A DNA stretch of 64,000 nucleotides from Pseudovibrio sp. Alg231-02. Lineage in GTDB: Bacteria; Pseudomonadota; Alphaproteobacteria; Rhizobiales; Stappiaceae. Shown here piece by piece: positions 1 through 64,000 of the stretch. The translations under genes were made by a program, and so were the position numbers. The stretch spans positions 124,001 to 188,000 of the forward strand of contig NZ_FREX01000002.1 in the NCBI RefSeq assembly GCF_900143565.1, written 5' to 3'. Below the pieces are notes generated by a model that saw only the letters and a list, made by a program, of their open reading frames with translations, was not told the DNA's origin and did not search any database. Every line of letters starts with the position of its first letter. The first letter of the stretch is position 1.

Positions 1-10
1 ACTATGTATA

Positions 11-3000
11 TTACAAGAATCCTCTGGTTTCGGCTTGAAGCAATGCTTCTTTTGCGCAGCTCATTACTTTGCGATAATCCTTTGTGGAGAAGCTCGTGAT
101 TATGCCCTCCAACGGAAAGTCTACCTGATCGGGGAGTCTCAGCTGAACTTCATGTCTTAAAGTTTGCGCGCAGTTGTTCAGCGCTTCTAGGTCGCCTGCT
201 TCAGAAGCGATCTTCAGATCAGTTAGTATGGCTGTCCATTTCATTGCATATTCAAAGGGGAGGGCCGACCAAACCTTTATTGCTTTTTGGGTTTCTGTTT
301 TTGCTGAAGCAACGTTTCCTTGCTTGAGCATCACCCATCCCAATGATGCATGCGCGACACCAACGTAATCCATCATCTGAGCTTTTTTTGCTGCCTCCAG
401 TAGCTCCAGCGCTGCAATCTCGGTTGCAGTTAGGTCTCCCAGTCTTCTTAATAGTATGACATGGTAGCAAAGCGTGCGAACTTGGCCGCTGGTATCGCCG
501 ATTTGCTTTGTCATCTCCAGAGCCTTCAGTAGAGCTGACTTCGCCTCTTCAAGCCTTCCGGCAAATAATAGAAGAAATCCAAGCTCAAATTGTGCGACGG
601 AAATCTCTATGTGCCTTCCTGTTTCAATGGCCGATCTCAACAGCTGTTGCCCTAACTCAACTGTTGCTTCGTTGACTCTGTAGCGATCGCGGCGCAGATT
701 TCTGTATATAAGCGAAAGGTACAGTTTGTAGTGATGGTCGGGGTTGCCGCTGTGCTCGATTAAAGTTTGTGTCTCAGAAAATTCTTGGTCCATTTTGTGA
801 TAATTTGCGGCCCAGTAATGTGTCCACAAGCGAGCAACCTTGATTTCTATGTATTCCTCACGTGTTGCAGTCAGCGTGCGCTTATCTGTTATCAAGACGC
901 GCGCGGCTTCATCCAGAGCTGTCAGCGCCTCTTCATGCCTATGTTCCGCTTCATAGGTTTTGGCCCTCAGTCTGTACAGGCGGGCCTGCGTGATCAGGTT
1001 GGTTGGCTTTTGGTCCAGAGCGCTTTTCAATGCACTACGGGCGAGGTCATGGTTTCGTTTGAGCGAATACAGGCCTGCCAGAGTTTCGTTAACTGATATG
1101 CTTTCCCTAGACCAGTCCTCTTTGCGTTCTGGTTCAAGGGTGCGGGCCTTCTGGATTTCCGACAGGGCGGTTTGATAGAGTTTGATAGCTTCATCATTTG
1201 CGTGGTGGCGATGAGTGTGATCTGCTGCAAGTTGCAAATGTCGGGCTGCTCGACCGGGAACGCCTGCACAGGCCCAATGATATCCTAGGCGCGCGTCGAT
1301 ATTATCGGATCCTTTTTCACTCGCACTTACTTTGTCCAGTTCAGTCGCTATTCTCTCATGCAGTTCGCGGCGACGGTGAGCGGAAAGTTGGGCTTCTGCT
1401 ACCTCCCGGATTTTATCGTGAAGGAAGCGGAAGCCATCTTTTTCGTCGGCTTCTAAGATTTGGCGTTCAACCAACTCGTCAATCACATGGCCGATCGTCT
1501 CTTCGTTCAGCTTTTTAACAGAGGCGATGAGGTCTATTTCGAACTGACGGCCAATGAGTGCGGCGCAGTCAACTGAACGGCGTGCGTCTGGGTTAAGCTG
1601 GCCAATGCGGAGGGTGATCAACTCACTCAATGAACTCGGCAGTGGGAGTTTTTCAAAGCGGGTTGTATCGGATAGTGCTTTGTGCGCGAAGGCCCACTTG
1701 CCAGATTGGTCCCGCCGGAGCACCTGTTCTGCCACTGCTGTACGAAGATACTCAGCAATGAAGAACGGGTTGCCATTGCTACGCTCTAAAAGGAATTCTG
1801 CGAATGCATCAGGAAGCCGGTTTATCGCCAGCATGCCGCTAGCTAATTTTTCAATGTCATGGGTACCCATTCTTTCCAAGGAGACATCACTGACATCGTC
1901 AAAAGGCAAAATAGCATTGATCTCTTTGGTTCGCTCTTCGGATCTCATAGTTCCAAGCAAAAGTCCGGAGATGCCGTCCATGCCTTCTTCAGCAAGGTGT
2001 TTTAGAAATGCCAGGGTTAATTCGTCGGCCCATTGCAGGTCATCAAGGATCATCAGCAAAGGGCAAGTTTGAGAATAAGCGGTCAGGACACTACGCAAGG
2101 CTTCGAATAGTCGTATGAGCGTTTGCTCTGGTTCGAGCTTTGGCGAAGTAGGAAGGTGCTTCGCCCAAGGGAGAGATTTTATGCTGGTCGAGTATTGAGA
2201 TAATACTGCGGCATGTTTCCCTATTAGTATTTCAAAGTTCTCCTTTCCCCCTTCGATGCAAGTGTCAGCGATCTGATCCAACAATCGTAAGAAAGGTTGG
2301 AGTGGTTGGCTGACTGGCTTAGTTTGAGTGCTGTCTCTTACTTGAGAAGCGCACTCGCAACTGACAACCGACATTCCTGACTTCTTAGCCTTACTGGCAA
2401 TCTCTGAGACGAGGCGTGTTTTACCCAGTCCGCTTTCACCGAAGACAATATGGATCTGCCCTATTCCATCTTTGGCGTTGCTCAGATGACTTTCTATATT
2501 TGCCTGTATCTTGAAGTTTTCAATAAAGGACGCGCGATAAAGATACGGCTTTGCTGAAAGAGTCGCTACTGGCCACTTTGGCCGCTTTACGCCGAGTGCT
2601 TCAATCGACTGCAAAACAGTTTCTGCGTAGCCGATGCGTTGGTCCGCGGTTTTTGATAGGAGCGACATGATCATGTCATCTAGTGTTTTGGGAACACCAT
2701 GAACAAGATCAGATGGATTGATCGGAAGGCGTTCGAGATGACCGCGAAACACCTGAGTTTGCGAGCCGTTGAAGGGTTTCAATCCGGTCACTAGCTCATA
2801 TAAAATACATCCAAGACTGTATAAGTCGCAGCGAGCATCGAGAGTTTCGTTTCGAATTTGCTCTGGTGCCATAAAATGAGGGGATCCGCTGATGACTTGG
2901 GCGCTTTCAATGACCTCTCGACCGACTGAGCCACGTACCTCAGTGACAAGGCCAAAGTCAGCCAGTATGGGAAACTTGCTTTTAAGGATGAAGACGTTGC

Positions 3001-3565
3001 TGGGCTTTAGATCGCGGTGAATAATTCCCAAGCCATGTACATAGGCAAGAACCTCACAAATGCCGTAGACAAGCGTAAGGGCATCTTCGAGTTGGCCGGA
3101 AGCTGCAATATTGTGATGATCCGGTAGGACGTTGTGGTCAGGGTACGTGATGTTTTCGTCTAGATTAATGTCATCAAAACCGGAGATAGTTGTCTCGGGG
3201 CTGTATTCTGCTGCGAACCACTCCTGGGTAGTGGAGGTGGAAGCCGCTGATCGGTGGTCTGACCAGATTTTGTCAATCGTGTTGGCAAGCGTAGGTGCGT
3301 CAATTACTTCCATAGCATGCCATGGGAGGCCATCAGAGATGCCATGGTCGAGAATCTGAATAACTCCAGGATGCTTAAGCTTTGCGAGAGACCTTATCTC
3401 GCGACGGAGTTGGTTTAGCTTGGATGCGTCGCGCTTAGTGGCCATTTTGATGGCGACATGTTTGCCGGTGGCTGTATTTTCACCAGTAAAAACAACCCCG
3501 TTACTGCCTTGCCCTATCTGCTTGATTATTCTGTAAGGGCCTAATTGATTGTTTTTTTGATTCAT
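11..3565 (-). CDS. Ser/Thr protein kinase fused to AAA ATPase and TPR region
   Basis: The 1184-residue protein starts with a Hanks-type kinase domain (about residues 11-325). Visible motifs are the glycine loop GQGSNG (18-23), Lys40 in VAIK, catalytic HRD (Asp185), DFG (203-205) and APE (233-235). A low-complexity insert of about 60 residues (101-160) splits the kinase N-lobe from the catalytic loop. It is followed by an AAA_16/STAND-like ATPase with Walker A GESGLGKT (376-383) and Walker B LLMILDD (503-509), then a long helical tail that looks like TPR repeats. No transmembrane segment or C-terminal output domain (LuxR, cyclase, histidine kinase) is visible, unlike many PknK-like relatives. 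All kinase catalytic residues are present, so activity is likely; substrate unknown. The stop codon lies at 11-13, so any downstream partner is outside the window. Confidence 0.85.
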   Translation of the reverse strand: MNQKNNQLGPYRIIKQIGQGSNGVVFTGENTATGKHVAIKMATKRDASKLNQLRREIRSLAKLKHPGVIQILDHGISDGLPWHAMEVIDAPTLANTIDKIWSDHRSAASTSTTQEWFAAEYSPETTISGFDDINLDENITYPDHNVLPDHHNIAASGQLEDALTLVYGICEVLAYVHGLGIIHRDLKPSNVFILKSKFPILADFGLVTEVRGSVGREVIESAQVISGSPHFMAPEQIRNETLDARCDLYSLGCILYELVTGLKPFNGSQTQVFRGHLERLPINPSDLVHGVPKTLDDMIMSLLSKTADQRIGYAETVLQSIEALGVKRPKWPVATLSAKPYLYRASFIENFKIQANIESHLSNAKDGIGQIHIVFGESGLGKTRLVSEIASKAKKSGMSVVSCECASQVRDSTQTKPVSQPLQPFLRLLDQIADTCIEGGKENFEILIGKHAAVLSQYSTSIKSLPWAKHLPTSPKLEPEQTLIRLFEALRSVLTAYSQTCPLLMILDDLQWADELTLAFLKHLAEEGMDGISGLLLGTMRSEERTKEINAILPFDDVSDVSLERMGTHDIEKLASGMLAINRLPDAFAEFLLERSNGNPFFIAEYLRTAVAEQVLRRDQSGKWAFAHKALSDTTRFEKLPLPSSLSELITLRIGQLNPDARRSVDCAALIGRQFEIDLIASVKKLNEETIGHVIDELVERQILEADEKDGFRFLHDKIREVAEAQLSAHRRRELHERIATELDKVSASEKGSDNIDARLGYHWACAGVPGRAARHLQLAADHTHRHHANDEAIKLYQTALSEIQKARTLEPERKEDWSRESISVNETLAGLYSLKRNHDLARSALKSALDQKPTNLITQARLYRLRAKTYEAEHRHEEALTALDEAARVLITDKRTLTATREEYIEIKVARLWTHYWAANYHKMDQEFSETQTLIEHSGNPDHHYKLYLSLIYRNLRRDRYRVNEATVELGQQLLRSAIETGRHIEISVAQFELGFLLLFAGRLEEAKSALLKALEMTKQIGDTSGQVRTLCYHVILLRRLGDLTATEIAALELLEAAKKAQMMDYVGVAHASLGWVMLKQGNVASAKTETQKAIKVWSALPFEYAMKWTAILTDLKIASEAGDLEALNNCAQTLRHEVQLRLPDQVDFPLEGIITSFSTKDYRKVMSCAKEALLQAETRGFL

Positions 3566-3801
3566 CTGAGTATCTATTGCTGAGGTTCAGATGTAATATA
3601 TCAATATTATCTGGCTTTATCGATGTGATATTTTAATCAATGTTTGAATTTGGCCGGTAAAATAGCATGCTGATTGCACGTTATGGCGATAAAACAAGGT
3701 CGATAAGTGTACATGGAGAGAGCACAAGTGAAGAAGCTGTTTGTCAAATCATATCTTGAGGTAGTTGTAGCTTCTCGTCTTGATCTTCGTTTGAAGAGAG
3801 A

Positions 3802-3878
3802 TGGTAGCGAGGGAGGGACTTGAACCCCCGACACGCGGATTATGATTCCGCTGCTCTAACCAACTGAGCTACCCCGCC
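3802..3878 (-). tRNA. tRNA-Met (CAT anticodon)
   Basis: Read on the minus strand this is a 77-nt cloverleaf. The acceptor stem pairs with two G-U pairs, the D arm contains AGCTCAGTTGGTTAGAGC, the anticodon stem GCGGA/TCCGC closes the loop ATCATAA (anticodon CAT), and the T loop is TTCAAGT. The 3' CCA is encoded. A CAT anticodon could be elongator Met, initiator or tRNA-Ile2 (lysidine). The first pair is G-U rather than the mismatch typical of initiators, which favours an elongator type. The 3' end faces the kinase gene. Confidence 0.95.
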
Positions 3879-3924
3879 ATCCGGTGCGCTATGTTGCGGT
3901 GTTGACCGCCGCGCTGTGAAGGGG

Positions 3925-3953
3925 TGTATAAGGCCCCAGAGGGGTGGCGTCAA
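3925..3953 (-). promoter_or_regulatory. Promoter of the tRNA-Met gene
   Basis: On the minus strand there is TTGACG, a 17-bp spacer, then TATACA, about 47 bp ahead of the mature tRNA. This fits a housekeeping sigma-70 promoter. No other gene could use it in this direction. Confidence 0.7.
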
Positions 3954-4176
3954 GCGTTCTTGGGTAAGTTTTGTGGAAATATGATCTCTTGTGAAAAACT
4001 CCATGAAAACCTAGGGTTAATGCCAATTTCGTTGAGCAATAACTGCCAGTTGCAGTTGTCAGGAACAAGAAAATCTCATTTTTTGCCAAGTTGGAAATTC
4101 CGGAGTGGCTTTTTTAGGATTTGTGGAGTGATGTCGTATTGAAACTGTGCAAGGCACAGGCTTGAGAGCTCAAAAT

Positions 4177-4215
4177 AAAACGCCCCGGTGATGATCAGAT
4201 CAGGCGGGGCGTTTT
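4177..4215 (-). terminator. Rho-independent terminator of mnmA
   Basis: Perfect inverted repeat AAAACGCCCC / GGGGCGTTTT with a 19-nt loop, 28 bp past the mnmA stop on the minus strand, and T-rich on both sides. Confidence 0.85.
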
Positions 4216-4242
4216 GAATAATTCGGTCAGTTTGGCAATGCT

Positions 4243-5445
4243 TTAGCCTGCAGGAAAGCCTGCTGCTTCCCAGCCTTTTCCGAGCAGTGCTTTGAGGGCT
4301 GCTTCTGCGCCTTCTTGCTTCTCGGCACGCTGAATCCAACCACCGCCGAGAACACGCGCTTCCTGACCGTCTTTGTCGAAGAAGACGCAAGCCTGTCCTG
4401 GGGCTACGCCAAATTCGCCTGCTACCAGCTCGACAAAAACATTTTCGCCACTCTTGCGCAAAATTGCTTCTGTCGGTGGGCGAGTAGAGCGCACCTTTGC
4501 ATAAACAGTGATGCCGTCTTCCGGCAGATCGTCCAGCGTACCTGGGCCAATCCAGTTTACTTCACGCAGCAGCAGGTTGTGGGTTGCTAACGCTTCTTGC
4601 GGACCGACAATCACGCGTCGTCCATCTGCATCCAGATGAACAACATAGAGAGGGTCACCAGTTGCAACTCCGATACCGCGGCGCTGACCAATGGTATAAT
4701 GGATGATGCCGTTGTGTCGGCCAAGAACGCGGCCATCTACATGCACGATATCACCCGGTTCTGCCGCGTGTGGGCGAAGCTTGGCAATAACGTCTGTGTA
4801 GCGGCCTTCTGGCACAAAGCAGATGTCCTGACTGTCATGCTTGTCAGCAATTGCCAGTCCAAACTCATGTGCAAGTTCGCGGACTTCTGGTTTGGTCATG
4901 CCACCTAATGGGAAGCGTAAGAAATCTAGCTGTTCCTGCGTTGTTGCGAATAGGAAGTAGCTTTGGTCACGGTCCAGATCGACGGGACGGAACATGGCAA
5001 GTTGATTGCCTTCCATGCCTGTGCGGACATAGTGGCCTGTGACCAGAACATCAGCGCCCAAATCCTTTGCCGTTTCCAGTAGGTCTTTGAACTTGACGGT
5101 CTGGTTACATGTTACGCATGGAATAGGTGTTTCGCCATTGATATAGCTGTCCGCGAAGCGTTCGATGACCTGCTCTTTAAAGCGGGATTCATAATCCAGA
5201 ACGTAATGCGGAATGTCGAGTTTTTCTGCGACACGGCGGGCATCGTGGATGTCTTGCCCGGCACAGCAAGCGCCCTTGCGTTGGATTGCTTCGCCATGAT
5301 CGTAGAGCTGTAGAGTGACGCCGACCACATCATAGCCTTCGCGTTTCATCATTCCGGCAACAACCGATGAATCAACGCCGCCTGACATGGCAACAACCAC
5401 CCGTGTGTCTTCTGGGCGGCCGGGCAGGCCAAGACTGTTTAGCAT
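4243..5445 (-). CDS. mnmA: tRNA-specific 2-thiouridylase MnmA
   Basis: 400-residue MnmA/TrmU, which thiolates U34 of tRNAs for Lys, Glu and Gln in the cytoplasm. The PP-loop SGGVDS is at residues 21-26. The catalytic cysteine pair corresponds to Cys113 (in PCVTCN) and Cys209 (in DSQDICFVP). The C-terminal beta-barrel segment is intact. Slightly longer than E. coli MnmA because of a short N-terminal extension. An AGGATGAGG-like ribosome binding site lies ahead of the ATG. Monocistronic, with its own terminator at 4177-4215. Confidence 0.95.
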
Positions 5446-5900
5446 TCCAATTACCTCATCCTGTAGGCGCGTTTAAGTGAGAGCCGTATCTATAACATCA
5501 CGAGCAGATTTCAATCCTGGGAGACATTGAAGTCTGAAGCGCAGATTAGTTTCTTTTGCTTGCTTAGTGCTTGCTGCGCTCTGGCGATGGCTAAACGCGG
5601 GCTCTCTTTTAAACGCTTCGCATGCGTACGCTTCGAGCGTGCTAGTTGGCGGGAATATACCTAAAACTCGACGGAAGGCCAATCTTTTTGATTGATGTTT
5701 TTACTTGCTGGGCATTTGTTGCCGAGGCGGGGGCAATAAGTGATCTTGTGGCCTATTCTTTGAAATGTTGATTTGAGTTTATCTATTTGAAAGTTCTTAT
5801 ATATTTTTGATTTTTTGGTTGGCCCGCTAATTGCATATCTGCGCGCAAGATGTCTTGACCATCGTTGCTGATGGTGTGTGCTGCGTAGTTTGAGGAATAT
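5446..5900. other. 455-bp intergenic region between mnmA and fliK
   Basis: Divergent upstream region. It holds the sigma-54 promoter at 5820-5835 and an inverted repeat TTGCC-N8-GGCAA at 5719-5736, about 85 bp upstream of the -24 element, a plausible activator site. Short ORFs here lack ribosome binding sites and family resemblance. Confidence 0.5.
5820..5835 (+). promoter_or_regulatory. Sigma-54 (-24/-12) promoter for fliK-flgD
   Basis: TGGCCCGCTAATTGCA matches the TGGCACG-N4-TTGCA consensus with one mismatch. The invariant GG (5821-5822) and GC (5833-5834) are separated by 10 bp. It ends 66 bp before the fliK start. The FlbD-type activator gene nearby makes this a coherent class III flagellar promoter. 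Confidence 0.75.
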
Positions 5901-8243
5901 ATGTCGCAATCTGCTTTGCTGAGTTTAACCGGTCCTGTTCAGCCGCAAACGCCTTTAGGCCACGTTGTAGGGCAAGGTGGTAATGCGCTGCTTGGTGAGA
6001 GTGTGCTCGGTCAAAATGCCGATACTTTCTCCGGTCTGCTCGCCAAAGCTTCTGAGGGAGATGGGGCCGCAGCGACTACGGTGGACCTCTATTCTGGAGC
6101 TTTAACGACTGGCGGCGATCTTTCGGTTTTGAGCCCAAGTCTCATCAAGGATGAAAATGGGGAGAGTGCAGTTGCTGGTTTGGCTGGTGAACTGCCGCTG
6201 TCCACTGTTTCCCAGGTGCCAGTACCAGTGTCAGGTGTGGTTCCGGGATTGGTTGCAGTTGCGACAACTAATGATGAAGCGCTTCTTCTCAATGGCGGCG
6301 AAGGGAAAGCGAAAGCGCCTTTTGTTGCTTTGCCACAAAATGTCCAGGAGGCAGGCAGTCAGCCAGCCTTAGCGGAGAAAGCAGGCGAAGCGAAAGTTGC
6401 TCAGGCGGTCGCTAATGTTCAAAGCGCTTCTCCTATTGTGGGTGAGGGCGAGGCCATCTCTTCCAAAACAGTAGAGAGTGCTGTTGAAAATCTTGGTGCT
6501 TTACAGAAAGCTGAGCGTGGTGGGCAGATCTTGCCGCAGGCGGATGATGGACAGGTAACGGCTCAGATTGGAGCTGTTGCTCAAGAGACAGACGTCGCTG
6601 GAACCGTACAGGAATCTAAAGGCAACGCTCGTAATGCTTCAGATACGCAACAGCGCGTGACGTCCGAGCAGCAGGGTGCTGTTGTTAAGCAAGGTGGTTC
6701 AACTGAGCCTCAGTTAAATGCGCTGGAGCTCCCGGTTTCAGATCAAGTGGCTAAGGTTTCTCCCGAGCTGATTGCACGTTCATCAGGGGTGTCTGAGAAA
6801 TCCCTGAATTCTGCAGCTTCTCCGCAAGTTCAGCCAGCGAGCAATGGGGCTAAGGTAGAGCAAGTCGCCAATGCCGTTGGTAATGGTGCTGTCACGACCT
6901 CAGATAGCGGTAATGTTGACACTGTTGCTAATTCAGTCAGCGCTCCTGCCGAAAAGACCGCTGCACCCGATCGTGCTGCGGGTGAAGCGGATATTCGATC
7001 ATCGCAACCTGTTGTTGGTCGTCAGGTCAGTGAGCTAGCAACAGCGCAAGACGTGAAGAGTGTCAAAGTTCAATCCGAACCTGTTCAGCCGCAATCTGCT
7101 GAGGGTAAGGGAGGTGTTCAGTCTACTCGCGGGGATGTTCTTGTTGCTGCCGTTGAAGGTGAGGCAGACGCTTCCTTAGAAAAGCCTGTGCTTGTCCGGC
7201 AGACTGATCGGGCTGGTTCAAGCTTTGTCGGCAATCAACAGCGTGCGGTGCAGACCGCATCTGTTGAAGGTGATGGTGACATCATTTTCCCGAATGTGAC
7301 TTCCAAGCCGGATGTGCCTTCAGAAAAGATTGGCCAAGCTTCGCAGGTACAAAAGGCTGTTGATGTATCCTCTGTTCAAGAGAATGAAGCGGGTGTCCGT
7401 TCTGCGGAACAGGTGAGCCGGACTGGTGCTGTGACGACTGCAGCGACCCCGTTGGTTGGGAAAGACAAAACTGCTGGTGGAGCTGCGCAAGCGACAGCGA
7501 GCACTGAAGCCGTTACGGAGGTTAGTGATGCTCCGGAGGCTGATGAGCTTACCAATGCACTGAACAAGCCTACAGAGCAGGCAGTATCCGCTGACAAGAA
7601 AAGTACTACGCCCTCTGTCAGTATTCAGGTGAAGGTGTCACAGGCAAATGAGCAGGTTGCTTCAACAACGGCAATCGGTTGGGGGCTTGCTGCTGGTCCG
7701 TTGGATGGATCTGAAGCTGAGCTTGATTGGGAAAGTTCTGAAGCAATCTCCAGTACTGCTGCACGTTCTGATACTGCATTCCGTTCAATGGGCTCTCTGC
7801 CAACCTCTACGCTGAGGAATGTTGCGAATGCTGTGTGGCCTGAGATTGCCCGGCAGGCAAGTGGCGGCGTTGATCGTTTTGAAATCCGGCTTGACCCAAA
7901 AGAGTTGGGTGGGGTCGATGTTTCTCTGGAATTTAGCAAGGATGGCCGCGTACGGGCGCATCTGATTGTTGAGAGGCCTGAAACTCTTGAACTTCTGCAG
8001 CGAGATCAACGCGGGTTGGAGAAGGCTCTTCAGGAAGCTGGGATCGAAAGCGATAAGAGCTCTCTTCAGTTCTCACTTGGAGGGCGTGGCTCGCAGACTT
8101 CAGATCAGCAAGAGAACCGACAGGCAAATGTCGGGCAGCTGGATCGAGCGTCAGAAGGCGCTGAGTTGCCAGAAGAAAATTATCTCGCACACAATAATTT
8201 AAATAGTGCTGCCCGCGCTGGTGGACTGGATATCTCGGTTTGA
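5901..8243 (+). CDS. fliK: Flagellar hook-length control protein FliK
   Basis: 780 residues. The first 640 are low-complexity Ala/Val/Gln/Ser-rich sequence typical of the FliK ruler region. The conserved Flg_hook domain is at about 656-725 (starts DRFEIRLDPKELGGVDVSLE and continues through ERPETLELLQRD). FliK is secreted through the flagellar export apparatus and triggers the substrate switch of FlhB when the hook is complete. The ATG follows GAGGA with good spacing. It is longer than E. coli FliK (405 aa), as is common in alphaproteobacteria. flgD follows 23 bp downstream in the same transcription unit. Confidence 0.9.
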   Translation: MSQSALLSLTGPVQPQTPLGHVVGQGGNALLGESVLGQNADTFSGLLAKASEGDGAAATTVDLYSGALTTGGDLSVLSPSLIKDENGESAVAGLAGELPLSTVSQVPVPVSGVVPGLVAVATTNDEALLLNGGEGKAKAPFVALPQNVQEAGSQPALAEKAGEAKVAQAVANVQSASPIVGEGEAISSKTVESAVENLGALQKAERGGQILPQADDGQVTAQIGAVAQETDVAGTVQESKGNARNASDTQQRVTSEQQGAVVKQGGSTEPQLNALELPVSDQVAKVSPELIARSSGVSEKSLNSAASPQVQPASNGAKVEQVANAVGNGAVTTSDSGNVDTVANSVSAPAEKTAAPDRAAGEADIRSSQPVVGRQVSELATAQDVKSVKVQSEPVQPQSAEGKGGVQSTRGDVLVAAVEGEADASLEKPVLVRQTDRAGSSFVGNQQRAVQTASVEGDGDIIFPNVTSKPDVPSEKIGQASQVQKAVDVSSVQENEAGVRSAEQVSRTGAVTTAATPLVGKDKTAGGAAQATASTEAVTEVSDAPEADELTNALNKPTEQAVSADKKSTTPSVSIQVKVSQANEQVASTTAIGWGLAAGPLDGSEAELDWESSEAISSTAARSDTAFRSMGSLPTSTLRNVANAVWPEIARQASGGVDRFEIRLDPKELGGVDVSLEFSKDGRVRAHLIVERPETLELLQRDQRGLEKALQEAGIESDKSSLQFSLGGRGSQTSDQQENRQANVGQLDRASEGAELPEENYLAHNNLNSAARAGGLDISV

Positions 8244-8266
8244 TGCCGCGCATGAGGAAATAGACA

Positions 8267-8923
8267 ATGACTACAATTAATGCACTGACACCGAATGCAA
8301 ACTCCTCTGGCGCAAGCACCCAGAACAGCATCAATGCAAACTTTGATCTGTTTATTTCATTGCTGACCACGCAGGTGCAAAACCAGGATCCGTTAGAGCC
8401 TCTCGATTCGGCTGAATATACGAATCAGCTGGTTCAATACACGATGGTTGAGCAACAGGTTGCAACTACTGAGAAATTAGAGGAGCAGCTGACACAGCTC
8501 AAAACGCAAAGTGCGAGTCAGTTTGTAAACTATATCGGTAAGGAAGTGACTGCTCAGAGTGCGACTGCGCAGCTCAAGGATGACAAAGCTTCTTGGAATC
8601 TTGATGCCGTTTCTGCAGGCAAGGCGACCATCACTGTTAAAAATAGTGAGGGTGCTGAGGTCTATCAGGAAGAGATTGATCTGAAAATAGGTGACAACAC
8701 CTTTGAATGGGATGGTGTGGCGACAAACGGCACAAAAGCTGGTGATGGGGCCTATTCCATTGATATTATTACCCAGGATGCCAATGGCGAGCCTTTCGCT
8801 GTTCAGACCGAAGTGAAAGGGAAAGTGGACGCCGTGGACTTCAGCACTGGCGACATTATTCTGCACATGGGGGATCTTAAAATTCCCGTGGGTGAGGTCA
8901 CTGGAGTCAATGGAATTCTGTAG
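8267..8923 (+). CDS. flgD: Flagellar hook assembly (capping) protein FlgD
   Basis: 218 residues. The N-terminal FlgD segment contains FDLFISLLTTQVQNQDPLEP (the family signature FLxLLxxQLxxQDPxxP), followed by the FlgD Ig-like and tudor-like domains. FlgD caps the growing hook and is not part of the finished flagellum. Ribosome binding site GAGGAAA lies ahead of the ATG. Placed directly after fliK, so both hook-assembly factors are made together. Confidence 0.95.
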   Translation: MTTINALTPNANSSGASTQNSINANFDLFISLLTTQVQNQDPLEPLDSAEYTNQLVQYTMVEQQVATTEKLEEQLTQLKTQSASQFVNYIGKEVTAQSATAQLKDDKASWNLDAVSAGKATITVKNSEGAEVYQEEIDLKIGDNTFEWDGVATNGTKAGDGAYSIDIITQDANGEPFAVQTEVKGKVDAVDFSTGDIILHMGDLKIPVGEVTGVNGIL

Positions 8924-9048
8924 TAGTTAATATCCACTAAGATCCCCGGTTATGAATCTTACCAAAACATTGATGGGGGCTTAGCCAAATTTTAAGCGCC
9001 TTGTTCTATTCTCATCCTCAGCTTGGTCATGGTTTGTGTGAGAGTAGA

Positions 9049-9327
9049 ATGACCGAACATATACGTTCACGAGTAAAGTACGTCATCGGCCCCGATGGGA
9101 GCCCTCTGACGATAGCGGATCTTCCTCCTACCTCTACTAAGCGGTGGGTTATCAGGAGAAAAGCTGAAGTGGTTGCGGCTGTGCGTGGAGGCTTGTTGTC
9201 TCTGGATGAAGCATGTAACCGGTATACTTTGACGGTTGAAGAGTTTCTGTCTTGGCAGAACTCGATTGACCGACACGGTTTAGCCGGCTTGCGCGCTACA
9301 CGCGTTCAGGACTATCGCAGCAACTAG
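9049..9327 (+). CDS. sciP: SciP/DUF1153 family CtrA inhibitor
   Basis: 92 residues from the ATG at 9049, preceded by GAGAG; an upstream in-frame start at 9001 has no support. The sequence carries the DUF1153 core with KYVIGPDGSPLTIADLPP at the N-terminus and an HTH-like RWVIRRKAEVVAAVRGGLLS followed by LDEACNRYTLTVEEFLSWQ. In Caulobacter SciP binds CtrA and blocks activation of CtrA-dependent promoters. Its position between flgD and the CtrA-box-bearing fliF promoter suggests local coupling of flagellar synthesis to the cell cycle. Family assignment is strong; the regulatory role here is inferred. Confidence 0.88.
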   Translation: MTEHIRSRVKYVIGPDGSPLTIADLPPTSTKRWVIRRKAEVVAAVRGGLLSLDEACNRYTLTVEEFLSWQNSIDRHGLAGLRATRVQDYRSN

Positions 9328-9376
9328 TAAGCTTCAGGCAAAAAGGGTGTAATACCCAAACAGGTTTGAGGTTCTG

Positions 9377-9406
9377 AAAAGGCCGGCTGTCTCAGCCGGC
9401 CTTTTT
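9377..9406 (+). terminator. Rho-independent terminator after sciP
   Basis: AAGGCCGGCTG / CAGCCGGCCTT hairpin with a 3-nt loop, followed by a T run, 50 bp past the sciP stop. It isolates sciP from the fliF operon. Confidence 0.9.
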
Positions 9407-9463
9407 GTATGTGGAAGCCACATTTTGTACAATTTTACAGATTAACCATGATGTCTTAACTGC

Positions 9464-9482
9464 TTCGGCAAAATCTGCCGAA
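9464..9482. repeat. Inverted repeat upstream of fliF
   Basis: TTCGGCA-N5-TGCCGAA, perfect 7-bp arms, about 115 bp ahead of the CtrA box. No T run follows, so it is more like a protein-binding palindrome than a terminator. FlbD is one candidate binder, by analogy with ftr sites in Caulobacter flagellar promoters; this is inference. Confidence 0.5.
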
Positions 9483-9597
9483 CAGGCCGCTCAAGATTCA
9501 TTCGACTCTTCAAAAGCCTAGTCAAAGGCCTTTCCTGCGATATTCCACAATGCTTCTTTGTGGGTAGATTTCCCGTTTACCGATTATTAGGGTTTTA

Positions 9598-9613
9598 TTA
9601 ACCTTTTGTTAAC
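9598..9613 (+). promoter_or_regulatory. CtrA binding box upstream of fliF
   Basis: TTAACCTTTTGTTAAC is an exact match to the CtrA consensus TTAA-N7-TTAAC. A second degenerate pair of half-sites, TTAACCAT and TTAAC with a longer spacer, is at 9442-9460. GANTC methylation sites lie at 9495-9499 and 9504-9508. Together these suggest a CtrA-activated class II flagellar promoter for fliF-flhA. Confidence 0.75.
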
Positions 9614-9733
9614 TCTAAGGCGGGCAATTTTTACCTACCAGCAAATCAGGGGCAATTCACACCGATTTCCAAGGTGTTGAGAGTATTGCTGGTACATTTT
9701 GAATGAGCGATTTGAACGTACGGGGCGGCAACT

Positions 9734-11380
9734 GTGAGTGGAATCCTTGACTTCTTGAAAGGACTTGGGCCCGCGCGACTGGCAGCGATGGGGGCGATGG
9801 CTGTTACGTTGATCGGTCTGTTCGGTTTCATCATTGTTCGTGCGACAGCACCGCAGATGGTGCCGCTCTTCACGGACCTTACTCTTGAAGATGCTGCAGC
9901 GATTGTTAGCCAGGTTGAATCTCAAGGTGTATCTTATGAGTTGGGTGTCAACGGACGTAGTGTTCTTGTCCCTCAGGAGAACGTTCATCGCCTGCGCATG
10001 ACAATGGCAGAAGCTGGCCTGCCATCTGGCGGTGGTGTTGGTTATGAAATCTTCGACAAGACAGATACGCTTGGTGCAACCAGTTTTGTGCAGAACTTGA
10101 ACCGCCTCAGAGCTCTTGAAGGGGAACTTTCCAGAACCATTCGCAGCATTGGCCGGATTTCTTCTGCGCGTGTTCATCTGGTGATCCCTGAAAAGCAGTT
10201 GTTCCAGCGTGATCGGGAACCGCCGACAGCTTCGATTGCAATTAAGGTGCAGGGTTCTTTGTCTGGTGGGCAGATCCGTGCCATTCAGCATCTCGTTGCA
10301 ACAGCAGTTGAAGGACTGGAACCTTCCTACGTCTCTATCGTTGATGAGCGCGGCACTTTGCTTGCCAGCGGAACCGGCGATAAAGAAGGGCTTGCTGGTG
10401 GCTCTTCGCTGGATGAACGACGTTCGACAATGGAGGCTCGCCTGCGGCAACAGGTTGAAGAGATCCTCAATAACGTCGTTGGAACCGGTCGCGCTCGTGT
10501 TCGGGTTGCTGCAGAAATCAACTATAACCGCAAAACCGAGACACAGGAGCTGTATGATCCTGATGGGCAGGTGTTGCGTTCTTCTCAGAGTAAAGAGGAG
10601 AATGCATCTTCCACGAATGGTGAGGAGACGGTTTCTGTCGGCAACCAGCTGCCAAATGCAGACGCAGCTGGCAGTGCAACCGGGTCCAAGGATGCCTCGA
10701 ATGTTTCCGAGGAAATCCTGAACTACGAGATCTCTAAGAGTACAGTGACGGAGATCTATGAAGCAGGTGGTCTGGAACGGTTATCTGTAGCGGTTCTGGT
10801 TGATGGTACCTACACAACCAGCGAGGATGGAACGCAGACCTATCAGCCGCGCAGTAAAGATGAGCTGGAGCAAATTGCTACTCTGGTTCGAACTGCTGTT
10901 GGTTTTAACAAACATCGCGGTGACAATGTTGAAGTGGTCAACATGCGCTTTGTTGAGGCTCCTCTTCAGGACTTTGGTGATAGCGAAGGTGGACTGTTCG
11001 ACTTTACACGCGCTGACATCATGAAATTTGCTGAGCTGGGTGTTCTGTTTGTGATCACCATCTTGCTGTTGATCTTCGCAGTCTCTCCGCTGATGAAGCG
11101 TATTCTTGCTAAAGAAGAAGAGAGAGCTGCGGCGGCAGAAGGTGGTGTTCAGATGTTGCCAGATGGCACATTGGTCGCAGAAGGTCCTGCGCAAATTGGA
11201 GGTGTTGTTGGTGAAATGGAGGAGGTTCCTTCTGAAATGCCAACAGCAGAATGGATTGAAGATGCCAAAATGCAGGCAGCTCTCCATCAAAGCTCAATTC
11301 AGCAAATAAGTGAGTTGATTGAAGATTCTCCAAGCGAAGCGGTCAATATCGTTCGCGGTTGGTTGAACGAGGCAGCGTAG
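9734..11380 (+). CDS. fliF: Flagellar MS-ring protein FliF
   Basis: 548 residues with the YscJ/FliF periplasmic ring-building motifs, an N-terminal membrane segment at about 18-38 and a second at about 432-452, and a C-terminal cytoplasmic tail that binds FliG. GTG start giving [16 protein letters not shown]; the ribosome binding site GGGGCGGC is close by. FliF forms the inner-membrane ring on which switch and export apparatus assemble. First gene of fliF-G-H-N-flbD-flhA, the order also seen in Caulobacter for its first five genes. Confidence 0.96.
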
Positions 11381-11381
11381 G

Positions 11382-12446
11382 ATGAGTGAGGAGATACAGC
11401 CGCAGGAATCGACAGCGCAAGCCTTATCAGTCTCATCCGGAATAGCTGAACGAGAGCTTGGGGGAGCAGAGCGCGCAGCCGTTCTGCTCTTGGCGCTTGG
11501 GCAGGAGTATGGGAAGGCTATCTGGGCCGGGTTGGATGAAATTGAAGTGCGTCAGGTTTCCAGCGCAATGGCGAGCTTGGGTCCTGTTACGCCGACCATG
11601 CTTGAAGAGCTGTTTGTTGACTTCCTGAAGCGGCTTTCCACCCGTGGTGCGTTGAACGGAAACGTGGATGTTACAGAGCGCCTGCTGAACTCTTTCCTGC
11701 CAACTGATCGTGTTGCGATCATTATGGAGGAAATTCGAGGTCCTGCAGGTCGGAACATGTGGGAGAAGCTTTCCAACGTTCCTGAAAACGTTCTGGCAAA
11801 CTATCTGAAGAATGAGTATCCCCAGACCATTGCAGTGGTTCTTTCCAAAATCCAAAGTGATCATGCGGCTCGCGTTCTTGCGCTGCTGAATGAAGAGCTG
11901 GCGCTGGATGTGGTGAACCGCATGTTGCGCATGGAGTCTATTCAGAAGGATATTCTGGAGAAGGTTGAGCAGACATTGCGGGTCGAGTTCATGTCGAACC
12001 TGTCTCAGACCAGCCGTCGTGATAGCCACGAGATGATGGCCGACATCTTCAATAATTTCGACAGGCAGACCGAAGGCCGCTTTTTGGCAGCACTGGAAGA
12101 AGATAGCCGCGAGTCTGCAGAGCGTATCCGCAATTTGATGTTCACCTTCGAGGACTTGTTGAAACTAGATTCCGCTGCCTGTCAGACCTTGCTTCGCAAT
12201 GTTGAGAAGGATCAGCTGGCCATGGCTCTCAAAGGAGCTTCTGAAACTGCTGTTGTGTTCTTTACGGCGAACATGTCATCGCGTGCAGCAAAGATGCTTC
12301 AGGAGGACATGGAAGGTATGGGACCAGTTCGATTGCACGATGTAGATGAGGCGCAAAGCTCACTTGTACTGAAGGCGAAAGATTTGGCAGCCACTGGTGA
12401 AATCAGCATTAACAAGAAGAAAGGAGAGGAAGAGTTTGTCTACTAA
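11382..12446 (+). CDS. fliG: Flagellar motor switch protein FliG
   Basis: 354 residues in the FliG N, M and C arrangement. The middle domain has [14 protein letters not shown], the EHPQT motif variant seen in alphaproteobacteria. The C-terminal torque-generating domain contains the charged helix region around [10 protein letters not shown]. FliG binds FliF and the MotA stator. Starts one base after the fliF stop, so translation is probably coupled. Confidence 0.96.
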
Positions 12447-12482
12447 TCGTTCCTTTTCTTCGCGATCACTGGAGGCTCGCTG

Positions 12483-13163
12483 ATGGTTACTGTGATGCCT
12501 CAAGGTGCTGTGCGGCGACGCTTTTTGTTTGATACTAAATCGATCGATGAGGCTGAGGCCGCAGCAACAGTCGAAGACGTCCCTCCGCTGGAGCCTACTA
12601 TTACAGTTGCTGAGCATAAGCAGCTTTTAAAAGCTGCAGAAGAGGCCGCGTTTGTTCGTGGTGAGATGCAGGCCCGGCAGGCCATTGCTGAGCAGCAGAA
12701 GCTGAGTGCACAGGAAGAACTGGTGGTGTTGCGGGAGCGACTTGAAGTTGCTTTGGGTGATCTTGAAAGCCAGATCCGTGCTCAAGAGCAGAACCTGGTC
12801 TCTATGTGTTTTCTGATTGCGCGCCGTCTTTGCAGTCACCTTATTGCGCGTGAGCCGCTTGCTGAAGTTGTGGCATTGCTTGCCGAATGTTTGGCTCCTC
12901 TGCGCAAGATCCCTCAGATTTTGATTGAGGTGCCGACAGAAGATACGCATGCGCTGGAAGACATGGTTGACGGTCTGGTTCTGAACAGCAGCTTTGAGGG
13001 CAAAGTGCATGTTGTGAAGTCAGAGAGCATGTCACGTGGTGATTGCCGGATTGAATGGCCGGATGGTGGAATTATTCGTGATCGTCGCAAGACGGTTGAG
13101 CATATTGAACAAGTCATAAAATCCCATTTCGACGCCCGCGAGCGGGCCAATCGAGCAGCGTGA
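12483..13163 (+). CDS. fliH: Flagellar assembly protein FliH (FlbE)
   Basis: 226 residues. The N-terminal half is a charged coiled coil rich in Glu/Gln/Ala (about 40-110) and the C-terminal half matches FliH, including GDCRIEWPDGGIIRDR near the end, the conserved FliH/YscL signature. It regulates the FliI ATPase and delivers export cargo. fliI itself is not in the window. Corresponds in position to Caulobacter flbE. Confidence 0.88.
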   Translation: MVTVMPQGAVRRRFLFDTKSIDEAEAAATVEDVPPLEPTITVAEHKQLLKAAEEAAFVRGEMQARQAIAEQQKLSAQEELVVLRERLEVALGDLESQIRAQEQNLVSMCFLIARRLCSHLIAREPLAEVVALLAECLAPLRKIPQILIEVPTEDTHALEDMVDGLVLNSSFEGKVHVVKSESMSRGDCRIEWPDGGIIRDRRKTVEHIEQVIKSHFDARERANRAA

Positions 13164-13223
13164 TTTTAGTTTTTGCCTATGACCGTGCTGGCTATGGCTG
13201 GTGCGGGATCAGAAAGGTTGATT

Positions 13224-13562
13224 ATGAGCAGTGATGAACAGGGAATGGTGCTGGACCAACACCAGAGTACCCAGCGCGCTGGTGGCCTGGATGAAGAAGG
13301 TGCAGGCGGCGTTAAGGCAGCTGAGGATTTGGAAGCTGTTTTTGATGTTCCGGTCCAACTGGCTGCTGTGCTTGGGCATACAAAGATGAAGGTTTCCGAC
13401 CTTTTGCATTTGGATACCGGGATCGTCATGGAACTCGACCGGAAGGTGGGCGAGGCCATCGACGTTTACGTGAATAACAGGCTGATCGCGCGCGGAGAAG
13501 TTGTGCTCGTGGAAGATAAGCTTGGTGTCACCATGACTGAAATCATCAAGGCGGATAAGTGA
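13224..13562 (+). CDS. fliN: Flagellar motor switch protein FliN
   Basis: 112 residues from the ATG at 13224, preceded by GAAAGG; the upstream in-frame ATG at 13173 has a poor site. The C-terminal SpoA domain is clear: VPVQLAAVLGHTKMK-like DVPVQLAAVLG, then DLLHLDTGIVMELDRKVG and the basic end RGEVVLVEDKLGVTMTEI. Together with FliM and FliG it forms the C-ring. It is about 25 residues shorter than the E. coli protein, with an acidic, poorly conserved N-terminus. Confidence 0.93.
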   Translation: MSSDEQGMVLDQHQSTQRAGGLDEEGAGGVKAAEDLEAVFDVPVQLAAVLGHTKMKVSDLLHLDTGIVMELDRKVGEAIDVYVNNRLIARGEVVLVEDKLGVTMTEIIKADK

Positions 13563-13593
13563 TTGTCATGGGGCGTACTGGAAAGGAACTGAC

Positions 13594-14967
13594 ATGCGGC
13601 TCTTGATCGTTGGGACCCTTGGCGGTCAGCTGACGACCGCAACCAAGATCGCGATGGAGCGGGGGGCATCTGTTACCCATGCGCCTGGCGTTCCTGAGGC
13701 CATGAAAGTCTTGCGTTCTGGTCAGGGTGCGGATCTTCTGATGGTTGATGTCAATGAAGATATCGGTCAGCTGGTGGAACTGACAGAACGCGAGCGTATC
13801 CATGTGCCACTCGTTGCGTGCGGGTTGGGAACGGATGCGCGCGCGGCTGTGTCTGCCATTCGGGCTGGAGCAAAGGAATACATTCCGCTGCCTCCAGATC
13901 CAGAGCTGATTGCTGCTGTGCTGGCGGCTGTTACGGAAGAGCGCGAAGACCTGATCTATCGCGACGCGGCAATGGCGAGTGTGATCAAGCTGGCGGAGCA
14001 GGTGGCTCCATCTGATGCATCTGTTCTGATTACGGGCGAGTCCGGGTCTGGTAAGGAAGTGATTTCCCGCTTCCTGCACAGCAAGTCCAGTCGTGCTGAT
14101 AAGGCGTTTATCTCCATCAACTGTGCTGCAATTCCTGAGCATCTTCTTGAATCCGAGCTTTTTGGTCATGAGAAAGGTGCCTTTACCGGTGCTGTTGCGC
14201 GCCGTGTTGGCAAGTTTGAGGAAGCCAATGGCGGCACCTTGATGCTTGACGAAATCTCCGAAATGGATGTTCGGCTGCAAGCCAAGTTGTTGCGGGCTAT
14301 TCAAGAGCGGGTGATTGACCGTGTTGGAGGCAGTCGTCCGGTACCGGTCGATATTCGCATCATCGCGACGTCCAACCGTGATTTGGCTGAGGAAGTGCGC
14401 AATGGTGGCTTCCGCGAGGATTTGCTGTACCGCCTGAACGTGGTGAACCTGAAGCTGCCAGCGCTTCGGGCACGTCCTGCTGACATTCTGGAGCTGGCAA
14501 GCCACTTCATTGAAATTTATGCCAAGGCGAATGGTACCAAGGCACTGCCGGTTTCTCAGGAGGGCCGACAGCTTCTGTTGGCCAACCAATGGAAAGGAAA
14601 TGTACGCGAGCTGGAAAACACCATGCACCGCGCTGTTCTTCTTTCCTCTGGTAGCGAGATTGATGCAGACGCTATTCGCATGCCGGATGGATCTCCAATT
14701 GCCATGGGGGCTGGACAGCAAACAGCTGCCCGGGCGGCCCATGCAGCTGAAGCTGTCTCGCGCGATATGGTCGGGCGTACTGTTGCTGATGTGGAGCGTG
14801 ATCTCATTTTGGATACGCTGGATCATTGTCTGGGGAACCGTACGCATGCTGCAAAGATCCTTGGCATTTCGATCCGCACGCTTCGCAACAAGTTGAACCT
14901 TTACACCAAAGAGGGTGTTGAGGTTCCAGGGCCAGGCGAAGCACGCGCTGGCACTGCAGACGCATAA
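13594..14967 (+). CDS. flbD: Sigma-54-dependent flagellar regulator FlbD
   Basis: 457 residues. The N-terminal receiver-like domain (1-115) keeps an Asp at position 52 but lacks the usual acidic pair near its start, as in Caulobacter FlbD. The AAA+ domain has Walker A GESGSGKE (148-155), the sigma-54 contact loop GAFTGA (195-200) and Walker B LMLDE (216-220). The C-terminal Fis-type helix-turn-helix contains HAAKILGISIRTLRNKL. It activates sigma-54 flagellar promoters such as the one at 5820 and, in Caulobacter, represses fliF. ATG preceded by GGAAAGGAA. Confidence 0.93.
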   Translation: MRLLIVGTLGGQLTTATKIAMERGASVTHAPGVPEAMKVLRSGQGADLLMVDVNEDIGQLVELTERERIHVPLVACGLGTDARAAVSAIRAGAKEYIPLPPDPELIAAVLAAVTEEREDLIYRDAAMASVIKLAEQVAPSDASVLITGESGSGKEVISRFLHSKSSRADKAFISINCAAIPEHLLESELFGHEKGAFTGAVARRVGKFEEANGGTLMLDEISEMDVRLQAKLLRAIQERVIDRVGGSRPVPVDIRIIATSNRDLAEEVRNGGFREDLLYRLNVVNLKLPALRARPADILELASHFIEIYAKANGTKALPVSQEGRQLLLANQWKGNVRELENTMHRAVLLSSGSEIDADAIRMPDGSPIAMGAGQQTAARAAHAAEAVSRDMVGRTVADVERDLILDTLDHCLGNRTHAAKILGISIRTLRNKLNLYTKEGVEVPGPGEARAGTADA

Positions 14968-14986
14968 GAACGGATAGGGCGCGGCG

Positions 14987-17161
14987 ATGTCTGAAGAGAC
15001 AAATACAAAAGCGGCTCAAGGAGGAAGCGACAGCGCTCCTTCTGCTGCTCGCGTGCCCGGACTAGGTGCAGCTGGTGGTTCAGCCTTTTTCCAAGACCTT
15101 TGGGGCGCCATAAAACAAGGCGACCTTGGGCTTGCTGCAGGTGTGATGGTCATCCTTGTGATGCTCATTGTTCCGATGCCTGCGATGCTTCTGGATATGT
15201 TCCTCGCGATTTCGATCATCTTTTCCGTGATGATCCTGATGGTGGGCCTTTTTATTCAAAAACCTCTGGAGTTCTCTGCTTTTCCGACTGTGTTGCTGAT
15301 TGCGACCATGTTGCGACTGTCGTTGAATATGGCGTCGACGCGACTGATTTTGGCACACGGACATGAAGGAGCTGACGCAGCCGGCAATGTGATTGCAGCG
15401 TTCGGTAGCTTTGTGATGGGCGGTAATTTCGTGATCGGGATTATCGTCTTTGCAATCCTTGTGATTGTGAACTTCATCGTTATTACAAAGGGTTCTGGCC
15501 GTATTGCTGAGGTTTCTGCCCGCTTTACGCTGGATGCAATGCCCGGTAAGCAGATGGCGATTGACGCGGATCTGGGTGCTGGCCTGATTGATGAGGAGAC
15601 TGCACGGACCCGTCGTAAAGAGCTGGAATCTGAATCCACCTTCTTCGGCTCTATGGATGGTGCCTCTAAGTTTGTGCGTGGTGATGCTGTTGCCGGTCTG
15701 ATGATCACGTTCATCAACGTGATTGGCGGTATCGTTATTGGTGTGATGCAGCAGAACCTGACGTTCGCTCAAGCTGCCGAAAACTATACGCTGCTGACGA
15801 TTGGTGATGGTCTGGTCTCTCAGATCCCCGCGCTGATCGTTTCCACCGCTGCGGGTATTCTTGTTTCTAAAGCAGGCGTTGAGGGTGCGGCCGATAAGGC
15901 CCTTGTCCGGCAGTTTACTGGCTACCCAAAAGCGCTTGGCATGTCTGCGTTTGTGATGGTCGTGCTGTCGTTCCTGCCGGGCATGCCGATGTTGCCGTTC
16001 CTGGCATTGGCGGGTGCTGCTGGTTATCTGGCGCGGCAGGCAAGTAAGAAGCATGCTCGCGAAAAAGCAGTGGAAGTGGCTGCAAAAGTTGAAGCTGAAG
16101 TGCCGGATGAGCCGCAGGAAGCGCCGATTTCCGACAGCTTGAAAATGGATGTGCTGCGGATTGAGCTTGGCTATGCGCTGCTGCCAATCATCAATGGGCG
16201 TAATAAGCAGGAAACAGATCAGGTTACCGAGCAGATCAAAGCGCTGCGTCGTCAGATTGCCTCTGATATGGGCGTGATCATGCCGTCAGTGCGTATCCTT
16301 GATAACATTCAGCTTGGCGCGAATGATTACATGATCAAGGTGAAGGAAGTGGATGCTGGCGGCGGCTCTCTGTTCCCGAACCAGTTTATGGTGATGGACC
16401 CTGCTGGTGGGCAGGTTCGCCTGCCGGGGACGCATACCACAGAGCCAACCTTTGGTTTGCCTGCGACCTGGGTGGAAGCGCAGTATCGCGAAGAGGCCAA
16501 TCTGCTTGGCTATACGGTGGTTGATCCTGCAACGGTTATCTCTACGCACCTGACAGAGACCATCAAGTCTCATATCTCCGAGCTGCTCACTTACGCAGAT
16601 GTTCAAGTTCTGTTGAAGAAGCTGGATGAAGAGCAGTCCAAGCTGGTGGAAGATATTGTTCCGACCCAGATTTCCATCTCTGGAATTCAGCGTGTGCTGC
16701 AAGCGCTGCTGGAAGAGCGCATTTCCATCCGTGATTTGGGAACAATTCTGGAAGGGATTGCGGAGGCGATTGGTTCAACGCGGAACCCGAATGCCATTGC
16801 TGAGCATGTGCGGACACGTCTGGCGCGCCAGATCTGCTCTGCCAATCAAGCGCCCGGTGGGTATCTGCCTTTGATCAGCCTGAGCCCTGTTTGGGAGTCT
16901 GCATTCCTTGAAAGCATTATCGGGGATGGGGATGATCGCCAGCTAGCGATGGCACCTTCCAAGCTGCAGGAGTTCGTTGGTTTGGTTCGTGATGCTTATG
17001 ATGCGGCGGCCAATCAGGGTGAAGTTCCTGTGCTGTTGTGCTCAGCTCAATCGCGGCCATTCGTGCGTTCCATTGTTGAGCGTTTCAGAGCGCATACGTT
17101 TGTTATGAGCCAAAACGAAGTTCACCCGCGAGCGCGACTGAAAACAGTGGCAACCATATAG
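14987..17161 (+). CDS. flhA: Flagellar export gate protein FlhA
   Basis: 724 residues. The N-terminal half has about eight membrane helices and the FHIPEP family signature around GKQMAIDADLGAGLID with the conserved RRKELESESTFFGSMDGA. The cytoplasmic C-terminal half carries the ring-forming FlhAC domain. It is the export gate of the type III flagellar secretion system. In many relatives fliR and flhB follow immediately; here an unrelated acetyltransferase does, so the cluster ends. Confidence 0.96.
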   Translation: MSEETNTKAAQGGSDSAPSAARVPGLGAAGGSAFFQDLWGAIKQGDLGLAAGVMVILVMLIVPMPAMLLDMFLAISIIFSVMILMVGLFIQKPLEFSAFPTVLLIATMLRLSLNMASTRLILAHGHEGADAAGNVIAAFGSFVMGGNFVIGIIVFAILVIVNFIVITKGSGRIAEVSARFTLDAMPGKQMAIDADLGAGLIDEETARTRRKELESESTFFGSMDGASKFVRGDAVAGLMITFINVIGGIVIGVMQQNLTFAQAAENYTLLTIGDGLVSQIPALIVSTAAGILVSKAGVEGAADKALVRQFTGYPKALGMSAFVMVVLSFLPGMPMLPFLALAGAAGYLARQASKKHAREKAVEVAAKVEAEVPDEPQEAPISDSLKMDVLRIELGYALLPIINGRNKQETDQVTEQIKALRRQIASDMGVIMPSVRILDNIQLGANDYMIKVKEVDAGGGSLFPNQFMVMDPAGGQVRLPGTHTTEPTFGLPATWVEAQYREEANLLGYTVVDPATVISTHLTETIKSHISELLTYADVQVLLKKLDEEQSKLVEDIVPTQISISGIQRVLQALLEERISIRDLGTILEGIAEAIGSTRNPNAIAEHVRTRLARQICSANQAPGGYLPLISLSPVWESAFLESIIGDGDDRQLAMAPSKLQEFVGLVRDAYDAAANQGEVPVLLCSAQSRPFVRSIVERFRAHTFVMSQNEVHPRARLKTVATI

Positions 17162-17166
17162 GATCT

Positions 17167-17210
17167 CAAGTGTTTCGTGAGATTGGAACACTTGCAGCCT
17201 TTTCTTCTTC
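17167..17210 (+). terminator. Probable terminator after flhA
   Basis: CAAGTGTT / AACACTTG, 8-bp arms with a 12-nt loop, followed a few bases later by a T/C-rich tract. The T run is interrupted, so strength is uncertain. Confidence 0.5.
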
Positions 17211-17255
17211 CCGCTACCCAGAGTGCATTGTTTCTTCCTAATTTGAGAGAGTGGT

Positions 17256-17864
17256 ATGGCGCATATTCAACTGGATCTTGATGGATACACAGACCTGCCA
17301 GAAGGCAAAGTCGCGACTGTGGTGACGCATCTGGAGATGTTGGAGAAGCCTGCTCTCAAACCGATTGATCGTCCTGACCTCACGCTGGAACGGGCTGGCA
17401 AGATCGATATTGTCGAGTATAGAGCCCTCTTTAAACGTGTGGGTGAGCCGTGGCTTTGGTTTGGTCGTTTGGTGATGAATGACGCTGAACTGGAGGCGAC
17501 GCTGAGCAAGCCGACCAATGAGTTTTACTGGGCTATGAAGAACGGTGAGCCTGTGGGAATGCTTGAGTTGGATGTTGCCAAGGAAGATGAAGTTACACTG
17601 AGCTATTTCGGGCTTGTACCAGACGCTGTTGGCGGTGGTGCTGGCCGCTGGCTGATGAACCATGCGATCAGCAAGGCTTTCTCTCGTCCTGAAGTGAAGC
17701 GCTTCTGGTTACACACATGCACAGGGGATAGCCCACAGGCACTGCAATTTTATCTGCGTAGTGGCTTTAAGCCCTTCAAGCGGTCCATTGAGGTTGCTGA
17801 TGATCCGCGTCTGAATGAAATTCTTGATCGATCCTGCGCTCCTCACATTCCTTTTTTGCCATAG
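17256..17864 (+). CDS. GNAT family N-acetyltransferase
   Basis: 202 residues with a GNAT fold. The acetyl-CoA loop is represented by the segment LVPDAVGGGAGRWLMNHAI, followed by FWLHTCTGDSPQALQFYLRS and GFKPFKR, the usual end of the domain. The N-terminal 60 residues are specific to a subfamily common in alphaproteobacteria. The substrate cannot be read from the sequence. GAGAGAG sits before the ATG. It has its own start after the flhA terminator and no obvious operon partner. Confidence 0.8.
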   Translation: MAHIQLDLDGYTDLPEGKVATVVTHLEMLEKPALKPIDRPDLTLERAGKIDIVEYRALFKRVGEPWLWFGRLVMNDAELEATLSKPTNEFYWAMKNGEPVGMLELDVAKEDEVTLSYFGLVPDAVGGGAGRWLMNHAISKAFSRPEVKRFWLHTCTGDSPQALQFYLRSGFKPFKRSIEVADDPRLNEILDRSCAPHIPFLP

Positions 17865-18175
17865 GGCAGAGCAGGTTGATGAGCTGGACCTTTCGGTTCG
17901 CTTGATAGACACCCATATGCTTGCATTGGTGTTCTCACCTAACCTTGGGGTTGTGCGGCAGAAACCTCTCAGGGTTGGTGTTGGAAAAGTGCCCCAAAAC
18001 GGGACAGTTAATGAGGTTTCATTAGAGTTTTATCTAGGATGTGTTAGTTTCCTTTTACCATGTACCTTTGATTAATCGTGGAAGATGTGTGAGGGCTGCA
18101 CGCAAATCGATTGGTTGTACGTAGGTTGGGGGCGGTTGAAACGGGGTGTGTTCAACCGAATATTCGGGAGCTGCC
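17865..18175. other. 311-bp gap between acetyltransferase and membrane-anchored protein
   Basis: No ORF with a ribosome binding site, no convincing terminator or promoter pair. The stretch around 18020-18075 is AT-rich and may hold the promoter of the downstream gene. Confidence 0.4.
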
Positions 18176-18805
18176 ATGTCAGAGCTACATGACAACGTTG
18201 TGCCTCATGAGAAGGTGCGGTCACTGAGAGATAGTATTCGCAAAGTGCGTGTTGCGGAGATGGAACGGACAGACGTTGTTGTGAGCCTTCAGGAGAGCGA
18301 GAAAGCACGCCTTGAACTGCTCAGCGAAGAGCTGATTGATGTGTTCAAGGAAGTTCCTGAAGACGACGACCAGTTTGCCTTCCAGATCGTTCCCGGTACC
18401 CAGCCACGCCTATGGATCGACATGACCAGCCATGTGTTGATGGGGCGTGATCGCCATTCTTACCGCTTTGTGAAGGAGACCCGTCTGGGCCGGATGGTGT
18501 TGCTTGAAACCGCTGATATTGACGATATGGCGGACTGCATTACCGAATATATTGCCGAGCGGATTATTGAAAAGGAACGTGCGCTGGAAGCAGACTGGAT
18601 GCTCAATCGCATTCGCCAGCAGGATGTTCCAACTGGTAAGAGGCTGGATCAGCTTAAACAAGAAAACGCAGGCAGAGCTGTTGCGGCCAAGCGCAATAAG
18701 GCGCGTGACTTTTTCATTCTGATCTGCGGGCTTTTGCTGGGAACTGTTATCGGGGCGGCGGGTCTTGTGGCGCTGGCGCTTTATGCGAACCCTTTTGCGG
18801 GTTAA
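18176..18805 (+). CDS. Conserved hypothetical protein with C-terminal membrane anchor
   Basis: 209 residues from the ATG at 18176 (CGGGAG ahead of it). No family recognised. It is charged and helical at the N-terminus (about 1-60), has a central region with conserved-looking WIDMTSHVLMGRDRHSYRFV, a second charged helix, and a single C-terminal membrane segment (about 182-203, IL.GLLLGTVIGAAGLVALAL type). The layout suggests a tail-anchored cytoplasmic protein. It is followed directly by a strong terminator, so it is monocistronic. Confidence 0.75.
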   Translation: MSELHDNVVPHEKVRSLRDSIRKVRVAEMERTDVVVSLQESEKARLELLSEELIDVFKEVPEDDDQFAFQIVPGTQPRLWIDMTSHVLMGRDRHSYRFVKETRLGRMVLLETADIDDMADCITEYIAERIIEKERALEADWMLNRIRQQDVPTGKRLDQLKQENAGRAVAAKRNKARDFFILICGLLLGTVIGAAGLVALALYANPFAG

Positions 18806-18818
18806 GCGCTGTCTTTGT

Positions 18819-18848
18819 GAGAGGCATCAGTATGCCTCTCTGTCTTTT
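18819..18848 (+). terminator. Rho-independent terminator
   Basis: GAGAGGCAT / ATGCCTCTC, perfect 9-bp arms around the tetraloop CAGT, followed by TGTCTTTT, 13 bp after the stop of the upstream gene. Confidence 0.9.
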
Positions 18849-18884
18849 AATCTGAAAACTAGCCCCACATCTTAGGTACAGGCT

Positions 18885-19820
18885 TTACGCTGCTTGCCTT
18901 AAGCTGGGTATGGACAGATCATGCTGTGCGATGTGATGCACGCCTTCTTCTGCGGTTGTGAAACCGCGTTCTTCCATGATGCATGACCAACCGTCGCCAT
19001 CTTTTTCAATGGTAAAGAGATTGTAGCGAGCAGGTGGCTTATGGCCACTCAGGCCATTTGATGCGGATGGAACGCAAATCACAGGCACCGGACCTTCCGG
19101 CCCGTTGATTTCCATACGGGTCGCCCGATGGGTGTGACCATGCAGAACCAACTCCGCGCCATGTTCTGCAATGATGTTGCGAAAGCGGCTGGAGCCTACC
19201 AGGCGCTTGTACCAGGCTGTCGCGTTGCGCACAGGCGGGTGATGCAGCATGACAACGCGGAAATCACCGCGCTCTTTTGCGCGTCGCAACTGGTCTGCCA
19301 GCTCGCGCAGCTGGTTGCTGCTGATGTGGCCTGTGGCCATGAAAGGGCCCGTTGCTTTTGCAGTGGAGAGGCCAACAATCGTGACGCTGCCTCGCCTGCG
19401 GGCAAATGGGAAGTGCGGATCAGTTCCCAGAGGCGGTGTCAGCCCCAAGCCCGGATCGCTTTGCATGTATGGACGCCAAGCGCCGTAGGCTTGCTTTAAA
19501 GCGCCTGGGACATAGGCATCGTGATTGCCTGGTGTCAGGGATAAAGTCTCGGGAGAGCCCACGGTTGCGAGCCAGTCTTTGGCTCCAGCAACCTCTTTGG
19601 GCAGTGCAATGTTGACCAGGTCTCCGCAAAGCGCGATATGATCCGGCTGCTGCGCGTGAATATCGCGTATCAGTGCATCAAGATAAGAATTGGTCATTGC
19701 ATGGGCGCGGTTGCGCCGCCAATTTATGTAGCCAAGAATACGCTTCGAGACCAACTGGACTGGCTGAACGTCCGGCAATGGACCCAGATGTGGGTCAGAT
19801 ATGTGTACAAGCTTAAACAT
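18885..19820 (-). CDS. Calcineurin-like metallophosphoesterase
   Basis: 311 residues. The five metallophosphoesterase motifs are present in order: DPHLG (10-14), GDLVN, GNHD, LHHPP and LHGHTHR. These residues bind two metals, so it should be an active phosphoesterase; related proteins hydrolyse cyclic nucleotides or phosphodiesters, but the substrate is not evident. No signal peptide, so cytoplasmic. Transcribed toward the terminator of the convergent gene. A possible 38-codon ORF on the same strand starts upstream at 20047. Confidence 0.85.
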   Translation of the reverse strand: MFKLVHISDPHLGPLPDVQPVQLVSKRILGYINWRRNRAHAMTNSYLDALIRDIHAQQPDHIALCGDLVNIALPKEVAGAKDWLATVGSPETLSLTPGNHDAYVPGALKQAYGAWRPYMQSDPGLGLTPPLGTDPHFPFARRRGSVTIVGLSTAKATGPFMATGHISSNQLRELADQLRRAKERGDFRVVMLHHPPVRNATAWYKRLVGSSRFRNIIAEHGAELVLHGHTHRATRMEINGPEGPVPVICVPSASNGLSGHKPPARYNLFTIEKDGDGWSCIMEERGFTTAEEGVHHIAQHDLSIPSLRQAA

Positions 19821-19930
19821 AGCCTGCGCATCATCGCTGCATTGCGCCTGAGGTCAAGGAGTTTTCCTTAATTCTGAGAATTACCCTCAAGCGCCTTTAA
19901 CAGATCGGCAATGCTGACTTCCAATTTGCC

Positions 19931-20047
19931 TTAAAGGCAAGAAGACGGACGCAAAACAGCAGTGTCGTGGGTGTTTGCAGAATTGACTGCTGGTGCCCAA
20001 TGGAAGCGTTTTGTGCGACGGAAACGAGCGAGAACTTTAGTAAGCAT
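19931..20047 (-). CDS. Possible small basic peptide, 38 codons
   Basis: ATG at 20047 preceded by AGGAG at a 9-nt spacing, the best ribosome binding site in this gap, and a TATAAT sequence at 20096-20091 about 37 nt further up. The product starts MLTKVLARFRRTKRFHW and is strongly basic at its N-terminus. A small hairpin TTGCC-N5-GGCAA overlaps the stop. No family recognised; the start loosely recalls DUF1127 peptides but the rest does not. It could be a leader peptide for the phosphoesterase downstream. The -35 region is poor. Confidence 0.4.
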   Translation of the reverse strand: MLTKVLARFRRTKRFHWAPAVNSANTHDTAVLRPSSCL

Positions 20048-20220
20048 GACGTGTTACTCCTGCGATTTGGGAAACGCGGATTGGGTGTCTATTATAAGTA
20101 GGTGATGGGGCCGCCCTGATTAATTTTTGGGCGTATGCTTATTCTTTGATCTCTTTCTACGCCTATCCTGTGGGTTGTGTAGTGTTAGTTTTGCAAGGGT
20201 GGTATGCACTTTTTGCATGA

Positions 20221-20751
20221 ATGATATTTCAGAATATAATTCTGTTGTATCAAAGGGTTATATTGATTGTGAGGCCAGACGTGGCAAGCTTTAAGACGCG
20301 AATTATCAATATTCTGGTGCAATCAGCGGCTCTTTTGAGTCGTGGAATGACGATGGGTGCGCGCGTTGCGGCATTTGATGCTGAAAACCGAGTCCTTCTC
20401 GTACGTCATCAATATTTGCCGGGCTGGTACTTTCCTGGTGGCGGTGTTGATTCCGGGGAGACGATGGCGGAGGCCGCTCGCAGGGAGTTGGCAGAAGAAA
20501 CGGGGTATGGATGCGGACCGGATGTGGCGTTGCTTTCCATGCATCTTAACCGCGGAGGAACAGGCCGGGACCATGTCGGCCTCTTTAAGGTGAGCTTGAC
20601 TGAGCAAGATCCGGACTGGAAAAGACCGACTCTGGAAATCTCAGATTTACAGCTGTTTGCGTTGGATGCCCTACCTGATGATGTGAGCCCGGCGACGCTG
20701 CGTCGTCTGCAGGAAATTGCGGGCGAAGCTGAGCCTGATCCCTATTGGTAG
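20221..20751 (+). CDS. Nudix hydrolase
   Basis: 176 residues. The Nudix box is complete: GGGVDSGETMAEAARREL followed by AEETGYG, giving the G-x5-E-x7-REUxEExGU pattern. The hydrophobic N-terminal 45 residues precede the first strand (GARVAAFDAENRVLLV). The ATG at 20221 has no clear ribosome binding site; GTG codons at about 20270-20282 are alternatives. Hydrolyses a nucleoside diphosphate linked to some group; substrate unknown. Confidence 0.8.
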   Translation: MIFQNIILLYQRVILIVRPDVASFKTRIINILVQSAALLSRGMTMGARVAAFDAENRVLLVRHQYLPGWYFPGGGVDSGETMAEAARRELAEETGYGCGPDVALLSMHLNRGGTGRDHVGLFKVSLTEQDPDWKRPTLEISDLQLFALDALPDDVSPATLRRLQEIAGEAEPDPYW

Positions 20752-20865
20752 TTGTTTTTCAAGGGCCTACGTGCAGGTGGCCTACAACTAACGAATACGC
20801 ATCTGCACTTAGTTTTGTGCTTTACGACAGAAAATTTGCGTGTTAGTTAGTCAGGAGAAATTATA

Positions 20866-21040
20866 TTTCGTGTGCTCTGGCATGCGATAGACCGAGAAAC
20901 TGGGGTATGAGCCTTATGGCTATTTGCTGGGAACAGCGACGACGAATGAACGCGCGGGACTTGCTCTCGCGTGGTGCATCGTGCCGTCCTTTTCTCAGTG
21001 TGCTCCCAACATCGGTCTAACTGCCCGAGCCACACGGATC
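20866..21040 (+). ncRNA. ssrS: Probable 6S RNA (ssrS-like)
   Basis: A rod-like fold of about 170 nt can be drawn by hand. The closing stem pairs CGTGTG (20869-20874) with CACACG (21031-21036), CTC and GGCA with TGCC and GAG, then TAGACCGA (20888-20895) with TCGGTCTA (21012-21019). A large asymmetric central bubble follows, with a small AGCC-TTAT-GGCT hairpin on its 5' side. The apical arm is closed by CTGGGA/TCTCAG and capped by CGCGCGGGA/TCTCGCGTG. Stem, open central bubble and apical arm are the 6S RNA layout that mimics an open promoter. Strand is chosen from the fold and is less certain. No ORF competes. Confidence 0.6.
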
Positions 21041-21074
21041 GACGGTCTTCCTCCTTCGATTTGTGGTATGTGAC

Positions 21075-21650
21075 ATGATAGTTTCAAAATGGCTGGTGCG
21101 GCAGGAAACCCCAGCAGATTTCTCCGAGATTGAGCAGATGCAAGCAGAGGCGTTTGGACCTGCGCGTTTTGAGCGGACGGCGTTCAAAATCCGTGAAGGC
21201 GTTCAACAAGCTTCTCAGTTATGTTTTGTTGGAGAACTCAACGACGAGATTGCCGGGTCTGTGAAACTCACTCCCATCATGATTGGCAATAGCCAGAGCA
21301 TGTTGCTGGGACCTTTGACCGTAAAGGCTGCCTATAAAGGGCAGGGGCTGGGTCGTCTTTTGCTAACGACTGTTGCAAATGAGGCCAAAGCGCAGGGCGT
21401 TCAGTCCATTTTGTTGGTTGGGGATCATCCTTACTATGGGCCGCACGGTTATGAGCAGGTGCCTCATGGCCAGATCACGTTGCCGGGGCCTGTTGATCTG
21501 GATCGGTTGCTTGTTTTGAAACTGCAGGGCGGGCAAATGCCGACTGGTGCTGTGGTTGGTGGCTACGTGAAGCCTGCGTTGGTAGCCACAAAGCAGAGTG
21601 ACAGCCAACTGGTGGACGTGATGCAAGGCTCGCTGGCAATGGCGACTTGA
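21075..21650 (+). CDS. GNAT family N-acetyltransferase (YhbS-like)
   Basis: 191 residues from the ATG at 21075 (an ATG-like start four codons earlier is possible). The acetyl-CoA binding signature is YKGQGLGRLLL, preceded by LLGPLTVKAAY and followed by LLVGDHPYYGPHGYE, the pattern of COG3153/YhbS predicted acetyltransferases. Substrate unknown. Lies just after the probable 6S RNA and is convergent with the next operon. Confidence 0.82.
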   Translation: MIVSKWLVRQETPADFSEIEQMQAEAFGPARFERTAFKIREGVQQASQLCFVGELNDEIAGSVKLTPIMIGNSQSMLLGPLTVKAAYKGQGLGRLLLTTVANEAKAQGVQSILLVGDHPYYGPHGYEQVPHGQITLPGPVDLDRLLVLKLQGGQMPTGAVVGGYVKPALVATKQSDSQLVDVMQGSLAMAT

Positions 21651-21709
21651 AAGGATGAGCAGGAGAATTAATTCATCCTGCAGATTACATCTCCATCTCA
21701 GAAGTTTTT

Positions 21710-23794
21710 CTATCGTCCTTCGCGGTACCAAGTGAAGGACAGCAGCCCTAACAGCAAGGCAAGGCCGAGGAAGCCGATGAGAAGCGGATAGCGGTCTATG
21801 CCATTCAAGATGCTGGCGTCTGTTCGTTTGATGCCGATCCAGCCGTTTCCATGATATTGAGCGGATGGACGCTGCGCGATGACATTGGGCAGGGACAAGG
21901 ATGCGCCGTCGTCACCGCCGATCCGCAAAGCTGTACCGCCTGTCTGTTCTGTGATGCCAGAGAGTTTGTCTGCCGTTGAAACCACTTCCAGAAACTCTCT
22001 CGGATTTGGCGGCCCGACATTAATCAGTGCTGTATGTGCGCCATCGGTTGCTGAATAAAGGCCGAGTTCTTCCACTTTGACGGAAGCGGTCCAATGTCCT
22101 GAGGTGTCCTTTATCAGCTCCAGCTGCTCAGTTTTGCCGGAGGGCGTTGTAAGTGTGACCGGATCAACCAGATTGGCGAGGGTTTGTCGCTCTGTCAGTA
22201 GGTTGGAGCCGCGTAAAGACAAGCGCAGGGCTTCCTCTTCCAGATCAGGTTCCTTCATGAGCCAATGGGCCAGCCTGCGCAAAAGCGGGACGTGTGGGCC
22301 GCCACCCTCATAGCCTCTTGCCCAGAGCCAGACATGATCAGAGAGCAGGGCGGCAACGCGGCCTTTGCCGACGCGGCTGAGAACCAGCAGCGGCTTGTCG
22401 CCCAGCGCAGTCATGATGGGTTGGCCTTCTTGCACATTTGCACCGACGAGACGGAACCATTTGCTCCACTGTGGGGGGCTTTCACCAGCACCGGGCAGAT
22501 CGCGTGTTACCGGATGGCGCAGGCCGAGTTCTGAGACGTTGGCAAAGAAGGGTTCTTCAAAGACTTCACCAGTTGGTGCGGCTGGAAGCACGCGGCCCAG
22601 CGGGGTTCGGAAGATGCTGTTGGCTTCTGCGTAGTCAGGACCACCTGCGATGAGGACTGCGCCGCCGTCACTGACGTATCGGGCGATGTTGTCGAAGTAG
22701 AGCAGAGGGAGGACGCCGCGGCGTTCGTAGCGGTCGAAGATAATGAGGTCGAACTCGTCGATCTTGACGGAAAACAGCTCGCGGGTTGGGAAGGCTATCA
22801 GAGACAGCTGGTTGATTGGGGTTCCGTCCTGTTTTTCCGGTGGTCTCAGAATGGTGAAGTGGACGAGATCGACTGAGGCATCTGATTTGAGCAGGTTGCG
22901 CCATGTGCGCTCGCCTGCATGAGGAGAGCCGGACACCAGCAGGACGCGGAGATTTTCGCGAACGCCATCAATGGTGACGAGGGCACGGTTGTTCAGTGGT
23001 GTCAGCTCGCCATTGAGCGCTTCCACCTCAAACTCATAGATGTTCTGGCCGCCATGTTCGATCTCAACTGCGATTTCTGCCGGATAGCCTGAAGAGATAA
23101 ACTGCTTGGACAGGATATCGCCGTTGCGGCGGACTATGATTTCAGCGCGGTTGCCGAAGGGCTGCGGAGTGCCTTCCTCGATCAATTCCAGCTGGACGAC
23201 CTGTGTTGAGCCAACCAGACCAAAGCGCGGGGCTTTGGCGACTTTCAAACGGCGATCAAACTCGCCGTCACGGCCTGTGATGAGCGCATGGACCGGAGCT
23301 GAGAAGCCGAGCTTTTCTGCAGTGGCTGGTACATCATGTATCTGACCATCGGTGATCACGATGGCTCCGGCTATTCTCTCTGGCGGGACATCAGCCAGTT
23401 CATTGGAGATTGCGGTGAAGGCGCGGGTGCCATCGCCGCTTTCCATGGAAGTATCATTGAGAGAGACTTGCCGCAGATCGATGCCGTCAAGGGTTTGAAG
23501 TTGATTGACGATACCCTCTCGCGCTGCCTCGGTCAGTTCTGCACGGTTTTCCAGTTGCTGGCTTTGGCTGTTGTCTGAGACGACAACGACGGTACTTGGC
23601 AGGTACTCCCGATCTTCTCGTAAGACCGCTGGATTGAGCAGGGCCAGAACCAGCAGAGCCAAGGCGGCGGAACGGATCAGGGCGCCGCGCATACCGACGA
23701 AGAGGAGGTAGGCACAGACCAGAGCTATGATCACTCCAAGCGCGATTATTGCCGGAAGGGGCAAAAGCGGGTCGATGGAAAGAGACCATGTCAT
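21710..23794 (-). CDS. Membrane protein with glutamine amidotransferase-like domain
   Basis: 694 residues. Two membrane helices near the N-terminus (about 10-60), a periplasmic vWA-like beginning (STVVVVSDNSQSQQ), then a region resembling the class I GATase-like fold (FDLIIFDRYERRGVLPLLYF, GGAVLIAGGPDYAE) without a catalytic Cys nucleophile, and one C-terminal helix (LLIGFLGLALLLGLLSF). Last gene of the MoxR-DUF58-DUF4159 operon conserved in alphaproteobacteria. The family is thought to help assemble or stress-protect envelope complexes; the exact job is unknown. Confidence 0.8.
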   Translation of the reverse strand: MTWSLSIDPLLPLPAIIALGVIIALVCAYLLFVGMRGALIRSAALALLVLALLNPAVLREDREYLPSTVVVVSDNSQSQQLENRAELTEAAREGIVNQLQTLDGIDLRQVSLNDTSMESGDGTRAFTAISNELADVPPERIAGAIVITDGQIHDVPATAEKLGFSAPVHALITGRDGEFDRRLKVAKAPRFGLVGSTQVVQLELIEEGTPQPFGNRAEIIVRRNGDILSKQFISSGYPAEIAVEIEHGGQNIYEFEVEALNGELTPLNNRALVTIDGVRENLRVLLVSGSPHAGERTWRNLLKSDASVDLVHFTILRPPEKQDGTPINQLSLIAFPTRELFSVKIDEFDLIIFDRYERRGVLPLLYFDNIARYVSDGGAVLIAGGPDYAEANSIFRTPLGRVLPAAPTGEVFEEPFFANVSELGLRHPVTRDLPGAGESPPQWSKWFRLVGANVQEGQPIMTALGDKPLLVLSRVGKGRVAALLSDHVWLWARGYEGGGPHVPLLRRLAHWLMKEPDLEEEALRLSLRGSNLLTERQTLANLVDPVTLTTPSGKTEQLELIKDTSGHWTASVKVEELGLYSATDGAHTALINVGPPNPREFLEVVSTADKLSGITEQTGGTALRIGGDDGASLSLPNVIAQRPSAQYHGNGWIGIKRTDASILNGIDRYPLLIGFLGLALLLGLLSFTWYREGR

Positions 23795-23831
23795 GTGTGT
23801 AGCTGTGCTCCGCGTCTTGTTTGCTGACTTA

Positions 23832-26642
23832 TTATTGGCCGATACGTTCCAGCAGGGCAGGGATGTGAACCTGATCTGCCTTGTAGTTGCCTGTCATGGT
23901 GTACATGAGGATGTTGATGCCCACCCGCGCCGCCATCTCGCGCTGGTTGCCATCAGCAGGAATGGTTGGGTAAAGGTAGTTTCCTTGCGTATCAATGGCC
24001 CATGCTGCAGCGAAATCGTTGCCGCTGATCATGATGGGGGACACGCCATCGCCTGCGCGGACCGGGCGGCTGCCATCTGAGGTGGTCGCGCTGGCTTGTA
24101 CCCACATGGGGCTTTGATTGTAGCGGCCGGGGAAGTTATCCAGAATGTAGAAGGTTTTGGTCAGCACGTGGTCTTGCGGAACAGGTTCCAGACTAGGAAT
24201 GTCCAATCCGCGCAAGAGTTGCTGAAGCTTTAGTTTGTTTGGAGAGTTTGATCCTGTTCCAAACGCATCTCTTGTGTCGAACAGGATTGTGCCGCCGTTG
24301 CGCATGTAGGCACTGATCCGCGACATGGCCTCAGGGCTTGGCATCTGCATGCCTGCATCTATGGGCCAGTAGATGATTGGGAAAAATGCCAGTTCATGGC
24401 TTTGCAGATCCAGCCCTACCGGAGCTTCAGGCTCCAATGCTGTTCTGTCGGTTAGTAATCTGGTGAGGCCGAACAGTCCGGCTCGGCTGATTTCGTCCAC
24501 CTCTGGCACGCCTGTCATTACATAGGCGAGGCGGGTGTCTAATGAAGCGTCGAGGGCGAACTGTTCTGCGTTGTCTTGGGCCTGCGTTTTATCAGCACCT
24601 GTCAGGCTCAGGCTGGAGGCGATGAGCAAGAGAATAGCGGCCTGTGTGAATTGGCTGCGGCGTAGTTTACCAGAGAGCCAGAGCAGGGCGAGCGTATCCA
24701 GCAAAGCCAGCAGGATTGCAATGGAGAAGAACCAGCCACGAAGGTCCAGCGGTTTTTCTGAGGGGTAGTCGAGTATCTTTGCCATGGACAGTGGTTTGAG
24801 ATCTAACGGGATCAGATTGTCCTCATCTTCCATGAGGTTGAGTGCGCGTGCTGCATCGTCGGTGCCGTAGAGACCTGGGGGGGTATCGCGACCTGGATGG
24901 GTGGTTGCAAAATCGCGCTCCAGAATAGGTTTGTGACTGGCAGAGGGCGGTGTGAGTTTGCCATAGCCATCCAGCATTTTGAGCAGAGGCAGGGCGGAGG
25001 CTGATGTTGTGCCGTCAGCTTCATCATCCGGATTGAAGACTGCCGTTGAGGAGATGCTTGTGATGGCCCGCAGCATATCCACAAACCCACCGGAAAGAGG
25101 CAGGTTGGACCACTTGGTATCAGGGGTGACATGGAACAGGACAATGGTTCCGTTGCCATGTTTCTTGGCCGTGACGAGAGGCGTACCGTCTTCCAGTGAG
25201 GCCCATGTTCTGTCAGGCAGGTCTGCGGTTGGTTCTGCAAGCACCTGACGGTTTACGGTGACGTCCTTAGGAAGAACGATAGAACGGAACGGGCTATTCT
25301 CTGAAAAAGACTTGAGTGCCTGTGGCTCTTTCCAGGAGAGAGAGCCACCCAGTTTACGGTCACCCAAACGGAGAGCAACCGGGATGAGCGAATCTTGCTT
25401 TTCCGGGAGTTGTGGGCCAGCGAAGCGTATCAGTGTACCGCCTTTGGAGACCCAGCTGGCGATGTCAGCCTCTGTGGTCTTGGGCAGTGTGCCGACTTCA
25501 GCGAGGACGAGAACGGAGATGCCTTTGTCAAAGTAGTCGGAGATGGCTGTGGTGATGTCTGTGCTTTTTGCTGGTGGAAGGTCTGCAAAAGGGGCAAGTG
25601 CACGTTCCAGATAGTAAAGCGGTGAAAGCAGAGGCTGGGAGCGGTCGGCGAAACCGCCTGCGAACAGGCCGACTTTTCGGCGGCGCCATTGTTCATCCAC
25701 GAGCACCGTGCTGCCAGCGCTGGACTTACCAAGAATTGCGAGTTTGGTGATGTCGTTGCGCAGCTCTGACGGCAGCTCCAATGAAATTTCGGCGGCGCTT
25801 TGGCCTGCTTTCATCTCGATGGTTTGTTCTGCAATAGCGCGTTGCTTGCGATCGAAAGCGCGGACCGTCAATGTTTCTGCCAGTGGTGCTGGGTGGCGGA
25901 GGACTGTGGTCGTCATGGCGCCAGCGGTGTTTTGCAACTGTTTAAGTGCGTAGACCGGGGTGTCGGAGCGGTAGATAAGGAAAGAGCTTTCGCGCACGTC
26001 TGACGCTCTGGCAATGCTGGCCAATCCCCGTGCAAAGCTTGTGGTGGATGGTTCCTCAAGCGGTGATGAAAACCAAAGGATTGCACCGGGCGCGTTTTGC
26101 TCTGCTTGCTTTTGTAGGGCAGGAATGAGTTCTGACCGGGCAGCTTGCCAGCCTTGAGGTGTCAGTGCGCGAAGCTGGTCGGCAACCTCTTGCGCACTGG
26201 ACAAACGCAAGGGCTGGGCAGGGCCATCTGCTGTTGTCACCAGCATGACGGTTCTGTTGTTCTGCGCTGCGCCGTCTACCATGAGTTCCGCCATGCGGAT
26301 TTGGCGGTCCCAATCTGCTGAGGCATCCCAGCCATTGTCAACGATGATCCAGAGTGGGCCTGTTTTGGGCTCTGCGATATCCAGAGGTTTCCAGACGGGG
26401 CCAGCCATAGCGATGATCAGAACTGCAGCCAGCATAAGACGTAGCAGGATCAACCACCATGGGGTGTGCTGCGGGGTTTCCTCTTTGTTGCGAAGAGACA
26501 GCAGGAGGCGTAGAGGCGGGAACTTAACGTGGGCAGGTTGAGGTGGTGTGGTGCGGAGCAGCCACCATAGAACGGGAAGAACTGTGAGTGCGGTGAGTAC
26601 CCACGGTGCTGCAAACCCAATTGGGAGAAGAGAGCCGATCAT
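23832..26642 (-). CDS. BatA/DUF4159 domain membrane protein
   Basis: 936 residues. The N-terminal BatA module has two membrane helices (about 8-28 and 58-80) around PPLRLLLSLRNKEETPQ. A long periplasmic part follows, then a helix near residue 640. The C-terminal DUF4159 domain (about 700-930) contains AYVMTGVPEVDEISRAGL, FFPIIYWPID and NGGTILFDTRDAFG. The start overlaps the stop of the DUF58 gene by 4 bp (ATGA), so translation is coupled. Confidence 0.85.
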   Translation of the reverse strand: MIGSLLPIGFAAPWVLTALTVLPVLWWLLRTTPPQPAHVKFPPLRLLLSLRNKEETPQHTPWWLILLRLMLAAVLIIAMAGPVWKPLDIAEPKTGPLWIIVDNGWDASADWDRQIRMAELMVDGAAQNNRTVMLVTTADGPAQPLRLSSAQEVADQLRALTPQGWQAARSELIPALQKQAEQNAPGAILWFSSPLEEPSTTSFARGLASIARASDVRESSFLIYRSDTPVYALKQLQNTAGAMTTTVLRHPAPLAETLTVRAFDRKQRAIAEQTIEMKAGQSAAEISLELPSELRNDITKLAILGKSSAGSTVLVDEQWRRRKVGLFAGGFADRSQPLLSPLYYLERALAPFADLPPAKSTDITTAISDYFDKGISVLVLAEVGTLPKTTEADIASWVSKGGTLIRFAGPQLPEKQDSLIPVALRLGDRKLGGSLSWKEPQALKSFSENSPFRSIVLPKDVTVNRQVLAEPTADLPDRTWASLEDGTPLVTAKKHGNGTIVLFHVTPDTKWSNLPLSGGFVDMLRAITSISSTAVFNPDDEADGTTSASALPLLKMLDGYGKLTPPSASHKPILERDFATTHPGRDTPPGLYGTDDAARALNLMEDEDNLIPLDLKPLSMAKILDYPSEKPLDLRGWFFSIAILLALLDTLALLWLSGKLRRSQFTQAAILLLIASSLSLTGADKTQAQDNAEQFALDASLDTRLAYVMTGVPEVDEISRAGLFGLTRLLTDRTALEPEAPVGLDLQSHELAFFPIIYWPIDAGMQMPSPEAMSRISAYMRNGGTILFDTRDAFGTGSNSPNKLKLQQLLRGLDIPSLEPVPQDHVLTKTFYILDNFPGRYNQSPMWVQASATTSDGSRPVRAGDGVSPIMISGNDFAAAWAIDTQGNYLYPTIPADGNQREMAARVGINILMYTMTGNYKADQVHIPALLERIGQ

Positions 26643-27565
26643 CGCAGGTCTCCCCTCATTTTGTGCTGTGGGGCGTCAGCCAGACGGGAATGGAGCAGCA
26701 TCAAGGGTTCGACCGCTGGGCGGTCTGTGTGGTGCAGGGTATAGCTCCAGCCGAATTTGCGGGCGAGAGAGCTGATCTGATCCTTATGTGCGGCCAGACG
26801 AAGCAAGTACTCCTGTTGCCAGGTTTGTGCGCGGCCTGCTTTGAGCTGCTCTCCGTTTTCCGGATCTTCGAACTGGGTTGGGCCTGTGAAGGGGAATGTC
26901 TCTTCAATCGGGTCCAGAAGCTGGATGAGGTGGCCTTTAGCACCTGTGCCGGCGATGTTGGCCATCCACGCTTCCAGCTTTTCCGGTGGGTCGAGCAGGT
27001 CTGAGAAGAGTACAATTTCAGAAAAACGGCGGATTCCTTCAGGGTTGGGTAGCGTTGCTTCAGGGTTCTCGTGCACCAGAGTTTCTGCGATGGTCTGCAT
27101 TGAATTTCTACTGGCCAGTGGTCTTGTCAGGCCAGCCAGACCGACGCGTTCGCCAGCTTCATTCAGGGCATAAGTCAGAGCCAGCATGAGCAGCAAGGCG
27201 CGGTCGCGTTTGGAGGCGGTGGCTTGTCTGCTTTGGAAGCGCATGGAAGCGGAGAGGTCTGCCCAGACCCAAATGGTTTGGGCTGCTTCCCACTCGCGCT
27301 CACGCACATACAAATTGTCGTCGCGGGCGGAGCGGCGCCAGTCAACTTGCTGGGCGGCTTCCCCAGAAAGGAAAGGGCGGAACTGCCAGAAGGTTTCGCC
27401 GGGACCTGCTCGGCGGCGACCATGCCAGCCAGAGGTGACATTGGCTGCAATGCGTCTTGCCTCAACCAGCAGCTCTGGCAAGGTATCAGCAATGGATTGC
27501 GCTTCGCCCGTTAAGCCGAAGATGTTTTCCTGTCTGTCTTGAGGAGCGGTCCTCGAAGATAACAT
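26639..27565 (-). CDS. DUF58 domain protein
   Basis: 308 residues. The DUF58 hallmark is GRRRAGPGETFWQFRPF followed by DWRRSARDDNLYVRERE, then the vWA-like WADLSASM metal-binding start. It is cytoplasmic, with no membrane helix. DUF58 proteins pair with MoxR ATPases, here encoded 22 bp upstream, and probably act as its adaptor. Confidence 0.9.
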   Translation of the reverse strand: MLSSRTAPQDRQENIFGLTGEAQSIADTLPELLVEARRIAANVTSGWHGRRRAGPGETFWQFRPFLSGEAAQQVDWRRSARDDNLYVREREWEAAQTIWVWADLSASMRFQSRQATASKRDRALLLMLALTYALNEAGERVGLAGLTRPLASRNSMQTIAETLVHENPEATLPNPEGIRRFSEIVLFSDLLDPPEKLEAWMANIAGTGAKGHLIQLLDPIEETFPFTGPTQFEDPENGEQLKAGRAQTWQQEYLLRLAAHKDQISSLARKFGWSYTLHHTDRPAVEPLMLLHSRLADAPQHKMRGDLR

Positions 27566-27587
27566 ATGCGATCCTGTCGGCTTGTTG

Positions 27588-28601
27588 TTAGGCGATGCGT
27601 TCTTTTATGTCTTTGAGCAGTTGCGGAATGGTTTTTCCGTCGGCTCGTGCGGCAAAGGTGAGAGCCATGCGGTGTTGCAGCACAGGTTCTGCCAGAGACA
27701 TGACATCGTCAACGCTTGGGGACAGGCGTCCGTCTGCCAAAGCACGGGCACGAACGGTCAACATGAGTGCCTGACTGGCGCGCGGTCCTGGGCCCCAGGC
27801 GATGTATTGGGCGAGATCATCAAAACCATCTGCTTCGCCGGGGCGGGCTGCTCTGACCAGTTTCAGAATAGCGTCCATGACGGTTTCGCCTACCGGAATG
27901 TGGCGCACAAGTTGTTGCATTTCCCGCAGCTCTTCAAGTTGCAGGACCTGTTTGGATTTGGCTTCTGTCGCCCCTGTGGTTTCCAGCAGGATACGGCGCT
28001 CTGCATCTATGTCCGGATAATGGACGTCAATCTGCATGAGGAAGCGGTCGAGCTGTGCTTCCGGAAGTGGGTAAGTGCCTTCCTGTTCAAGCGGGTTCTG
28101 AGTGGCCAGTACGTGGAAGGGGGCAGGCAGGTCGTGGTGATGGCCTGCGATTGTGACGTGGTATTCCTGCATGGATTGCAGGAGAGCGGACTGGGTTCGC
28201 GGGCTGGCGCGGTTGATCTCGTCTGCCATTAGTAGCTGGGCGAAGACTGGGCCGGGAATGAAGCGGAAGGAGCGTTTGCCATCCGGGGCTTCCTCCATCA
28301 CTTCAGAACCCAAAATGTCCGAGGGCATCAGGTCTGGTGTGAACTGGATACGGCTGGAATCGAGGCCGAGCACTGTGCCCAGAGTTTCCACCAGTTTGGT
28401 TTTTGCAAGACCGGGAACACCAACAAGCAGGCCGTGGCCACCGGAGAGAATCGTCACCAATGTGCGTTCAACGACGCTTTCCTGACCAAATATGGAACGG
28501 GCGATTTCCTCTTTTGTCTGTCGGATTTTCTCACAAGCCGCCTCTGTGCGTGCGACTATATCCTCTGGTTTGGGGGGCATGCCTGTCATATTGGTGTTCA
28601 T
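27588..28601 (-). CDS. MoxR family AAA+ ATPase
   Basis: 337 residues. Walker A GVPGLAKT and Walker B LLMADEINRASPRTQSALLQ are intact, followed by the sensor region HVLATQNPLEQEGTYPLPEA typical of MoxR. A chaperone-like ATPase thought to remodel or insert cofactors in partner proteins. First gene of a four-gene operon with DUF58, DUF4159 and GATase-like membrane proteins. Confidence 0.92.
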   Translation of the reverse strand: MNTNMTGMPPKPEDIVARTEAACEKIRQTKEEIARSIFGQESVVERTLVTILSGGHGLLVGVPGLAKTKLVETLGTVLGLDSSRIQFTPDLMPSDILGSEVMEEAPDGKRSFRFIPGPVFAQLLMADEINRASPRTQSALLQSMQEYHVTIAGHHHDLPAPFHVLATQNPLEQEGTYPLPEAQLDRFLMQIDVHYPDIDAERRILLETTGATEAKSKQVLQLEELREMQQLVRHIPVGETVMDAILKLVRAARPGEADGFDDLAQYIAWGPGPRASQALMLTVRARALADGRLSPSVDDVMSLAEPVLQHRMALTFAARADGKTIPQLLKDIKERIA

Positions 28602-29056
28602 CGCTGCTCTCTTTTCGTCGCGCGTTGCAACCCTGCCTAGCTCACCTTTGCATCATACTCGGTTTTAAAAAAGGCGATCCCTAGCAAATTTATAGGCCTG
28701 TACTTTTCAGCAATAGGCTGACTATGCAGGCAGAAGTGCAATGCAAGGCGCGAAAGCCAGTTTCAAAATGTTTTGATATGATCGGGGTCAGAGCATCCCT
28801 GGGTTATAGTTTGGTTGGCTCTACCCTAACGGCATTTCTGTGAACAGATAGTGAGTCTGAGGGCTGAGATTCCGTTTGCCCCTGAGAATTGAGAGCATTG
28901 CGCCCTTAATGGAGACCACCAATGACGTCTCTTATTTTGCTGCGTCGATGCTTATCGCAAAGGTATAACTTGGCGCGGGCTTTGAGGGAGGGTAGCGTTA
29001 GAGCTTGCGTGACACCATATTACCCCAATAGTGGTGTGTTCCGATGTATTGGTAGA
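28602..29056. other. Divergent intergenic region between moxR and the DUF1285 gene
   Basis: About 450 bp including the disputed upstream part of the DUF1285 reading frame. No hairpin terminator or convincing promoter pair found; both flanking operons must start from here. Confidence 0.4.
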
Positions 29057-29677
29057 ATGACCGTGGTGAGCGAATTAACAGAAAAGAGCATTCCGGAAAT
29101 CAACGAGATGCCGAAAGGTCTTCAGGCTTTGATTTCGCGTGCGGGAAAGTCCAAAAGCCTGCCTCCTATCCATCTTTGGAACCCGGAGTTCTGTGGTGAT
29201 CTGGATATGCAGATCAAACGGGATGGATCCTGGTATTACATGGGCACGCCCATTCTGCGTGAGGCTCTGGTGCATCTGTTTTCGACTGTGTTGAAGCAGG
29301 AAGAAGATGGGAAGTACTACCTTGTAACGCCCGTTGAGAAGATTGGCCTAACCGTTGAAGATGCGCCGTTTGTAGGCGTGGAAATGGATATTCACCAGCA
29401 GGACGGAGAGCAGGTGATCACCATCCGGACCAATTGCGGTGACGTTGTTGAAGCTGGGCCAGACAATCCTATCCGTTTTGTACAGCAGGAAGAAGATGGC
29501 GGGCTGAAGCCTTACATCCTTGTGCGTGATCGGTTGGAAGCGTTGTTTGCGCGGACACTGGTTCATGAGCTCGCGCCGCATTTGCAAGAGCGTGAAGGCG
29601 AGGGTGGACGGGTTGTTGGCATTGAAAGCCATGGCGCATTCTTCGTGGTGGATACGGTCCAGAACCTTGGATTTTAG
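29057..29677 (+). CDS. DUF1285 domain protein
   Basis: 206 residues from the ATG at 29057. DUF1285 features include PPIHLWNPEFCGDLDMQIKR, the DGSWYYMGTPILREALV block and YYLVTPVEKIGLTVEDAPF. An in-frame ATG at 28922 has the better ribosome binding site (GGAG) but would add 45 residues without family character, so the start is ambiguous. Function of the family unknown. First gene of the run DUF1285, Nudix, DUF6111, cca, DUF1284. Confidence 0.82.
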   Translation: MTVVSELTEKSIPEINEMPKGLQALISRAGKSKSLPPIHLWNPEFCGDLDMQIKRDGSWYYMGTPILREALVHLFSTVLKQEEDGKYYLVTPVEKIGLTVEDAPFVGVEMDIHQQDGEQVITIRTNCGDVVEAGPDNPIRFVQQEEDGGLKPYILVRDRLEALFARTLVHELAPHLQEREGEGGRVVGIESHGAFFVVDTVQNLGF

Positions 29678-29704
29678 GAAGAGACATTAGGACGGCGTAT
29701 TATC

Positions 29705-30325
29705 TTGTCTGAGTTTACAGCAGAGAATTTCAGATCTCGGGTGATGGACCGGTTGGCCGGTCAAGCCCATGAGCCTGCAGGAGATCACATCCTCAATCCG
29801 GATATTCCTGATTATGGTGAGGATCTGGAGCAGGTACGGGATGCTGCTGTTCTGATCGGTATTGTTGACCGGGGGACAGAGGCGTCCATTCTTTTAACCC
29901 AGCGTACTGCGCACCTGCGTTCTCATGCTGGGCAGATTGCGTTTCCTGGTGGCAAAATTGATGAGGATGATGACGGGCCTGTGGGTGCAGCCTTGCGAGA
30001 GGCGCACGAAGAAGTTGGCCTGGACTCTGACTTAGTAGAGATTTTAGGTGATCTTGGCGATTACTACACGGGCTCCGGGTATCGGGTCGTGCCGGTTCTT
30101 GCGACAGTCAAACCTCCGTTGATCCTCTCTCCCAATCCGGCAGAGGTGGATGAAGTATTTGAAGTGCCTTTGTCTTTTCTGATGAACCCTGAGAACCACC
30201 AGAAAAAAAGCGGAGAATTCAGAGGCAAAACGCGCTACTATTATGCCATGCCGTTTGAGCAGCGTTACATATGGGGTGTCACCGCTGGCATCCTGCGCGT
30301 GCTTTACAATAGGGTTTATGCCTGA
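29705..30325 (+). CDS. CoA pyrophosphatase-like Nudix hydrolase
   Basis: 206 residues. The Nudix box reads GGKIDEDDDGPVGAALREAHEEVGL and is preceded by RSHAGQIAFP, which with the LTQRTAHLRSHAGQ block matches the NudL/COG0494 CoA-diphosphatase signature. Probably cleaves CoA or its derivatives to phosphopantetheine. The start codon is TTG. Its stop overlaps the next start by one base, so it is coupled with the DUF6111 gene. Confidence 0.85.
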   Translation: MSEFTAENFRSRVMDRLAGQAHEPAGDHILNPDIPDYGEDLEQVRDAAVLIGIVDRGTEASILLTQRTAHLRSHAGQIAFPGGKIDEDDDGPVGAALREAHEEVGLDSDLVEILGDLGDYYTGSGYRVVPVLATVKPPLILSPNPAEVDEVFEVPLSFLMNPENHQKKSGEFRGKTRYYYAMPFEQRYIWGVTAGILRVLYNRVYA

Positions 30326-30597
30326 TGATACGAATGCTCCTGACACATGGGTTGTTGTTCTTTGTTCCTTTTATCGCCTACGCGGTGTGGGTGATGGTGG
30401 TACGTAAGGCAAAGAAAGACAAGCGATTTCGCGATGGCCCGATGTTGTGGTTGAGCATCAGCGGAATAGCTCTTGTCATCGCCAGCCTGATGCTGCTTGC
30501 AGAAACAAGCCGCGCACCTCTTGGCTCGCAATACAGACCAGCGCAAGTGGTGGATGGTGAGTTCGTTCCAGGTGGATACGAGACACCTCAAAAATGA
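30325..30597 (+). CDS. DUF6111 small membrane protein
   Basis: 90 residues with two membrane helices (about 6-26 and 42-60) separated by a basic loop RKAKKDKRFR. The C-terminal tail RAPLGSQYRPAQVVDGEFVP is typical of the DUF6111 family. It lies between the Nudix and cca genes with overlapping codons on both sides. Function unknown. Confidence 0.8.
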   Translation: MIRMLLTHGLLFFVPFIAYAVWVMVVRKAKKDKRFRDGPMLWLSISGIALVIASLMLLAETSRAPLGSQYRPAQVVDGEFVPGGYETPQK

Positions 30598-31814
30598 CTA
30601 GATTACAACAGAGCGGCTGGCTGGACAGTGCTGCTGTTCAGCGGGCTTTTGACGTTCTGGAACAAGACGGTGATGTTGCGCGTGCCGTTGGTGGAACTGT
30701 GCGCAATTCCCTACTTGGTGAAGTGGTGGATGATGTTGATATCGCCTGCACTGCCTTGCCGGATGTGGTGCTTGCCAGAGCGGAAGCTGCTGGTGTCAAA
30801 GCCATCCCAACTGGTGTTGACCATGGAACGGTGACGCTGGTTATTGAGCGCCAGCCAATTGAAGTGACCTGTCTGCGTGAGGATATTGAAACGCACGGAC
30901 GCCATGCGACGGTTAAGTTTGGGCGGAACTGGACGAAAGACGCGCAGCGTCGCGATTTCACAATGAATGCGCTCTACGTGGACCGTCATGGTGAACTGTT
31001 TGATCCGCTGGGCGGTCTGGATGACTGCCTCAACCGGCATCTGCGGTTCATTGGAGATGCGCGTGCGCGTATTCGCGAAGATTATCTGCGGATCCTACGG
31101 TTCTTCCGGTTCTTTGCGACTTACGGGCAAGGGGAGATCAATGCGGATGGGTATGCTGCCTGTATTGAGCTGAAAGATGGCCTTTCTCACCTTTCCAAGG
31201 AGCGTATCACCAAGGAAGTTCTGAGAACGCTGTCTGCACCGCGTGCTCTCGATTCTTTGCTTCTGATGGAGCAGGGCGGAATATTGCAGCTCATTTTGGG
31301 TGGAGAGGCTGCGAGCTCTCGTTTGGCGCGCCTTTTGGACCTTGATGATTTGCCTGAGGCAGCTCTCCAGTCAGTGTTACGGCTTGGTGGTGTTGCGGGG
31401 CCGAAAGTTGCTGAGCGCCTGCGCCTTTCTAATGCGCAAAAGAAGCAGATTGAGGTTGCTGCTGATATTGCAGAAGCTTTGCGTTTACACGGGCAGAGCA
31501 AGCAGCAGTTGAAAGCGTTGTTGGTTGCTCACGGTACAGATGCTGTTGTTGATGGTGTTTTGACTGCCTGGATGAGCGACATCGTGCAGAGTGAGGCGGA
31601 GCTGAAAGAGCTGCTGGCCTTTGCGCAGAACTGGGTGATACCGAATTTTCCGTTGACTGGCAAAATGATGCTTGCCGGCGGTATTCCTGCCGGACCTGAT
31701 ATGGGTAAGGCGATGCGGCTGGCACAGCAGATCTGGGCTGATGCGGATTATCAGCAATCTGCTGAAAGTTTGCTGGAACAGGTGAAAGTGCTGCTGGCTG
31801 ATGAGGTGAAGTGA
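30594..31814 (+). CDS. cca: CCA-adding tRNA nucleotidyltransferase
   Basis: 406 residues of the class II poly(A) polymerase/CCA family. The head domain has GGTVRNSLLG and the metal-binding DDVDIACT, then VDHGTVTL, a central RRDFTMNALYVD motif and RIREDYLRILRFFRFFATYG. Repairs or adds 3'-CCA to tRNAs. Start overlaps the upstream stop by 4 bp (ATGA). Confidence 0.92.
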   Translation: MTRLQQSGWLDSAAVQRAFDVLEQDGDVARAVGGTVRNSLLGEVVDDVDIACTALPDVVLARAEAAGVKAIPTGVDHGTVTLVIERQPIEVTCLREDIETHGRHATVKFGRNWTKDAQRRDFTMNALYVDRHGELFDPLGGLDDCLNRHLRFIGDARARIREDYLRILRFFRFFATYGQGEINADGYAACIELKDGLSHLSKERITKEVLRTLSAPRALDSLLLMEQGGILQLILGGEAASSRLARLLDLDDLPEAALQSVLRLGGVAGPKVAERLRLSNAQKKQIEVAADIAEALRLHGQSKQQLKALLVAHGTDAVVDGVLTAWMSDIVQSEAELKELLAFAQNWVIPNFPLTGKMMLAGGIPAGPDMGKAMRLAQQIWADADYQQSAESLLEQVKVLLADEVK

Positions 31815-31816
31815 TC

Positions 31817-32254
31817 ATGAGTGTTAAGCTGCGTGGTCATCACTTGCTATGCGTGCTTACATTTATTGGACACGGCTATTCTCCTGCGTTTTCCAAGAAC
31901 TATGAGGCTGTGGTGAAGCGCCTGAATGCGGGAGAGGCTGCCCTATTGGTTGAGGGGCCAGATGAGATTTGTGCGGTTCTGATCAGTGAAGAAGAGCAGC
32001 CGCATTGTTTTAATTGCAGTGTGGTGGAGCGTGATAAAGCGGCTGTGACGTTGCTCTCTCGTCTGCTTGGGACTGAACTGCGTGTTGGTGATGAGCTTGT
32101 GCTGAGTTCGCATTTGGTCACCAAGATGCGGAAAGCATATGCTGAGGGTGTTTTTAAGAAGGCCTGCCAAAACTGCGAGTGGGTGGAGTTTTGTGATGAA
32201 ATCTCCTCATCTGGCTTTGAAAAAGTCCATCTTCGCAATCCAATGAAACTCTGA
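31817..32254 (+). CDS. DUF1284 domain protein
   Basis: 145 residues from the ATG at 31817, with GAGGTGAAG upstream. Contains KLRGHHLLCVLTFIGHGYS, the DUF1284 signature, and cysteines in PHCFNC and CQNCEWVEFC that could bind metal. Family function unknown. Follows cca by overlap or a few bases. Confidence 0.82.
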   Translation: MSVKLRGHHLLCVLTFIGHGYSPAFSKNYEAVVKRLNAGEAALLVEGPDEICAVLISEEEQPHCFNCSVVERDKAAVTLLSRLLGTELRVGDELVLSSHLVTKMRKAYAEGVFKKACQNCEWVEFCDEISSSGFEKVHLRNPMKL

Positions 32255-32281
32255 AGTCGTTTGCCTTTGTTTTGAGGGACT

Positions 32282-32359
32282 TAAGCTGCTTCAGCATTTT
32301 TCATTGGCGCGTATTCTTGTCTGAAAACCGGCTTCCACTTTTCGGGGATGCACTTTGGT
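32282..32359. repeat. Dispersed palindromic repeat, copy A (degenerate)
   Basis: The segment contains CTGAAAACCGGCTTCCACTT and TTCGGGGATG with the same order as copies at 33557 and 42603. It has lost the first hairpin arm. It lies in the leader of the Tim44-like gene. Confidence 0.65.
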
Positions 32360-32427
32360 CTTCAAATTTTAACAGAATGCCCCCATATGGAGGGCAACAT
32401 GAGTTTAAGGGCAGGTTTAGGGGTTAC

Positions 32428-33480
32428 ATGCTTGCATTGAATAAGTTTCCAAAGTTTCTCACACTCTTGGTGTTTTCGATCGGTCTGATTTTTGTGACGG
32501 CTGACTTTGCAGAGGCAAAGCGTGGGTTCAGTTTCGGTAGCCGCGGTTCACGCAGTTACTCTGCTCCAAAAGCGACCAAGACCGCACCAAAGACGGCTCC
32601 GGTTCAGCGGACCATGACACCTAACAACGGCACCAACACTGGTGCGCAGCAGCAGAATGCCGCGGCAGCCTCCAAGGCAGCTGCAGGCCAGCGCCGTGGT
32701 TTGTTTGGCGGTGGTTTCCTCGGGTCTATGCTCGGTGGTCTGGCACTTGGCGGATTGCTGGGCATGCTGTTCGGTTCCGGGTTCGGCGGTATGGCCGGGT
32801 TATTCGGCATGATCATGCAGGTGTTGCTGATCGGCGGTGGTATCATGTTGTTGATGCGGTTCTTGCGGGGACGCCAACAGCCACAGGCCGCTGGTGCTGC
32901 CCATGGATACCAGCAGGAGCCACAGCAGAACCAGTCGTTCAGCTTTAATGATGCGGGCGCGCAGGATGCGCCGCGTCGTTCAGGATCTTCTGGCATTCCG
33001 AACACCGGTTTTGGTGGTGGTCAGGCGCCTCAGTTTGAAGAAAAGCCTGTCTTTTCTACCGAAGCGGATGATGAAATCGGACTGACTGCGGATGACTTTG
33101 ATGCCTTTGAAGCGCTGCTGACAACCGTCTGGACTGCTTATGGCTCTGAGGATTACGGTAAGATCCGCGAAATCGCGACGCCTGAAATCATGGGCTACTT
33201 TGCTGAGGAACTGGGCAAGGCTGCGTCCAACGGTCTTGTCAATGAAGTGCGCGGCATCAAGCTGCTTCAGGGTGATCTGAGTGAAGCATGGCGTGAAGGC
33301 GACAAGGACTATGCGTCTGTCGCAATGCGCTATGAGGCCATTGATGTGATGCGTGAGCGGGCCAACAACAAAGTGGTTGAAGGCAATCCGGATGTACCGG
33401 AAGAGCGGACAGAGATCTGGTCGTTTGTTCGTGATGCCGGTGAGAGCTGGAAGCTCTCAGCTATTCAACAAGCTGATTAA
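32428..33480 (+). CDS. Tim44-like domain protein
   Basis: 350 residues from the ATG at 32428; earlier in-frame starts run through the repeat at 32282-32359 and are unlikely. An N-terminal signal or anchor (about 8-28, cleaved after FAEA) is followed by a basic, Ser-rich segment, a glycine-rich double membrane region (GGFLGSMLGGLALGG and MIMQVLLIGGGIMLLMRFL) and a C-terminal Tim44 domain from about 230 (DDFDAFEALLTTVWTAYG, then RTEIWSFVRD). Envelope protein of unknown role. Confidence 0.85.
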   Translation: MLALNKFPKFLTLLVFSIGLIFVTADFAEAKRGFSFGSRGSRSYSAPKATKTAPKTAPVQRTMTPNNGTNTGAQQQNAAAASKAAAGQRRGLFGGGFLGSMLGGLALGGLLGMLFGSGFGGMAGLFGMIMQVLLIGGGIMLLMRFLRGRQQPQAAGAAHGYQQEPQQNQSFSFNDAGAQDAPRRSGSSGIPNTGFGGGQAPQFEEKPVFSTEADDEIGLTADDFDAFEALLTTVWTAYGSEDYGKIREIATPEIMGYFAEELGKAASNGLVNEVRGIKLLQGDLSEAWREGDKDYASVAMRYEAIDVMRERANNKVVEGNPDVPEERTEIWSFVRDAGESWKLSAIQQAD

Positions 33481-33501
33481 TCAGAGCAGATAATAGAAAT
33501 T

Positions 33502-33533
33502 GGAAAGGGGCCTCATGGGCCCCTTTCTCTTTA
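33502..33533 (+). terminator. Rho-independent terminator after the Tim44-like gene
   Basis: GAAAGGGGCC / GGCCCCTTTC, perfect 10-bp arms with a 5-nt loop and a T-rich tail, 22 bp after the stop. Confidence 0.9.
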
Positions 33534-33556
33534 ATGGTTCGATGGGTCTTGTGCTG

Positions 33557-33662
33557 CTAAAGCAATTCGCGTTTAGCTGAAACGCTTGATCTGCTTTAGC
33601 TTTTGCTTTTGCGTATCTATCTCCGAAAACCGATAGGCACTTTTTTTGGAGATACGCTTTAG
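33557..33662. repeat. Dispersed double-hairpin repeat, copy B
   Basis: 106 bp. The first module begins CTAAAGCAATTCGCG and ends CTGCTTTAG; the second runs GCGTATCT, CCGAAAACCG, TTTTGGAG, ATACGC. It shares layout and length with copy C at 42603. The stop codon of ohr (33659-33661) lies inside its last bases. Confidence 0.85.
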
Positions 33663-34090
33663 GTTGCGACAGAAAGCTTTACATCGATGTTGTTGCGGGT
33701 TGCGTTGGAATATGGGCAGACCTCATGCGCTGCAGCGACGAGTTCTTCTGCCTTGGCTTTGTCCATGCCCGGTACGGTAACAGCCAGAGCAATTTCCAGA
33801 CCGAAACCACCTTCGGAGCGTGGGCCAATGCCAACGGTTGATTCTACATTTACGTCAGCAGGCAGAGCGATGTCAGACTGCTGAGACGCTACAAACTTCA
33901 TAGCTCCGATGAAACATGCGGCGTATCCAGCAGCGAAGAGCTGTTCTGGATTGTTGCCTTCTCCACCTGCACCACCCAGTTCTTTTGGGGTTGCAAGTGT
34001 CAGTTCCAGAGCTCCGTCCTTTGTTTTTGCAGTGCCGTCCCGGCCACCGGTAGCAACTGCGCTTGTTTCATAAAGAACGTTAACTGGCAT
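33659..34090 (-). CDS. ohr: Organic hydroperoxide resistance protein Ohr
   Basis: 143 residues of the OsmC/Ohr family. The two redox cysteines are Cys59 (in GYAACF) and Cys125 (in [11 protein letters not shown]), and the N-terminal Arg17 is present. It reduces organic and fatty-acid hydroperoxides using lipoylated proteins. Divergent from ohrR, with OhrR-like palindromes between them. The C-terminal codons enter a dispersed repeat. Confidence 0.95.
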
Positions 34091-34115
34091 TTGGTATTCC
34101 TCGTTGTTGTTATGT

Positions 34116-34127
34116 ATCGTGCACGAT
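34116..34127. promoter_or_regulatory. Probable OhrR operator 1
   Basis: Perfect palindrome ATCGTGCACGAT, 26 bp upstream of the ohr start codon. A near copy lies at 34189. Confidence 0.6.
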
Positions 34128-34188
34128 TAAATCCTATGCGATATAGTTAAGAAGAAATGTGGGGTGCTGTCAATCAAAACGTGAATTA

Positions 34189-34200
34189 ATCGTGTGCGAT
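34189..34200. promoter_or_regulatory. Probable OhrR operator 2
   Basis: ATCGTGTGCGAT, the same palindrome with one changed centre, upstream of ohrR. A weaker half-match, ATCCTATGCGAT, is at 34131-34142. The arrangement fits control of both ohr and ohrR. Confidence 0.55.
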
Positions 34201-34271
34201 TTAGTTTGACGGCTTTTATATTGATGGGTAGAACGAGGAAAGAGGATGTTACTCAGGACTGGAATACGGTG

Positions 34272-34742
34272 ATGGCCGAAAAGAAATCTGAAGAATTTCA
34301 AGGCTTTGGTTTAGATCAGCATTTGTGCTTTGCCATCTATAAGGCCAACCACGCCTTCAATCGGTTTTATAAACCGGTGATGAAGAAGCTTGGGGTCACG
34401 TATCCGCAGTACATCACTTTGCTTGCTCTTTTGGAAAAAGACCATCAGCGCGTCTCCGAGTTGGGGGAGCGCTTGTTCCTTGAGTCGAACACTCTGACAC
34501 CGTTGCTTAAGCGCCTTGAAGAAATGGGCTTTCTTGCTCGTGCGCGCTCCAAAGAAGATGAGCGGCAGGTTATTGTTAGCCTGACGAAAGAAGGGCGTGA
34601 TTTGAGTGATGGCGTGATTGACGTACAGCACTGCGCCTTTTCCAATCTGGATGTGCCGGTAGAAACCATTGGCCAACTGGTTGAGCAGCTTAATGACATT
34701 CAGGAGATGTTGACGGAAGCCAAAGAGAAGGTTTCCAGCTAA
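34272..34742 (+). CDS. ohrR: MarR-type peroxide sensor OhrR
   Basis: 156 residues from the ATG at 34272; an in-frame start at 34224 remains possible. The peroxide-sensing Cys19 sits in DQHLCFAIYKANHAF, and Cys121 is placed as in two-cysteine OhrR proteins. The winged helix contains VSELGERLFLESNTLTPLLK, followed by a wing with RSKEDERQV. It should repress ohr until oxidised. Confidence 0.92.
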   Translation: MAEKKSEEFQGFGLDQHLCFAIYKANHAFNRFYKPVMKKLGVTYPQYITLLALLEKDHQRVSELGERLFLESNTLTPLLKRLEEMGFLARARSKEDERQVIVSLTKEGRDLSDGVIDVQHCAFSNLDVPVETIGQLVEQLNDIQEMLTEAKEKVSS

Positions 34743-34745
34743 AGA

Positions 34746-35228
34746 TCAGCTGTCGGGCAGCATCGCTTTTTCAAAGGGATCGCGGCCATGCTGATCATAC
34801 AGGCAGCACAGGTCCTGCACTTCTTCCTTTAACAAGACAAACTGAGAAAAGCCGACGAGCTCTCCGTCAATATGGATTGGGGAGACGGTGACGAGAATGG
34901 GGGTGGTTCCGTATGGATTGGCCACATAACGCACCGGGTCTTTGCGGCCATCTTTGAACAGCTGCAGCATGGCATCAAACCGCGGGTTGGTGATGGCGCG
35001 GCGGTGGTTTTTTTTTACGTTGTGCCCGATGTGCCCGATGTGGCGGGGCTGGCGATCCAGATTTTCTGAAGCCCATTTGTTGTAGTAGAGCAGCTTGCCG
35101 TCTTTATCGATGATGGTGACACCGATACCTGCTTCCTCCAGCAAGCGGTCAGCCCAGCCCGACAGTCTCCACGCTTCCAGAATGCGTTGTTCAGTGACTT
35201 CCGGCAGTTCGCTCTTGTTGTCAGTCAT
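34746..35228 (-). CDS. Single PAS-domain protein
   Basis: 160 residues. One PAS domain spans about 25-140 (AGIGVTIIDKDGKLLYYNKW, RYVANPYG and VTVSPIHIDGELVGFSQFV). There is no kinase, cyclase or DNA-binding domain. A basic HNVKKNHRRAI segment and a CC pair near the end could contact a cofactor. Convergent with ohrR. Likely a small sensor working with a partner elsewhere. Confidence 0.75.
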   Translation of the reverse strand: MTDNKSELPEVTEQRILEAWRLSGWADRLLEEAGIGVTIIDKDGKLLYYNKWASENLDRQPRHIGHIGHNVKKNHRRAITNPRFDAMLQLFKDGRKDPVRYVANPYGTTPILVTVSPIHIDGELVGFSQFVLLKEEVQDLCCLYDQHGRDPFEKAMLPDS

Positions 35229-35308
35229 GTCTGCTTACTCGCTGTTCGCCTAAACCTTAGCGAAGGCGAGTAAGCAATTGCTTTCAGAAATACTCGGGTT
35301 TTCCCAAG

Positions 35309-36292
35309 CTATGAGAATGCGGCTGCCGTCTTGAACTTGCGCTGGCGCGCCCAGAGAATGCCCAGTGAACCCGCCGTCATGATAACGCCTGCCAGAATGG
35401 CGATTGGATCTAGTAATGTCTGAGGCAGATAGCCAGCTTTGTCGGCGATGAGCTCAAACAGCAATGAGGTGAACGGCAGGGCGGCGATTGTGGCAACGTA
35501 GTTCTGACTGCCAACCAGATTAATCGCCTGCATGGACAGGAACATGGACACACCGCGCAGGGTTATGCCGACACAAATGGCCGCGAGCCACATGGTTGGG
35601 CTCCAGACCTGTGTCAGGTCGATGAGCGGCAGGTTGCTGGTCCAGTCCGTTGCTTGCTGTGTTGCTGCAGGGCCATCGGTGATGAGAGAGAGGGCGGCGA
35701 GGGCGATGAGCATGATCAGTGCGCTGGCCACCAGCATGACACCGCTGAGCGAGGCACGTTCTTTCAGATCATCTCCCTGATTTTGCGGGTGGAATTCAGC
35801 GATAATAACGGAGGCAACCACTGCAAATTCTGAGAAGATCATCAGATAGACGGCGGGGTTGGAGTAGGTGCCTTCCAGCGAGGAGATCAGTAGAACAACG
35901 CCAAGAATAATGGTCAGATGACCGGGCAGTTCCAGAGCGGTGGGGAGCCGGAAAAACAAGAGAGCAAAGGCGAGCGCTGAAAACGGAACGGAGACAAGGC
36001 CGAAAAAGCCTGCGTTTGCCGCACTTATGTACAGCAGTGAGGCTGTGAAACAGGCAGCAGAGAGGACGCGGGCAACCCCGTAGGCCCAGGTGTAAGGGCT
36101 CTTGAGCGCATCCATTGTTGCGCCCAGCTTTCGGCTGATGGCGATGAGGAACAGGCCGCCAAACATCAGCTGAATGATAGTGAAGATCCATGGATCAAGA
36201 TTGTAAGTAAGCAGCAAGCCTTTGCTTATGACAATCAGAAACGCCCAGCTTACCATGGTGGCAAGGCAGACAATCAAGCCCTTGGGGGTCAA
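35309..36292 (-). CDS. EamA/DMT family transporter
   Basis: 327 residues with about ten hydrophobic segments arranged as two EamA repeats, the drug/metabolite transporter fold. The second half begins near residue 160. An inner-membrane exporter or importer of a small metabolite; substrate not evident. Starts 2 bp after the ATPase gene that lies upstream, so the two are co-transcribed. Confidence 0.85.
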   Translation of the reverse strand: MTPKGLIVCLATMVSWAFLIVISKGLLLTYNLDPWIFTIIQLMFGGLFLIAISRKLGATMDALKSPYTWAYGVARVLSAACFTASLLYISAANAGFFGLVSVPFSALAFALLFFRLPTALELPGHLTIILGVVLLISSLEGTYSNPAVYLMIFSEFAVVASVIIAEFHPQNQGDDLKERASLSGVMLVASALIMLIALAALSLITDGPAATQQATDWTSNLPLIDLTQVWSPTMWLAAICVGITLRGVSMFLSMQAINLVGSQNYVATIAALPFTSLLFELIADKAGYLPQTLLDPIAILAGVIMTAGSLGILWARQRKFKTAAAFS

Positions 36293-36294
36293 AC

Positions 36295-37419
36295 TTAGTA
36301 CTCCTCTCCGACGAATTCGCCGGTGATTTTCAGGCCATCAATTCCGGTCTGGCCGTTTTCTTTATAAATGCGCCTTGGGTATGCCCCTGCATGATTGGCA
36401 ATATGATCAGCAAGTTGCTCAGAATGTGTGACGAGCCAGATCTGGCTGCGCTCTGAGGCTTTGGCAATGACTTTGGCGAGTGGTTCCAGCAAGTCAGGGT
36501 GCAGGCTGGCTTCGGGTTCGTTGAGGGCAATGAAGGAGGGCAGGCGGTAGGACAACATAGCGCCAAGCAGCGCGAGATATTGCAATGTGCCGTCCGACAG
36601 TTCCTGAGAAGGGAACGGGCGGCGGATTTCCGGTGTTTGTAATGCGAAGCGGCAATCCTGCCCGTTAGCCTCGATGATCAGCTTGCTGTTGGGGAAGGCA
36701 TCATCGACCGCTTCCTGGAGATAGAAGGTGTCCTTGCGGATTTCCTTCAGTGTTGCGAAAACTGCAGCGAGATCGTTGCCATCTGATGAGAGCGTTGGGG
36801 TAGTGACATTGGGGCTTGGACGACGTAACAGGCTGTCCCGGTCACTGCGGAAGGTGTGGTAGAAACGCCAGTCTGCAATTGCGCGGCGGACCAGATCCAA
36901 CTCCGGAAACTGGCTGCCATCTCGAATGCTGGCGAGGGCCGTCTCGGAAGGCAAAAGCTCGTTGTCGTAGGTTACTTTGCTGCCGTTGCTGGCGCGCAGA
37001 AAGGCACTTGGGCCTTTGCGGTTCATCAGCATGACAGACTTGGAGCCTGTCAGAAGGTTTAGTTCTTCTTCTCTCACCATGGTCTCATAGGGCAGGGCGG
37101 GATCAGAGATCGGGTTGGGCAGGCCCAGCTGGATGCGGTAAGAAAGATCCCCCAGATCGGCACGCAGGATGATGCGCTTCTTTTCGTGGGTTTTCAGGTC
37201 ACCTGCCCACATGACGCTGTCTACGCCGCCTTCCTCTGAAACGGCGCGGGTGATACGGCCCAGTGCGGCTTGCTGCAGAAGTTCAAGTGACTTGTAGAGG
37301 TTGGTTTTACCGACGCCATTGTTGCCGACAAACACGTTGACGGCACCAACTCGCATGAACAGCTTATGTACGGATCGGTAATTCTCAATACCGATCGCCG
37401 AGAGAGGGGGCATAGACAT
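36295..37419 (-). CDS. RecF-like AAA family ATPase
   Basis: 374 residues from the ATG at 37419 (37413 is also possible; neither has a good ribosome binding site). The Walker A GNNGVGKT begins near residue 30 and is preceded by IGIENYRSVHKLF. The signature-like SDGTLQYLALLGAML, Walker B PSFIALNEPEASLHP and switch His in WLVTHSEQLADHI place it in the AAA_21/OLD-like single-subunit ABC-ATPase class. No nuclease domain is attached. Role unknown. Confidence 0.82.
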   Translation of the reverse strand: MSMPPLSAIGIENYRSVHKLFMRVGAVNVFVGNNGVGKTNLYKSLELLQQAALGRITRAVSEEGGVDSVMWAGDLKTHEKKRIILRADLGDLSYRIQLGLPNPISDPALPYETMVREEELNLLTGSKSVMLMNRKGPSAFLRASNGSKVTYDNELLPSETALASIRDGSQFPELDLVRRAIADWRFYHTFRSDRDSLLRRPSPNVTTPTLSSDGNDLAAVFATLKEIRKDTFYLQEAVDDAFPNSKLIIEANGQDCRFALQTPEIRRPFPSQELSDGTLQYLALLGAMLSYRLPSFIALNEPEASLHPDLLEPLAKVIAKASERSQIWLVTHSEQLADHIANHAGAYPRRIYKENGQTGIDGLKITGEFVGEEY

Positions 37420-37661
37420 CTGGTGAAACTTTTTTGATATATCTTCGGTAGGTATGGTTGAGAATAAGCAGGTTGACTCACGAATGTAAATTGAACCGCG
37501 GCGTTCATGCACCGGAAATTCACGTTTTGTTCGCCTGTGGTTGATGAAGCCCTGTGCTTCATGGCAGGGTTGTCCAAACTGCTTTATGGTTTCGTTGTCG
37601 TGTGTTCTCGCCTGAGAAGGATCGTTCCTTTTTCAGGACTGCGCTTGAGAGGTAAGTGTCA

Positions 37662-39068
37662 ATGTCTGATCAAAATTCTGATGGTATGCGGCAGGAATCC
37701 GATAGTTTTGGTGTGCTGGATGTTCCGATTGGCAAATATTGGGGCGCGCAAACCGCACGGTCTCTGATCAACTTTCCCATTGGCCGGGAGCATTTGCCGC
37801 CTGCGCTGATCCATGCGTTAGGCGCGGTGAAGCTGGCTGCTGCCAGAGTGAATATGGAAGAGGGGCGTTTGTCAGAAGATCTGGGCAAGGCCATTTGTCA
37901 GGCAGCGACCGAGGTGATTTCCGGCAAGCTGGACGCGCATTTTCCTCTGGTGATCTGGCAAACAGGATCTGGCACGCAATCCAACATGAACACCAATGAG
38001 GTGATTGCCAACCGAGCCATTGAGTTGCTTGGTGGTCAGATTGGCACCAAGTCTCCTGTGCACCCCAACGATCACGTGAATATGGGGCAGTCCTCTAACG
38101 ACACCTTCCCGACGGCCATGCATATCGCGGCAGCTTGTGAGATCAACAAAGTGCTGCTGCCCGCGCTGACACATCTGCACGACACGATGGAAGCCAAGGT
38201 AGCGGCCTTTGCGGATATTGTGAAGATTGGCCGGACGCACACGCAGGATGCGACGCCTTTGACATTGGGGCAGGAATTTTCTGGCTATGTGGCGCAGCTG
38301 GAGTATTCCAAGGAGCGTATTGAGCAGAGCCTTGTGGGGCTTTATCGCCTTGCGCAGGGTGGCACAGCGGTTGGAACCGGACTTAATTCAACGCCAGAGT
38401 TTGCCAGTGCGTTTGCTACTCATGTGAGTGAGGTGACAGGCCTGCCATTTGTGACGGCGGTCAATAAATTTGAGGCATTGGCCACGCATGATGCAGCTGT
38501 GTTTGCGCATGGTGCGCTGAACACGCTGGCTTGTTCGCTGATGAAGATTGCCAATGACATCCGTTTCCTTGCTTCTGGTCCGCGTTCTGGTCTTGGTGAG
38601 ATCAGCCTGCCAGCCAACGAGCCGGGCTCTTCCATTATGCCGGGTAAGGTGAACCCGACCCAGTGTGAAGCGGTGACCATGGTCTGCGCTCAGGTGATGG
38701 GCAATCAGACAGCTGTGAGTGTGGGCGGATCGACAGGGCACTTTGAGCTGAATGTGTTCAAACCTGTGATTGCCAACAGCCTGCTGCAATCCATTGAGCT
38801 TCTGGCCGATTGCATGGTGAGCTTTGCGGACCGCTGCGTTGTTGGCATTGAGCCAAACATTGAGCGTATTGAAGAGTTGCTGGAGCGGTCCTTGATGCTG
38901 GTGACAGCACTTGCGCCCACCATTGGCTATGACAAAGCAACCGAGATTGCCAAGTCTGCCCATAAGAACGGGACCACACTGAAGGAAGAAGCTCTTCGTC
39001 TTGGTTATGTGTCTGCGGAAGAGTTTGACCGTGTTGTCCGGCCAGAAAAAATGGTCAGACCGGGGTAG
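37662..39068 (+). CDS. fumC: Fumarate hydratase class II
   Basis: 468 residues from the ATG at 37662, which has GAGAGG at proper spacing; the GTG two codons upstream is too close. The lyase signature [13 protein letters not shown] is present, as are [17 protein letters not shown] and [21 protein letters not shown]. It interconverts fumarate and malate in the TCA cycle. Its 3' end overlaps the convergent TetR gene by 14 bp. Confidence 0.97.
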
Positions 39069-39627
39069 GGCGGTTGCCACTCATCATGATGTCCAGTGTG
39101 TGCTTCAGGCAGGCTTTTTGGTCTGCCTCCTCTAACTGCTGAGCCCCAATGAGCGTTGCATAAAGGATCTGGCTGTTGATCTTTGCATGCCTTTGGGTTT
39201 GGGGGATTTGAGAAAACAATTGCTCGACGTACTCCAGACGCCGCTGATCAATTTTACTCATATAGGCGCCGGCGAGATCATCAAACTGGGCCCAGTTGCG
39301 GATCGCGGAGGAAACGCCGGTTGCGCCATACTCCAATGAGACCTCACTTGCTGCAATCTCGATCAGATCATAGAGGCGCTGTTTGGGGGCGGGGCTGCCT
39401 GCATCGACCTGCGCGATGATTTGTTGTGTGGCTAATTGCTCCCAATGGTCCAGCATTGCTTTTTTCAAAGCAGCGACATCCTTGAAGTGCCAATAGAACG
39501 AGCCCTTGCTCACCTTCAGTGTTCTGGCAAGCGCTTCGGCTTTCAGGCTCAGAGGTCCATTCGCGGCTAGCGAGCGGAAGCCGCCTTTGATCCAGTCCAA
39601 TGCTGTGAGTTTGGTTTTCTCTGTCAT
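39055..39627 (-). CDS. TetR family transcriptional regulator
   Basis: 190 residues. The N-terminal HTH runs about 10-55: [32 protein letters not shown] and the usual [11 protein letters not shown] tail. The ligand-binding C-terminal half is variable. Divergent from a small membrane protein across a spacer with two identical palindromes, which suggests it represses itself and that gene. Confidence 0.9.
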
Positions 39628-39634
39628 TCATTCA

Positions 39635-39651
39635 CCATACGCTGCCGTATT
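39635..39651. promoter_or_regulatory. TetR operator 1
   Basis: CCATACGCTGCCGTATT: arms of 6 bp around CTGC, 8 bp upstream of the TetR start codon. Confidence 0.7.
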
Positions 39652-39673
39652 GACAGGGTCCAGCATTAAGCTA

Positions 39674-39691
39674 CCATACGCTGCCGTATGG
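39674..39691. promoter_or_regulatory. TetR operator 2
   Basis: CCATACGCTGCCGTATGG: perfect 7-bp arms around CTGC. It repeats operator 1 with 39 bp between equivalent bases and lies 23 bp before the membrane-protein gene start. Confidence 0.75.
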
Positions 39692-39713
39692 AATCAAAGA
39701 TGAGGCAATTCCT

Positions 39714-40121
39714 ATGAATAAGTGGCTTTTGGCTTCTGGTATCCTGTCGTTGCTATTGATGCTGGTACATGTGTTTCTGGGTGGGCCAGAGATCCTCGAT
39801 CCTGTACTGGGCAGTGATCTTCATCCTGTGGTGATCGCGGTGCTGTCAGTGGTCTGGCACGGGATTACGGTGGTGATGCTGGTCAACGGTGTGTTGTTGC
39901 TGGCAGCTGCCTTTAGAGAGGAACTGGCCGCTGGTGTTGCCTGGGTGGTGATTGGGCAATATGGCGGGTTCACGCTGCTGTTCATCTACTACGGCCTCAC
40001 CCAGTTGGGTAACCTGATGGATATGCCGCAGTGGATTTCCTTCGCGATTATAGCCGGCTGTGTGGCGATGGGATTGCGGAAGGCCGGGCGTGCAAATGCA
40101 TTGCGGAGTTCTGTAGCCTGA
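39714..40121 (+). CDS. Small membrane protein under TetR control
   Basis: 135 residues with four predicted membrane helices (about 4-24, 38-62, 72-96 and 102-118). No family recognised. GAGG precedes the ATG. The divergent TetR gene and the operator at 39674 indicate it is its main target. It might be a small transporter or membrane-stress protein. Confidence 0.75.
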   Translation: MNKWLLASGILSLLLMLVHVFLGGPEILDPVLGSDLHPVVIAVLSVVWHGITVVMLVNGVLLLAAAFREELAAGVAWVVIGQYGGFTLLFIYYGLTQLGNLMDMPQWISFAIIAGCVAMGLRKAGRANALRSSVA

Positions 40122-40157
40122 GTGGTTGAAATGGGTGACGCCCAAAACTGCTGCGTG

Positions 40158-40186
40158 TTGACATTTCGCGGTTTGCGCTTTTATTG
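40158..40186 (+). promoter_or_regulatory. Promoter of the DUF2087 gene
   Basis: TTGACA, 17-bp spacer, TTATTG. It predicts a leader of about 140 nt that contains short hairpins such as CCCC-GTAA-GGGG. Confidence 0.55.
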
Positions 40187-40336
40187 TCATCATCGGTCGG
40201 CAGTTCCCAAGGCGTCGCTGCCCCGTAAGGGGAGCTAAACCTGCCATTCACTTCGACAGCAATCGACATTCTTGTCCGATGCCGCTTCGCAAGCCAGCGA
40301 CCACGAAAATGTAATGCGGCTCGAGAGGATTTTTCA

Positions 40337-40927
40337 ATGTCGAGAGTCCCAGTCCCTCTTCGTTTGCCTGATATCTCCACGTTTGCGCGTAGTGTTGCCC
40401 GCCAGATGAAATCTCGCGGTGATGCTCCCTCGCATGTGGAGTTGATGAACATGCTCGCCAAAGCGGCGGGTTTCCAGAACTTCCAGCATCTAAAAGCTTC
40501 GCATTCTGCGGGTCGTCGCCTCGATACCGAGCCGGTTGTCGAGACGGTAGACCATCGGCTTGTTGAGCGCGCCCTCAATCAGTTTGATGATTTGGGGCGA
40601 TTGGTGAGCTGGCCGTCACGGCGGCAGGTTCAGGTGCTTTGTCTTTGGCAGTTGTGGTCCCTTATTCCGGCTGGTGCATCGCTTCGGGAGAAAGAGATCA
40701 ACATGCTGCTCAAGGAAGGGCACTGTTTTGCCGACCCTGCTTTGTTAAGGCGTGAGCTGTTTAGTCTCGGGCTTTTGCATCGTAATCGGGATTGTTCTGA
40801 TTACAGACGGCAGGAGCAACAACCACCGCTGGAAGCGCGTGATCTGATCAAGCGTTTGAAGGGGAGAAGTTTGGAACGTGAGACTGGCAGTTCTGTCATG
40901 TCGTTCATTGTCAGGCCGAGCGCTTAA
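40337..40927 (+). CDS. DUF2087 domain protein
   Basis: 196 residues. The C-terminal DUF2087 winged-helix-like domain (about 80-160) shows DDLGRLVSWPSRRQVQVLCL, LREKEINMLLKEGHCFAD and LLRRELFSLGLLHRNRD. The N-terminal part (FARSVARQMKSRGDAPSHVE, LAKAAGFQNFQHLKA) resembles a second short helical module. A probable DNA-binding or regulatory protein, monocistronic with terminator at 40954. Confidence 0.82.
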   Translation: MSRVPVPLRLPDISTFARSVARQMKSRGDAPSHVELMNMLAKAAGFQNFQHLKASHSAGRRLDTEPVVETVDHRLVERALNQFDDLGRLVSWPSRRQVQVLCLWQLWSLIPAGASLREKEINMLLKEGHCFADPALLRRELFSLGLLHRNRDCSDYRRQEQQPPLEARDLIKRLKGRSLERETGSSVMSFIVRPSA

Positions 40928-40953
40928 GCTGGTTTTCACTTCCAAAGAGACAG

Positions 40954-40990
40954 GAAGCTCCCCAACACGTGAGTTGGGGAGCTTCTTTAT
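40954..40990 (+). terminator. Rho-independent terminator after the DUF2087 gene
   Basis: GAAGCTCCCCAAC / GTTGGGGAGCTTC, perfect 13-bp arms, 6-nt loop, then TTTATT. It also lies just beyond the convergent hemF stop. Confidence 0.9.
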
Positions 40991-41001
40991 TCTGTTGTGG
41001 C

Positions 41002-41913
41002 TTATGGCCACTTTACCACGGGTGGCATGGAGGACAGGATGGAGGAGACGTTTCCGCCTGTTTTTAGGCCGAAGATGGTGCCGCGATCGTAAAGGAGGTT
41101 GAACTCCACGTAACGGCCACGACGGACCAGCTGTTCTTCGCGTTGTTCGAGCGTCCATGGAGTCAGGAAGTTTTTGCGGATCAGCTTTGGGTAGATGTCG
41201 AGGAAGGCGTTGCCGACGGATTTGGTGAGGGCAAGGTCTGCATTCCAGTCGCCGGTGTTGTGGCGGTCGTAGAAAATGCCACCGATGCCGCGTGCTTCGT
41301 TGCGGTGAGGCAGGTAGAAGTACTCGTCACACCACTTCTTGAAGTGATCGTAATCTGCGCCCGGATGGTCTGCGCAGGCTGCTTTCATAGCTTCATGAAA
41401 TTCGACAGTGTCCGGATCTTCCTGCGTGCGGCGTGCGCTGAGTACAGGTGTCAGGTCTGCTCCGCCACCAAACCACTGCTTGGTGGTGACGACCATGCGG
41501 GTGTTCATATGCACTGCTGGTACATTTGGATTGTGCATATGGGCGATCAGGGAGATACCGGAAGCCCAGAAACGCGGGTCTTCGCTGGCTCCGGGGATCT
41601 GGTCGCGGAACTCTGGCGAAAACTCACCGTGTACGCTGGAGACGTGTACGCCGACTTTCTCAAATACACGTCCATGCATCAGGGACATGACACCGCCGCC
41701 GCCGTGGCCGCCGCTGTGGTCTGTACGTTCCCATGGGGTCCGCTCGAAACGTCCCGCCGGCTGGTCAGAGAGAGGGCCGTCCAGTTCCCCGACTTCTACT
41801 TCCAGCTGCTCAAAGGCATTGCAAATGTTGTCACGCAGCTGGCTGAACCACGCGGATGCCTCTTGTTTTTTGTCTTCCAGATCTGCTGGAAGCGTGTTTT
41901 GTGTCTCGCTCAT
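41002..41913 (-). CDS. hemF: Oxygen-dependent coproporphyrinogen III oxidase
   Basis: 303 residues, matching the usual length of HemF. Motifs include [37 protein letters not shown] and [19 protein letters not shown] near the C-terminus. It converts coproporphyrinogen III to protoporphyrinogen IX in aerobic heme synthesis. Monocistronic. Confidence 0.97.
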
Positions 41914-42002
41914 AGTCCCTCCTTGAGCGCAAAGCGTTCTTTGCTGTTCTATGTAAGGGAGCGCAACTGAGAAGTACAGGTGAGGCGGAGCCGTGCATGG
42001 AG

Positions 42003-42578
42003 CTATTTGGATCTGTCGAGGATGAACGGATACTTTTCAGGCTGGACGTAGTTGCCGTCACATTCGGGCTTGGCACGGAACTCCATCAGCTGGGGGTAGC
42101 CATCGGATGTGAACTTGTGGACCTCGTAGGTGCCACAGTCTCCAAGCCCGCGGCCTTCCGTAAAGCTGGTCAGATCTCCGGTCTTGATGTCCCAGACACC
42201 GTTGAAGACCACGTCAGGGTTGTCGTTGCCTTCGTGTTTTGGGCGTTCAAAGGTCAGCAGCTTGGCGTTGTTGGGCTGGCGGGAATCTATACGGATGTAG
42301 AGGTGGGCCATGTTGTAAAGGTTGTTGGCGCACATGAACTCCAGCACCTTTACGTCCTTGCTGAACTGCAGTGTATTGTTGCCGGACAGGTCGTAGGCGT
42401 CTTTCCAATCACAGGGATAGGCTGCATCCAGCATGTTTATGTAGCGGTTCAGGATTGATGGATCGTGCTGTGTGACGGGTTTGACAGGTTCGGCGTGTAA
42501 CGAGCTTGCCAGCAGAGCTTCGAAGAGAACTGTTGCTGCAAAACAGGCTGTGAATGTTCGGGGCAAGGTTTGGAACAC
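42003..42578 (-). CDS. Secreted four-cysteine protein, paralogue 1
   Basis: 191 residues. GTG start with a GAGGA site ahead, signal peptide to about residue 29 (SLHA-EP). The mature part has four cysteines ([25 protein letters not shown]), enough for two disulfides. The GRGLGDCG block recalls the DUF1176 family. The gene at 42821 encodes a paralogue with the same cysteines. Probably periplasmic; function unknown. Confidence 0.75.
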
Positions 42579-42602
42579 GGCGATCTTCCTCTTTGGACAA
42601 CC

Positions 42603-42707
42603 CTAAAGCAGTTCGCATTTAAGTTGAAACATATGAACTGCTTTAGTCTTTGTTTTTGCGTATCTTTATCCGAAAACCGATTTCCACTTTTCGGAGATAC
42701 GCTGTAG
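42603..42707. repeat. Dispersed double-hairpin repeat, copy C
   Basis: 105 bp in two modules. First hairpin: CTAAAGCAGTTC / GAACTGCTTTAG (12 bp). Second: GCGTATCT and CCGAAAA pair with TTTTCGG and AGATACGC around CCGATTTCCAC. Lies between the two secreted paralogues. Confidence 0.9.
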
Positions 42708-42820
42708 TCTTCTGGCTGTGTTCCTGAAGATGCCTTGCCAGCCTTACTCTTGCGCTAAAACTCTTGGTTTCATCGTGCTTACCAAGAAGCTTCGGGCTTT
42801 AATGGACTTGCTGGTCGCTT

Positions 42821-43399
42821 TTACCTTGGCGGGTAGATCAACGGGTAATCCGTTGGCTCACGGAATTTGCCGTCACACTCCCGCTTGGCGCGATACTCCA
42901 CGAGTTCCAGATATCCTTTGGGTGTGAAGCGGTGGATTTCAAAAGAGCCACAGTCAGAGAGGCCGCGATCCACTGTGAAGCTGGTGAGAGCGCTGCGATT
43001 GTGATCCCAAAAGCTGTTGAACAGAATGTACCGGCTGGTGACTGGCTGGTCCTTAGGACGATCGAGGGAGACGAGTTTTGCAGGCTGGTTTGAGTTTTTG
43101 GTGCGACGGATATAGAGGTTCGCCAGATTGTGCATGCCAACGGTGCAGGAGAACTCAAGCACCTCGATGCCGTCGCCGAAGTCGTAGAGGTTATACCCGC
43201 TTCGTGTGTGTGCATCATGCCAATCACAAGGGTATATCTCGTCCAGCAGGTGGAGATATCGATTCAGGACGGCTTCGTCATGCAGGTTGGCATGGAGGAC
43301 GGGTTCGACCGGTGCTCCTGCGAAAGTGGGCTGTGGAACTGACAGCAAAAGTGCAAAGCAAAACAGATGAGCGAATTTTCTCGAAAGACTCTCAAACAT
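42821..43399 (-). CDS. Secreted four-cysteine protein, paralogue 2
   Basis: 192 residues, signal peptide cleaved near residue 28 (TFAG-AP). The mature sequence aligns along its length with the neighbour, with cysteines in YPCDW, FSCTVG, LSDCGSFE and ECDGKF. Conserved blocks include GYLELVEYRAKRECDG. Tandem duplication with divergence; DUF1176-like at most. Confidence 0.75.
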   Translation of the reverse strand: MFESLSRKFAHLFCFALLLSVPQPTFAGAPVEPVLHANLHDEAVLNRYLHLLDEIYPCDWHDAHTRSGYNLYDFGDGIEVLEFSCTVGMHNLANLYIRRTKNSNQPAKLVSLDRPKDQPVTSRYILFNSFWDHNRSALTSFTVDRGLSDCGSFEIHRFTPKGYLELVEYRAKRECDGKFREPTDYPLIYPPR

Positions 43400-43467
43400 C
43401 GCAATAAAAACCTAAATCGCGCAAAGCAACGCATTCAATAACGCAACTAGTTTAGGTTGTGTTTTAT

Positions 43468-43923
43468 TCAAAAACAATCTGTTTGACGAAGAGCTTCACC
43501 CAGGACCATGCCAGTGGAAACGGCCATGTTGAGAGAGCGCATGCCGTTCTTCATAGGAATCAGCAGTCTTGCATCAGCAACTTGATGGATATCTTCCGGC
43601 ACGCCCGAGCTTTCGCGGCCCATCAGGATCAGATCCTCTTTCTTGAACGCGAACTGCGTATAAGGGCGTGATCCTTTGGTGGTCATGAGGATAAGTCGGC
43701 GTTTTTCGGCTAACTGCCATTCACGAAAACTCTCCCAATCCATATGGCGTTGGAGTTTGGCGCGTTCGATGTAATCCATGCCAGCCCGTTTAAGTGCATG
43801 ATCAGACAGGGGGAAGCCTGCCGGTTCGATCAGGTGTACCGTCACATCCATGCAAGCGGCCAGCCGTAATAGGGTCCCGGTGTTCTGCGGAATGTCTGGC
43901 TGGTAAAGGGCAATATCTGGCAT
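43468..43923 (-). CDS. trmL: tRNA 2'-O-methyltransferase TrmL
   Basis: 151 residues from the internal ATG at 43923, the start expected from family length (MPDIALYQPDIPQNTGTLLR). SPOUT motifs include LILMGRESSGVP and NGMRSLNMAVSTGMVLGEAL. It methylates the wobble base of tRNA-Leu. It lies near the petABC operon, as in many Hyphomicrobiales. Confidence 0.92.
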   Translation of the reverse strand: MPDIALYQPDIPQNTGTLLRLAACMDVTVHLIEPAGFPLSDHALKRAGMDYIERAKLQRHMDWESFREWQLAEKRRLILMTTKGSRPYTQFAFKKEDLILMGRESSGVPEDIHQVADARLLIPMKNGMRSLNMAVSTGMVLGEALRQTDCF

Positions 43924-44234
43924 GTTGTCGGGTGCTCGCGTTGTTTCCTGAAAGAATGGCTTATGGAAGCATCTCTTGGGCATCTAGAGGAACCCGGGGA
44001 AAATCTCCAGAAAAATCATAGAGTTTGTTGATAGGTGGGGCGTTCCGGTGGGTGAAACCTAATGGAAATCAAGAGCTTCTATCTGAATTCGTGATATATG
44101 TTGCGAAAAAGATACACCACATCCTAAAGTGGTTTTCCGTATTTTTTGGGGCTAGGCATGTCTCCGCCTTTATGAGTATAAGCATCTCGCACCGGCCGAG
44201 AGCCCTCATCTTACTTGACGAGACTCTCCGAGTT

Positions 44235-44262
44235 GCTGATCGCCCGATCAGCCATTTTTTAA
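44235..44262 (+). terminator. Terminator-like hairpin (possible attenuator or sRNA end)
   Basis: GCTGATC / GATCAGC around GCCC, followed by six T. No gene precedes it on this strand, so it either ends a small RNA or attenuates the transcript of the downstream genes. Confidence 0.65.
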
Positions 44263-44284
44263 CGTTGGAACTAGGGAGACATAC

Positions 44285-44386
44285 ATGATTACTGAATTTG
44301 TGCTCGTGAACGTAAATGTTCTCCCAGCGACCGGCGCATGCGCTATGCATCCCGCCAAAAACGCAGGTTACGCCGTTTCCGCTTAG
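44285..44386 (+). CDS. Possible 33-codon small ORF
   Basis: ATG preceded by AGGGAGA at 8-nt spacing. The product begins MITEFVLVNVNVLPATGACA. It follows a terminator-like hairpin, so it could be a leader peptide. No family recognised. Confidence 0.35.
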   Translation: MITEFVLVNVNVLPATGACAMHPAKNAGYAVSA

Positions 44387-44490
44387 AAGGCGGATTTCCA
44401 ACACTTTCTAGCTCGTATTTTCTTAATGCAGCCCTTTTCACGGACGTATTACGTCTGCGGTTGCATGCATATGTTGTCGGAGTATCTCCA

Positions 44491-44880
44491 ATGATTACGT
44501 CATTTATCTGGGCGCAGATCGCGTCCCGTGACGATTCTGCATCTCAAATTCCGGTCGATGGTGGCCGGTATGTGCGCTCGGCTGGTTCTGAAAAAGGAAC
44601 GTTTTCTCAAAGCCTTGGGCACGCATTCTGGTTCTTGATGATCAGTGCTGGAATCGCATTTTTTACAATTATTCCAACGCTCTACGCAGAGTTGGCTACG
44701 GTAGAAATTGTAAGAGCAAACGGAATCAACGAGGCTGGCTCTCTGTTTCAGGGGCGTTTGATTGATACCCTGGTTGGAGCTTTTGCTGTTGGGGTGGGAA
44801 TTGCCAGTGTTATCTGGACTTTTTCCGGCTCTCCGAAAGATAACCGGGATCCTTACGATCGAGATGAGCGGCTGCAGTAA
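44491..44880 (+). CDS. Small membrane protein upstream of ABC exporter
   Basis: 129 residues from the ATG at 44491 (CGGAG ahead). Two membrane segments (about 45-68 and 90-112) and a charged C-terminal tail. No family recognised. Same strand and 73 bp ahead of the ABC transporter. Confidence 0.65.
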   Translation: MITSFIWAQIASRDDSASQIPVDGGRYVRSAGSEKGTFSQSLGHAFWFLMISAGIAFFTIIPTLYAELATVEIVRANGINEAGSLFQGRLIDTLVGAFAVGVGIASVIWTFSGSPKDNRDPYDRDERLQ

Positions 44881-44953
44881 GCAGCCGTCATCCTCTTACC
44901 ATGTTGACGTGGTAGCGCACCTCGCAAACCAAATATCTTAATTGGGATTTGTC

Positions 44954-46792
44954 ATGTTCTCTTATTTTGAGAAGCTTATTGACCCATTCAAAATGGAAGA
45001 GATCGAGACTCCTCCAAGTAAGTTTTGGGGGTTTATCTGGTATTATACCAAGCCTGTTTCAATACTACTTGTTGTGATCGCCTTTTTCGCTGCATCTATT
45101 GCTGTAATTGAAGTGGTCATCTTTACGTTTATGGGTGATTTGGTGAACTGGTTAGGCACCGAAGACCCGGAAACGTTCTTTGCCGACAACTGGGGCCATC
45201 TGATCTGGATGGGTGTTGTTCTTCTTGTGATTTCGCCGATCATGTCCGCAGTTTGGGAGATGTTCTTCCATCAGGGATTGGTTGGTAACTATCCAATGCT
45301 GATCAGGTGGAAGGGGCACCGACAGTTACTTCGACAGAGTTTGACTTTCTTCCATAATGACTTTGCAGGTCGCATTGCTAACAAGCTGATGCAGACTTCT
45401 CTTGCTGTGCGAGAAGTTATTACGCGTATTGTCGATATATTTGTCTATGTAATTGTTTACTTCCTGGCTGCGCTTGTTGTGCTTGTGAGTGCGGATTGGC
45501 GTCTTGCCCTGCCGATGATCGGTTGGTTGCTCTCCTACTTCCTCGTCATGTACGTCTTTGTTCCCAAGCTTAAGCGTATTTCCAAGAAGCAAGCAGATGC
45601 CCGGTCTGTGATGACTGGTCATATCGTTGATGCCTATACGAATATCTCGACCGTAAAGCTGTTTTCACATGCATCGCGCGAAGAAGATTATGCCAAGGGT
45701 TCCATGAGCACTTTCATGGATACCGTGCATAAGCAGATGCGGAATGTGACCAAGCTGAATATCTGCCTGACGCTGATCAACAATCTGCTCTTGTTGTCTC
45801 TTGGCGCTCTGTCCATCTGGCTTTGGCAGAGGGCTTTGGTAACGACTGGTGATATCGCGATTGCGATTGGTCTGGCCTTGCGTTTGCAGGGCATGTCTCA
45901 GTGGATTCTTTGGGAAGTTGCTGGTCTGTTTGAGAATATCGGTACGGTTCAGGACGGATTGGGCATGTTGTCCCGGCATACTGAGGTCACTGATAAGCAA
46001 GATGCGAAAGCGCTTGTTGTTTCTGACGCGGAAATTCGCTTTGAAGATGTGAAGTTCCACTATGGCAAGGGCAGTGGTGTTCTGGAGAACCTGTCGCTCA
46101 ACATTAAACCGGGTGAGAAAATCGGGATTGTTGGTCGCTCGGGTGCGGGTAAATCGACCCTGATGAACTTGCTGCTTCGCTTCCATGATCTGGAAGGTGG
46201 ACGCATTGCCATTGATGGTCAGGATATTCGCGGCGTGACGCAAGAGAGCCTGCGCCAGAATATTGGTGTGGTTTCTCAGGACACGTCTTTGCTGCATCGG
46301 ACGATTCTGGAGAACATCACCTACGGCAAAGATGGTGCAACTCTGGAAGAGGCGACCGAAGCGGCGAGACGGGCTCATGCTCTGGAGTTTATTGACGGCC
46401 TTAAAGATCCAGAAGGACGGACTGGCTTTGATACTCTGGTGGGTGAGCGCGGTGTGAAACTCTCTGGCGGACAGCGCCAGCGCGTCGCCATCGCGCGTGT
46501 CTTGCTTAAGGATGCTCCGATCCTTGTTTTGGACGAAGCAACGTCTGCTTTGGATTCAGAAGTGGAGGCTGCGATCCAGGAAAGCCTGTTTGAGTTGATG
46601 GAAGGTAAGACGGTTATTGCAATTGCCCACCGACTTTCCACAATTGCGGCAATGGATCGCCTCATTGTCATGGATCAAGGCAAGATCGTAGAGATGGGTA
46701 CCCATGAGGAACTTCTGAAATCCGAAGGTATCTATGGAAACCTCTGGAATCACCAATCTGGCGGTTTCCTTGCACAAGTTGCCGCCGAATAG
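44954..46792 (+). CDS. ABC exporter, fused permease-ATPase
   Basis: 612 residues from the ATG at 44954. Six-helix transmembrane domain (to about 330), then an ATPase domain with Walker A VGRSGAGKST, signature LSGGQRQRVAIAR, Walker B LVLDEATSALDSE and switch IAHRLSTI. An MsbA/ATM-type half-transporter that should work as a homodimer; substrate unknown. Near petABC and trmL, an arrangement recalled from Hyphomicrobiales. Confidence 0.92.
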   Translation: MFSYFEKLIDPFKMEEIETPPSKFWGFIWYYTKPVSILLVVIAFFAASIAVIEVVIFTFMGDLVNWLGTEDPETFFADNWGHLIWMGVVLLVISPIMSAVWEMFFHQGLVGNYPMLIRWKGHRQLLRQSLTFFHNDFAGRIANKLMQTSLAVREVITRIVDIFVYVIVYFLAALVVLVSADWRLALPMIGWLLSYFLVMYVFVPKLKRISKKQADARSVMTGHIVDAYTNISTVKLFSHASREEDYAKGSMSTFMDTVHKQMRNVTKLNICLTLINNLLLLSLGALSIWLWQRALVTTGDIAIAIGLALRLQGMSQWILWEVAGLFENIGTVQDGLGMLSRHTEVTDKQDAKALVVSDAEIRFEDVKFHYGKGSGVLENLSLNIKPGEKIGIVGRSGAGKSTLMNLLLRFHDLEGGRIAIDGQDIRGVTQESLRQNIGVVSQDTSLLHRTILENITYGKDGATLEEATEAARRAHALEFIDGLKDPEGRTGFDTLVGERGVKLSGGQRQRVAIARVLLKDAPILVLDEATSALDSEVEAAIQESLFELMEGKTVIAIAHRLSTIAAMDRLIVMDQGKIVEMGTHEELLKSEGIYGNLWNHQSGGFLAQVAAE

Positions 46793-46828
46793 GGATTCCT
46801 GACAGGGAATCAAGCGGTTTAAACTAAA

Positions 46829-46871
46829 AGTGGTTCGGGGCGAGTTTGCGTCCTAGGGTCCCCGAACCACT
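46829..46871 (+). terminator. Long hairpin after the ABC exporter
   Basis: AGTGGTTCGGGG / CCCCGAACCACT, perfect 12-bp arms, 19-nt loop, followed by a short TTTT. Likely terminator, though the T run is weak. Confidence 0.6.
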
Positions 46872-47158
46872 CGACTTTTGACTCATATTTGCGTGTCAAA
46901 ATCTCAATTGATCCCGTTTTTTTCCTCTTATGCCCAAGTTGTCTGCGACAATAAGTCCGCAAATTTTTAACCAGTCTAGACAAGTGCGACCATTGGTGGC
47001 AGATAGCATCCGTCAATATAAGTGCGTATTTAGCGCATTTTCACCTATGTCTTCTTTGCGGTGTATAGACAGTGACCGGTTTTGACTGGTTGCGGGCCTG
47101 TCCTCACAGAAGAGATCGTAGGTGTTCTCTTTCAATTTTGTTTCGAGAGGACGCGACC

Positions 47159-47719
47159 TTGGAACACACGGACACGGCTGAACCGTCACGCCGCGATTTT
47201 CTTTACATCGCGACCGGTGCCGTGGGCGCGGTCGGTGCGGGAGCTCTGGCTTGGCCCTTTATCCATCAGATGAACCCCGATGCATCTGCACTGGCTTTGG
47301 CTTCTATCGAAGTTGATGTTTCTGCGGTTGAAGTCGGGCAATCCATCACTGTGACCTGGCGTGGTAAGCCGGTCTTTATCCGTCAACGTACGGAAAAAGA
47401 GATCGCTGAAGCGACAGAAGTGCCTATTGCTGATCTGCCAGACCAGTTTGCACGTAATGCTAACCTAGAAGATGGTGCGGACGCATCTGACGCAAACCGC
47501 GCTACGACAGGCAAAGAAGCCTGGCTGGTTATGGTTGGCGTTTGTACGCACCTGGGCTGTGTGCCTCTTGGTGAAGCTGGTGAATACGGCGGCTGGTTCT
47601 GCCCATGTCACGGCTCCCACTACGACACTGCTGGTCGTATTCGTAAAGGCCCGGCTCCAGAAAACATGCTCGTGCCGCCTTACAAGTTTTCCAGCGACGA
47701 CGTTGTTGTAATCGGCTGA
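47159..47719 (+). CDS. petA: Rieske iron-sulfur subunit of cytochrome bc1
   Basis: 186 residues from TTG at 47159, with GAGAGG 8 nt upstream. The ORF extends upstream to 47072, but that part has no ribosome binding site and would bury the twin-arginine motif SRRDFLY, which belongs near the N-terminus. Cluster-binding boxes CTHLGC and CPCHGSHYD are intact. First gene of petABC. Confidence 0.95.
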
Positions 47720-47742
47720 CGAGGCCCTTTCAGGAGGCAGCT

Positions 47743-48999
47743 ATGGCTGGTCATTCTACTTATGAACCGCAAAACGCTGGCGCCAAATGGCTTGAGCGTC
47801 GTTTGCCGGTACTCTCCCTTGTACATGGGAGTTTTGTTGCGTTTCCTACCCCGAAGAACCTGAACTACTGGTGGACCTTCGGCGGTATCGCATTTTTCGT
47901 GCTCGTTGTTCAGCTCATTACCGGTATCGTTCTGGTAATGCACTACACGCCGAATGATGCGCTTGCATTTGCATCCGTTGAGCACATCATGCGCGATGTG
48001 AACTACGGATGGTTGATGCGTTATCTGCACTCAAACGGTGCATCCATGTTCTTCTTCGCAGTGTACATCCACATCTTCCGCGGTATGTACTACGGTTCTT
48101 ACAAAGAGCCGCGCGAAATTGCATGGATCCTGGGTGTGTTGCTGTTCTTCCTCATGGTGCTTACCGCATTCATGGGCTACGTACTTCCTTGGGGCCAGAT
48201 GTCTCTTTGGGGTGCAACGGTTATTACGAACCTGTTCTCTGCAGTTCCAGTTGTTGGTGAAGCAATCACCACATGGCTCTGGGGTGGTTTCGCAGTTGGT
48301 AACCCAACACTGAACCGCTTCTTCTCACTGCATTATCTGCTGCCGTTCGTGATCCTTGGCGTTGTGATGCTGCACATCTGGGCGTTCCACGTTGCTGGTA
48401 ACAACAACCCAGTTGGTGTTGATCCTAAGTCCGATAAAGACACAGTTCCATTCCATCCGTACTACACGTTGAAGGATCTGTTCGCGATCGTTGTCTTTAT
48501 GATCCTGTTCTCCTGGTTCGTGTTCTACCTGCCAAACTATCTGGGTCATGCTGATAACTACATTCCAGCGAACCCAATGGTGACACCAGCGCACATCGTT
48601 CCAGAATGGTTCCTTCTGCCATTCTATGCGATCCTGCGTGCGATCACTTTCGATATTGGTCCAATTCCTTCCAAACTCGGTGGTGTGATTGCCATGGGTG
48701 GTGCGATTGCGATCTTGTTCGTGTTGCCTTGGCTTGATACTTCCAAAGTTCGTTCAGCGAATTACCGTCCTGTTTACCGGTTCTTCTTCTGGCTCTTCTT
48801 CTTCACCACAATCATGTTGGGGTGGCTTGGATCTAAGCCTGCTGAGCAGCCATACATTGCCTGGATCCAGTTCTTTACGGTTCTCTACTTCGCACACTTC
48901 CTGATCGTTCTTCCAGTTCTCGGACTGATCGAAACGCCTCGGAAAGTTCCTGACTCAATCAACGATGCAGTGCTGGGTAAGTCCAGTGATGCGGCTTAA
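47743..48999 (+). CDS. petB: Cytochrome b subunit of bc1 complex
   Basis: 418 residues. Heme-ligand histidines lie in the second and fourth helices ([20 protein letters not shown] and [20 protein letters not shown]). The Qo motif [14 protein letters not shown] is present. Eight to nine membrane helices. Second gene of the operon, 23 bp after petA. Confidence 0.97.
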
Positions 49000-49017
49000 G
49001 GGCAGGGGATTTTAAAG

Positions 49018-49860
49018 ATGAAAAATCTAATGTTCAAAAGCGCTCGTGCTCTGGCTGTTGTTGCAGGTCTTGCTGTAGCTGGTCCGGCTCTTGCAGCTGG
49101 CGAAGGACCTCACGTCGAAAAGCAGCCTTGGTCTTTTGCTGGCCCATTCGGTCAGTTTGACAAAGCGCAGCTGCAGCGCGGCTTCCAGGTGTACCAGGAA
49201 GTTTGTTCTGCCTGTCATGGACTGAGCTACGTCGCATTCCGTAACCTTGCTGAGGAAGGCGGACCAGGTTTCTCTGTTGATGAAGTGAAGGCTCTTGCAG
49301 CTGAATACTCCATCGAAGATGGCCCGGACAGTGAAGGTGAAATGTTTGAGCGTGACGGCAAGCCGTTCGACAAATTCCCATCACCATTCCCGAACGAGCA
49401 AGCTGCACGTGCTTCTAACAATGGTGCTTACCCACCAGACCTTTCTTTGATGGCAAAAGCACGCGCTGCCCTTCGTGGTTTCCCTTGGTTTGTTCTTGAT
49501 GTTGCTACGCAGTATCAGGAAAACGGTCCGGATTACCTGTACGGCCTGCTAACTGGCTACCATGAGGCACCTGAGGGTGTTGAGGTTCCAGAAGGTCAGT
49601 ACTACAACCCTGGCTTCATTTCAGGGTCCACGCTCGCAATGGCGCCTCCGCTTTCTGATGAGCTGGTTGAGTACTCCGACGGTTCTCCAATGACTGTTGA
49701 TCAGTATGCTCGTGACGTTTCTGCATTCCTGATGTGGACTGCTGAGCCTCATCTGGAATCGCGCAAGCGTATCGGCTTTGGTGTGATGGCATTCCTGATC
49801 CTGTTCGCATCGCTGCTGTACTTTACAAAGCGTAAGATCTGGAGAGATGTCGACCACTAA
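49018..49860 (+). CDS. petC: Cytochrome c1 subunit
   Basis: 280 residues. Signal peptide to about residue 27 (PALA-AGEG), heme c motif CSACHG near residue 64, and a C-terminal membrane anchor (GFGVMAFLILFASLLYFT). Passes electrons to soluble cytochrome c. Last gene of petABC. Confidence 0.96.
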   Translation: MKNLMFKSARALAVVAGLAVAGPALAAGEGPHVEKQPWSFAGPFGQFDKAQLQRGFQVYQEVCSACHGLSYVAFRNLAEEGGPGFSVDEVKALAAEYSIEDGPDSEGEMFERDGKPFDKFPSPFPNEQAARASNNGAYPPDLSLMAKARAALRGFPWFVLDVATQYQENGPDYLYGLLTGYHEAPEGVEVPEGQYYNPGFISGSTLAMAPPLSDELVEYSDGSPMTVDQYARDVSAFLMWTAEPHLESRKRIGFGVMAFLILFASLLYFTKRKIWRDVDH

Positions 49861-49880
49861 GGTCACATTTATAAATTCAA

Positions 49881-49914
49881 AAAGGGCTATCCTAATCGGG
49901 TAGCCCTTTTTTTT
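49881..49914 (+). terminator. Rho-independent terminator of petABC
   Basis: AAAGGGCTA / TAGCCCTTT with an 11-nt loop and eight or more T, 20 bp after the petC stop. Confidence 0.9.
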
Positions 49915-50004
49915 GGGGTTGCTGGCTGGATTTGATGTACCGCCAACTTCCTATCAGTGAATCAGGTAAGGTTGCGCCGACACAGGCAAAGCGGAGAGAG
50001 CGAT

Positions 50005-50877
50005 ATGCAGGCGGTTCTGGGCATTATCGGAGGTTCTGGCCTCTACAATATCCCTGGTTTTGAAAATGCCCGATGGGAACGGATCGAAAGCCCGTGGGGT
50101 GAGCCAAGTGATGATGTTTGTATCGGCGAGATTGGTGGCCTGAAGGTTGTTTTCTTGCCTCGTCATGGTCGCGGACATGTGCACTCTCCAACCGAGATCA
50201 ATTATCGTGCAAATATTGACGTGCTTAAGCGGGCTGGTGTCACAGACCTGATTTCCGTCAGCGCCTGCGGGTCCTTGAAAGAGGAATATGCACCGGGAAC
50301 TTTCGTTCTTGTTGACCAGTTCATCGATCGTACGTTTGCGCGTGAAAAGAGCTTCTTTGGAACAGGCTGCGTGGCGCATGTCTCCGTTGCTGACCCAATT
50401 TCGCCACTGCTGGTGGATGTTGTTGAAAGTGCCTGTCAAGAAGAGGGCCTTACGTATAGCCGCGGCGGTACCTATCTGGCTATGGAAGGGCCTCAGTTTT
50501 CTTCCAAGGCAGAAAGCCTCCTCTACCGCTCCTGGGGCTGTGACGTTATTGGTATGACAAACATGCCGGAAGCCAAGCTGGCCCGTGAAGCGGAAATCAG
50601 TTATTCAACTGTGGCGATGGTAACGGATTACGACAGTTGGCATGCCGACCACGGAAACGTAGATATCAACGCGATCATCAAGGTTCTACACGAGAACGTG
50701 GAAAGTGCTCAGAAGCTTGTTCTAGCTGTTGCCCGGAAACTGCCGAGAGAGCACCAGCAGTGCCCGGTTGGTTCCAACACGGCACTTGATTTTGCGATTA
50801 TGACTGCTGAGGACAAAAGAGACCCGGCACTGCTTGCAAAGCTTGATGCTGTTGCTGGACGTGTGCTGCGCAAATAA
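50005..50877 (+). CDS. mtnP: S-methyl-5'-thioadenosine phosphorylase
   Basis: 290 residues from the ATG at 50005 (GCGGAGAGAG ahead). Signatures [10 protein letters not shown] at the start, [20 protein letters not shown] and [19 protein letters not shown]. Cleaves methylthioadenosine to adenine and methylthioribose phosphate. Next to apt, which reuses the adenine. Confidence 0.94.
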
Positions 50878-50954
50878 TCGAGCACAGATCGCTTATGGGG
50901 CTCTCGTTGAAGGGCTTCTTACAAAAACTATGCAATTCAAACGCGGAAATGACC

Positions 50955-51509
50955 ATGACTGACATAACTAACAGTATCTCAGAGGAGCTGATTGCGTCCA
51001 TTCGGACCATTCCAGACTATCCAAAGGAAGGTATTCTGTTTCGCGATATCACAACACTGCTGAGTGATCCTCGCGCCTTCCGCCGTGCGGTTGATGCACT
51101 GGTGCAGCCTTGGGCTGGCTCCAAGATTGAACAGGTTGCTGGTATCGAGGCGCGTGGTTTCATTCTTGGTGGTGCCGTTGCGCACCAGCTCTCCGCCGGT
51201 TTCTTGCCAGTGCGCAAGAAGGGTAAACTTCCGTTCAAAACCATAGAGCAGGAATATGAGCTGGAGTATGGTACCGATACCATCGAAATCCACTGTGATG
51301 CTGTGAAGCCGGGTGACAAAGTCATTCTGGTTGATGACTTGATTGCGACTGGCGGAACTGCAGAGGCTGCTGTGAAGCTGCTCAGAAGCGCTGGCGCTGA
51401 TATTGTGGCTGCGTGCTTTATTGTCGATTTGCCAGAACTGCAAGGACGTGCAAAACTGGAAGCACTCGATATTCCTGTCAGGACATTGGTGGAGTTTCCC
51501 GGTCATTGA
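50955..51509 (+). CDS. apt: Adenine phosphoribosyltransferase
   Basis: 184 residues from the ATG at 50955 (an ATG two codons earlier is also possible). Type I PRTase: [10 protein letters not shown] near the start, PRPP loop [16 protein letters not shown], and [13 protein letters not shown]. It converts adenine plus PRPP to AMP. The stop overlaps the bluB start as TTGA. Confidence 0.95.
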
Positions 51510-52216
51510 ATGACGCCTTTGTAGAGAATGGCCCGCAATTTTCTGAGGCCTTCAACCACGATTTTGAATTGCTTTTGAAATGGCGCCGGGATGTGCGCCA
51601 TTTTAAGCAAGACATTATTGATCGCGAAACCGTTGACGAGCTTTTGCGATTAACTGATCTTTCCCCGAGTGTCGGCAACAGTCAGCCCTGGCGCTTTATA
51701 GAGATGAGCCAGCCTGCGAACAGAGAGGCTGTTTATCTCAATTTCCAACAGGCAAATTCAGAGGCTTTGAAAGGCTATAAGGGTGAGCGTGCGGAGAGTT
51801 ATGCCAAGCTCAAGCTGCAAGGTTTGACCGATGCTCCGCTGCAATTTGCCGTGTTTTGTGATCTTAATCCGACACAGGGAAGTGGGCTTGGGCGGCAGAC
51901 TATGCCAGAGACGCTGGCTTATTCTTGTGTTAGCGCAATTAATTGCCTCTGGCTTGCTGCTAGAGCAAAAGGCATTGGCGTCGGTTGGGTGTCTATTCTC
52001 AATCCTGACAGTATCGGGCAGTTGTTTGGTGTTCCTGAAAACTGGAAATTTGTTGCCTATCTCTGCATAGGTTACCCCTGTGAGAACAACGAAGTCCCCG
52101 AACTGCAGCGCACTGGCTGGCAGGCACGTACTGCCACTGAATTGCGAATGTTAAAAGATATTGATTTAGTCAGGCCAGAAGCCAAACAGGAGTCTTCTTC
52201 GTGTCAATCCAAGTAA
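51506..52216 (+). CDS. bluB: 5,6-dimethylbenzimidazole synthase BluB
   Basis: 236 residues from TTG at 51506, overlapping the apt stop by 2 bases, with GGAG upstream. BluB hallmarks: [20 protein letters not shown], then [16 protein letters not shown] and the FMN-site [20 protein letters not shown] followed by GWVSIL. It degrades FMN to make the lower ligand of cobalamin. No other B12 gene is in the window. Confidence 0.92.
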
Positions 52217-52695
52217 GAGCAATTGAACCAGAAGATCGAGAGCAGGTTGTTGAACTGCTCGTTAACCGGTGGACCAGTCCTGAGCAACTGCTTGATGGTG
52301 AAATGGTGGACGCCTCACGTCTGCCTGGATATCTCGCTCTGGATGAAGGGCGTCTTGTGGGGATGATTACCCTGATCAAACGTGATCAGGAATGGGAGAT
52401 TCTCACGCTCGATTCGCTGCAGCGTTGGGGCGGCATTGGTACGCTTCTGCTGGATGCTTCCGTTGATGCTGCACGGCAAGAAGGTCTTGGCCGGATTATG
52501 GTGCGGACCTCAAACGACAATCTGGATGCATTTCGGTTTTATCAAAGACGCGGCTTTCGTTTAGAAAAAGTGGTGCAAGGCGTCATTGACGAGGAACGTA
52601 AGTTAAAGCCCGAAATACCAGTCACAGGCTTGCACGGCATCCCGCTGCGTGACGAGGTGATTTTTGGTCGCGACATCACCAGCAATCGATCTTAG
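52201..52695 (+). CDS. GNAT family N-acetyltransferase
   Basis: 164 residues, GTG start overlapping the bluB end by 16 bp. The acetyl-CoA motif is QRWGGIGTLLLDASVDAARQ (R/Q-x-x-G-x-G/A type), then VRTSNDNLDAFRFYQRRGFR. Substrate unknown; probably co-transcribed with bluB. Confidence 0.82.
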   Translation: MSIQVRAIEPEDREQVVELLVNRWTSPEQLLDGEMVDASRLPGYLALDEGRLVGMITLIKRDQEWEILTLDSLQRWGGIGTLLLDASVDAARQEGLGRIMVRTSNDNLDAFRFYQRRGFRLEKVVQGVIDEERKLKPEIPVTGLHGIPLRDEVIFGRDITSNRS

Positions 52696-52714
52696 CTTTA
52701 CTTTCAAACGGTAT

Positions 52715-52743
52715 TTGACTAATTTTATGAAAGATTAAATAAA
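52715..52743 (+). promoter_or_regulatory. Probable promoter of the first DeoR-type gene
   Basis: TTGACT, 17-bp AT-rich spacer, AATAAA. It lies 22 bp before the GTG start. Confidence 0.45.
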
Positions 52744-52764
52744 ATTGTACACGAGGGTTGTGTT

Positions 52765-53559
52765 GTGATCGTCCGCATAATCGAACTGGTGCGACGCTAT
52801 AGAACGATACGGCTCTCCTTACTGGCCACTGTACTGGATTGCTCTGTCGATGAGATCCTGTATGCCGTTGATGGCCTGGAAAACAACAGTATCATGCGCG
52901 TGCGAGGCAGTTCCCTGGTTTCGAATGAGGCCATTGCAGAGAGTGATATCAGCGTGCGCATGCACTCTCGGTTTGCCGAGAAGAATGCCATTGGCAAACT
53001 TGCTGCCAGCCTGATTAAGGATGGTGAAAGTTTGCTGATTGAGGCGGGCAGTACGCTTTCCCTTTTTGCCAATCATCTGAAAGAGAAGAAAAATCTCTCT
53101 ATCGCAACGACAAGCCCGCTGATTGCGGAGAGTCTTGTCCGGCATAGTCGTACGTGTAGTGTTGAGTTGATTGGCGGCAGACTGGAAGCGCATACCACTG
53201 CGCTTCATGGGGAAGAGACACAGGCGCGTATTCGTGATCTGAAGGTGGACTGGACCATCCTGAGCCCGACGAGCATGTGTATTCAAAAAGGGGCCTGCTA
53301 CTTCCACAAGGTTGATGCTGAAACCAGCTTGCTTATGCAGCGCAGTGCGCAGAAAACTATGATGTTGAGTGACAGTTCTAAGTTGGGCGTCCCCAGTCGC
53401 TACACCGCGCAAACAATGCAGGGTGTTGATGTCTTTATTACTGATAATAATGGGGAATTAGGCTTTGCTGAAGTCGACCATCATCTTAGAAAAGCGCGCG
53501 TTTTTCATGCAATTTCCGAGGATGCTGACAGCGAAGATTTCATTCTTCTGAATAGTTGA
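52765..53559 (+). CDS. DeoR-like regulator with atypical DNA-binding end (1)
   Basis: 264 residues, GTG start. The C-terminal DeoRC sugar-phosphate isomerase-like domain is clear (AGSTLSLFANHL, ATTSPLIAE, LIGGRLEAHTTALHG, LSDSSKLGVPSRYT). The N-terminal 45 residues have a helical LSLLATVLDCSVDEILYAV segment where the usual DeoR HTH has TIRRDL and a GGA end; those are missing. It is a tandem paralogue of the next gene. No sugar genes are adjacent. Confidence 0.8.
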   Translation: MIVRIIELVRRYRTIRLSLLATVLDCSVDEILYAVDGLENNSIMRVRGSSLVSNEAIAESDISVRMHSRFAEKNAIGKLAASLIKDGESLLIEAGSTLSLFANHLKEKKNLSIATTSPLIAESLVRHSRTCSVELIGGRLEAHTTALHGEETQARIRDLKVDWTILSPTSMCIQKGACYFHKVDAETSLLMQRSAQKTMMLSDSSKLGVPSRYTAQTMQGVDVFITDNNGELGFAEVDHHLRKARVFHAISEDADSEDFILLNS

Positions 53560-53634
53560 TAAATTTTAATCTTTTTCGATAAAAATGAACATTGTTTACT
53601 ACCGGAATAGTATCTTGGATCTAGGCCAATTTAG

Positions 53635-54444
53635 ATGATTAATGACTTAATGGTGGACGTTCTTGCCAATCTGGTTAAGCGCCACAGACGTATTTCATTG
53701 ACTGCTGCGGCAGATATTTTAGGAATGGATTTTGAAGAACTCACCAGTCTGGCGAAGGTGTTGTCGGATCGTGAGGAATTTGAACTCTTCGATAATTCTA
53801 TTTGCTTCCTCATGCCACGAGATCAGGATGCCTATCGGGTAAGGCTTCGCAGCCATTACATCGAGAAGTATGCAATTGGTCGGCTGGCGACTTCGTTCTT
53901 CAAGACTGGTGACCATGTGGTTGTTGAGTCGGGAAGCACAATGACAATCCTGGCGCAGCATCTTGCTCAGGTGCCGCAGATAAAGGTTTCGACCAACTCG
54001 TATGCGGTCGCCTCAATGATGATTGGGGCTGAGACAGCTGCAGACATCCATGTGATTGGCGGCAATCTCTACACGGACGGGCAGGGGGCTTTGGGGCCGA
54101 TTGCTCTGGGTACGGTTGAGAGCCTTGAGGCGGACTGGGGGATCATTTGTCCTGTCGGTTTGTCCACCGAGGGGGATCTCATGTACTACGTGGAAGAGGA
54201 AGCCAAGTTTGCGCGGGCCGTCATGGCGTCTTGCAAGCGGACTATGGTGCTGTGTAACTCCAGCAAGATTGGCGTTCCGAGCCGGTTCGTTGCCAATTCA
54301 TGCGCTCAGGCCGATATGCTGATCGTGGATAGCGGCGTCGAGCCAAGTATTCTTGACAAGCTGATTGCGCAGGGCGTGAAAGAAGTCCACGTGGCTGATG
54401 TGGAGGCAGAAGCTTCCAGTGAGATTGTTTTGTTGGATATTTGA
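53635..54444 (+). CDS. DeoR-like regulator with atypical DNA-binding end (2)
   Basis: 269 residues. The DeoRC domain shows VVESGSTMTILAQHL, STNSYAVASMMIG, VIGGNLYTDGQGALGP and CNSSKIGVPSRFVA. The N-terminal ISLTAAADILGMDFEELTSL again departs from the DeoR HTH. 75 bp after its paralogue. Ribosome binding site weak. Confidence 0.8.
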   Translation: MINDLMVDVLANLVKRHRRISLTAAADILGMDFEELTSLAKVLSDREEFELFDNSICFLMPRDQDAYRVRLRSHYIEKYAIGRLATSFFKTGDHVVVESGSTMTILAQHLAQVPQIKVSTNSYAVASMMIGAETAADIHVIGGNLYTDGQGALGPIALGTVESLEADWGIICPVGLSTEGDLMYYVEEEAKFARAVMASCKRTMVLCNSSKIGVPSRFVANSCAQADMLIVDSGVEPSILDKLIAQGVKEVHVADVEAEASSEIVLLDI

Positions 54445-54470
54445 TTCTTATCTCATTGATTTTTCAATAA

Positions 54471-54498
54471 AAAAGGCGCTCGATTGAGCGCCTTTTGG
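54471..54498. terminator. Bidirectional terminator between DeoR-like gene and ychF
   Basis: AAAAGGCGCTC / GAGCGCCTTTT with a 4-nt loop; A and T tracts on both sides serve both convergent genes. Confidence 0.9.
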
Positions 54499-54521
54499 TT
54501 TATAGCGGTTGTGCCATAGAC

Positions 54522-55622
54522 TTATGTGTTGAACTTGAAGAGCAGCACATCGCCATCCTGAACGATGTATTCCTTGCCTTCGTCGCGTGCTTTGCCTGCT
54601 TCTTTAGCTGGGTTTTCGCCGCCAAGCTCAACGTAGTCGTTGTAAGCAATGGTTTGTGCGCGAATGAAGCCGCGTTCAAAGTCCGTATGGATGACGCCAG
54701 CAGCCTGAGGGGCTTTGGTGCCTCTTGATACGGTCCAAGCGCGTGTTTCTTTCGGGCCAGCTGTGAAGTAGGTGATCAGGTGCAGCAGGTTGTAGCCTGC
54801 GCGGATCAAGCGGTCGAGGCCTGGCTCTTCCAGACCCATGTCAGCCATGTATTCACGCTGTTCTTCGTCTTCCAGCTGTGCAATTTCAGCTTCAATCGCA
54901 GCTGAGATGACAACAGAGGCTGCGCCTTGCTCTTCTGCCATAGCCTGAACCTTAGCGGACAGGCTGTTGCCTTTGTCTGCAGATTCTTCTTCCACGTTAC
55001 ACACGTAGAGAACTGGCTTGGATGTCAGCAGGTTCAGCATTTCGAGCTGTTTGACGTCTTCTGGATCGGTGAGGCCAAGTGCGCGCACTGGCTTACCATC
55101 CTGAAGAATTGCCAAGGCCTGTTCCATGATCGGAAGAGTCATCTTCGCGTCTTTGTCGCCAGACTTCGCTTTTTTGGCAAGCGGCGCAATACGCTTTTCG
55201 AGGCTTTCCATATCAGAAACCATGAGCTCGGTTTCTACGGTTTCTGCATCAGCGATTGGATCGATCTTGCCATCAACGTGCGTGATGTCGTCATCTTCAA
55301 AGCAGCGCAGAACGTGTGCGATTGCGTCTACTTCGCGGATGTTAGCGAGGAACTGGTTGCCCAGGCCTTCCCCTTTGGAGGCGCCGCGCACGAGGCCTGC
55401 AATGTCTACAAAAGTCAGGCGGGTCGGGATGATCTCTTTGGAGCCCGCGATTGACGCGATCTTGGACTGGCGTGGATCTGGCACAGCAACATCACCAGTG
55501 TTTGGCTCAATGGTGCAGAACGGATAGTTCGCTGCCTGCGCCGCTGCTGTCTTCGTCAGAGCGTTGAAGAGGGTAGACTTACCAACGTTAGGCAAGCCGA
55601 CGATACCGCACTGAAAACCCAT
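54522..55622 (-). CDS. ychF: Redox-regulated ATPase YchF
   Basis: 366 residues. P-loop GLPNVGKSTLF, switch DIAGLVRGASKGEGLGNQFL, and NMEN-type VCNVEEE specificity motif in place of NKxD, as in ATP-preferring YchF/OLA1. TGS domain at the C-terminus. Binds ribosomes; role in stress response. Immediately follows pth. Confidence 0.96.
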   Translation of the reverse strand: MGFQCGIVGLPNVGKSTLFNALTKTAAAQAANYPFCTIEPNTGDVAVPDPRQSKIASIAGSKEIIPTRLTFVDIAGLVRGASKGEGLGNQFLANIREVDAIAHVLRCFEDDDITHVDGKIDPIADAETVETELMVSDMESLEKRIAPLAKKAKSGDKDAKMTLPIMEQALAILQDGKPVRALGLTDPEDVKQLEMLNLLTSKPVLYVCNVEEESADKGNSLSAKVQAMAEEQGAASVVISAAIEAEIAQLEDEEQREYMADMGLEEPGLDRLIRAGYNLLHLITYFTAGPKETRAWTVSRGTKAPQAAGVIHTDFERGFIRAQTIAYNDYVELGGENPAKEAGKARDEGKEYIVQDGDVLLFKFNT

Positions 55623-56387
55623 TTACTCTTGTCCTTTCGATCCAAACAGCTGCTCAAGCGCTGACGCGAGCGGCCCTTTTTTGTTAGCTTCTTTGTCTTG
55701 GTAGCCCGTTGCCTTTGGAGCTGGCTTTTTTTCTGGTTCAGGCTTGGCGGTGTCCTGCTTCTTTTTAGCAGAAGCTTCGCGAGAACCATCCTTTTTGTAA
55801 GGTTTGCCAGAGCCTTCCGGGCGTGTTGCCAGTGTCACCTTATTGGCGAACTGGTTGTCATTATGTTGTGCAAGCAATGGAGCGTTATCTGCAACGGCCT
55901 CCAAAAGAGACTCCAGCCACTCCTGATCCGCTTTTGCAAAGTCACCCAAGACCCATTGATGTACGCGGTCTTTATGGCCGGGATGGCCAATGCCAAGGCG
56001 TACACGGCGATAGGCATCTGTGATGTGTGCTGTGATGGAGCGCAGGCCATTGTGACCACCGTGACCGCCACCATTCTTCATGCGAAATTTCGCAGGAGGC
56101 AGGTCCAGCTCGTCATAGAGCACGACAACATCTTGTGGGGTGAGCTTGTAGAAACGGAGTGCTTCACCTACGGAACGACCGGATTCGTTCATGTAGGTCA
56201 TTGGCTTCATCAGCAAGACTTTTTCACCTGCCAAAGTGCCTTCAGAAACCTGAGCCTGAAAGCGAGCCCGCCACGGGCTGAATGAGCTATGGCGGCGATG
56301 AATTTCATCTGCCGCCATGAACCCGATATTGTGACGATTACTCTCGTATTTAGGGCCTGGATTACCGAGGCCGACTAACAGCTTCAT
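55623..56387 (-). CDS. pth: Peptidyl-tRNA hydrolase
   Basis: 254 residues. N-terminal [20 protein letters not shown] contains catalytic His20. Other motifs: [12 protein letters not shown] and [20 protein letters not shown]. The C-terminal 65 residues are a Lys/Glu/Pro-rich extension absent from E. coli Pth. Releases peptides from drop-off peptidyl-tRNA. Between rplY and ychF. Confidence 0.95.
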
Positions 56388-56416
56388 AGGTATTGTCCCA
56401 AGCCCTGGTTAGAGAA

Positions 56417-57028
56417 TTACTCTTCGCCTTCACCTTCTTCAGAAGCGTCGTCTTCTTTCAGACCTGCAGGTGCAACAATCGTGGAGATTGTGAAGTCGCG
56501 GTCTGTAATGGTCGGAGCACAACCAGCTGGGAGCTTAACAGCAGAGATATGCTGAGAAGAACCGAGGTCAGCTTCACCAAGATCGATTTCGAGAGCTTCT
56601 GGGATAGCGTTCGCTGGAACAGTCATTTCAACGGTGTGACGTACAACGTTGATAACACCACCGCGCTTAAGACCTGGGGAAGTTTCTTCGTTGAGGAACT
56701 TCACTGGGATTTCAACGGTCAGAGTAGCGTTTGCAGAAACACGCAGGAAGTCAACGTGCATCAGAGTGTCTTTTACTGGATGCAGCTGGAAGTCTTTTGC
56801 AATTACAGAAGTCTTTTCGCCGTTCAGGTCGATTGTACCGACGTGAGACAGGAAACCGCCCTTATGCAGGGTCATGGTTGCTTCTTTAATTGGCAGGCTG
56901 ATAGACACTGCTTCTTTTTTGTCGCCGTAGATTACTGCTGGTACAAGACCTTCACGACGAGCTGCACGAGCGGCCCCCTTGCCGGCCCGTTCACGCACCT
57001 GTGCTTTCAGCTCATAGCTGTTTGCCAT
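56417..57028 (-). CDS. rplY: 50S ribosomal protein L25/Ctc
   Basis: 203 residues from the ATG at 57028 (AGGAG ahead), in frame with a longer ORF. L25 domain (about 1-95) with VRERAGKGAARAARR then PAVIYGDKK, and a TL5/CTC C-terminal domain. An acidic tail ends the protein. Binds 5S rRNA. First of rplY-pth-ychF. Confidence 0.94.
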   Translation of the reverse strand: MANSYELKAQVRERAGKGAARAARREGLVPAVIYGDKKEAVSISLPIKEATMTLHKGGFLSHVGTIDLNGEKTSVIAKDFQLHPVKDTLMHVDFLRVSANATLTVEIPVKFLNEETSPGLKRGGVINVVRHTVEMTVPANAIPEALEIDLGEADLGSSQHISAVKLPAGCAPTITDRDFTISTIVAPAGLKEDDASEEGEGEE

Positions 57029-57191
57029 GGTGGAATCTCCTAGTTTGATTATAAAAGTAAGGCCGCGGGAGCGACAGATTTCTGCGCTCAACTACGGCCA
57101 ACTTCGCACGCCTCCTCCAAGGGTGTCGACGTACGCGGCTCGTATAACCGATACTCCCAGAAAGAGCAAGGGCAACTGCTGAGCCTACAAT

Positions 57192-57219
57192 AAGAAAAAC
57201 CGAGGCGTACCCCGGTTTC
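57192..57219 (-). terminator. Rho-independent terminator of prs
   Basis: On the minus strand: AAACCGGGG / CCTCGGTTT around TACG, with one G-T pair, then a T run, 25 bp past the prs stop. Confidence 0.9.
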
Positions 57220-57242
57220 TCAAAGCTTGTGATTAGAGCTCG

Positions 57243-58178
57243 TTATGAATCGAACAAGCTGGAAACAGAGCGTTCCTGCGATGTGCGATTGATCGCTTCG
57301 CCCATGAGTGGGGCGATAGAAATAGTGCGGATGTTTGGAGCAGCCTGAACAGCAGCCGTTGGCTCGATGGAATCAGTGATTACCAGTTCTTTGAGCTTGG
57401 ATGCTGAAACGCGCGCCACTGCGCCACCTGAGAGGACACCATGAGTGATGTAGGCCGTGACGGACTTGGCACCAGCAGCAAGAAGTGCATCTGCTGCGTT
57501 ACAAAGGGTTCCGCCAGAATCGACGATGTCATCCACGAGGATACAATCGTAGCCGCTCACATCACCGATGATGTTCATGACTTCGGATTCACCAGGCTTG
57601 TCGCGGCGCTTATCAACGATGGACAGAGGAGCTTCAATGCGCTTTGCTAGTGCACGCGCACGAACCACACCGCCAACATCCGGAGAAACAACCATGACGT
57701 TGGTTGTGTCATAGTGCTCTTTGATGTCACGGGTCATCACCGGCGCACCGTAAAGGTTGTCGGTTGGGATGTCGAAGAAGCCCTGAATCTGCGCAGCATG
57801 CAGATCGAGTGTAAGCACTCTGTCTGCACCAGCATTGGTGATCAGGTTGGAAACAAGTTTCGCAGAGATTGGCGTACGAGGCGCTGACTTACGGTCCTGA
57901 CGGGCGTAGCCAAAGTATGGAACCACTGCGGTAATGCGACGTGCTGAAGAACGGCGGAGCGCATCAATGATGATCAGCAGTTCCATGAGGTGGTCATTTG
58001 CCGGATAGCTTGTAGGCTGAATGACAAAGACGTCCTCACCGCGCACGTTCTCCTGGATTTCAACGTAGATTTCTTGGTCTGCAAAGCGGCGAACCTGGCA
58101 CTTCGACAATGGTACATCAAGATACTTTGAAATTTGCTCGGCCAGCGCGCGATTGGAGTTACCCGCGACGATTTTCAT
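57243..58178 (-). CDS. prs: Ribose-phosphate pyrophosphokinase
   Basis: 311 residues from the ATG at 58178, the family start ([20 protein letters not shown]). Contains [27 protein letters not shown] and the PRPP loop [18 protein letters not shown]. Makes PRPP, the co-substrate of Apt encoded elsewhere in the window. Monocistronic with own terminator. Confidence 0.97.
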
Positions 58179-58350
58179 AACCCGCAAGTCCTTCTTGGGC
58201 TTTGATCTCACCCTGTGACATTCGTCGGTGGTGAGGTGGAAATTTGCGTCCCTTGGTGGAACCCGATTTCTTCTGGTAAGGCGTCCTGACAGGTCGCCTT
58301 GCGCGCCTTTTAGCAACCTCGTCTTAAGCCGACAATAGCCAGAACGCACA

Positions 58351-58382
58351 GCAGCTCAGCTTTTTTGCAAAAGCTGAGCTGC
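58351..58382. repeat. Perfect stem-loop upstream of prs
   Basis: GCAGCTCAGCTTTT / AAAAGCTGAGCTGC, 14-bp arms, 4-nt loop, 30 bp after the lipoprotein stop on the minus strand. No external T run; could still end that transcript. Confidence 0.6.
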
Positions 58383-58412
58383 GTAATTGTGTATCTATTT
58401 GATTTTATTAGG

Positions 58413-58916
58413 TCACTTGCTGTGTAACCATGCTTCTAAAGAAGCAATTGTTCTGGTCGCAATTCTTCGCAGTGCATCGCTTGAAACATCAGCCCATGGA
58501 TCGCCAGAGTTGCCGCCAGTTTGCTCCTGGCCATCAATCCGGTGAACACGGTTGCCATTTGCGTCAATAATATCAAATACATAGAAGACAGTGGTGGTGT
58601 ACTGATCGCCAGCCGCGGTCAAGAATCCTTTGACTCGGTACGTTGCTGGTGCACCAACGCGTCTGACAAGGTTGAGATTCGCTGCTGCTGCGCGATTCCC
58701 AAGTTGCTCAGAGAGATCGTCGGCAATATTGCCAGGCAGTCCGGTCAGCTGCTCAAATGCAAAAGTTGCTTTTGCCGGAGAGACAGTCGGAGGAGCTGAC
58801 TTGGTTTCAATCATGTCCCCGATGCTGGAAGGGGGAAGAGGGTTTGCCGCACAGCCTGCAAGAATTGCCATAGCGGCAATGATTAATACCCGAGGTAAAA
58901 GTACGAGCTTCAGCAT
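58413..58916 (-). CDS. Putative lipoprotein
   Basis: 167 residues. Signal peptide with lipobox LAGC (Cys21). The mature part has NIADDLSEQLGNRAAAANL, YRVKGFLTAAGDQYTTTVFY and RIATRTIASLEAWL. No named family recognised, though the layout suggests an LptE/LPS-like or DUF-type envelope lipoprotein. Function unknown. Confidence 0.8.
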   Translation of the reverse strand: MLKLVLLPRVLIIAAMAILAGCAANPLPPSSIGDMIETKSAPPTVSPAKATFAFEQLTGLPGNIADDLSEQLGNRAAAANLNLVRRVGAPATYRVKGFLTAAGDQYTTTVFYVFDIIDANGNRVHRIDGQEQTGGNSGDPWADVSSDALRRIATRTIASLEAWLHSK

Positions 58917-58992
58917 GTCAGTCCTTAAAGTCCACTCAGAGAATCAGCGTGGGGTGCCCCAATAGATTCGTAAAGGTTAATTATGGCAGTCT

Positions 58993-60153
58993 TTACCCTG
59001 CCTTCACAGGGAGGTCGAGAGAAAGCTGTGATAAGCTTTCAGGCCCATCTGCGTGTGTGATGTAAGTTTGGCCCAAAGTCATAGCGGTTTCGCTGTCTGA
59101 ATCCATGATGATCATGTGCATGAACAACACCATGTTTTCATGAATTTCATGTGCATTTTCTTTGAAAGCCATGTAGGGCGGCTCCATCCAGCTTGGTGTG
59201 AAGCGGGCACCAAGTGAATATCCGCAGGCATTCAGGCGGTGTGGCATCAGCCCGCGATCATCCAGAATGTTGGCGTGTGCAGCAAACAGATCGCCAAACG
59301 TGTTGCCCACCTGCATGGCTTGTTCAACGGCCAGAAGGGCATCTTTTGCGGCGCGGTGGAGTTCCAGATGGCGCGGCGTTGGCTCTCCCAGAATAACTGT
59401 GCGGATGGAGGCAGCGTGATAATGGCGGTAAACCCCCGCCCATTCGATGGTGAGCTGATCGTTTTCTGAGAGCGTTCTGCGGCCAGATTTGTAGCGGCAG
59501 AGCAGGGCGTCAGGGCCTGAGCCAATGACGAATTCGTTTGCCGGATAGTCGCCGCCGCCTTCAAACACTGCGCTTTGCATCTTAGCCAGAATGCGGCCTT
59601 CGTCGGCTCCGGGTTTGATTTCCTCCATACCGGCAAGGAAGGCGGCATCGGCGAGTTTGCCTGCGGTTCTGACATATTCCAGCTCAGTTGACGATTTGAC
59701 CAGACGAAGCTCCTTTATAATGTCGGAAGCGTCATCGACGTCTGCAAAGGAGTGCAGAGATTCGTCCAGCAACCGGCCATTGGCAGCGGTGAGGCCGTGG
59801 GTGTCATATTCCACGCCGATGCGGGTGCCGAGCAGGTCGAGATCAAACAGAAGCTCTTTTACCTGACCAACCGGAGATTTGCCTGCGACGTCCATCCAGA
59901 GGCGAATGTCTTTGAGGTTGGAGGTGTTGCGGGCTTGTCGCAGATCAGCGGAGCGGGTGAGAAGGATAGGTTCTTCACCGGGGCGGTAGATCAAGCACTG
60001 GAAGAAGCAATAGCCGAAGGTGTCAAAACCTGTCAGCCAGTACATGCTCTCCTGTGCGAAGATCAGCAGGCAATCGAGATGACGCTCTTTGAGTTTGGCG
60101 TCCAGAGCAACACGGCGCTCAGCAAATTCTTCCGGTGCAAAGTGCAGGGCCAT
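58993..60153 (-). CDS. M24 family metallopeptidase (Xaa-Pro type)
   Basis: 386 residues from the ATG at 60153. N-terminal creatinase-like domain (LLIFAQESMYWLTGFDTFGY), then a pita-bread domain with NDQLTIEWAGVYRHYHAASI, HRLNACGYSLG and HENMVLFMHMIIMDSDSETA. Some metal ligands are replaced compared with typical aminopeptidases, so hydrolysis of a non-peptide C-N bond is possible. Substrate unknown. Confidence 0.82.
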   Translation of the reverse strand: MALHFAPEEFAERRVALDAKLKERHLDCLLIFAQESMYWLTGFDTFGYCFFQCLIYRPGEEPILLTRSADLRQARNTSNLKDIRLWMDVAGKSPVGQVKELLFDLDLLGTRIGVEYDTHGLTAANGRLLDESLHSFADVDDASDIIKELRLVKSSTELEYVRTAGKLADAAFLAGMEEIKPGADEGRILAKMQSAVFEGGGDYPANEFVIGSGPDALLCRYKSGRRTLSENDQLTIEWAGVYRHYHAASIRTVILGEPTPRHLELHRAAKDALLAVEQAMQVGNTFGDLFAAHANILDDRGLMPHRLNACGYSLGARFTPSWMEPPYMAFKENAHEIHENMVLFMHMIIMDSDSETAMTLGQTYITHADGPESLSQLSLDLPVKAG

Positions 60154-60224
60154 GGTCTTCTCCCAATCCATAGTTTGCAAAGCAATGTGAAACAGAACTT
60201 ACTCTTGCTCGTCCGTCAGCACAA

Positions 60225-60992
60225 TCAGGCGGTCAACATGATAGTTGATATCTGGCGTCCGTAATCTGGTTCTTTGTTATGGGTGGTTCTTCGGTAGGAG
60301 AAGAACCTGTCCGCATCCGCATAGGTGCATAGTTTGAGGTCGATGACGTCTTTGAGGCCAAGTTTGTCCAGTTGGGCTTTGATGAAAGCCGGTAGATCAA
60401 ACATACTGTGCAGTGGTTTTTGTGAGGGAACGAAGAAGCGCTTGTTGTCCTGAGACTGTTCGAGGAAGCGCACCACAAACTCCGGGCCAACCTCATAAGC
60501 CTGCTGTGAGATCATCGGGCCCATCACCGCTGTGATGTTCGACGGGTTTGCACCCAGCTGCTGCATAGCTTGAACGGTGTTGGGCAGGATGCCATCGACG
60601 GCGCCTTTCCAGCCTGAGTGGGCTGCGCCGATAACTCCGTTGTCCGGATCCGCGAACAGGATCGGGCCGCAGTCTGCCGTCAGGATGCCAATGGCGAGGC
60701 CGGGGGTGTTGGTGACGAGAGCGTCTGCGCGCTTGTCATCTTCCTCAGCAAAGGGGGCCGATACGCTCAGCACCTTAGCCGAGTGGATCTGGTAGGGCGT
60801 AATCATTTGCTCAGGTGTTGTGCCGAGTTGATCGGCAACGCGGCGGCGGTTTTCCAGAACATCTTCACGGACATCGCTGGAACCCAAGCCGACGTTGAGG
60901 CCTTTGTAGATGCCGGAGGAAACACCTCCTTCGCGGGTGAAGAAGCCATGTGAAAGGCATTGCATTGCTTCAAGCTCTGGCACTTTAATCAT
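60225..60992 (-). CDS. pgeF: Laccase-domain purine nucleoside phosphorylase (YfiH/PgeF)
   Basis: 255 residues. The YfiH signature is intact: TADCGPILFADPDNGVIGA, HSGWKGAVDGI and a C-terminal CTYADADRFFSYRR. Family members edit peptidoglycan precursors and cleave purine nucleosides. 24 bp after midA. Confidence 0.92.
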   Translation of the reverse strand: MIKVPELEAMQCLSHGFFTREGGVSSGIYKGLNVGLGSSDVREDVLENRRRVADQLGTTPEQMITPYQIHSAKVLSVSAPFAEEDDKRADALVTNTPGLAIGILTADCGPILFADPDNGVIGAAHSGWKGAVDGILPNTVQAMQQLGANPSNITAVMGPMISQQAYEVGPEFVVRFLEQSQDNKRFFVPSQKPLHSMFDLPAFIKAQLDKLGLKDVIDLKLCTYADADRFFSYRRTTHNKEPDYGRQISTIMLTA

Positions 60993-61016
60993 TGGCTTCT
61001 CCCTGCTTCGATGCGT

Positions 61017-62108
61017 TCAATTCTGGAAAGGAATTGGTTTATCTGAGGTATTGGTGATGCTAAGGACTTTGAAGAGCGTGCCCATCTGGTCATCGGCTGC
61101 GAGGCGCTCCACGTCTTTGCGGATCTGGTCCTGATCCAGTGTGGATTTGCCAGTCCCAAGTTGTCCTGCGCGCTCCAGCAGCCCAAGGCCGAGCAGAAAC
61201 TCGCCCTGACCGATTGGGCCGTGCACGTTTGCCCCTTCTGCAGTGGCAGCGCTGGCGAGTGCCTGGAAGTTGACGTGAGCGGTTAAGTCCGCTTCGCCGC
61301 AATGTTCCAGCGTGGAGACATACTCGTGCTTCTTGAGGGCCTGAAACGTGTCGCCTGTGGCCGTCTTTGCATAGCCGTAATCTATGAGCAGAGCAGCACC
61401 GCCGTCTGCCTTGAGGCGCTGACCGATTTGTGAGGCAATTGCGGTGGAGGCTGGAGACAGCTCCAGCGTATCGCCCAGTTTTGCCTGTAAACCGGCTTTG
61501 GCGACGTCAGCCGGAGACAGAGTGCCTGAGCCGATGCCAAATGTCAGATTGCCGTCGTCATCCAGCCCAACACAGCGCTCACGCCAGCCTTGCTCGGTGA
61601 GCTGGTACTGGTGGATCGGGAGTGCATCGAAAAGTTCATTGGCAACGAGCAGGGTTGGTCCATCCGGGATGGTCTCCAGCGTGTCGTGCCACTTGATTGT
61701 GTAGGCTTTGAGCAGTTTGCGCTGTGCTTTGCGTAAGGATGGGCTGGTTTCGACCAGGTGAATCTGAATGTTAGCGAGCATCTGCGGGCGTAACGAGATA
61801 ACGCGCAGGATGTCTTTCATTAAAGTGCCGCGGCCCGGACCCATTTCGACCAGATGCACTGGGCCTTTCAAATCCTGCGACAGCCATTGATGCATAAGCC
61901 AGGCGCCGATCAGCTCGCCAAACAGCTGTGAGATTTCTGGTGCCGTGGTGAAATCACCTTTCGTCCCGAATGGCTGCTGGCGCATGTAGTAGCCATGCTC
62001 GGGATCAGAAAGGCATATGCCCATATATTCAGCGAGGGTGATTGGACCATGGTCCGCGATGCGTTTTTTGATTTTTTCCTGAAGTGGCGTAGACGCAGAG
62101 CTGGTCAT
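61017..62108 (-). CDS. SAM-dependent methyltransferase (MidA/NDUFAF7 family)
   Basis: 363 residues from the ATG at 62108, which overlaps the lgt stop by 4 bp. COG1565 features: ITLAEYMGICLSDPEHGYYM, FTTAPEISQLFGELIGAW, VEMGPGRGTLMKDILRV and VANELFDALPIHQY. The eukaryotic relative methylates an arginine in complex I. Bacterial role probable in complex I assembly. Confidence 0.9.
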   Translation of the reverse strand: MTSSASTPLQEKIKKRIADHGPITLAEYMGICLSDPEHGYYMRQQPFGTKGDFTTAPEISQLFGELIGAWLMHQWLSQDLKGPVHLVEMGPGRGTLMKDILRVISLRPQMLANIQIHLVETSPSLRKAQRKLLKAYTIKWHDTLETIPDGPTLLVANELFDALPIHQYQLTEQGWRERCVGLDDDGNLTFGIGSGTLSPADVAKAGLQAKLGDTLELSPASTAIASQIGQRLKADGGAALLIDYGYAKTATGDTFQALKKHEYVSTLEHCGEADLTAHVNFQALASAATAEGANVHGPIGQGEFLLGLGLLERAGQLGTGKSTLDQDQIRKDVERLAADDQMGTLFKVLSITNTSDKPIPFQN

Positions 62109-62938
62109 TTTGCTTCTTTGATTTCCGTGTTTCTTTTGAGAGCCCAAATTACGACTGCGATGCCGATCAAAACCATTGGCAGGCTCAGCAGCATTCCCAT
62201 GGTGAAGAAGCCTGCGAGGTAGCCGATGTGGGCATCCGGTACGCGGTAGAATTCTACGAAGGTGCGTGCCAGACCATAACCGATGGCGAAGCTGCCTGCG
62301 AGAACGCCGGGTTTTTGCAGCAGTTTGAAGCGGTGGGACAACAGGCGCAGCACGAGGAACAGAAGTGCTCCTTCCAGCGCAGCTTCATAAAGCTGGCTTG
62401 GGTGTCTTGGTTCTGGCCCGCCGGTTGGGAAGACAACGGCCCATGCCACATCTGTCGGGCGGCCCCATAGCTCTGAGTTGATGAAGTTGGCGATACGCCC
62501 GAAAAAGAGACCGATTGGAGCGGCGATGGCGGCCAGATCAAACATGGTCCAACCAGACAGGCCACGTGCTCTGGAATAGATGATCAACACGACAATCATG
62601 CCCAGCAGACCACCGTGGAAGGCCATGCCTCCCTCCCATACAGCCAGAATGTCTGCTGGATTGGCGAGGTAGTAGGGCAGATTGTAAAACAGGACGTAGC
62701 CGAGGCGCCCACCCAGAACAATGCCGAGCGTTGCCCACATGACGAAGTCGTCGATGTCTGTTGCTGTTGGATGAGCTGTCTTGTTCCAGAGTGGCGAGTT
62801 GCGGACGGTTACGATCATGTAGCGCCATGCAAGAAGAATTCCGGCGATATATGCCAGTGCATACCAACGGATGGCCAGTGGTCCGAATTCAATCAGAACC
62901 GGATCAATCATCGGGAAAGGTATTGCTAAGAGCGGCAT
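62105..62938 (-). CDS. lgt: Prolipoprotein diacylglyceryl transferase
   Basis: 277 residues, seven membrane helices. Lgt signature GRIANFINSELWGRPTD, plus HGGLLGM and the Y-A-x-x-AGIL start. Adds diacylglycerol to the lipobox cysteine of lipoproteins such as the one at 58413. First gene of lgt-midA-pgeF. Confidence 0.96.
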   Translation of the reverse strand: MPLLAIPFPMIDPVLIEFGPLAIRWYALAYIAGILLAWRYMIVTVRNSPLWNKTAHPTATDIDDFVMWATLGIVLGGRLGYVLFYNLPYYLANPADILAVWEGGMAFHGGLLGMIVVLIIYSRARGLSGWTMFDLAAIAAPIGLFFGRIANFINSELWGRPTDVAWAVVFPTGGPEPRHPSQLYEAALEGALLFLVLRLLSHRFKLLQKPGVLAGSFAIGYGLARTFVEFYRVPDAHIGYLAGFFTMGMLLSLPMVLIGIAVVIWALKRNTEIKEAK

Positions 62939-63245
62939 ATGAAACCCTTCTGTTATTAAAGTGCCCTGCGCTCAGAGACCTTCACGCACTTTACTCTAAT
63001 TCGGTTTGTTTGAGCGCATTGCAAGTGTTTGATCGGAGGTTATCGAACCTCATGCGCTTCAGTTCAGCGAGCATTCCGACAAGTGAAGGATTTGGTCAAG
63101 TGGTTTGTGGCAGGTGTTCAACACAAGCTTTCGACATCTTACTGACAGGTTCTTTAGGGTTCTGGGTGCAAATCAGCTCTCAGCGCTTGAAACTGACGGG
63201 CCGGACCAATACTTGTTTGTGAGAGAGAAATTTAAAGAGGACGCC

Positions 63246-63530
63246 ATGAGCCAGTCTCCAAATCGTATGTTTGACGAGTTTGCAAAGCTGATGACCGATG
63301 CCGCTGGTGTTGCGCAAGGTGCCAAGCGGGAAGTAGAAACCGCATTCCGAGCGCAGGCCGAGCGTTTCATGTCGGATATGGATCTGGTTTCGCGTGATGA
63401 GTTTGACACAGTCAAAGACATGGCGATCAAAGCGCTTGATGAAGTTGAAAAGCTTGAAGAGCGCCTTGCAGCAGTAGAAAAGCGCCTTGCCGATCTAGAT
63501 GAAAAAGCTACGCCAGAAGACAAAGCGTAG
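63246..63530 (+). CDS. Ubiquinone biosynthesis accessory factor UbiK (BMFP)
   Basis: 94 residues from the ATG at 63246. N-terminal NRMFDEFAKLMTDAAGVAQG, then a C-terminal coiled coil (LDEVEKLEERLAAVEKRLAD). Matches the membrane fusogenic BMFP/UbiK family. Divergent from lgt and upstream of a YbjN-like gene. Confidence 0.88.
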   Translation: MSQSPNRMFDEFAKLMTDAAGVAQGAKREVETAFRAQAERFMSDMDLVSRDEFDTVKDMAIKALDEVEKLEERLAAVEKRLADLDEKATPEDKA

Positions 63531-63811
63531 GTTTGGCTGAAAATTACATGTGAATATGCTGTGGGCGGCTTTGAGTCGTCCACAATTTTCGCAATGATCT
63601 GTCTATTCCCCCTATAGGGGAAAGGCCAAATCTATCGGTATATTGGCAAAAAAGGGATTCGATGTCCTGCATCAACAGTTCCGGTCTGGAACTTCCTTTG
63701 TAGTACATGCTTCTATCCAAGAGCACGTAAGTGTCTGGTCCATGATCACTCGACCCGCGTCCGTCCGGAGCGGGTAGACAAACCATTCCTCAAACGGAAA
63801 GAGGACCGGAA

Positions 63812-64000
63812 ATGAGCCTTATTGAGTTCGGCACGGAACGCCCCCTGAATCCGGTTGATACCATTGAAAACCTGGCAACCGGTAATGACTGGTCCTTTGA
63901 ACGCCTTGGTGATGACGAGATTTCCATATCGGTTACAGGGACTTGGTGTGATTACCACGTAACCTTTTCATGGATGGAAGAGTTGGAAGCACTGCATATG
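63812..64000 (+). CDS. YbjN domain protein, 5' part only
   Basis: 63 codons to the window end, ATG preceded by GAGGA. Reads ENLATGNDWSFERLGDDEIS and WCDYHVTFSWMEELEALHM, the first half of the YbjN/sensory-transduction regulator domain. In relatives the gene follows ubiK and precedes proC. Truncated by the window, not broken. Confidence 0.82.
   Translation, partial: MSLIEFGTERPLNPVDTIENLATGNDWSFERLGDDEISISVTGTWCDYHVTFSWMEELEALHM

Follow-up and report, generated by a model that had tools for sequence, protein, structure and literature searches.

A kinase at the 3′ end of tRNA-Met in Pseudovibrio sp. Alg231-02 is the edge of a mobile six-gene YcaO-TfuA module that may signal through c-di-GMP

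Curated family TIGR03903 comprises the 'TOMM system kinase/cyclase fusion protein', and a large Ser/Thr kinase has been reported next to NHLP precursors of Burkholderia (Haft et al. 2010, PMC2887384). Adjacent YcaO and TfuA proteins are familiar from thioamidation systems (McrA modification; thioamidated RiPPs), while an FHA–GGDEF protein with a phospho-threonine tail has been reported as DgcB of Bdellovibrio (PMC6733907). The words 'kinase' and 'cyclase' occur nowhere in the main text of the TfuA genome-mining survey, the Pseudovibrio genome paper does not mention YcaO or TfuA, and the combinations of terms searched in the literature, to which this absence is limited, returned nothing linking YcaO with cyclic nucleotide and tetratricopeptide.

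The window (the whole stretch of 64,000 nucleotides analysed here, whose base 1 is position 124001 of the contig, C14 of genome G000, to which all contig coordinates below refer) begins with an ATG-start ORF on the minus strand (11–3565) that encodes a protein of 1184 aa. Pfam identified this protein as a Ser/Thr kinase (Pkinase, 7.9e-44) followed by a STAND-type AAA_16 ATPase (2.8e-18) and TPR repeats (TPR_2 and TPR_12, both above cut-off). As stated in the initial annotation, the kinase and AAA motifs are intact (glycine loop, VAIK, HRDLKPSN, DFG, Walker A GESGLGKT and Walker B ILDDL), and the gene is located downstream of tRNA-Met (cat; 3802–3878, minus) on the same strand, with 236 bp between it and the 3′ end of the tRNA, which is the insertion side. 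Three stretches of the kinase matched TIGR03903, the best of them spanning residues 366-817 (E 1.8e-75). Like the reported TIGR03903 proteins (PMC2887384), it is a kinase associated with YcaO-type peptide modification. Unlike them, however, it falls short of the curated cut-off (254.6 vs 705.75 bits), is partnered by TfuA and has no cyclase domain detectable by Pfam; likewise, a cyclase profile gave no match in any of the nine kinase-type proteins compared below. The earlier claim that the protein lacks an output domain was correct for the polypeptide, the kinase domain apart, but the gene for a probable reader, an FHA–GGDEF protein, lies 4.1-5.2 kb beyond the left edge of the window.

The spacer between the kinase and the tRNA (3566–3801, not assigned to a strand) is indeed AT-rich, with 36.9% G+C over its 236 bp compared to 52.6% in window positions 4201-64000. 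Its first ~27 bp past the tRNA retain the native tRNA flank of the genus, and the native terminator-like stretch of the relatives is absent from the spacer of this genome. Comparison of the relatives revealed a patchy distribution of the kinase, which was matched along its length in 4 of 100 relatives (in one of them split over two frames) in addition to this genome. Among the 16 genomes searched for them, both TfuA and the full-length FHA–GGDEF protein were present in exactly the same four kinase carriers. In G009, the module is flanked by tRNA-Met on one side and by a 45-bp direct repeat of its 3′ end on the other, and the corresponding place in G015 lacks the insert and represents an empty site. 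Because of this patchy presence, the repeat in G009 and the empty site in G015, the proposal that the kinase forms the edge of an accessory, tRNA-borne island is supported, and the five further module genes were found where its other parts had been expected, left of the window. The pattern that would have spoken against an island, with kinase and tRNA syntenic in all relatives and no repeat of the tRNA end, did not occur, as the module lies away from mnmA/tRNA-Met in three of the five carriers.

A check for an integrase and for a repeat of the tRNA end had also been suggested. The island contains no integrase gene, as its six genes account for the insert, and the integrases found on the contig are at 677 and 701 kb (among the matches listed, 15 of 18 in this genome). 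The repeat seen in G009 has no exact counterpart here, since the 3′-terminal 12-mer of the tRNA occurs only once in positions 84001-144000 of the contig; instead, the probable far junction (contig ~118259-118302) is worn, with the CCA end and the tRNA 3′ flank surviving only as a degenerate relic. In G005, G007 and G008, the contig stops ~1-2 kb past the tRNA, with the far side of the site beyond it. These observations document a hotspot at tRNA-Met, and the cargo read there is without an integrase of its own.

With the kinase at one end, the module continues leftwards with an NmrA-type SDR (contig 123078-123968, minus), TfuA (121747-123108, plus; Pfam), YcaO (120432-121742, plus; Pfam), a conserved small ORF for a 91-aa candidate precursor (120151-120426, plus) and an FHA–GGDEF diguanylate cyclase (118845-119864, minus; Pfam). 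This gene order is identical in all five carrier genomes, at different chromosomal places; broken frames affect four of the six genes in G005. At class level, G248 and G311 (loci L169 and L172) carry the kinase, SDR, TfuA, YcaO and FHA-GGDEF genes in module order, and there too a small ORF adjoins YcaO. As the cargo downstream of tRNA-Met differs between relatives, an unrelated kinase might have landed by chance beside YcaO-TfuA genes in this hotspot. Such a coincidence is scarcely credible, however, given that the gene set recurs in G248 and G311 and that all six genes keep their order elsewhere on the chromosome, which already largely refutes it. Carriage of the module by plasmids was considered and rejected: among the 161 plasmid records that match the kinase, none covers more than 80% of it and all are below 60% identity (24.8-26.0% in the 15 listed of 161).

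The adjacent YcaO and TfuA proteins score over their Pfam cut-offs (250.9 vs 25.7 and 162.8 vs 30, respectively), as in the YcaO-TfuA thioamidation systems, from which the module differs in having its own small-protein family and an attached kinase and FHA-GGDEF protein. The TfuA core superposed on M. acetivorans TfuA with Z 30.6 and rmsd 1.3 (215 aligned), and the YcaO profile picks up MJ1094. For the C-terminal extension of TfuA, which was folded together with the rest of the protein, Foldseek returned a single match at E ≤0.001, namely TfuA itself. SurA matches at Z ~6 over residues 247-348 and a weak TIGR04500 match (residues 252-345, E 0.0028, below cut-off) agree with each other but are within the stated noise of the tool, and a SurA-like fold for this extension was discarded.

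Among curated models, YcaO and TfuA come closest to the McrA-glycine thioamidation pair (TIGR03266 and NF033432), and thioamidation of the ribosomal protein uL16 has been reported in Pseudomonadota (2026, PMC13063428). The pair might accordingly perform ordinary thioamidation of an intracellular protein, either the whole 91-aa protein or a host protein, with signalling as a side branch. We regard this as unlikely, because the module is patchy and mobile and not core, and because both NCBIfam cut-offs were missed (221.7 of 365 and 227.9 of 235.2).

The 91-aa protein is conserved and under purifying selection (with dS near saturation), and its Cys-containing C-terminal segment is nearly constant across its family. 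ORFs of this type are located directly upstream of YcaO in five genomes, with shorter relatives in three further loci; the protein matched none of the NCBIfam models, and among 398 phylum-level genomes its family occurred in one, which is this genome. A fold prediction for it was unusable (mean pLDDT 51.9). At L163, L175 and L177, the small ORFs upstream of YcaO bear repeated C-terminal units, as precursors do, and YcaO-TfuA pairs are reported to make thioamidated RiPPs (PMC8120280). It is therefore possible, if rather doubtful, that the locus is a conventional bioactive RiPP cluster in which a peptide from the 91-aa precursor is exported, and in which the kinase and the FHA-GGDEF protein only time production. 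None of the six genes, however, encodes a transporter or a peptidase. Moreover, the near-constant C-terminal segment sets the 91-aa family apart from typical toxin cores.

In the FHA–GGDEF protein, Pfam placed the FHA domain ahead of the GGDEF domain, and alignment revealed the GGEEF active site and the FHA residues to be intact. By eye, all seven FHA-GGDEF proteins carry a threonine in the tail before the FHA domain, with a hydrophobic residue at +3 in six of them (the exception being G048). Both the domain order and the tail threonine ahead of FHA recall Bdellovibrio DgcB as reported (PMC6733907). In contrast to DgcB, whose kinase was not identified in that report, the module encodes a kinase itself. 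One transferable unit thus offers a candidate set of kinase, FHA-GGDEF protein and modified peptide, and a seemingly orphan kinase gains a context.

Taken together, the six-gene cassette probably makes a chemically modified peptide that is tied through the kinase to a second messenger. That a mobile module for peptide modification by YcaO-TfuA has the kinase as its regulator, acting via FHA–GGDEF on c-di-GMP, strikes us as an evenly balanced proposition. YcaO and TfuA would then introduce a backbone modification, a thioamide being the likeliest, into the C-terminal segment of the candidate 91-aa substrate. The AAA-TPR part might serve as a STAND-type sensor that switches the kinase, with the precursor or the modified peptide as a plausible ligand. 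The kinase would in turn phosphorylate a threonine of the N-terminal tail of FHA-GGDEF, for which Thr28 is the candidate, and the phosphorylated tail could dock in the FHA domain and thereby set c-di-GMP synthesis (cf. Bdellovibrio DgcB). More tentatively, an intracellular thioamide-modified ribosomal peptide may itself be the signal, which the TPR-STAND kinase would sense and convert via a phospho-threonine/FHA switch into c-di-GMP within a self-contained mobile module.

The initial annotation had alternatively envisaged a conflict system. An anti-phage role with the STAND-type AAA-TPR protein as sensor would fit the island at a tRNA hotspot, the STAND-like ATPase and the matches of the kinase to the PD-T4-6 and mad6 models. 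Nevertheless, the PADLOC matches listed (25 of 31) are all confined to the kinase-domain side (residues 4-370), and the other five module proteins gave no PADLOC match at 1e-5. We consequently rejected this defence reading, which appears highly improbable given such generic kinase matches.

The partners of the kinase were further compared across 116 YcaO/TfuA loci, in counts that ignore kinship between loci, exclude 7 duplicate loci and rely on kinase, cyclase, AAA-TPR, FHA and cyclic-nucleotide-binding (CNB) profiles built partly from loci later scored with them. An FHA protein was present in 8/9 kinase-type loci vs 0/29 cyclase-type loci, and a CNB protein in 19/29 cyclase-type vs 0/9 kinase-type loci. 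The same profiles, run against 250 kb of background DNA, gave no kinase, cyclase, AAA-TPR, FHA or CNB match. The 36 named loci are biased because they were retrieved by similarity to the source YcaO; in the order-level sample, which took in 60 of the 73 TfuA places besides the source locus, CNB was found in 0/7 cyclase types. L103 was set to cyclase type by hand, its cyclase match being in an overlapping frame, and L134, which has no FHA match, was counted as kinase type with a weak AAA profile match. The FHA protein of L121 is without GGDEF, and the kinases of L121 and L134 lack the strict HRD motif. Because the kinase-type proteins form one clade (in a tree without L101, L102, L103, L116, L162, L167 and L168), their FHA pairing may stem from one ancestral event.

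No SDR of the module type was found near cyclase-type loci. The use of a class III cyclase for the kinase, and often of a CNB protein for FHA, suggests a shared plan of sensor, messenger and matching reader around YcaO-TfuA, and this swap round a common core makes the purpose of the modified peptide testable by comparison. If the peptide-signal reading is true, the loci with a cyclase and a cyclic-nucleotide receptor would be a parallel version, and 'modified peptide to second messenger' a general, undescribed design. The Cyclase-AAA-TPR / YcaO / TfuA / Crp-type locus of Azospirillum sp. B510 (plasmid pAB510d) shares the AAA-TPR scaffold, small ORF, YcaO and TfuA with the module, and loci of this type carry a nucleotide cyclase in place of the kinase and a Crp/Fnr-type protein in place of FHA-GGDEF.

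ORF calling, ARAGORN, Pfam and motif inspection agreed with the initial annotation of a 1184-residue kinase-AAA-TPR protein with its motifs, separated from tRNA-Met by 236 bp of AT-rich DNA (36.9% G+C). The kinase ORF runs from an ATG start over positions 11-3565 of the window (minus strand), and ARAGORN located the tRNA-Met (cat) gene at 3802-3878 (minus strand). Next to the kinase and Walker motifs, Pfam matches to Pkinase (7.9e-44), AAA_16 (2.8e-18) and TPR repeats were present. Because its match to TIGR03903 ('TOMM system kinase/cyclase fusion protein'; E 1.8e-75) fell far under the cut-off, the kinase is a relative of TIGR03903 rather than a member. The available text of Haft et al. 2010 describes a large Ser/Thr kinase adjoining Burkholderia precursors (PMC2887384), so a kinase in the vicinity of a YcaO-type system is in itself no novelty.

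The window covers contig positions 124001-188000. Extension to the left of the window, where further parts of a possible island had been anticipated, revealed five more module genes beyond the kinase. Leaving the tRNA, the kinase and an NmrA-type SDR (both minus) are followed by TfuA, YcaO and a 91-aa ORF (all plus) and then by FHA-GGDEF (minus), and this six-gene order was kept in all five carrier genomes (this genome and the relatives G005, G009, G010 and G048). Beyond FHA-GGDEF lies a sigma factor/ChrR pair, which relatives G003 and G006 also have near the site. YcaO and TfuA both scored above Pfam cut-offs; their nearest NCBIfam models were McrA-glycine thioamidation proteins, with both under the cut-off (TfuA narrowly, at 227.9 of 235.2). 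MJ1094 was recovered by the YcaO profile, and residues 1-217 of a predicted TfuA model (mean pLDDT 87.5) superposed on M. acetivorans TfuA (Z 30.6, rmsd 1.3, 215 aligned). This TfuA (locus L009:17747-19108) is twice as long as the solved TfuA, and its extension (residues about 247-440) was all-helical in a confident prediction and resembled SurA and TIGR04500 at noise level only. The 91-aa protein had no match in Pfam or NCBIfam; its C-terminus, G-x-x-C-[FY]-L-[LIV]-[ND]-[IL]-x-x-[IL]-[KR], was common to seven relatives, four of them close and three more distant, and its dN/dS was 0.14 vs G009 and 0.07 vs G010, rough values at a dS of 1.3-1.9. The GGEEF and FHA residues were conserved in the FHA-GGDEF proteins.

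The proposed presence/absence comparison in relatives showed the kinase and TfuA to be patchy and mnmA, the tRNA neighbor, universal (16/16 genomes). Some kinase match, mostly partial, occurred in 60/100 relatives, with full-length orthologues in G009 (70%), G010 (66%) and G048 (45%) and a match split over two frames (64% and 55%) in G005. Among 16 genomes, TfuA was present in exactly these four, in which FHA-GGDEF matches covered most of the protein (45-62% identity); each of the remaining 12 had a best match comprising essentially the GGDEF part only. In the G005 copy (L084 7791-16468), TfuA and the 91-aa ORF were open and the other four frames (kinase, SDR, YcaO and FHA-GGDEF) were broken, by either decay or sequencing error.

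A tRNA-Met gene follows mnmA in 15/16 relatives (none was found in G001), and the module adjoins it only in this genome and G009. The module-mnmA distance was about 1.7 Mb in G010 and about 48 kb in G048, and in G005 the two lie on separate contigs. When this genome's stretch was compared by BLAST with nine relatives, the tRNA 3′ end recurred further downstream (45-79 bp, 92-96%) in G003, G004, G009 and G014; a stricter 42-base scan of mnmA and module loci found it again in G004, G009 and G014, missed G003, and showed a second whole tRNA in G012. The tRNA-end repeat suggested for an island edge was seen in G009 but not in this genome, where the tRNA 3′-terminal 12-mer had no second copy in contig positions 84001-144000. 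The G009 repeat lies 16 bp past FHA-GGDEF and bounds an insert of about 9.4 kb; G015 has no such insert, and its positions 1-1700 and 2183-3775 match the two sides. In this genome, only a match to the CCA end and native 3′ flank, 46 columns long, was detected at about 118259-118302 of the contig, between FHA-GGDEF and ChrR; it contains just the last four tRNA bases, its score was reached by 1/2000 Markov shuffles and 0/816 window pieces, and we read it as a putative worn junction. The integrase sought with the island was not among the six module genes. Integrases occurred in all 17 genomes searched; among the 15 listed of the 18 in this genome, those on the module's contig are at 677 kb and 701 kb. 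The G010 module has an integrase about 4 kb away and is also flanked by putative transposase and resolvase ORFs.

Module G+C was 0.476-0.489 vs 0.511-0.526 in neighboring DNA. Because mnmA identity to this genome (G009 96%, G010 85%) is incongruent with the AAA-TPR tree, in which G009 and G010 group together to the exclusion of this genome (100/99), these sequences suggest that the module may have moved by transfer. Three other inserts at the tRNA-Met site also end in a tRNA 3′ end copy: one 1074-aa ORF reading like an autotransporter in G003 (L087 1644-5638), one 431-aa ORF in G004 (L091 reversed 1576-3132), and three ORFs reading like an RND efflux set in G014 (L088 reversed 1672-8454). No integrase was noticed within these three inserts, so it seems that the cargo this hotspot receives is served in trans.

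Phospho-threonine is what FHA domains read. According to the available text on Bdellovibrio DgcB, a threonine in its tail, when phosphorylated, is bound by the FHA domain, which gates c-di-GMP synthesis; the responsible kinase is not identified there (PMC6733907). The FHA-GGDEF proteins compared here likewise carry a tail threonine ahead of the FHA domain, by eye in 7/7 (one a fragment). The +3 residue is hydrophobic in 6/7, all but G048; the sequence in this genome is DETVQF. We lean towards an output arm in which the kinase would phosphorylate the FHA-GGDEF tail, leading to c-di-GMP. YcaO-TfuA would act on the 91-aa protein, which is quite probably their substrate. The least certain step, and a doubtful one, is that the TPR-STAND part of the kinase might sense the modified peptide; RRNPP regulators are known TPR sensors that bind peptides.

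YcaO-TfuA loci were compared more widely in 36 named YcaO relatives chosen by similarity to the YcaO of this genome, a class sample (TfuA in 21/385 genomes; all 24 places beyond this genome's fetched) and an order sample (TfuA in 62/397 genomes; 60/73 other places fetched), yielding 116 loci once this genome, G009 and G010 had been included and 7 duplicates dropped. A kinase-AAA-TPR gene was the neighbor in 9 loci and a cyclase-AAA-TPR gene in 29; the other 78 had neither kind of neighbor. FHA proteins accompanied 8/9 kinase types, 0/29 cyclase types and 0/78 others (kinase vs cyclase type, Fisher p 1.8e-7, a statistic that ignores shared descent), and cyclic-nucleotide-binding proteins 0/9, 19/29 and 13/78, respectively. 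Control DNA (250 kb, mostly same genus) gave one GGDEF match; the kinase, cyclase, AAA-TPR, FHA and cyclic-nucleotide-binding profiles matched nothing there. The reading that kinases pair with FHA proteins and cyclases with receptors is countered by the tree, in which kinase types form one clade (cyclase types being scattered among other AAA-TPR proteins), by the order sample, with no kinase type and a cyclic-nucleotide-binding protein in 0/7 cyclase types, and by the similarity-based choice of the named set. In its public annotation, Azospirillum sp. B510 presents the cyclase form, in which a cyclic-nucleotide GO term is assigned to an AAA ATPase that is found with a small hypothetical protein, YcaO, TfuA and Crp/Fnr. 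In a myxobacterial YcaO-TfuA locus (L121 2817-7398, Polyangiaceae MAG), a kinase-AAA-TPR gene, failing the strict HRD motif, directly follows an FHA protein without GGDEF.

Each component type of the module is already known. Neither YcaO-TfuA coupled to a kinase and FHA-GGDEF nor the counterpart with a cyclase and cyclic-nucleotide receptor appeared in the available text of the literature searched, TfuA survey included.

A close YcaO-TfuA pair with the small protein was found in genome G401 (L165 9158-12038), with a stand-alone cyclase-type protein nearby; over the 20 kb covered, kinase-AAA-TPR, FHA and SDR were not found. This locus may represent the module core without the kinase/FHA signaling arm. 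Short ORFs upstream of YcaO in cyclase-type loci L110, L112, L114, L117, L163, L170 and L171, and in L111 (no AAA-TPR gene found), share a start of the 'RGADGRLYRI' kind, likely a leader, and that of L163 repeats a ~15-residue unit several times, like a multi-core precursor. In L175 (11755-12153) and L177 (11746-12183), where no AAA-TPR neighbor was found, small ORFs beside YcaO-TfuA contain 'GKQRFA' two and three times, respectively.
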